This document shows positions 1 through 22,713 of a stretch of 22,713 bases of DNA, piece by piece. Numbering within the stretch: the stretch's first letter is position 1; every line of letters starts with the position of its first letter. The position numbers were made by a program, and so were the translations under genes. A model generated the notes under the pieces. It ran no database searches. It saw only the letters and a program-made list of their open reading frames with translations, and was not told where the DNA came from. Source of the DNA: a virus; IMG/VR virus record IMGVR_UViG_3300045996_000313, positions 1 to 22,713 of that record. One strand, 5' to 3'.

Positions 1-2
1 TG

Positions 3-587
3 GCCAATCCGGCGTGGGACCAGCCGGCTGCCAAGCCGATCAACGATCTCACGACCGCCAGCGACACCATGCTTGCGACGGTAGGCACCACGCCGACCGA
101 CGTAGTTATGGGCGTCAAGGCATGGGCAGCGTTCCGGCAAAACACGCAGGTCCAGGATTGGTTAAACCTGAACCGCAACCTCGCGTCGATGCCGTCAATC
201 ACCAACACCTCGTTGACGGGTGAAGGCGGCACGTTCATGGGAACGGTGGACCGCTGGAACATCTTTGTCTACGCGGGCTGGTGGATCGATCCGATGACCG
301 GCACGAAGCTGCCGATTTGGGACGAGAAGGCAGTTGTGATGATTTCTCCCAAGTTGGACGGCGTTCGCTGCTATGGGGCCATCAAGGACTATCGCGCCAT
401 CGGGGGCGAGGTTCCATCGGGAGTGACGAATGTGGACAGCGAAGCCACGCTGCGCCAGGTTCGCTACTTCGTCAAAAGCTGGATGAACGAAGACCCCAGC
501 TTGCGATACCTGATGCTGCAATCCGCGCCGCTGCCAGTGGCGACCCGTTTGAATGCTTCGGCAGTTATCACAACGGGCATCGCTTAA
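3..587 (+). CDS. Major capsid protein, C-terminal part (lambda gpE family)
   Basis: This is the 3' part of a gene that begins before the window; 194 codons are visible in an open frame from base 3. It would form the icosahedral head shell. The C-terminus carries the pattern typical of the lambda gpE / Phage_cap_E family: a late segment with SWMNEDPSLRYLMLQSAPLPV followed by an Asn-Ala stretch, in which the DPS-hydrophobic-LLQSAPLPV core is the family signature. An internal segment with WDEKAVVMISPK also fits the family, which usually has a P-domain followed by a strand like this. An internal ATG at 69 could be mistaken for a start, but the frame is open upstream and the family is about 340 residues long, so the gene is cut by the window edge rather than short. 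The joining and tail genes that follow support the call. Confidence 0.9.
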   Translation, partial: ANPAWDQPAAKPINDLTTASDTMLATVGTTPTDVVMGVKAWAAFRQNTQVQDWLNLNRNLASMPSITNTSLTGEGGTFMGTVDRWNIFVYAGWWIDPMTGTKLPIWDEKAVVMISPKLDGVRCYGAIKDYRAIGGEVPSGVTNVDSEATLRQVRYFVKSWMNEDPSLRYLMLQSAPLPVATRLNASAVITTGIA

Positions 588-605
588 CGGCGCAAACGGA
601 GTCTG

Positions 606-998
606 ATGACACACCTTATCTCATCAGGCAGGCCGGGCCTCCGCGCTCCGGAAGGTACACCCGGAGTGCAGGCCGGTCCTGGCGCGAAGCAGGAGTTTTA
701 CACCGGCTTCATGCCCGAACTGTGGAAAGAACTGATCGCAGTCTTTGCCCACACCGTGAACTACCACTACATCGAGGGCGGTTCGGTGGAGATCGAGGCG
801 CTGGTCTACGAGGGCATGGAAGGGGAATCGCGCACCCCTGGGCAATACACCCACGTCATGGTCGATAACGCGACCCTGACGCGGCTCCCGATGGCGGGCG
901 ACTGGATGGAGCTCGAGGGGAAAAGCTACGACGTCGTGACCGTCGATGCGTTGCTGGTGAATCTCTCACGGCTGGTGGTGCATGGCCAGCGGGTATGA
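606..998 (+). CDS. Head-tail joining protein, FII-like by position
   Basis: The product is 130 residues. It lies directly after the capsid gene, where lambda-like phages encode the small protein that joins head to tail (FII / head-tail attachment). The C-terminal half is a beta-rich domain (MVDNATLTRLPMAGDWMELE, then a KSYDVVTVD strand) that looks like the small barrel of connector proteins. The N-terminus (residues 1-30) is Gly/Pro-rich and probably disordered. The start is ATG at 606 with a CGGAG ribosome site just upstream; 18 bases separate it from the capsid stop. Function rests mainly on position and fold-like pattern, not on a motif I can name with certainty. Another head completion or connector protein is the alternative. 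Confidence 0.65.
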   Translation: MTHLISSGRPGLRAPEGTPGVQAGPGAKQEFYTGFMPELWKELIAVFAHTVNYHYIEGGSVEIEALVYEGMEGESRTPGQYTHVMVDNATLTRLPMAGDWMELEGKSYDVVTVDALLVNLSRLVVHGQRV

Positions 999-1001
999 CC
1001 G

Positions 1002-1439
1002 ATGCTCAAGTTCAAATTCGGCGTAAAAATCGGCAAGTTGGCACAGCTCAAACTGAGTGCCGCCGAGTACCGCGCCATCGGAGATGCGGCGGTCGACCGG
1101 ATGAAGATGCGTATTCTCCAGGGCGTCAATGCGGACAATCAGCGGGCGAAGCCACTGTCGAAAAAGTACGCTGCACTCAAGGCCGAGATGCGCCACACCC
1201 GCAGGCCCATCCGGGATATGTTCCTGAGCGGCATGACGCTGACCGACTACCGGGTGCAGCGTGCCTACGGCGGCGTCATCGAAGCGTACCCCTCCAGCAC
1301 CGAAGCGCAGAAGCGCGCGATCCTCGCCCAGCACATCGACCCGATGTTCGGCTTTACCGATGCCGAGGAAAAAGAAGTCGTCAAGCAGGTCCGGTTGATG
1401 TATGGCCGCAATGCCAAGACGATCTGGAAAAACGCATGA
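1002..1439 (+). CDS. Phage tail completion or virion morphogenesis protein, gpZ-like by position
   Basis: The product is a basic protein of 145 residues. The first 60 residues contain a helix with many Lys and Arg (AAVDRMKMRILQGVNADNQR) followed by KPLSKKYAALKAE. This resembles the 'S.kYa..K' segment of phage virion morphogenesis / tail completion proteins, as does the later RPIRDMFLSGMTL segment. The remainder ends in a helical IDPMFGFTDAEEKEVVKQV region. It lies between the joining protein and the next tail completion gene, the place of lambda Z. Its stop overlaps the next start in an ATGA junction at 1436-1439. The family call is inference from pattern and order. Confidence 0.65.
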   Translation: MLKFKFGVKIGKLAQLKLSAAEYRAIGDAAVDRMKMRILQGVNADNQRAKPLSKKYAALKAEMRHTRRPIRDMFLSGMTLTDYRVQRAYGGVIEAYPSSTEAQKRAILAQHIDPMFGFTDAEEKEVVKQVRLMYGRNAKTIWKNA

Positions 1440-1894
1440 TCGACCTGATCGCATTGACGGACGCCATTACCGGAACGCTGCGCGACATTCCGGCGCTCGT
1501 CGCGGAGCTCGGCGGCGTGCCGGAAGCGATCTACGGCTATATCGATGAGACGCCGGCCAAGAACTCGCTGGCGAAGGCGGTCTATCAAATGCCGCCCGGC
1601 ACGGTGCTGGTGGCCTGGATGGACTCGGGCCTGAGTGAAGGCGAGATGACTGGGTTCATCCATCGCTTTAACTTCCACGTTAAGGCGGTGAAGGGTGAAT
1701 CGTCTCTGGCACTCATCAAATTGATTGTGGATGGCACGGCGGTAGGGGACGAGCTCCGCTGGCGCTATACCTGTGTGCTCCCCGGTATTATGCCTGCCGA
1801 ACTGGTGACGATTTCGCGCAACACCGATTCGGAAGGCATCGACTATCCCATCATCCAAATGCTTTTCCAGGAGGCTTCAGACACCAATGGCTAG
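1436..1894 (+). CDS. Tail terminator / tail completion protein, gpU-like by position
   Basis: The product is 152 residues. The start is ATG at 1436, overlapping the previous stop (ATGA). The same frame is open further upstream, but that part lies over the previous gene. The N-terminal helix (IDLIALTDAITGTLRDIPALVAELG) leads into alternating strands with the PPGTVLVAWMDSG segment, then a long helix SSLALIKLIVDG and a final strand pair. That layout, helix, sheet, helix, matches tail terminator proteins, which cap the tail tube when it reaches full length. It sits immediately before the tail tube gene and overlaps it by 8 bases, the order U then V in lambda. No specific catalytic residues are expected. 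Moderate confidence in the role, high confidence that the gene is real. Confidence 0.65.
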   Translation: MIDLIALTDAITGTLRDIPALVAELGGVPEAIYGYIDETPAKNSLAKAVYQMPPGTVLVAWMDSGLSEGEMTGFIHRFNFHVKAVKGESSLALIKLIVDGTAVGDELRWRYTCVLPGIMPAELVTISRNTDSEGIDYPIIQMLFQEASDTNG

Positions 1895-2963
1895 CCCGTG
1901 CTGTCCCGCAAATATCCGCGAAACCCAGCTTGCGCTGGGAGTCGTCGCGCAAGCTGACTTAGCTACCCCCAACAGTGTGGACGAACTGGAATCGTTTACC
2001 AAAACGAATCCCGCACTTTCAACGGTTACGCCTGCCACCGAATCGAATGCTCTCGATATCGGCAAAGGCGATGAGTTCCCCACGCAGGTTTTCCCCGTAT
2101 CGATGGACGTATCCTGCCCGATCGAGAAGTTTCTGTGCAGCGAGTTCGCCGCATGGATGTTCGCCTTCGGCCTGGGTTCCTGCACCAAGACCGGCACGGC
2201 CCCTGCGATCACCTACGCCTGCGTACCAGCGGACGCGGCCGTAGCCTGCTTGCAGCTTCCGGCGTTCAGTATTGTCGAGCAGATCCGGACCGGCGCAAGT
2301 TCGGTCGCAGACCGGATGCTTGTGGGCAACGTCATCAACGATTTCACCCTGACGCTCGAGAGCGGCCCTGGCCGTGCCAATGCGCGAGTCTCGGTGAACT
2401 GCGTCGGCACGGGAAAAGTGATCTCGCCGTCGGCAATCGTCGTGCCGCCACTCGTTACCGAGAACAACCTGAATGCCGCTGGATCCAGCATCATCATCAA
2501 CGGCATCGATTACGTTCTGAACCAGACCATGATTTCGGTTGAGGTTCGCTGGAACAACAACGTGCGGCTGGACACCGGCTACTATCCCGGTTCCGGTTCG
2601 CACAATGGATTCGCCACCCGAGGCCGGATGGAGTGGGGCGACCGGACCTGCGAGATCGTCCTACGCGCCAGGGCGTGCCCTGGGTCGGCCGAATACAACG
2701 CGCTGCTGACGATGGACGGCGGGCCGGCCATTATCGAAGTCGTTGGTGCGGCTCCGCACAAAATCACCATGAATTTCCCAGAGGTGATGTACACCTCAGT
2801 CGTCAACGGCGAGGCCGAAGGCATCGTGACCGTCGAAACCACGCTCGTGCCGATTAAGCTGGACGCCCAACCCTACGTCACGTTCACTGCGATTACTTCG
2901 CTGGACAACATCGACCCCGCGCTGCCACTGAGCGACGAGCAATCGCGCAAGAAGGCCGCGTAA
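1887..2963 (+). CDS. Major tail tube protein
   Basis: The product is 358 residues. It would stack as rings to form the tail tube through which DNA passes. The protein is rich in beta strands with Thr, Val and Ala, and ends with a charged tail (DEQSRKKAA). The N-terminus reads as a typical tube protein: a short segment about resistance to a reference set of strands (LALGVVAQADLATPNS, ESFTKTNPALSTVTP). It resembles larger phage tube proteins (Phage_tube_2 type) rather than the 246-residue lambda V. The start at 1887 overlaps the previous gene by 8 bases, after the GGAGG site at 1870-1874. Position between the terminator-like gene and the G-like chaperone strongly supports the role. Confidence 0.8.
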   Translation: MASPCCPANIRETQLALGVVAQADLATPNSVDELESFTKTNPALSTVTPATESNALDIGKGDEFPTQVFPVSMDVSCPIEKFLCSEFAAWMFAFGLGSCTKTGTAPAITYACVPADAAVACLQLPAFSIVEQIRTGASSVADRMLVGNVINDFTLTLESGPGRANARVSVNCVGTGKVISPSAIVVPPLVTENNLNAAGSSIIINGIDYVLNQTMISVEVRWNNNVRLDTGYYPGSGSHNGFATRGRMEWGDRTCEIVLRARACPGSAEYNALLTMDGGPAIIEVVGAAPHKITMNFPEVMYTSVVNGEAEGIVTVETTLVPIKLDAQPYVTFTAITSLDNIDPALPLSDEQSRKKAA

Positions 2964-2999
2964 ACCGCAACCGTTTTGAGTCATGGGAGATAAGGCCCA

Positions 3000-3596
3000 A
3001 TGTTTGATCGCAACGCACCTGTAGAACTCACCATCCGCAAAGACGGCAAACGCCGCGTTCTCAACTTTCGATTCCCAAACGATGAAGAGTGGGGCGATTG
3101 GTATCGCGCCCGTAAGACGTACATGCACAATCTCGGCCAGGGCGAGTCCACGGTAGACGTGGAATCCAAAGATGCCGACAAGGCGCTGTACGCCAAGCTC
3201 ACCACGCCGGAGCAGAACGACGGCTTCGACGCATCGACCATCGGCTTCATCATCGACCAGCTGGCCCGCACCGACGTGACCAATGCGGTCATAGACGGCG
3301 ACCAGGCCATCGTGACGATGAAGGTTGCCGGGAACTACGAGGTAGAGCACGTCATCCGCATCCCCGATACCAGTGACGTGTGGGTATTCAACCGCAGCGC
3401 GAACGTCTCGATGCTGCCCTTCGGCCGCCAGCGAATCCGCAACGCGCTGGAGCCGGGCGTGAAGCTGTACGACACATGCCTGATCTCACCGACAGGCTAT
3501 GCCCCGTCATCCGGTGTGCCCGCACTGCACAAGGACGCAGCGATTCGTGCCGTGCTTCAGCTCATCGGAAACGAGGCCGACTCGGGAAACGAGTAA
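3000..3596 (+). CDS. Tail assembly chaperone, gpG-like
   Basis: The product is 198 residues when the ribosome stays in frame. By order (after tail tube, before tape measure) it is the counterpart of lambda gpG, a cytoplasmic chaperone that coats the tape measure protein during tail assembly and is absent from the finished virion. The N-terminal 35 residues look like a small beta domain (VELTIRKDGKRRVLNFRFP). The rest is mixed helix and strand. The strongest support is at the end: the last four sense codons and stop hold a heptamer G GGA AAC in the correct phase (3584-3590) for a -1 shift into the following frame. The start ATG at 3000 has GGGAGA upstream at 2985-2990. Confidence 0.85.
   Translation: MFDRNAPVELTIRKDGKRRVLNFRFPNDEEWGDWYRARKTYMHNLGQGESTVDVESKDADKALYAKLTTPEQNDGFDASTIGFIIDQLARTDVTNAVIDGDQAIVTMKVAGNYEVEHVIRIPDTSDVWVFNRSANVSMLPFGRQRIRNALEPGVKLYDTCLISPTGYAPSSGVPALHKDAAIRAVLQLIGNEADSGNE
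3584..3590 (+). promoter_or_regulatory. Programmed -1 ribosomal frameshift site
   Basis: The heptamer GGGAAAC is read as G GGA AAC in the chaperone frame, matching the X XXY YYZ rule; after slippage the tRNAs pair with GGG AAA. Lambda uses GGGAAAG at the same gene pair. The zero-frame stop follows after one codon (3594-3596). Confidence 0.88.
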
Positions 3597-3949
3597 CGGG
3601 GTGGGAGCAATGGCCGGAAGTGCCTTCAGTCCGGTTCCTGCTCCACCGCCTCTTACGCCGCGAAGAAGTATGCCCAGGCGTGAGCGGTTGCCCCGATGCG
3701 CCGCGGCCGCCGGCGGATCCAAGTCCTTGCGCGGGTTGTTTCCGCGAGCGGCTGGACCGCTGGTGCCGCGATCCCAAGTACGCCTGGCTCCAGACCGTTC
3801 TGGATTTCGACTACTCCATCCAGACGCGGACACCGTTGTGGGTCCAACCGAACTATTTCGAGTTCCTGGTGCTGCGCATTCTGACCGAAGAACGCGAGCG
3901 GTACCGGGAGGAGCAGATGGAAAAGAAGAGTAGGCAGCATGGCGGATAA
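3590..3949 (+). CDS. gpT-like extension of the tail chaperone, made by -1 frameshift (gpGT fusion 3000-3949)
   Basis: This frame is reached from the upstream chaperone gene by a -1 slip at 3584-3590; the fusion would be 316 residues (197 from the first frame, then 119 here). In lambda the T part binds the tail tube protein and brings it to the tape measure. It contains a basic helix near its start (RFLLHRLLRREE), five cysteines in fusion positions 225, 231, 244, 247 and 256, and a charged C-terminal helix (LRILTEERERYREEQMEKK). No convincing independent start was found: the first in-frame GTG (3620) lies inside the predicted stem-loop and has no clear ribosome site. Its stop overlaps the tape measure start by 11 bases. 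Confidence 0.8.
   Translation, partial: RVTGWEQWPEVPSVRFLLHRLLRREEVCPGVSGCPDAPRPPADPSPCAGCFRERLDRWCRDPKYAWLQTVLDFDYSIQTRTPLWVQPNYFEFLVLRILTEERERYREEQMEKKSRQHGG
3600..3647 (+). promoter_or_regulatory. Likely frameshift-stimulating RNA hairpin
   Basis: Bases 3600-3609 pair with 3639-3647 (nine pairs with one bulged G). Inside, 3614-3618 pair with 3630-3634 (five pairs, extended by two G-U pairs) around an 11-base loop. The stem starts 9 bases after the slippery heptamer, the usual spacing for a stimulating structure. Pairing was read by eye; no energy was calculated. Confidence 0.65.
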
Positions 3950-6900
3950 GAACAAAATCTCCATCACCGTCGACCTCGACACCAAGCAGGCCCAGAAGGG
4001 CGTCGAGGCGATGACCAGTGTTCTGAAGACGTTTGGCACGGAGGGGAAGGCTGTCGTTAAGAACACGACCGCGATGGCTGCGGGGACCGAAAAGGGCGCT
4101 GCGGCGATGAAGGATTTGACCAGCAGCACGAAGGCCGCCACGACGGCGTTCACGAAGCTGGGTCAGACCGACAAAGCCATTACGACGATGCACCAGAATC
4201 TGCGCATCGTGAACTCCGAAACGCGGATGGCGGCGACCACGATGGGGCAGTTACAGACGGCGGGCGCCGGTGTCGTCCAGACGATGAAGCAGGTCGGGTC
4301 TAGCACCCAACAGGCGATGAAATCAGTCGCCGCGACCAGTCAGCAGGCGACGAAGCAGGTTCAGACCGCCACTACGCAGATGGTATCGGCGTTCGTGAAA
4401 GCCGACGCTGCCGCCGCGAGTCTTGGCACCGCCAGTAAAGGCGGCAGTTCGGCGTTGCGCAGCCTTGAAACGCGAGCGACCAACACGGGTGCGGCCCTCA
4501 GCAATCTCCGCAAAGAGGCACAAAGTTTTGTCGGCGTCACCGGCAAGGTGGTCCAGTCGAATAACCAGATGGCCCGGTCGGTCAGCCAGGTCAGCACCCA
4601 GGTCAACCACCTGACGAACGTATGGAACACACAGCGGGCGGCGATGATCCGCACGCAGCAAGCGCAAGGAAATCTCGCCAACTCCTTCCGGGCGATCCGC
4701 GGTTTGGACTTCACCTTCCAGGGCGCACTCCTCGGCGGTGGGGCGCTGATGGCCACCGAAAAGATTCTCGAAACCGCAGCGTCGATCGATAAGCTGAAAA
4801 AGTCGCTCGAGTCGCTTGCGCCCGCAGGTACGAACGTCCAGGCACTCTTTGACCGGTTGATGAAACTGGCTGAGATGCCGGGAGGCGATATCGAAGCCAT
4901 CTTCGCCGGCGTAACGGCCCTGATGCCGGGATTCCAGTACAAGACCGAGGCCGTGGTGAAGACCGTAGAGGAATTGCAGAACGCGCTGGCGCTCACAGGC
5001 AAGGGCGGCCAGGAGCTCACCCTGGTCCTGAATCAGTTGGCGCAGGCTTCCGGCAAGGGCAAAGTGGCAATGGAAGATTTCCGGTACATCTTCCAGCAGA
5101 TTCCCCAAGCCCGCGCCATCATCTCTGCGAAATACGGCACGTCGGATCTGGAAGAACTGACCAAGAAGGGGATTGGCTTCTTCAAGGTCATGCTCACGCT
5201 GGTTGAGGGCGCCGAGCAGCTACAGCGGGCACAGGCTGGCATCGCCGTGGAAATGCAGAAGGTACGGAACCAAATCAAGCTACTTACTTCGGATCTCGGC
5301 AACCTGCTTGCCAAGGAGATTCCCTTTAAAACAATTACCGGGAACCTCAAGGAAGTGCGGGACGCGATCGAAAAGATGCCGCCGTGGCTCAAGGAAATGG
5401 GCGCTCAGGCCGTAATCGCCGCCGGTGGATTTCTGCTGCTCGCCGGCGCGGTCACGCTGATTGCCACGGTCGTCGGCGGTTTAGCCAGCCTGAAGATTGC
5501 CGCCTGGATCGTCGGCATCGGCGTAGTGGTCAAGACACTGATAGACGACCTGAAGGATATGTACGTGATCTTGAAAGCCATCGTGCCGTATATCACCAGC
5601 GCGAAAGGCAAGGGCACGACATTTGAGTCCATCGCAGTCAAGGAGTACGACAAATCCAAGGGCACCCCTACAGGCGTCAAGATGGGTACCGCTGAAGCGG
5701 AGGCCGCCAAGAAGCAACTCGGTCTGGACCTGAAAGGCGTACCCGCTCCACCGGAGGGATGGGACGACCGGCTGAGACAGCCCGTCTCAAAGGGCATTCA
5801 GGAGCTACGCAGACTGGCCGAACAGGAAGAGGCCATGAACAAGGCCAGGGCAGACGGCAGGAAGGGTAGCAAGGCCGATCCTTTTGCAGCCTTTGCCGAA
5901 CAGGCCGCGCGTGCTCGCGACGCGGCACTAGCCAAAGAGGGAGGCGCCCTCGGCGGGATCGAGGAACGCTACGCCAAGCATTTCCGGGAGTTCCAGAAGT
6001 TAATCACATCGACCACGAAGCTCACCGCGGAGCAGGGATTCCTGATGTTGAAAGCCTACGGAGATCTGCAACAGGCGATGGAAGCGGATCTCCGGAAGGA
6101 GCAGACGAAGCTGGCCCAGGCGCAGATCGACCAAATGTCGAAGTATCTGGAAGACGCGGAAGCGGAGCGCCAGAAGAAATCGAAAGAGGCATTCGACAAG
6201 GCCCAGGAGTGGCGGAAGGCGACCTATGAGATGGAGCGGCAGCAACTCCGCGATTCCATCGAAGCCCGCATCGATATTGTCGGCTACGAGGCAGACCAGG
6301 CCCGCGCCCGCGCAGCAGGACTGCCAAAAGAAACGATGAACCAGCGCATCATCGCCGCGAAGGTACTGGCGGATATCGAGATCCAGGAAGCGCAGCGGGT
6401 CCACGAATACAAGCTGATCCTGATGAACGACGAGTTCAATCAGCAGGAGTTGATGGCCGTTGCAGAGATGAATGATGCCAGGGAACTAGCGGACCGTCTC
6501 TGGGCCATCAAGCAGGCGCGGGAGTTGGCGAACGCCCGGATGAAGGCCTCGACCGACGCCACAATCGCCAAGCGGGAACTTGATGCGATGGCGCAGATTC
6601 AGGACGCCATTCGCGACAACTACCGCAAGACCTACGAACAGATCAAGGATTCAGCAGGCCGGGTGTTCGATGCGCTGCTCGACAAATCGACCAGCTTTTT
6701 TGACGCCTTCGCCAATATGTTCAAGACGGCCGTGCTGACGGCGATGAAGGAAGTCGTCAGCAGTCAGATTGCGCGGCTGTTTACCCGTATCGTCGTGTCG
6801 GCGCAGACCCCTGGACAGGCTCCGGGTGCTACCCCACCCTTCATTCCTTCCACCCAGGGCACGACGAGGAGTGCGGGCATCATGCGTACCCTGGGCGGTC

Positions 6901-7955
6901 TGGTCAGCAGTGTCGGCGGATTCTTCCGCGGCGGCAGTACCAGCGGTGGCGGCAGTGCGCGAACGTCCGACTTCTTTCCCGCTGGTCCAAACAGCATGTT
7001 TGGCGGGCCTGGTCCCGGTGTTCTCACTTCCACGCTTCCGACGATTGTGACGATGGGGACCAGGGTGAATCCCTATGCGCAGATGGCCGCACTCGGAGGG
7101 GCCGCGATCGGAGCACAGGGCATTCAGCAGGGCGGTCCCTTGGGGGCGGCTCAGGGAATCGGCGGCTTTGCCCTGAGCGGGGCGATGCTCGGCAAGCTCG
7201 GCATTCCGGCGCTCTCAAAGTTCGGTGGCTGGACTGGGGCGGGTATCGGCGCCGGCGTCGGGTTGATGGCCGCTGGCGCGAACCAGTCGAATCCTGTGGC
7301 ACGGTACGGCATGACCGTCGGCGGCGGCATTCTCGCTGGCGGATTACTCGGGGCTAAAATCGGCGCAATCGGCGGACCGTGGGGCATGGCGATCGGCGCG
7401 GCTGCTGGCGTGACCATCGGGCTCATTGCGTCCTTGCGGAAGACCGCGGAGCAGAAAGTGCGGGAAGAGGTCAAGCGCGTTTATGGCGTGGATATCTCTT
7501 CCAAAGGAATCCTTCAGCAGATCGCGGGAATCGCGAAGAACACCTATGGCGGCGATATCCGGCTGGCCGTCGCATCACCACAGGTTCAGGAACTCGTGCG
7601 GCTGTACTCCATGACAACCGGTCAGAGTCAGGCGGGGTTGCCGCGACAGATGCACGCGGCGACTTTCGCGCAGCAGGGCGGATCGATGACGCTGCAGCCG
7701 GTCTACAGCGGTGGTCAGCCGGTGCCCAATCCCTACGTCGGCACGACGACTGGGCAATTCAACCAGGGTGTCCTGATCGTCCCGGTGGGCGCATCGGAAA
7801 TCCAGGCGCAGTTCACCGGCAACGTGGTTAACGCGCTCGGCAGTTCCGCTGGTCCCGGCGCCGTGAGCTACGCCAACTCGCAGGCGATCCAGAGCGGGAA
7901 CGGCCGTCAGGCGCAGGCGACCGGCCTGATGGAGCCTCTGACGGCGGTGCGCTAA
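3939..7955 (+). CDS. Tape measure protein
   Basis: At 1338 residues this is the largest gene here. It acts as the ruler for tail length and is later ejected with the DNA. Visible parts in order: a Thr/Gln/Ala/Val-rich helical N-terminus (about 1-250); a conserved tape-measure segment at about 275-430 with KLKKSLESLAPAG and later GKGGQELTLVLNQLAQASGKGKVAMEDFR; a hydrophobic stretch at about 487-535 (AGGFLLLAGAVTLIATVVGG and onwards); a long charged coiled-coil region (about 600-930); and a Gly/Ala-rich, glycine-zipper-like stretch at about 1045-1165 near the C-terminus, seen in many tape measures. The start overlaps the T frame by 11 bases; the stop overlaps the next start (TAATG). No peptidase or lysozyme motif was noticed in it. 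Confidence 0.95.
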   Translation: MADKNKISITVDLDTKQAQKGVEAMTSVLKTFGTEGKAVVKNTTAMAAGTEKGAAAMKDLTSSTKAATTAFTKLGQTDKAITTMHQNLRIVNSETRMAATTMGQLQTAGAGVVQTMKQVGSSTQQAMKSVAATSQQATKQVQTATTQMVSAFVKADAAAASLGTASKGGSSALRSLETRATNTGAALSNLRKEAQSFVGVTGKVVQSNNQMARSVSQVSTQVNHLTNVWNTQRAAMIRTQQAQGNLANSFRAIRGLDFTFQGALLGGGALMATEKILETAASIDKLKKSLESLAPAGTNVQALFDRLMKLAEMPGGDIEAIFAGVTALMPGFQYKTEAVVKTVEELQNALALTGKGGQELTLVLNQLAQASGKGKVAMEDFRYIFQQIPQARAIISAKYGTSDLEELTKKGIGFFKVMLTLVEGAEQLQRAQAGIAVEMQKVRNQIKLLTSDLGNLLAKEIPFKTITGNLKEVRDAIEKMPPWLKEMGAQAVIAAGGFLLLAGAVTLIATVVGGLASLKIAAWIVGIGVVVKTLIDDLKDMYVILKAIVPYITSAKGKGTTFESIAVKEYDKSKGTPTGVKMGTAEAEAAKKQLGLDLKGVPAPPEGWDDRLRQPVSKGIQELRRLAEQEEAMNKARADGRKGSKADPFAAFAEQAARARDAALAKEGGALGGIEERYAKHFREFQKLITSTTKLTAEQGFLMLKAYGDLQQAMEADLRKEQTKLAQAQIDQMSKYLEDAEAERQKKSKEAFDKAQEWRKATYEMERQQLRDSIEARIDIVGYEADQARARAAGLPKETMNQRIIAAKVLADIEIQEAQRVHEYKLILMNDEFNQQELMAVAEMNDARELADRLWAIKQARELANARMKASTDATIAKRELDAMAQIQDAIRDNYRKTYEQIKDSAGRVFDALLDKSTSFFDAFANMFKTAVLTAMKEVVSSQIARLFTRIVVSAQTPGQAPGATPPFIPSTQGTTRSAGIMRTLGGLVSSVGGFFRGGSTSGGGSARTSDFFPAGPNSMFGGPGPGVLTSTLPTIVTMGTRVNPYAQMAALGGAAIGAQGIQQGGPLGAAQGIGGFALSGAMLGKLGIPALSKFGGWTGAGIGAGVGLMAAGANQSNPVARYGMTVGGGILAGGLLGAKIGAIGGPWGMAIGAAAGVTIGLIASLRKTAEQKVREEVKRVYGVDISSKGILQQIAGIAKNTYGGDIRLAVASPQVQELVRLYSMTTGQSQAGLPRQMHAATFAQQGGSMTLQPVYSGGQPVPNPYVGTTTGQFNQGVLIVPVGASEIQAQFTGNVVNALGSSAGPGAVSYANSQAIQSGNGRQAQATGLMEPLTAVR

Positions 7956-8359
7956 TGCCCTATAACCCTGTGCTCGATCCGGTTACTGCGGTCATGCCTT
8001 CGGGGTTGATGCAGGCATTTCACATGGAGCACCGGTACGAAGTCCAGGTAGATCTCTACGCCGATGGCCGATCAACGCGGCGGACGTTCGCCACTCTGCC
8101 GCGTGCCTACGCTTCGCTCGAGCGGAAGCTGGACGAAACGCAACTCGGTCAGCTCTACACGTTCTGGTACGCGCATCGGGTAGAGCCGTTCTACTTCTAC
8201 AACCTGCGCGAGACGGTGCCGCCCGGCAGCTACGACCCTTCGGGTGTCAATCCGGTGGGCCGGTACGTGATGGTGTTCGATTCTGCCTGGAACGACGAAC
8301 AGGCGCTCAACCGCACGATCTTGCGGCTGCAGCTACGGGAGGTCGAAGGTGCCCGATAA
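7955..8359 (+). CDS. Distal / minor tail protein, gpM-like by position
   Basis: The product is 134 residues. It follows the tape measure gene with a TAATG overlap and precedes the tail tip gene, the place of lambda M, which belongs to the distal tail complex. The sequence is strand-rich: EHRYEVQVDLYADGRSTRRTF, then LGQLYTFWYAHRVEPFYFYNL and a final TILRLQLREVEGAR strand. The segment with repeated aromatic residues (YTFWYAHRVEPFYFYNLRE) is like that in phage minor tail and DUF2460-type proteins, where a 'F..F....g....F.f' pattern handles the tip interface. The final strand and the overlap of 11 bases with the next gene fit translational coupling. Role is inferred from order and pattern. Confidence 0.7.
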   Translation: MPYNPVLDPVTAVMPSGLMQAFHMEHRYEVQVDLYADGRSTRRTFATLPRAYASLERKLDETQLGQLYTFWYAHRVEPFYFYNLRETVPPGSYDPSGVNPVGRYVMVFDSAWNDEQALNRTILRLQLREVEGAR

Positions 8360-11300
8360 CATCGGACCCATCGCCGTCCCCTCCCCGCCCCAGATTGATC
8401 CGTTTCCACTGACGATCGATTACGGTTCGGGCATCGAAGAGGAACCGCGCACGGTAGCACACCTACTCGGCCAGCCAGGGCTACGGGTCGAGCAGCGCTT
8501 TTTCATCGGTCCCGGCATCCGGCGCTACCGGGTCCGCAAGTACCTGCTGAAGTGCGACGAGACGGACCGGCTGCGGGAACACTTCGAGAGTGCCAGGGGA
8601 ACCTACGCCATCTTCCCGTTCACCTACCCTGCGCCGACAGGCGTGCTGAACGTGCTGGCGCGGTACGAGAATCCCACTTTGCCGTTCGACTATCTGGCCG
8701 GTCAGATCACTCAAGATCCAGGATTGGCGCTGCTGGAGGACCCACAAACCACGCCGGCCTACACCTACACCAGCGAGGTTGACCGGATTCCCCCAGACGG
8801 CCTTCAGCAAGGCCTCGCCGGCGAAGTACAGCGCATCATTCCGCTGCTCGAAATCGAACCGCGGCGCGATCCGGCCAGCCTGTTTCGCGTATCGAACCAG
8901 CGGCTCACCGTGAACGGGGTGCTGTACCAGGCGCGGCTGGCGGAATGGTCTGGGATCTCTCAGACCACCGGCGAGTCTGCCGATTCGTCCACCTTCACCT
9001 TCGGCAATGCGGATCGTGTGTTCACCCAGTTTGTGAATGCCGTGGACCTGCACCGCGCCACGGTACGGTTCCGGCTGCTTCACACCAATTCCCAGACGCG
9101 GATCAATCTCTGGACCGGGTACGTCACCAGTTGGGAGCGCGGCTCGGACGGCCGCTTCACCATCACTGCGAGTGACGGCGTGTACCAGCTATCCCTGGCG
9201 TACCCGGTTCGGAAGGTCAGCCGCACATGCTGGAAGGTTTACAAGGGCCGCTATTGCCCCTCGACTTCCCCGCTTCCGACCTGCGACAAGAGCTACGGCA
9301 ACTGCGTTGAGCGGGGCGTAGAGAAATCGTTTGGCGGCTTGCAGATCAATCCGCAGCGGGTACGGGTCAAAGACAGCTCCACCGGCGTGAAAGGCTGGGG
9401 CCGCTCGCAGTTCACGTCCGTCTCGATTGCCGATGACACCGTGTACCAGCGCATCGTCCAGGAAATCTACACCGACACGGCAATGAAGGTGGTCTGCGAC
9501 GTAACGACGGGCCGGGATGAGGACCAGTTCTATTCGGCAGTCGGCATCGTGGGTGAAGGTCCGATCGGCGGCTACGACTGGGATTTGACCAACCACACCC
9601 TCGATGGATCACCGCCGCACGATCCGCAGAAGGGCGGTGGCTGGCGGTATACCCAGGGGTTCGATCCGGCGTTGCCGCAGGACTACTTCGGCCTCTCCCA
9701 GGAACCGTGGGGATCGATTCCGGCCGGCTCGACCTATGCCGGAGGCCTCGCGTTCGCAGAGATCCGCAGGTCCGATGAGAAGGGCCTGCAGCTCGCGCAA
9801 ATCCGCGAACGCCAGATGAACGTCACCGTGACGCAGGGCCTGGGCGGCTGGACCTGGACCGATCCCACGACGCGCGTCTGGACCGCACCGCTCGCGAACT
9901 GGGTCTGGGTGCTGATCAACGTCTACCTGCGGGCGATCGGGCTGAAGGCCGATCCGGCCCACTCGGCCCTCGTCACGTCTGCGGACATGACAAGGTTTTT
10001 CGACGTGGCGTCCGCGATCGCGATGGCGGCCATTGCCGATGACTGGGTGCCGAAGCTGGTTGGCGCAGGGATGGAGCGCCAGTTCCCATTCCGCGGAGCA
10101 TTGAAGGAACAGAAGCCGCTCAAGGATTGGCTCCAGGAGATCGCCAATTGCGGCCTGGGCTACTTCACGTTCGTCAATGGCAAGCTGTACATCGGCGGGC
10201 GGTACAACTCCTCGGTACTGGCAGGCAATGCCTACAACGGGGCGCAGATCGTCCACAACTCTTTCCAGCTTCAGCCAATCGACGTCCGGTTCAACTGGCT
10301 GACTGGTGAGTTTGGCGACGAGGAGTTCGACTGGCAGTTGAATAATTCATCGGTCTACGACATTGACCACGCATCGACGGCCGGCGGCGATCTCTCCCCG
10401 CAGTTCACGCAGCAGTCCATGAACTTCGTGGGCGTCTCAAACAAGAGCCAGGCGGCACGAATTGTCGGCACGCGGCTGCGGGAGGAAGTGGGCGGTGTCG
10501 GACTGGCGCAGCAGGGCAAGGCGCGGCGGTGGGGATTCCGGACTACGGTTCTCGGCCTGCGGACGATGGTGGGCGACATCATCTCGCTCGACCACGAGGA
10601 TGCGCCAGACGGCCGGATCGAGGGCCGGGTGCTGCGGTGGAAGCTGAACTCCGATTACTCCATCGATATCGAAGTGCTTTCGACCACCGACCAGATGTAT
10701 GACCTCACGGTGGGCCCAAAGCCGATAGACGTTCCGGCCCTGCCGATGCCGAACGAACGATTCCCTTCCCCTTACGGTCTGGTGTGGATGCCGAACCTGA
10801 TCGCGCCGTTTACTGGCGATCCGCTGTATCCCGATCCCAAGGAGCGGACGTTCAGTCTGTGGCAGGACTACCCGATTACCCGTGAGGGCATCTGGGCCTC
10901 GGCGCTGTACGTCTCTGGCGAAGTCCCGGTGAATGTGGCCGGATTGACGGGCCTTCCCCGGCTGTCCAACGTGCGGCTGGTAGCGGGTGCCGGTACACTC
11001 TCCGGGCCGCAGACGTACTACCTCGCCGTGACGCAGCGCAACGGCACAGCGTCGACAATGCCCTCGAATATCGTGGCGTTCTTCATCCCCGCAGGGACGA
11101 CCGGCGCCGCGATCGATGTGGATGCGCGCGGAGCGCTGGGGGAGTCCTATCCCGGCTGGGCGCTCTACGCCGGCCTGGACGTGCGCCAGATGGCCGAACA
11201 GTCCCGAACGGACACAGCCCTGCCTTCGACCTTGCGATTGTCTACGGTGACGCAGATGACCCGCTCCATGCCCTGGGCATCGGCGCGGCGGGTCCGGGTC

Positions 11301-12275
11301 AAGGCGAAGCATGTGCTGCACTCCGGTGTCGCCGGCGTCCTGGTGACGGGCGTGATCGGCACGAACAAGATTGTCGCCAATGACTTCGTAGGATCGACCG
11401 AGAACTGGATTGGGCGCATCCTGAGCGCCCTGGCGGACTATTCCGATGGATCTGCTCCGCTGTGGAATTTCCAGGTCACGGCATTCGACAACACGAACGG
11501 CGCATTCACGGTGACGCCGGATTTCGCTGCTGATCCGGTGGACGTAGGCGACGTGCTGATTATGCGGACGATTGCCACGAGCGCCACCGCAACGACCGTA
11601 ACCGACACGCTATGGCAGAACTCGGTTGCGGAATCCCAGTTTGGGGCAGACGGCCTGACGCCGGATGAGGAGGAAGGGCGCATCTACCGCATTCTCCGTG
11701 GGAAGGGCGCCGGGCAGTACCGGACGATTGTGTCCAACACCCGCAACACCGTGACGGTGAATACTCCGTGGGACGTCGTGCCCGATAGCACGTCGATCGG
11801 CATCATCGAAGCTCCCGACTGGGTGCATACGGCCGAGACAAGTGACCTCGAGACAACGGTAGCCGGCATCCAGATTCCCTACCTGCGTTGCGACGTGGAC
11901 AACCTGCGCAACCTGGTAGCTCTCGTCGGCGCCTTCCTCGTGGACGACCAGGAGCGGGAAACCACCGAGAGCATGGCGGTGTTCCGGGAAGTGTTTGTCT
12001 ATGGCGCGCCGTTGATTGTGCGGTATCTGAGCGGCGCTGGTCCCTTCGATGTGTACGTGACCGATACGACGCTGCGTTGTGACCCCGAGGGCGGCACGAT
12101 GGTTCTGCTTCTTCTGCCACTGAGTGCCTACGCCGGCCGGGAAATCAACATTTTCATGGAAGGCACCGAAGGACTAGTGACGGTTCAGGCGGCGGCCGGT
12201 GAGCACTTCTATGACGGCTCGACGGAGATCACTCTGGATCACGTTGGGGAATTGTTGCGGGTGAGGTCGGCATGA
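8349..12275 (+). CDS. Tail tip protein combining gpL-like Fe-S part and gpJ-like hub
   Basis: The product is 1308 residues. Residues 1-330 look like the L / DUF2163-BR0599 type: strands, then a cluster of four cysteines at 294, 303, 312 and 319 (C-x8-C-x8-C-x6-C) followed by a GGLQINPQR segment. Lambda gpL ligates an iron-sulfur cluster with C-x8-C-x22-C-x6-C, so the first and last gaps match. From about 500 the protein resembles the J hub: NWVWVLINVYLRAIGL, a helical segment, then KPLKDWLQEIANCGLGYF and a RWGFRTTVLGLRTMVGD region typical of phage tail hub proteins. The C-terminal third is beta-rich with FN3-like segments (about 855-960). It would form the central tip and position the receptor-binding fibres. 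No NlpC/P60 or I-like part is visible. It ends in an ATGA overlap with the next gene. Confidence 0.82.
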   Translation: MPDNIGPIAVPSPPQIDPFPLTIDYGSGIEEEPRTVAHLLGQPGLRVEQRFFIGPGIRRYRVRKYLLKCDETDRLREHFESARGTYAIFPFTYPAPTGVLNVLARYENPTLPFDYLAGQITQDPGLALLEDPQTTPAYTYTSEVDRIPPDGLQQGLAGEVQRIIPLLEIEPRRDPASLFRVSNQRLTVNGVLYQARLAEWSGISQTTGESADSSTFTFGNADRVFTQFVNAVDLHRATVRFRLLHTNSQTRINLWTGYVTSWERGSDGRFTITASDGVYQLSLAYPVRKVSRTCWKVYKGRYCPSTSPLPTCDKSYGNCVERGVEKSFGGLQINPQRVRVKDSSTGVKGWGRSQFTSVSIADDTVYQRIVQEIYTDTAMKVVCDVTTGRDEDQFYSAVGIVGEGPIGGYDWDLTNHTLDGSPPHDPQKGGGWRYTQGFDPALPQDYFGLSQEPWGSIPAGSTYAGGLAFAEIRRSDEKGLQLAQIRERQMNVTVTQGLGGWTWTDPTTRVWTAPLANWVWVLINVYLRAIGLKADPAHSALVTSADMTRFFDVASAIAMAAIADDWVPKLVGAGMERQFPFRGALKEQKPLKDWLQEIANCGLGYFTFVNGKLYIGGRYNSSVLAGNAYNGAQIVHNSFQLQPIDVRFNWLTGEFGDEEFDWQLNNSSVYDIDHASTAGGDLSPQFTQQSMNFVGVSNKSQAARIVGTRLREEVGGVGLAQQGKARRWGFRTTVLGLRTMVGDIISLDHEDAPDGRIEGRVLRWKLNSDYSIDIEVLSTTDQMYDLTVGPKPIDVPALPMPNERFPSPYGLVWMPNLIAPFTGDPLYPDPKERTFSLWQDYPITREGIWASALYVSGEVPVNVAGLTGLPRLSNVRLVAGAGTLSGPQTYYLAVTQRNGTASTMPSNIVAFFIPAGTTGAAIDVDARGALGESYPGWALYAGLDVRQMAEQSRTDTALPSTLRLSTVTQMTRSMPWASARRVRVKAKHVLHSGVAGVLVTGVIGTNKIVANDFVGSTENWIGRILSALADYSDGSAPLWNFQVTAFDNTNGAFTVTPDFAADPVDVGDVLIMRTIATSATATTVTDTLWQNSVAESQFGADGLTPDEEEGRIYRILRGKGAGQYRTIVSNTRNTVTVNTPWDVVPDSTSIGIIEAPDWVHTAETSDLETTVAGIQIPYLRCDVDNLRNLVALVGAFLVDDQERETTESMAVFREVFVYGAPLIVRYLSGAGPFDVYVTDTTLRCDPEGGTMVLLLLPLSAYAGREINIFMEGTEGLVTVQAAAGEHFYDGSTEITLDHVGELLRVRSA

Positions 12276-13408
12276 CGGAGCGCATCAATTTTCCGATTCC
12301 GGTCCTGCGGCGGCGAGCGGAACGTCAGATCCCGGAGCCTCGTTCGGGTGGACCCATTGTCAAGGATTGGATCTACACCAAGACGGGTGGGACGGGCGGT
12401 GGAGGAGGAGGAGGAGGCGCTGGTAGTTGGTTCCGGGAAATTCCGATTGGCGACATCGATGGCACCAATCGCGAGTTTCTTTTAACTTACGAGGCGAACC
12501 CGCCGTGGATGTTGGAACTGATTCTCAATCAGACGACGCAGTATCCATCTGCTAACGCGCTCGACGAGGGGCCGATTACCGGAGCGCAGTACACCATCGA
12601 AGGAAACGTCATCACCTATGCGGTAGCTCCGCAGCCGGGGGATGTTCACTCGGCACTCTACCTGAAGGGTGCGCTTGCGCCGGGACCGAGCTATCCCGAG
12701 GTCATCCTGGCGGAACCATCGCTTGTCGGCTATTACCGGCTGGAAGAGACATCAGGCACGATTGCCTACGATTCGCATGGGACGAATCATGGCACGATCG
12801 TCAATCCGGCCAATGTCACGCAAGGTGTTGCGTCTGTTCCAGGCTTAGATAACTGCTATACGTTCGGCGGGTCGAATGGATACGTCTCGATTGCGCAAAT
12901 CATCGGGGCTGGTGACTACTCCGTTGAGTTCTGGTTTCAGACCTCATCGATTCCGATAGGGGTGAGCAATCCTGGCGCGCCAGCGGAGAGCGGTTTCGGC
13001 TTAGTGAACTCGACAAACGGCGGGGCTGACGATTGGGGACTGGCGCTCGCGCGGGTGGACGGAAAGTCGTTGGTGATCGGACAATCTGGCTCGCCGCCGG
13101 GGTCAACGTTTGCCGGTGTGACCTCCGATCCCGCTGTGGATTTATCGGACGGCGCGTGGCACTACGTGGTGTACACCCATGTCCGGGCGACGGGCCTATC
13201 GAAGCTGTACGTCGATGGCGCGTTGCGCGGCTCAGATACTCTGGGCACCGGCCCGCAGAATGCGACGGCGACAATTCGATTCGCCAGCATCACGTTTGGC
13301 GGCGGCAGTTTCTTACCCGGCAAGTTGGACGAGATTGCTCTGTATGACGAGGCGCTCTCGGACTCGCAAGTTGCGGCGCATCTGGCGGCGGCGGCGGTGG
13401 CGCGGTAA
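12272..13408 (+). CDS. Tail adhesin with LamG-like lectin domain
   Basis: The product is 378 residues. Residues 1-37 are a Pro/Arg-rich tip-attachment candidate; 39-51 are a glycine run (linker); about 52-132 are a phage fibre module (FREIPIGDIDGTNREFLLTY, GAQYTIEGNVITYAVAPQPGD); about 145-375 resemble a LamG/concanavalin A-like lectin (LVGYYRLEETSG near its start, then GYVSIAQ, SVEFWFQ, WHYVVYTH, KLYVDG and KLDEIALYDEALS). Such domains bind glycans, so a host-surface binding role is likely. It is coupled to the tail tip gene by ATGA at 12272-12275 and to the next by TAATG at 13406-13410. The LamG assignment comes from recognisable motifs; the ligand cannot be predicted. Confidence 0.8.
   Translation: MTERINFPIPVLRRRAERQIPEPRSGGPIVKDWIYTKTGGTGGGGGGGGAGSWFREIPIGDIDGTNREFLLTYEANPPWMLELILNQTTQYPSANALDEGPITGAQYTIEGNVITYAVAPQPGDVHSALYLKGALAPGPSYPEVILAEPSLVGYYRLEETSGTIAYDSHGTNHGTIVNPANVTQGVASVPGLDNCYTFGGSNGYVSIAQIIGAGDYSVEFWFQTSSIPIGVSNPGAPAESGFGLVNSTNGGADDWGLALARVDGKSLVIGQSGSPPGSTFAGVTSDPAVDLSDGAWHYVVYTHVRATGLSKLYVDGALRGSDTLGTGPQNATATIRFASITFGGGSFLPGKLDEIALYDEALSDSQVAAHLAAAAVAR
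12401..12415 (+). repeat. GGA triplet run encoding part of a glycine linker
   Basis: Five GGA codons in tandem lie in a stretch of 8 consecutive glycine codons in the adhesin gene. They form a flexible linker between the attachment end and the fibre module. Expansion or loss by whole triplets would change linker length without breaking the frame. Confidence 0.85.
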
Positions 13409-14742
13409 TGCCGAGTTTCACATATTGGCGCTTGACGTTATATAACCGGGGCGGCGGGAATCAGTTCGCCGTTGCCGATTGGAAGCTGTATTCCGCTGGT
13501 TCCGTCCTGATTCCCACAACGGGTGGCACGCCATCGGCTTCGAGCAGCGCGGCGGGAACTCCTGCGGATGCGTTCGATTCGAATCCCGCTACCTATTGGG
13601 GCGGCAGTGCCTTCGCCGGTACGCAATGGTTGCAATATCAATTCGCTTCGGCGGTTGATCCGGCTACCTTCTCGATCACTACCCGCAACGATTTCATGTA
13701 CATGGCGGGGCCGGGATCGTTTACGCTCATGGGCAGCAATGACGGCTCCACGTGGACAACAATTGCCAATTACAGCGCGGTTTGGGCGAGTGCGGGCCAA
13801 ACTATCACATTCACCGTGGGCGCATTCGGCTTGGGCGATTCCTATCGGCTCCGGATCACCAGCAATGACGGCGGCGGAGTCCACGCGATCGCGGGGCTGG
13901 TATTCAATGATCCGGGCGGCTCGCCGCTTTCGCTGGTAAACGGCGCAGCGCGAGCTTCCAGCGTTTACATGGGATTTGAGAAGGTGGGGCCGGGTTCCGC
14001 CTTTGATGGCGATAACGCAACGGTGTGGGCGGCCGATGGCGCAGCCAGCGGCGAGTGGATCGCGTACCGCTTCGTAGGCGCGGCGACGGTAGGCTCCTTC
14101 GCGCTGCGGGCGCGGAACGATGGCTCCTTCAATCAAACACCGCACACGTTTGCTCTGGAGAAGTCGACGGACGGCGGCACCGTTTGGTCGACACTCCAAA
14201 GCTACACTGCGGCGACGTGGACGATCGGCGCGGTTCAGACCTTTACCGCTCCGGTTCCGGCATCCATCACGATCGCTCCCACCTCTGGCCAGCAGGGCGC
14301 GGCGGTATCGCTTGCAGTCACCGGCACCGCTACCAGCTTCTCGGCGGGGGTGACGACTGTGGCGATCAGCGGGGCCGATGTGACGCTCGGCGCACCGGCG
14401 GTTACTTCTGCCACCGCGTTAACGGTATCAGTGACGATCGGGGCCGGGGCTGCGATCGGATCGCGAACCATCACCGTCACCACCGGCGCGGAAGTAGTAA
14501 CGGCGCCTTTCGAGATTACCGAACCGCCGGTAGATCCCTGCCCGAAGCGCGTGCGCGGCACAATCTCACCGGAGCAGATCCAGGCGCAATTCCGTCAAGG
14601 TAATTCGCCGGTGGTACTGATGGCTGCGGGTGAGTTCACGCCGGGCAATGTGTTGGTCACGGACGATTGCGGTAACGCTGTGGATGGTGGATCGACGGGT
14701 GGTGGTGGCATGACGATCACAGTAGATGGAGTCCCAATATGA
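13408..14742 (+). CDS. Tail adhesin with two discoidin-like domains and an Ig/TIG-like domain
   Basis: The product is 444 residues. Residues about 3-170 look like an F5/8 type C (galactose-binding) domain: FTYWRLTLYNRGGGNQFAVADW at its start, AFDSNPATYWGG in the middle, SFTLMGSNDGSTWTTI, then YRLRITSNDGG near the end. A second copy follows at about 175-290 with SAFDGDNATVWAADG and HTFALEKSTDGGTVWSTL. Residues about 290-375 resemble an IPT/TIG-like Ig domain (SITIAPTSGQQGAAVSLAVTG to RTITVTTGAEVVTAPFEI). The C-terminus has a short Cys pair and a Gly-rich end. Such modules bind carbohydrate, so this is probably a second receptor-binding part of the tail. It is coupled to its neighbours by TAATG and ATGA. 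The domain calls are by motif, not by search. Confidence 0.75.
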   Translation: MPSFTYWRLTLYNRGGGNQFAVADWKLYSAGSVLIPTTGGTPSASSSAAGTPADAFDSNPATYWGGSAFAGTQWLQYQFASAVDPATFSITTRNDFMYMAGPGSFTLMGSNDGSTWTTIANYSAVWASAGQTITFTVGAFGLGDSYRLRITSNDGGGVHAIAGLVFNDPGGSPLSLVNGAARASSVYMGFEKVGPGSAFDGDNATVWAADGAASGEWIAYRFVGAATVGSFALRARNDGSFNQTPHTFALEKSTDGGTVWSTLQSYTAATWTIGAVQTFTAPVPASITIAPTSGQQGAAVSLAVTGTATSFSAGVTTVAISGADVTLGAPAVTSATALTVSVTIGAGAAIGSRTITVTTGAEVVTAPFEITEPPVDPCPKRVRGTISPEQIQAQFRQGNSPVVLMAAGEFTPGNVLVTDDCGNAVDGGSTGGGGMTITVDGVPI

Positions 14743-15047
14743 GAATTGAGCACGAGATTCCTGAGCCGTACTTGACCCACATCAAGGGTTTGCAGGGCGC
14801 AGTGAAGCAGCTACAGGCGAAGCGCGATGCCGCGCTCGCTACGGTCTATCGGCTCGACCGCGAGTTGGAGTCGTTAGATGCCCATGTTGTGGCGCTGCTG
14901 GAATTGCAGATTGCAGAGCACAAGTTACCGAAGGCCCCGGCTGGGTATCAGCTCGACGGCAACGGGCGCATGGTTGCGGAGATCCCTGACGCGCCCCCGC
15001 CAGTGAAGGTGAACGGATATGACGGACTTCCTCAACTTCAGCAGTAG
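14739..15047 (+). CDS. Small coiled-coil protein in the fibre block, unknown role
   Basis: The product is 102 residues. Residues 10-60 form a continuous charged helix with heptad-like hydrophobic spacing (GLQGAVKQLQAKRDAALATV then LDRELESLDAHVVALLELQ), likely a coiled coil. The C-terminal 40 residues are Pro-rich (KAPAGYQLDGNGRMVAEIP) and end with GLPQLQQ. I do not recognise the family. It lies between two fibre-like genes and overlaps both: ATGA at 14739 and 29 bases with the next. A fibre chaperone or trimerisation partner is possible, but this is only inference. Confidence 0.65.
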   Translation: MRIEHEIPEPYLTHIKGLQGAVKQLQAKRDAALATVYRLDRELESLDAHVVALLELQIAEHKLPKAPAGYQLDGNGRMVAEIPDAPPPVKVNGYDGLPQLQQ

Positions 15048-16107
15048 TACGCCTGCGGCTCCGGCTGGTAACGTGAACGTCCATTGGCAGAAGGACGCGG
15101 AGGCGAACCTGTCGGCGTATGTCGCGCCCAGCGGCTCGTTTCAGACTCCGTGGACGCAGGATATTGATGGGGCGGGGTTCAAGCTAGACAAGGTTTCGGC
15201 GCTTACGCTGGACACGGCGGCTGGTCCTATTCGTCCGTTGGCGTGGAAGACTGCGGGCTTGGATCGCTGGACGCTGTACATGGGAGAGGGTGATGTCCTC
15301 AACTTGGCGCGTTACAACGATGCGGGTGCTTATCAAGACAACGCCATCAGTATCGCTAGGTTAACGGGTAAGGTTTCGATTCCTGCCGATGTGGCAACGC
15401 TCGGAAACATCCAATCGCCCACGCACGCGAGTATCGGCCACTCCTTCAATCTTTACTGGGACGGCTCGGCGTTTCGCTATACGCAACCGGGGCCGGGAAT
15501 GTTACTCAATGGCGGCACGGACGGCTATCTGCGGTTGTGGAAAGCGGCGCCAGGCGCAGCGGGCGCGATGGCGAGTCTAGCGGAAATGATGACAGTGGGA
15601 AGCACGATCACAATCTTCCACGCGCCACCACTCGCCTTTCTGGAGCAGCCTAGCGGTCCGGGAGTCTTGTTCAATACGTACTCCTGGGATTGGGTGCCGC
15701 TGTGGCAGTTCGGGCATGGCACGGATCGCAACTTTCGGGTTGCGCGATATCCAGACGGTGGATCCGCTTATGTGGATGCACTCGGCATCAATCGTGCGAC
15801 TGGGGAGGTAGCAGTTACGGCTCTGAAGCTGGACACTGCGGCGGGTCCCGTTCGTTCGTTGGCGTGGAAAACGTCGGGTGTGGATCGCTGGACGTGGTTC
15901 ATGGACGCTGGTGAGGCACTCTCGCTGGCACGCTACAACGATGCTGGTGTCTATCAGGGCAATGCAATCAGTGTGGCGAGAGATACAGGTTTACTTTCAA
16001 TCGCTAGTGGTCTAGCGGCGAATCTGCCTTCAGTGAATCCAGGATCAGGTTCCAAGCAACTTTGGTATGACCCAGCGGACGGCAACCGGATCAAATTTGC
16101 AGCTTAG
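15019..16107 (+). CDS. Tail fibre protein with an internal duplication
   Basis: The product is 362 residues. Residues 62-121 and 269-328 are copies of the same 60-residue unit (42 of 60 identical, no gaps), each built around LAWKTxGxDRWT and LARYNDAGxYQxNAIS. The middle (about 125-265) contains LYWDGSAFRYTQPGPGM and WDWVPLWQFGHGTDRNFRVARYPDGG, with the many aromatic and Gly residues of fibre sheets. The protein has no predicted enzymatic motif. A phage fibre or tail-tip decoration is likely because of its place after the adhesins. The start overlaps the previous gene by 29 bases; the stop TAG at 16105 is followed by a strong ribosome site for the next gene. Confidence 0.7.
   Translation: MTDFLNFSSSTPAAPAGNVNVHWQKDAEANLSAYVAPSGSFQTPWTQDIDGAGFKLDKVSALTLDTAAGPIRPLAWKTAGLDRWTLYMGEGDVLNLARYNDAGAYQDNAISIARLTGKVSIPADVATLGNIQSPTHASIGHSFNLYWDGSAFRYTQPGPGMLLNGGTDGYLRLWKAAPGAAGAMASLAEMMTVGSTITIFHAPPLAFLEQPSGPGVLFNTYSWDWVPLWQFGHGTDRNFRVARYPDGGSAYVDALGINRATGEVAVTALKLDTAAGPVRSLAWKTSGVDRWTWFMDAGEALSLARYNDAGVYQGNAISVARDTGLLSIASGLAANLPSVNPGSGSKQLWYDPADGNRIKFAA
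15202..15381 (+). repeat. First copy of a 60-residue fibre repeat
   Basis: This codes for residues 62-121 of the fibre, from the LTLDTAAG segment to the GKVSI segment. The second copy lies at 15823-16002; both are exactly 180 bases. Confidence 0.9.
15823..16002 (+). repeat. Second copy of the 60-residue fibre repeat
   Basis: This codes for residues 269-328 of the fibre, with LKLDTAAG at its start. It is 70 percent identical in protein to the first copy without any insertion or deletion, which indicates a tandem-type gene duplication with a linker between or recombination between related fibres. Confidence 0.9.
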
Positions 16108-16125
16108 GGAAGAAGGATTTCACAA

Positions 16126-16644
16126 ATGGCACAGAACGATGTATTTCTCTCGCAATACTTCACATCGCAAACGGTGAGGCAGCGCAACTCTGTCGGCCTG
16201 ATTAACTGGGCTGGCTACAACGCAACCGTTCCCATTCCGGCAGAGCCGACCGATGAGTGGATCAAGGTGCGGATCGTGGCAGAGTCGATTCCGATCTCGC
16301 TTGAAAGCTACATCCAGCAGACGCTGGGGTACTTCATGCAAGATCCGAGCACCAAAACGAACATCAACGCGCTGCTATCCGCCTCCAACACCGATGCGCA
16401 GGAAACCTCTCTCTCCCAACAGGTGGAAGGGGTGATCGGTGCCTTCATTCAGCGCTTTGCCAATACCTACGTCAGTCAGCAGCAGGTGACGACGTGGCGC
16501 GAGCAGAACGGCTACGAACTGCCTCCCGAGACGCTCCAGGGGGATGCTCTCGAAGCCTTCCAGAAGAAGCAGCAGGCGCGGAAGCAGGACCGGCAGTCCG
16601 CGCTTCAAAAGGTTTGGGCGGCTGTGAAGCCGGGCAAGAACTAA
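16126..16644 (+). CDS. Phage protein of unknown function after the fibre block
   Basis: The product is 172 residues. I do not recognise the family. The N-terminal half has mixed strands and loops (VFLSQYFTSQTVRQRNSVGL, VPIPAEPTDEWIKVRIVAES); the C-terminal half is helical and charged (DALEAFQKKQQARKQDRQSA), possibly a coiled coil. No signal peptide or membrane segment is visible. The start at ATG 16126 has a good ribosome site AAGAAGGA at 16110-16117, eight bases upstream. The gene is separated from the fibre gene by 18 bases and belongs to the late block by strand and order. A structural or assembly role in the tail is possible but not shown. Confidence 0.65.
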   Translation: MAQNDVFLSQYFTSQTVRQRNSVGLINWAGYNATVPIPAEPTDEWIKVRIVAESIPISLESYIQQTLGYFMQDPSTKTNINALLSASNTDAQETSLSQQVEGVIGAFIQRFANTYVSQQQVTTWREQNGYELPPETLQGDALEAFQKKQQARKQDRQSALQKVWAAVKPGKN

Positions 16645-16652
16645 AGTGTGAC

Positions 16653-17024
16653 GTGATCTCCTTCCTCATCACCGTATTCGTGCTGACGCAGAATGTGGCA
16701 CCGGCACCAGCACCGAAGGTGCCGGGGTTCGAGGACAAGTTTTTGGATTTCAGCCAAGTTGTGCTGGTTGCGGGCGCCACCGGGAAGATCGTCATCCAGC
16801 ACGCCATCCGTCCGACGCAGGGCAGCGGCACTGTGGCGATCCAAGGCGGCCTGGTCGTGAGCGTCGTTGTGCTGGAGCGAGCTACCAGCAAGAAGTGGAA
16901 GAAGCCGGTGAAGTATTCGGTCGCTACCGCCAATATCGTTACTGGCGTGATCCTGGGGGCGCTGGCCCGCGTAGACACCAGCTACACGCGGACAGCGCTT
17001 ACGGGCGTGCCTACACCCCAGTAA
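16653..17024 (+). CDS. Small protein with a hydrophobic N-terminus, unknown role
   Basis: The product is 123 residues if translation begins at GTG 16653. The same frame is open further upstream, but that lies on top of the previous gene. The N-terminus (ISFLITVFVLTQNVAPAPAP) is a hydrophobic stretch followed by Ala/Pro, like a signal peptide or membrane anchor. Two later hydrophobic stretches (QVVLVAGATGKIVIQ; VATANIVTGVILGALARV) could be strands or membrane segments. I do not recognise the family. It is the last plus-strand gene of the late block, 8 bases after the previous stop. A holin role is conceivable given size, but no typical holin pattern, no endolysin neighbour and no clear second membrane helix are seen. 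The start is uncertain. Confidence 0.5.
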   Translation: MISFLITVFVLTQNVAPAPAPKVPGFEDKFLDFSQVVLVAGATGKIVIQHAIRPTQGSGTVAIQGGLVVSVVVLERATSKKWKKPVKYSVATANIVTGVILGALARVDTSYTRTALTGVPTPQ

Positions 17025-17035
17025 CCTTTAATGCA

Positions 17036-17266
17036 CTAGACGTCGCCTTCCCTTTCGCGGTCCTCGAGCTTCAGGACACCGCACAGGTAGCCATAGAGCA
17101 CCCATTCAACGAAGGTGCGGTTGGTTCCGGCGTAGGTGCCGTCAATCGTTTCGTACTCACCCTCCCCCAGGTCGGTGATGATTGGCGGATAGGGTGGATC
17201 GGCAAAGTCATAGTGCCAGTCGTTATTGATTTTTCTGGCAGATGCTTGAAATTCTTGAAATGACAC
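17036..17266 (-). CDS. Minus-strand small acidic protein, unknown
   Basis: The product is 76 residues, with a GTG start at 17266-17264 (minus strand). The ribosome site GAAAGGA lies 6 bases upstream (complement of 17273-17279). The frame runs further upstream, but the strong site favours this start. The sequence has a normal protein-like composition, with DPPYPPIITDLGEGEYETID and NRTFVEWVLYGYLCGVL segments, and ends in an acidic tail (EDREREGDV). I do not recognise the family. It is the only supported gene on this strand; it converges on the preceding gene (11 bases apart) and diverges from the next gene, with a short AT-rich gap between them. The opposite strand is also open here, so a shadow cannot be fully excluded. 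Confidence 0.55.
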   Translation of the reverse strand: MSFQEFQASARKINNDWHYDFADPPYPPIITDLGEGEYETIDGTYAGTNRTFVEWVLYGYLCGVLKLEDREREGDV

Positions 17267-17331
17267 GGTGGTTCCTTTCAGGTCCACGGGCAGTAAGAAA
17301 TAATTTATTAGGTAGTGGCCGTGGAGGAGCA
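17267..17331. promoter_or_regulatory. Divergent intergenic region with AT-rich core and imperfect inverted repeat
   Basis: This 65-base gap separates the minus-strand gene from the plus-strand Cys-rich gene. It has an AT-rich core (17297-17310) between two arms, TCCACGG at 17283-17289 and CCGTGGA at 17319-17325, which form a perfect 7-base inverted repeat (9 of 10 if extended). Ribosome sites of both genes lie in it. It probably carries the promoters and perhaps an operator, but no clear -35/-10 pair was chosen. Confidence 0.4.
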
Positions 17332-17685
17332 ATGTCGAAACAAATCTGTAGTTTATGCCGAGGCGCAAAAGTTATCTTCGGCGCTGCCCCGATGGAAGAC
17401 CGGACCAGCGAAAGTGTCTTACGCACAATCGTGTGCCCTATGTGCCTGGGCGCTGGAGAACTCGCCCAACAGCCGGCTAACCGAGATGCTGTGGTGATCG
17501 GGGGCGTAGTATGCCGGTCAGGATTTTACCAAGGCCAGGTATACGCTGTGGGCGCGATTGTTGCGGATATCCCTACGGCGGTGCGCGAAAACGTCGCCGC
17601 CATCCGCAGAGAATGCGGGCTAGATACCGTGCGGGCGAGCCGGGAGCTGACAGACTACATGAGAACTGAAAAGCACCCAGCCTAA
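17332..17685 (+). CDS. Small protein with DnaJ-like CxxC zinc-binding pairs
   Basis: The product is 117 residues with ATG at 17332 and GGAGG at 17323-17327. The spacing is a little short (4 bases), but this is the best start. The first 45 residues carry two CxxC pairs, C6/C9 and C35/C38, the second in a CPMCLGAGE context that matches the CxxCxGxG pattern of DnaJ zinc domains. One zinc ion is likely bound by the four cysteines. The remainder (GVVCRSGFYQGQVYAVG, then a helical DIPTAVRENVAAIRRE) is not recognised. The gene points away from the minus-strand gene and lies just before an AT-rich regulatory stretch. Its role is unknown; phages often carry such proteins in early accessory regions. 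Confidence 0.7.
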   Translation: MSKQICSLCRGAKVIFGAAPMEDRTSESVLRTIVCPMCLGAGELAQQPANRDAVVIGGVVCRSGFYQGQVYAVGAIVADIPTAVRENVAAIRRECGLDTVRASRELTDYMRTEKHPA

Positions 17686-17694
17686 AAAAAAAGT

Positions 17695-17707
17695 TTTGCA
17701 CTGCAAA
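17695..17707. promoter_or_regulatory. 13-base palindrome, possible operator
   Basis: TTTGCACTGCAAA is a perfect inverted repeat around one central base (TTTGCA / TGCAAA). It follows the stop of the preceding gene and a run of nine A residues. Its centre is too short for a hairpin, so a dimeric protein site is more likely than a terminator. Confidence 0.35.
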
Positions 17708-17759
17708 CCACCAACGCACGAGCGCTGCCAAATTCTTGAAATAGGTCGTAATCCCACTT

Positions 17760-17823
17760 CAAATTGATTGCAAATTATGATATCAAATTGACCAGCATTC
17801 TGCTGTCATTAATGATGGCAGTG
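17760..17823 (+). promoter_or_regulatory. Candidate promoter with overlapping operator-like repeats
   Basis: A promoter-like pair, TTGACC (17788-17793) and AATGAT (17811-17816), is separated by 17 bases. An inverted repeat CTGTCAT / ATGGCAG (17803-17809 and 17815-17821, one mismatch) covers the -10 position. Upstream, CAAATT occurs three times (17760, 17771 and 17784) at 11-13 base spacing. The AT-rich stretch stands out from its GC-rich surroundings. Transcription would run towards the ribbon-helix-helix-like gene and the recombination cluster. The assignments are by eye and the -10 is a 4 of 6 match. Confidence 0.45.
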
Positions 17824-17919
17824 TATTGATTTCTGCTATCTACTCGAATATCTTTGTGCAGGCTTAACGATATGCAGGCACTGGCTTACGAACGGACATT
17901 CCAGAGGAGGCTCCCGAAA

Positions 17920-18120
17920 GTGGCAAAGTCGAACCAGATGATCCTCCGGAAAGTGCCCGAAGACATAAAAGAATATTTGAAGAAATATAAGGCGCAGCTC
18001 AACAACAGCCCTGACGCCGACCATACGCACACCCAGCAGGAAATCATGCTCACGGCGATGCGTGATTACATGAAAAAGCATCCGCTAGGGCCAGATAAAT
18101 CCCGCAAGCCACTGAAGTAG
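17920..18120 (+). CDS. Ribbon-helix-helix-like DNA-binding protein
   Basis: The product is 66 residues from GTG 17920, with AGGAGG at 17905-17910 nine bases upstream. An ATG at 17872 in the same frame would give 82 residues but lacks a good site. Residues 5-12 (NQMILRKV) look like the short strand of a ribbon-helix-helix protein, followed by a helix PEDIKEYLKKYKAQL and, after a loop (NNSPDADHTH), a second helix TQQEIMLTAMRDYMKKH. This fits the Arc/CopG layout of small dimeric phage and plasmid regulators. The preceding AT-rich region with inverted repeats would be a natural target, suggesting autoregulation. The fold is inferred by pattern; antitoxin or Arc-like repressor are the alternatives, and no toxin gene is adjacent. 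Confidence 0.6.
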   Translation: MAKSNQMILRKVPEDIKEYLKKYKAQLNNSPDADHTHTQQEIMLTAMRDYMKKHPLGPDKSRKPLK

Positions 18121-18193
18121 TTCCGTCCCACTCTTTCCCGTCCGAACATTGGCCGCCCGAAGTGTGTTTATCCGGTCCAGAAAGGAGAACAGC

Positions 18194-18457
18194 ATGGACA
18201 CGCCCGAGAAAAAGGCCGTTGTTGGCACCTGCCGGCCGTCGAGCCGGTTCCCCTCTTTTGCGCATCCCTGCAAGGGTTGTGGTAGGAACGCCTGGTATCC
18301 GCGATCTATCCATCAGGAGTTCGCTAAGAACCCCAATCTGCTGGCCGCCTGCTCCCTGTGTTTCTTCACATGCTTACTGCGGGGCCATATCGAAGAGGTT
18401 CACCTCGTAAACCAGACACCCGAAGAACAAGCCAAGGACATGCAGTTCACCAACTGA
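18194..18457 (+). CDS. Small Cys-rich protein with CxxC pairs
   Basis: The product is 87 residues from ATG 18194, with AAAGGAGA at 18181-18188 placed well. Cysteines lie at 13, 26, 29, 53, 56 and 60, including CKGC and CSLC pairs, so a zinc ribbon is likely (HPCKGCGRNAWYP and LLAACSLCFFTC). The remainder is charged at both ends. I do not recognise the family. It lies one base before the nuclease start at 18459, so the two are probably translated together. An upstream frame extension to 18149 was not chosen, since the strong ribosome site fixes the start. Confidence 0.7.
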   Translation: MDTPEKKAVVGTCRPSSRFPSFAHPCKGCGRNAWYPRSIHQEFAKNPNLLAACSLCFFTCLLRGHIEEVHLVNQTPEEQAKDMQFTN

Positions 18458-18458
18458 A

Positions 18459-19073
18459 ATGGCATCGGCTCCGACACTCTTCGATCAGCACCTGGACTTC
18501 GAGAAGGAGTCGCATGTCTACCGTATAGGTCGCGAGGTGTTGCCGAGTGTCACCCAGATTCTGGAGGGCGTTCGCATCATCGACTACAGCTACCTTCCGC
18601 CGCGTACACGCGAGATGGCTCTCGACCGTGGTTCCTGGGTGCATGAAGCGACGGCGCTGGACGACCGCGGCGAGCTCTCAATTGACCCTTGGCACGACTG
18701 GTACGGCTACATCGAAGCGTGGCGCAATTGGCGGGAGCATCAGAAGTTCGATCCAGACTTCATTGAGCAGCGGGATTACCACCGGCAGTTTCGTTATGCC
18801 GGAACGAAGGATCGCTACCACAGCCAACAGCGACGGCTGGTTGATCTGAAGACCAACAACGCTCCGTGGTGGACGCGCATTCAGACGGCAGCCTATGCCG
18901 CATTCCTGGATGATCCGATGACGATTCGCCGGACGGCGGTAGAGCTCCATCCGGACGGCTCCTACTCTTGGCAGGATTTTCGTGTCAGTGACTGGCACGA
19001 GGACTTCAACACTTTTCTAGCGGCTTTGCGCGTCTTTCGCGAGCGCGAAGCACATTCGGAGGAATACCGATGA
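18459..19073 (+). CDS. PD-(D/E)XK nuclease, RecB/Cas4-like phage exonuclease
   Basis: The product is 204 residues. Motifs of the PD-(D/E)XK fold are visible in order: an early RGSWVHE segment with His62; GTKD with Asp118; VDLKT with Asp129 and Lys131 (the D-x-K pair); and QTAAYAAF with Gln142 and Tyr146. This order, H, D, DxK, QxxxY, matches RecB/Cas4-like phage exonucleases that resect DNA ends for recombination. The catalytic set looks intact. It opens an overlapping series of genes (ATGA with the next at 19070-19073) that also carries a likely annealing protein. The exact substrate and polarity cannot be told from sequence. Confidence 0.85.
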   Translation: MASAPTLFDQHLDFEKESHVYRIGREVLPSVTQILEGVRIIDYSYLPPRTREMALDRGSWVHEATALDDRGELSIDPWHDWYGYIEAWRNWREHQKFDPDFIEQRDYHRQFRYAGTKDRYHSQQRRLVDLKTNNAPWWTRIQTAAYAAFLDDPMTIRRTAVELHPDGSYSWQDFRVSDWHEDFNTFLAALRVFREREAHSEEYR

Positions 19074-19381
19074 GAGTCAACGTATATGCGGAAGAGATGA
19101 CCAACCGCGTGGAGCTCGTGACGAAGAAGACCGAAGACGGGGAGTTTACCGGGGTGCGCTTCTATCTGGAATTGCCGATGACAGTGAATGGCGTCGAATA
19201 CAAAGGGCCATTCCTGCACCAACCAGGCGACGATGACTCCGCGGCGGTCACGTTCTGGGGAAAGAGGCAGCTTCGCACGCTTCTGAAGCAGGCGCTGGAT
19301 CTCCTGGAAGCGAATACTGATGCGGAACCAGCCGACTATCTGAAGCCACTGGAGGTGCGCGATGGCAGCACCCGTAACTGA
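19070..19381 (+). CDS. Phage protein of unknown function between nuclease and coiled-coil genes
   Basis: The product is 103 residues. It starts at ATG 19070, overlapping the nuclease stop (ATGA), and ends 20 bases into the next gene. The N-terminal 80 residues form alternating strands (MRVNVYAEEMTNRVELVTKK, TGVRFYLELPMTVNG), followed by KRQLRTLLKQALDLLEANT, an amphipathic helix. I do not recognise a family. Tight coupling to the nuclease and the annealing-like protein suggests a role in the same process or mere co-regulation; no motif decides between them. Confidence 0.7.
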   Translation: MRVNVYAEEMTNRVELVTKKTEDGEFTGVRFYLELPMTVNGVEYKGPFLHQPGDDDSAAVTFWGKRQLRTLLKQALDLLEANTDAEPADYLKPLEVRDGSTRN

Positions 19382-20093
19382 AATTACTCAGCCTACACAG
19401 CTTGTCGCAGAAGCCAACCATCGCGTTGCGCAGGCCAACGCCTGTGTCATCACCGACCAGGCTTCCTACGAAGACGCAGCCGGCCTCGCGATCCGGCTCA
19501 ATCTCAGCGTGAAAGCCCTCACCGAACATTACGCCGATCCCATCAAAAAGGCGGACGAAGCGCACAAAGCATTACTCGAAAGCCGCAATTCACTGACGCG
19601 GCCGCTCCTGGCGGCGCGGGACATTCTCAGCCGCAAACAGGTGGAATACGAGCGCGAGCAGAAGCGGATCGCGGAGGAGCAGGCCCGCCAGGCGCGGGAA
19701 GAAGCCAACCGCCTCAAGATGGAGCAGGACGAGAAGCGGCTGGAGGAAATGGAAGCCGCGGGAGCTTCGCCGCAGGCGGTAGTCAGCGCACTGGCCGAGA
19801 TGAAGTCGATGCCGGTGTTTGCGCCGCCGCCGGTTAAGACCTTCGTGCCGGTGCAAGGATCGGTGACGCGCAAGTCGTGGAACGCGATCTGCACGCACCC
19901 GCTGGAATTCTTCAAGGCCGCACTCGACCGCCAGGACCTCAGAGGGGTGTTTCACGATCCTGCCGTCCTGCGGGCAGTGAACGCGGTACTGAGCGGGCTG
20001 GCGCGGGCATCGCGGGGCCACCTGTCGGTCGCTGGTGTGGAAGTAGAAGAGACAGGAAGCAAAGCGTACACAGGCAGAGGAACAGGATTATGA
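19362..20093 (+). CDS. Coiled-coil protein of the recombination cluster, unknown role
   Basis: The product is 243 residues. Residues about 30-145 form a long charged coiled coil (from the SVKALTEHYADPIKKADEAH region through YEREQKRIAEEQARQAREEA to KLMEQ-like helices). The C-terminal third starts with PPPVKTFVPVQGSVTRKSWN and continues with THPLEFFKAALDRQ and VNAVLSGLARASRGH, ending in GVEVEETGSKAYTGRG. Similar C-termini occur in phage proteins next to recombination genes, but I cannot name the family. It overlaps the gene before by 20 bases and the one after by ATGA at 20090-20093. A scaffold or DNA-binding partner is a guess. Confidence 0.7.
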   Translation: MAAPVTEITQPTQLVAEANHRVAQANACVITDQASYEDAAGLAIRLNLSVKALTEHYADPIKKADEAHKALLESRNSLTRPLLAARDILSRKQVEYEREQKRIAEEQARQAREEANRLKMEQDEKRLEEMEAAGASPQAVVSALAEMKSMPVFAPPPVKTFVPVQGSVTRKSWNAICTHPLEFFKAALDRQDLRGVFHDPAVLRAVNAVLSGLARASRGHLSVAGVEVEETGSKAYTGRGTGL

Positions 20094-20872
20094 GCACCGA
20101 ACCGATCATTGTGCAGGACGCCGGCGAACTCGTCGTTGACTTGCGGATGCACCGTTCACCCAGTCAGGTATTGATTGAGGCGCAGGCCGCGGCCGACGCG
20201 CTGGCGAAGTTCGCCCACGAGAAGGAACTCTACAAACAAATTGGCCAGTCGAAGCACCTGAGAATCGAAGGCTGGCAGATGGTGGCCGCCATGTTTGGTG
20301 TCGTCACCAGCGTTCTAGAGACTCGCTACGTGGATCTAGGCAACGGCGTACACGGCTACGAAGCCACGGCGGTCGCGATGCTCGTCTCGAACGGCCGCGA
20401 GATTGGACGCGCCGAATCGATGTGCCTTTCGGACGAAGACAACTGGGGCATGCGTCCCAAGTACGAGACGCCGGAGGGCGGCGGCAAGCGAACGAAGGTT
20501 GGTGATGTGCCGACGCCGCTGTTCCAGTTGCGCTCGATGGCACAGACGCGCGCCCAGGCGAACGTCCTGGAGTCGAAGTTCCGCTGGATCGCGAAGTTGG
20601 GCGGCTTCGCCGGTACGGCCTCCGAGAACATGACCGAAGGCAAGCAGAACCCGAACGCCGGGCATACCCCGCCCCAGGCGAAGGGCGAGAATGCCGAGAA
20701 CTTCATTTCCGAGCCGCAGGCGAAGCGGCTCTACGCCTTGGGGATGAAGGCATTCAACAACGACAAAGATGCGTTTCTGGCCTACCTGAAGCGCAACGGG
20801 TATGAGTCCAGCCGGGAGATTCTTAAGGATCGGTACGACGAACTCTGTGCCGGATTGGATGCAGACAAATGA
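20090..20872 (+). CDS. Putative single-strand annealing protein (Rad52/ERF-like)
   Basis: The product is 260 residues from ATG 20090. The open frame extends upstream, but that overlaps the previous gene and ATGA coupling plus GAGG at 20077-20080 favours this start. Residues 144-175 hold an LFQLRSMAQTRAQANVLESK segment followed by FRWIAKLGGFAGT; the (S/K)MA-x-TRA-x(3)-L pattern is typical of Rad52/ERF-like phage annealing proteins and relatives. The C-terminus (about 210-260: ISEPQAKRLYALGM, then a GYESSREILKDRYDEL segment) is a helical tail common in these proteins. With the PD-(D/E)XK nuclease 1 kb upstream it would make an exonuclease plus annealing pair like Red. The family is by motif only; RecT-like or other annealers are the alternatives. 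Confidence 0.7.
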   Translation: MSTEPIIVQDAGELVVDLRMHRSPSQVLIEAQAAADALAKFAHEKELYKQIGQSKHLRIEGWQMVAAMFGVVTSVLETRYVDLGNGVHGYEATAVAMLVSNGREIGRAESMCLSDEDNWGMRPKYETPEGGGKRTKVGDVPTPLFQLRSMAQTRAQANVLESKFRWIAKLGGFAGTASENMTEGKQNPNAGHTPPQAKGENAENFISEPQAKRLYALGMKAFNNDKDAFLAYLKRNGYESSREILKDRYDELCAGLDADK

Positions 20873-21063
20873 CCTGCCGGGTCTGCGGTTGCACGGAGGA
20901 AATGGCCTGTATGACGTCCGAGGGGCCTTGCCATTGGGTGGAGGTGGACCTGTGCAGCGCCTGTGTAAGCGAAGAGGACGATGACCGGCTGGTGGAGCCT
21001 TACACCGAAGGCGAAGCCAACGCTTTTCTGCGGGAGTATCACCATGTCGATTCCGGCAATTGA
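20869..21063 (+). CDS. Small Cys-rich zinc-binding phage protein
   Basis: The product is 64 residues. It overlaps the previous stop (ATGA at 20869-20872). Cysteines at 3, 6, 8, 14, 21, 29 and 32 form CRVCGC and CSAC groups with a CHWVE segment between, a pattern seen in small phage proteins of unknown function that bind one or two zinc ions. The C-terminus is acidic (SEEDDDRLVEPYTEGEANAF). Its role is unknown; position suggests the recombination cluster. The stop overlaps the next gene by 20 bases. Confidence 0.75.
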   Translation: MTCRVCGCTEEMACMTSEGPCHWVEVDLCSACVSEEDDDRLVEPYTEGEANAFLREYHHVDSGN

Positions 21064-21268
21064 CTGCCAAGCCGAACTCAAGCAGGCAGTTCGGCGAATG
21101 AACGTTCTGCTATCGAACGTGGGAGATCCGGCCCGGTGCCGGGGCTGCGGGGCGGACATTCTGTGGGTACGGCACGCCAGCGGCAGGCGATCGCCCTATG
21201 ACCTGAATGGCGAGACGCATTGGGCCACCTGCCCGAAGGCCGAGCAGTTCCGTGGGAAGCAGGAATGA
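21044..21268 (+). CDS. Small zinc-finger-like phage protein
   Basis: The product is 74 residues from ATG 21044, with GGGAG at 21032-21036 upstream. The frame is open further upstream, but those codons lie over the previous gene. C32/C35 (CRGC) and H59/C63 (HWATC) form a CxxC...HxxxC zinc site, in the context GADILWVRHASGRRSPYD. This layout is common in phage proteins of unknown role. It overlaps the previous gene by 20 bases and the next by ATGA at 21265-21268. Confidence 0.75.
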   Translation: MSIPAIDCQAELKQAVRRMNVLLSNVGDPARCRGCGADILWVRHASGRRSPYDLNGETHWATCPKAEQFRGKQE

Positions 21269-21813
21269 ACACCGCACGGATTGAAGTCGATCGCGCCCAG
21301 GCGCAGAAACTGTACCGCCTGTACCGGGAGCATCGCGACCAGGCTACCGCCCAGGATCTGAAGATTGAGAGCGTCTACCGCCAGATCGCTGGCGGTAAGA
21401 AAGTCATCATGGCGTTCGAGTCGATCCGGCAGGCAGGCCTCGACGACCAGGGCCGGCCGAAACTGGCCATCATCCGCGCCGATGCCCAGTGGGCCTTTCT
21501 GCGGAAGGACCGGGATCGCCTGAGCTTCCAGATGGAATCCTGGCCGCGCGGCAACTCCAGGCGGACGATCGTTGTGCCGTGGACGGGGATGGAATGGGCG
21601 TCTACTAGCGCGAAGGCGCGGGTGCCGTTGGTGCCGCTGCACATTCGCCCGAAGTCCAACCTGTCGAACTATTACATCCTCTGGGAAGCGGATTGGGAGC
21701 ATGCGCCGGTAGATCCGATGTTGCTTCGTCGCTATGGCGGCGACCTGTGGTTGGTGCTGGCGGCGTGGGATCTCACGGCGGTTGAGCGGGCTGTGCTGAG
21801 TGGAGCGGGATGA
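21265..21813 (+). CDS. Phage protein of unknown function
   Basis: The product is 182 residues from ATG 21265 (ATGA with the previous stop; GGGAAG at 21254-21259). The N-terminal 60 residues are helical and charged (QAQKLYRLYREHRDQATAQD). The rest is strand-rich, with KLAIIRADAQWAFLRKDRDR, RRTIVVPWTGMEWA, VPLVPLHIRPKSNLSNYYIL and DLWLVLAAWDLTAVERAVL segments. I do not recognise a family. No enzymatic motif was seen. The sequence is typical of conserved phage proteins in early operons; its partner or role is unknown. Confidence 0.7.
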   Translation: MNTARIEVDRAQAQKLYRLYREHRDQATAQDLKIESVYRQIAGGKKVIMAFESIRQAGLDDQGRPKLAIIRADAQWAFLRKDRDRLSFQMESWPRGNSRRTIVVPWTGMEWASTSAKARVPLVPLHIRPKSNLSNYYILWEADWEHAPVDPMLLRRYGGDLWLVLAAWDLTAVERAVLSGAG

Positions 21814-21814
21814 C

Positions 21815-22213
21815 ATGCACTACAAGACACGCGGAATGCTGAACCGGTCGCAACGGCACATACGGAACCAGGAAGCGGCCGAGAACTTTGCCTTTTACGG
21901 GCCGGGTGGACCCTTCGAGCAGGTCATGGGCGCCGGCGTCATCGAGCGCTGGAAGCAGGAAGAAGATCATTTGGCGGATGACAAACCAAAAGCGGTTTGG
22001 CGCGTCACGGCTGGATTGACTCCGGATGCACTTGACCCGCAGTTTGAGCGCTCCTGGGTGTACTCCGTCCGCGACCACCAGGGCGACCTGTTTCGCTCCG
22101 ATGGCTTGTCGAAGTTCGACCAGCGCAGCACGGAAGTCATGGAGTACGTGCTGGCGCTGAACCGCCATCCGACGAAGGCCAAGTATGTCCGATGCGAATT
22201 TCTCTGGGTGTAA
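21815..22213 (+). CDS. Phage protein of unknown function
   Basis: The product is 132 residues from ATG 21815, with GCGGGA upstream. A GTG at 21800 in the same frame would add five residues and overlap the previous gene; the ATG is preferred for spacing. Segments include KTRGMLNRSQRHIRNQEAAE, a Gly-Pro-rich FYGPGGPFEQVMGAGV, a WRVTAGLTPDALDPQFERSW strand pair and the C-terminal KAKYVRCEFLWV. I do not recognise a family. Its stop (TAA) is followed directly by the ribosome site of the small membrane protein. Confidence 0.7.
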   Translation: MHYKTRGMLNRSQRHIRNQEAAENFAFYGPGGPFEQVMGAGVIERWKQEEDHLADDKPKAVWRVTAGLTPDALDPQFERSWVYSVRDHQGDLFRSDGLSKFDQRSTEVMEYVLALNRHPTKAKYVRCEFLWV

Positions 22214-22222
22214 GGAGCAACG

Positions 22223-22366
22223 ATGATAACCGTTCACTTTGTCTTGATGCTGCTGGCCTTTGTTTGTTTTTTGCTGGTGGCGGGAGATTTTAAGGCACCG
22301 AGGATTAACCTGCTCGGGCTGGGCTTGACCTTCTGGACACTGGCGATATTGCTAGCGGGGCGCTGA
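22223..22366 (+). CDS. 47-residue membrane protein with two helices
   Basis: The product is only 47 residues. The start is ATG 22223 with a strong ribosome site AAGGAG at 22212-22217, five bases upstream, and it ends at TGA 22364. Residues 4-21 (VHFVLMLLAFVCFLLVAG) and 28-45 (INLLGLGLTFWTLAILLA) are two hydrophobic segments joined by a short polar turn (DFKAPR), a hairpin in the membrane. Small two-helix proteins of this layout are found in many phages next to early genes; I cannot name its function. Its small size makes it easily missed by gene finders. Holin-like action is possible, but the position far from the late genes argues against it. Confidence 0.75.
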   Translation: MITVHFVLMLLAFVCFLLVAGDFKAPRINLLGLGLTFWTLAILLAGR

Positions 22367-22386
22367 TGTCAGCAGGCTGAAAGATC

Positions 22387-22713
22387 ATGGTCACCGTTCA
22401 AAGGCTGGAACCGGGGCAGGCTGTGCCGCCATTCGCGATCGATCATTTCTCCGTGGTTGGACGGCGCTATGCATTAGAGCTCAATGGCGTGAATAACGAA
22501 GACGATTTCCGCGCTGCCTGTTCCCAGCTTTCGTCAGTTTCCATCGCATCGCTGATTACGATTGTTCGACATGACATAGGTCGGATTATTTGCCGGAAAC
22601 TCCTGACCGAGGCCGAGGCCGAACAACTCGTGTGGGGCTATAGAAAATGGGCGGATCCGCGAGAAGTCTACGCAGCAATGCACCAAGCTCGTCACGAATA
22701 TGGCGACCACCAT
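22387..22713 (+). CDS. Protein of unknown function, 3' end outside the window
   Basis: The frame is open from ATG 22387 to the last base, 109 codons with no stop, so the gene is truncated by the window edge. The visible part has a strand-rich N-terminus (MVTVQRLEPGQAVPPFAIDH), an FRAACSQLSSVSIASLITIV helix region with a DIGRIICRKL segment, and the helical, charged LLTEAEAEQLVWGYRKWADP end. The start is supported only by a weak GAAAG site (22379-22383). No family was recognised. Confidence 0.55.
   Translation, partial: MVTVQRLEPGQAVPPFAIDHFSVVGRRYALELNGVNNEDDFRAACSQLSSVSIASLITIVRHDIGRIICRKLLTEAEAEQLVWGYRKWADPREVYAAMHQARHEYGDHH

Follow-up and report, generated by a model that had tools for sequence, protein, structure and literature searches.

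Phage tail-chaperone genes reportedly share a conserved frameshift, described by Xu, Hendrix and Duda in 2004. In phage lambda, where the site reads GGGAAAG, the slip takes place at the end of G, in the -1 direction and before the tape measure gene, and T is made as a fusion only. The locus described here appears to share all of these features and differs in the A-site codon, which is AAG in lambda and AAC in our sequence. Tail-chaperone sites with the identical heptamer, GGGAAAC, have been predicted in Caulobacter phage Colossus (PMC3556154), Burkholderia phage KL1 (PMC3483164) and haloarchaeal virus HCTV-1 (PMC5009743); as a slip site, GGGAAAC is already known. In all three viruses the site has the same gene position as here, and KL1 also has a predicted stem-loop. 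However, the KL1 heptamer abuts the stop codon and an extra gene precedes the tape measure gene, whereas in our sequence the codon GAG lies between heptamer and stop. Bacterial IS elements with G_GGA_AAC or A_AAA_AAC share the low-efficiency heptamer as well: G_GG.A_AA.C slips at low efficiency, yet it is very likely used by these elements (Sharma et al. 2014, PMC4066793), where it serves transposase expression and not tail assembly.

The window, that is, the whole stretch of DNA analyzed here, is a 22.7-kb virus record, from a phage of soil type, with a G+C content of 60%. Its left end lies inside the gene for a major capsid protein of the Phage_cap_E family, which is followed by tail genes. 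The features at and around the junction of interest are as follows.

1887-2963, + strand: gene for the probable major tail protein (tail tube), 5' of G; homologues are 51-56% identical and in each case upstream of G
3000-3596, + strand: G, a tail-assembly-chaperone-like gene of 198 codons in the 0 frame with its stop TAA at 3594-3596, based on the ORF, homologues 28-38% identical and the N-terminal fold
3573-3576, + strand: weak Shine-Dalgarno-like GAGG, 7 nt 5' of the heptamer, of doubtful importance here
3584-3590, + strand: slippery heptamer G_GGA_AAC, based on sequence, in-phase rarity and the identical heptamer in loci L076, L088, L091, L101 and L105
3598-3652, + strand: predicted two-tier stem-loop, a candidate stimulator, starting 7 nt past the heptamer
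3590-3949, + strand: T, a -1 frame extension of 119 codons plus stop, presumably reached only via the shift, with conserved WPExPSxRF and four Cys
3939-7955, + strand: tape measure protein (TMP_3; Pfam PF20155, E = 4.9e-16; PHROG 339), overlapping the end of T

The order of tail tube gene, G/T (two overlapping ORFs, the second in -1) and tape measure gene was the same in 8 homologues. Elsewhere in the tail region, the proteins encoded at 12272-13408 and 13408-14742 have a concanavalin-like Laminin_G_3 domain and F5/8 type C domains, and are likely carbohydrate-binding host-recognition parts.

The end of G reads G GGA AAC GAG TAA (GGA 3585-3587, AAC 3588-3590, GAG 3591-3593, TAA 3594-3596), which places G_GGA_AAC in the -1 phase with a single sense codon before the stop. 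These coordinates agree with a sequence-only reading of this DNA, which had put the heptamer in exact phase one sense codon 5' of the stop. The 316-residue fusion of the same reading was also obtained when recomputed from the sequence, as the in-frame sum of 197 G residues and 119 T residues in the predicted GT product, the -1 frame being open to 3949. In-phase XXXYYYZ motifs (Y = A or T) were found at only 6 of 6,493 codon steps in the main ORFs of the window, and the number expected by chance for the final three steps of G was about 0.003. The presence of the heptamer is certain, and the hairpin at 3598-3652 is likely; given the in-phase rarity of the former and the modest control statistics of the latter (see below), the heptamer stands clearly above chance and the hairpin moderately so. 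We also noticed a direct repeat, GGAAACGAG (Gly-Asn-Glu), at 3567-3575 and 3585-3593, with a distance of 18 nt between the copies. The base before the first copy is C and not G, and no heptamer occurs there. The heptamer site may have originated by a small duplication that left this repeat.

Relatives were collected by several routes. The large tail protein encoded at 8349-12275, searched against IMG/VR, gave entry into the family through 12 contigs (50-58% identity), 8 of which carry both G and T. A G profile then gave 171 matches in viral contigs, of which 80 were taken, and 14 in bacterial genomes; 80 of the 192 viral matches to a T profile were taken as well. The resulting set comprised 130 distinct junctions from viral contigs and mostly acidobacterial prophages. 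Thirteen of the 14 bacterial genomes belonged to Acidobacteriota, mostly Bryobacterales, and the remaining one was an Anaerolineales MAG; the prophage loci L094-L107 have this same distribution. The large tail protein was encoded in three of the 14 genomes, and in Bryobacterales F-183, where the junction is of the C_CCA_AAC type, it was located ~8 kb downstream of G. Judging from relatives only, our guess is that the host of the window also belongs to Acidobacteriota. Scanning IMG/VR with the single sequences of G, T or the tail protein 1887-2963 gave no matches, and an annotated phage collection searched with the G, T, tail and tape-measure proteins yielded nothing useful, the family being absent there. 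These searches found no close relative of the window, the best G identity being about 40%, and the evidence on conservation comes from other lineages at or below this identity.

For 55 junctions, a stop codon located within 20 nt on the 5' side of the G stop blocks the T frame; 54 of them lack any ATG, GTG or TTG ahead of the conserved WPExPSxRF. Because the frame is blocked and has no start codon, T can be reached there only by a shift. The T frame of the window is open further upstream, and the lack of a separate start for T would carry over to it from these relatives. Codon use pointed in the same direction. In the clade with CCCAAAC, which is the largest, third-position divergence was 0.41 for the G codons that precede the heptamer and 0.38 for the -1 codons that follow it, and divergence in the heptamer itself was zero, although just 16 of the 366 Pro codons in the rest of these genes for G are CCA. 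As the variable codon position switches frame across CCCAAAC, two coding frames appear to be joined at the heptamer. Gene order, the 130 junctions, frame-specific conservation, the startless T and a chaperone-like fold (see below) all uphold the core of the sequence-only reading, a -1 frameshift that yields a G/GT pair before the tape measure. We conclude that the locus is very probably the site of a programmed -1 ribosomal frameshift in the tail-assembly-chaperone gene of a siphophage, with the slippage itself and its frequency predicted from sequence.

Examination of homologues gave a mixed answer with regard to the heptamer: GGGAAAC was missing in most of them, yet another slippery motif was present and no independent start was seen. 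A recognizable slippery motif was located within two codons of the G stop, with T in the -1 frame, in 128 of the 130 distinct junctions. These motifs were CCCAAAC (59), AAATTTT (26), T_TTY-stop without a full heptamer (21), CCCGGAA (12), GGGAAAC (5, window included), AAATTTC (2), and GGGTTTT, TTTTTTC and GGGGGAA (1 each). The two junctions in which a recognized motif was missing, L143 (GAAAGCCCTATC TAA) and L082 (GACTCGGAA TAG), still have a conserved T in -1, and a new motif, decay or sequencing error are possible explanations. None of the 8 nearest full loci has GGGAAAC; their G ends in a T run into the stop, and T follows directly in -1. In L076, L088, L091, L101 and L105, GGGAAAC lies one sense codon before the stop, the same as in the window. 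On a tree built from 70 G+T proteins, motif type tracked clades and GGGAAAC appeared twice, on the long branch of the window and, with L076, L088 and L091, within the CCCAAAC clade; it was also present in the prophage loci L101 and L105. Two other prophages, L103 and L106, use A_AAT_TTT although their T resembles that of the CCCAAAC clade. C_CCG_GAA before TAG or TAA was observed in L052, L065, L069-L071, L074, L075, L077, L078, L083, L087 and L093.

Each of these site classes has a precedent. CCCGGAA and GGGGGAA are motifs known from SEA-PHAGES chaperone genes (PMC10885494). In the 21 junctions where T_TTY abuts the stop (L002, L004, L008-L011, L013 and others), the tRNA before it is unable to re-pair, which would leave slippage to Phe tRNA alone, beside the stop; among tetramers in E. 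coli, U_UUC and U_UUU rank second only to A_AAG (PMC4066793), which suits such a site. Three of the 26 AAATTTT junctions (L122, L134 and L189) overlap GGGAAAT one codon upstream, forming double sites G_GGA_AAT + A_AAT_TTT before TAG (GGGAAATTTT-stop), which may be intermediate between sites of the GGGAAAC and AAATTTT types. In a limited literature search we found no description of such a range of motifs within one orthologous gene, or of overlapping GGGAAATTTT-stop forms. We tentatively suggest natural slip-site turnover, a reading which is plausible but which we hold to be somewhat short of probable: at least 8 motifs would have occupied one place under one retained -1 shift, with GGGAAATTTT-stop forms as intermediates, T_TTY-stop as a branch relying on Phe tRNA, and the GGGAAAC-GAG-stop of the window as a derived state. 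Within this reading, the GGGAAATTTT-stop double sites likely let the slip point move by one codon while the shift is retained.

With regard to RNA structure, the predicted hairpin pairs 3598-3604 with 3646-3652, 3605-3609 with 3639-3643, and 3612-3618 with 3630-3636, which corresponds to 12 outer pairs with a two-base bulge and 7 inner pairs, separated from the heptamer by a spacer of 7 nt (3591-3597). The nested hairpin of the sequence-only reading is present, but its spacer is 7 nt and not about nine, and its pairing is slightly longer than had been claimed. Its minimum free energy was -28.9 kcal/mol for 60 nt from 3596. Among synonymous-codon controls, 15 of 1000 were equally stable for the region from 3596 and 80 of 1000 for the region from 3599; 13 of 2,266 windows were as stable; and dinucleotide shuffling of the whole 77 nt gave z = -1.5 (15 of 200 shuffles as stable). 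A stem also forms after GGGAAAC in L076 and L088. In the CCCAAAC clade, a downstream stem of different sequence occupies the same place, with one pair changed from G-C to C-G in 6 sequences and a covariation score of 0.079 compared with 0.032 for shuffles and at most 0.027 for slid controls. Per-clade RNAalifold recovered few conserved pairs only, and support for a named shared stem in the T-run clade was weak rather than clear; therefore, we do not claim one stem common to the entire family. An Rfam search gave no match. Besides, a second, far stronger hairpin was predicted at 3702-3770 within the T coding region, 111 nt past the heptamer. The segment 3698-3784 folds to -47.9 kcal/mol, a stability that none of 1000 synonymous controls reached, and the most stable 70-nt window of the record is found here.

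Three-part signals, composed of an upstream Shine-Dalgarno-like sequence, a slip site and a downstream stem, are present in dnaX and IS911. The CCCAAAC clade is alike in this respect: L015-L050 and others have a conserved AGGAG/GGAG ~8 nt 5' of the heptamer, and the mean energy of its AGGAG with the anti-Shine-Dalgarno sequence was -7.6 kcal/mol versus -5.4 for synonymous controls, making it a candidate Shine-Dalgarno-like frameshift stimulator. The window, in comparison, combines heptamer and stem with a weak upstream GAGG, which at -5.2 kcal/mol was no better than synonymous controls; on this ground we regard a Shine-Dalgarno-like stimulator as doubtful for the window.

Several other explanations were weighed. 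The heptamer may slip while the hairpin at 3598-3652 is incidental, the stimulator being the nearby stop codon, the weak GAGG or the 3702-3770 hairpin. The control statistics lend this idea some weight, with the hairpin being moderately unusual (80 or 15 of 1000) compared with 0 of 1000 for 3698-3784, and so does the weakly supported shared stem of the T-run clade. However, the 7-nt spacing is typical of stimulators, the CCCAAAC clade has a covarying stem in this position, and one forms behind GGGAAAC in L076 and L088, and we consider an incidental hairpin rather unlikely. Far less probable are the readings that dispense with ribosomal slippage. Ribosomes could re-initiate past the stop of G and translate T alone from an internal start, either a GTG in the region of the hairpin or a different weak start, with no fusion made. 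The G stop and T do adjoin closely, and the T of the window has two downstream in-frame GTG codons. Yet the first of these is located 3' of the conserved WPE motif, and a product starting there would be without the conserved beginning of T; moreover, 54 of the 55 relatives whose T frame is closed lack a start codon ahead of the motif, and nearly every relative has kept a slippery motif at the stop. An internal start is accordingly very unlikely.

The change of frame could also be caused by slippage of RNA polymerase, or by a natural indel, and not by ribosomes. Identical fusions are made by transcriptional slippage in other systems (PMC5009743), and some relatives have runs of 5-7 T; but GGGAAAC, CCCAAAC, AAATTTC and CCCGGAA contain no run long enough for such a process, and the G stop is intact in all relatives. 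We regard this origin as extremely unlikely. Finally, the real gene could be a +1 frame ORF that starts at ATG 3611 behind GGGAG. A purine-rich stretch is indeed located just 5' of this ATG, and the frame is open to 3933; in relatives, however, it ends 19 to about 540 nt past the stop, unlike the -1 frame, which is kept open, and its translation resembles out-of-frame T. The chance that this ORF is the gene is close to negligible. The independent T start, transcriptional slippage and the ORF at 3611 were each rejected, and we return to the programmed -1 ribosomal frameshift.

The proteins encoded at this site differ from those of the lambda type, as the G of the window (~198 aa) is without detectable Pfam or PHROG chaperone similarity and its T has a conserved four-Cys motif. 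Pfam and PHROG scans of T and of the homologues scanned likewise matched no chaperone family. AlphaFold modeled full-length G with a pLDDT of 92, and its N-terminal 92 residues alone with a mean pLDDT of 74. When the N-terminal model was compared with 631 chains, the top three, with moderate scores, were 3FGX (Z 7.9), 2OB9 (Z 5.9) and 3KLU (Z 4.6), followed by the next at Z 2.9. For the full-length model, a second-look aligner ranked 2OB9 first (Z 3.4), and plain Foldseek against PDB and BFVD gave no significant match. All three structures, Rbstp2171 (3FGX), HK97 gp13 (2OB9) and YqbN (3KLU), are phage tail assembly chaperones (PMC9603447, citing Pell et al. 2013). The predicted fold of G residues 1-92 aligns with them over 76-81 residues; identity is 12-13%, and G differs by an extra C-terminal region of ~105 residues, for which no convincing structural match was found. 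Although sequence profiles were blank, the modeled N-terminal fold and the place before the tape measure suggest that G is likely a tail assembly chaperone. T has four nearly invariant cysteines, and a rubredoxin-like zinc ribbon (Pfam RUBY_RBDX, 4.3e-5) is inserted into the T of the CCCGGAA clade.

In the mechanism we propose, most ribosomes would read G to the TAA at 3594-3596 and make the 198-residue chaperone. With the P site occupied by tRNA-Gly on GGA and the A site by tRNA-Asn on AAC, a minority, probably stalled by the candidate stimulatory stem-loop at 3598-3652, would slip back by one base, so that the P-site codon changes from GGA to GGG and the A-site codon from AAC to AAA. Reading would then resume at CGA 3590 in the -1 frame (CGA GTA ACG) to give the 316-residue GT with its cysteine-rich T domain. 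If lambda is taken as a guide, G would coat the tape measure protein, T would recruit the tail-tube protein, and the heptamer would set the G:GT ratio for tail assembly. This ratio is ~30:1 in lambda (PMC5009743), and a low-efficiency GGGAAAC is in keeping with the minor proportion of GT that this analogy predicts. A_AAC re-pairs badly in E. coli and GGGAAAC is weak there (PMC4066793), in agreement with the sequence-only reading, which had called AAC a poor A-site codon in this organism. That reading also proposed that the strong hairpin may make up for this; the stem covariation seen here belongs to the CCCAAAC clade. Its idea that the tRNA-Asn of the host may differ found no support: the queuosine gene tgt was present in all four of the prophage-carrying acidobacterial genomes that were checked, an indirect indication that concerns the hosts of relatives.

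The cassette itself is a known, ordinary device, and the added value lies in the family behind it. In its ~130 junctions the need for a -1 shift is fixed at the protein level while the slippery letters vary, and they offer comparisons ready for measuring how such sites are exchanged; if the turnover reading is true, this family would be a natural experiment in slip-site exchange. The junction series is direct evidence that selection keeps motifs ranked as weak in E. coli, among them those having AAC in the A site, in other bacteria, here probably Acidobacteriota.
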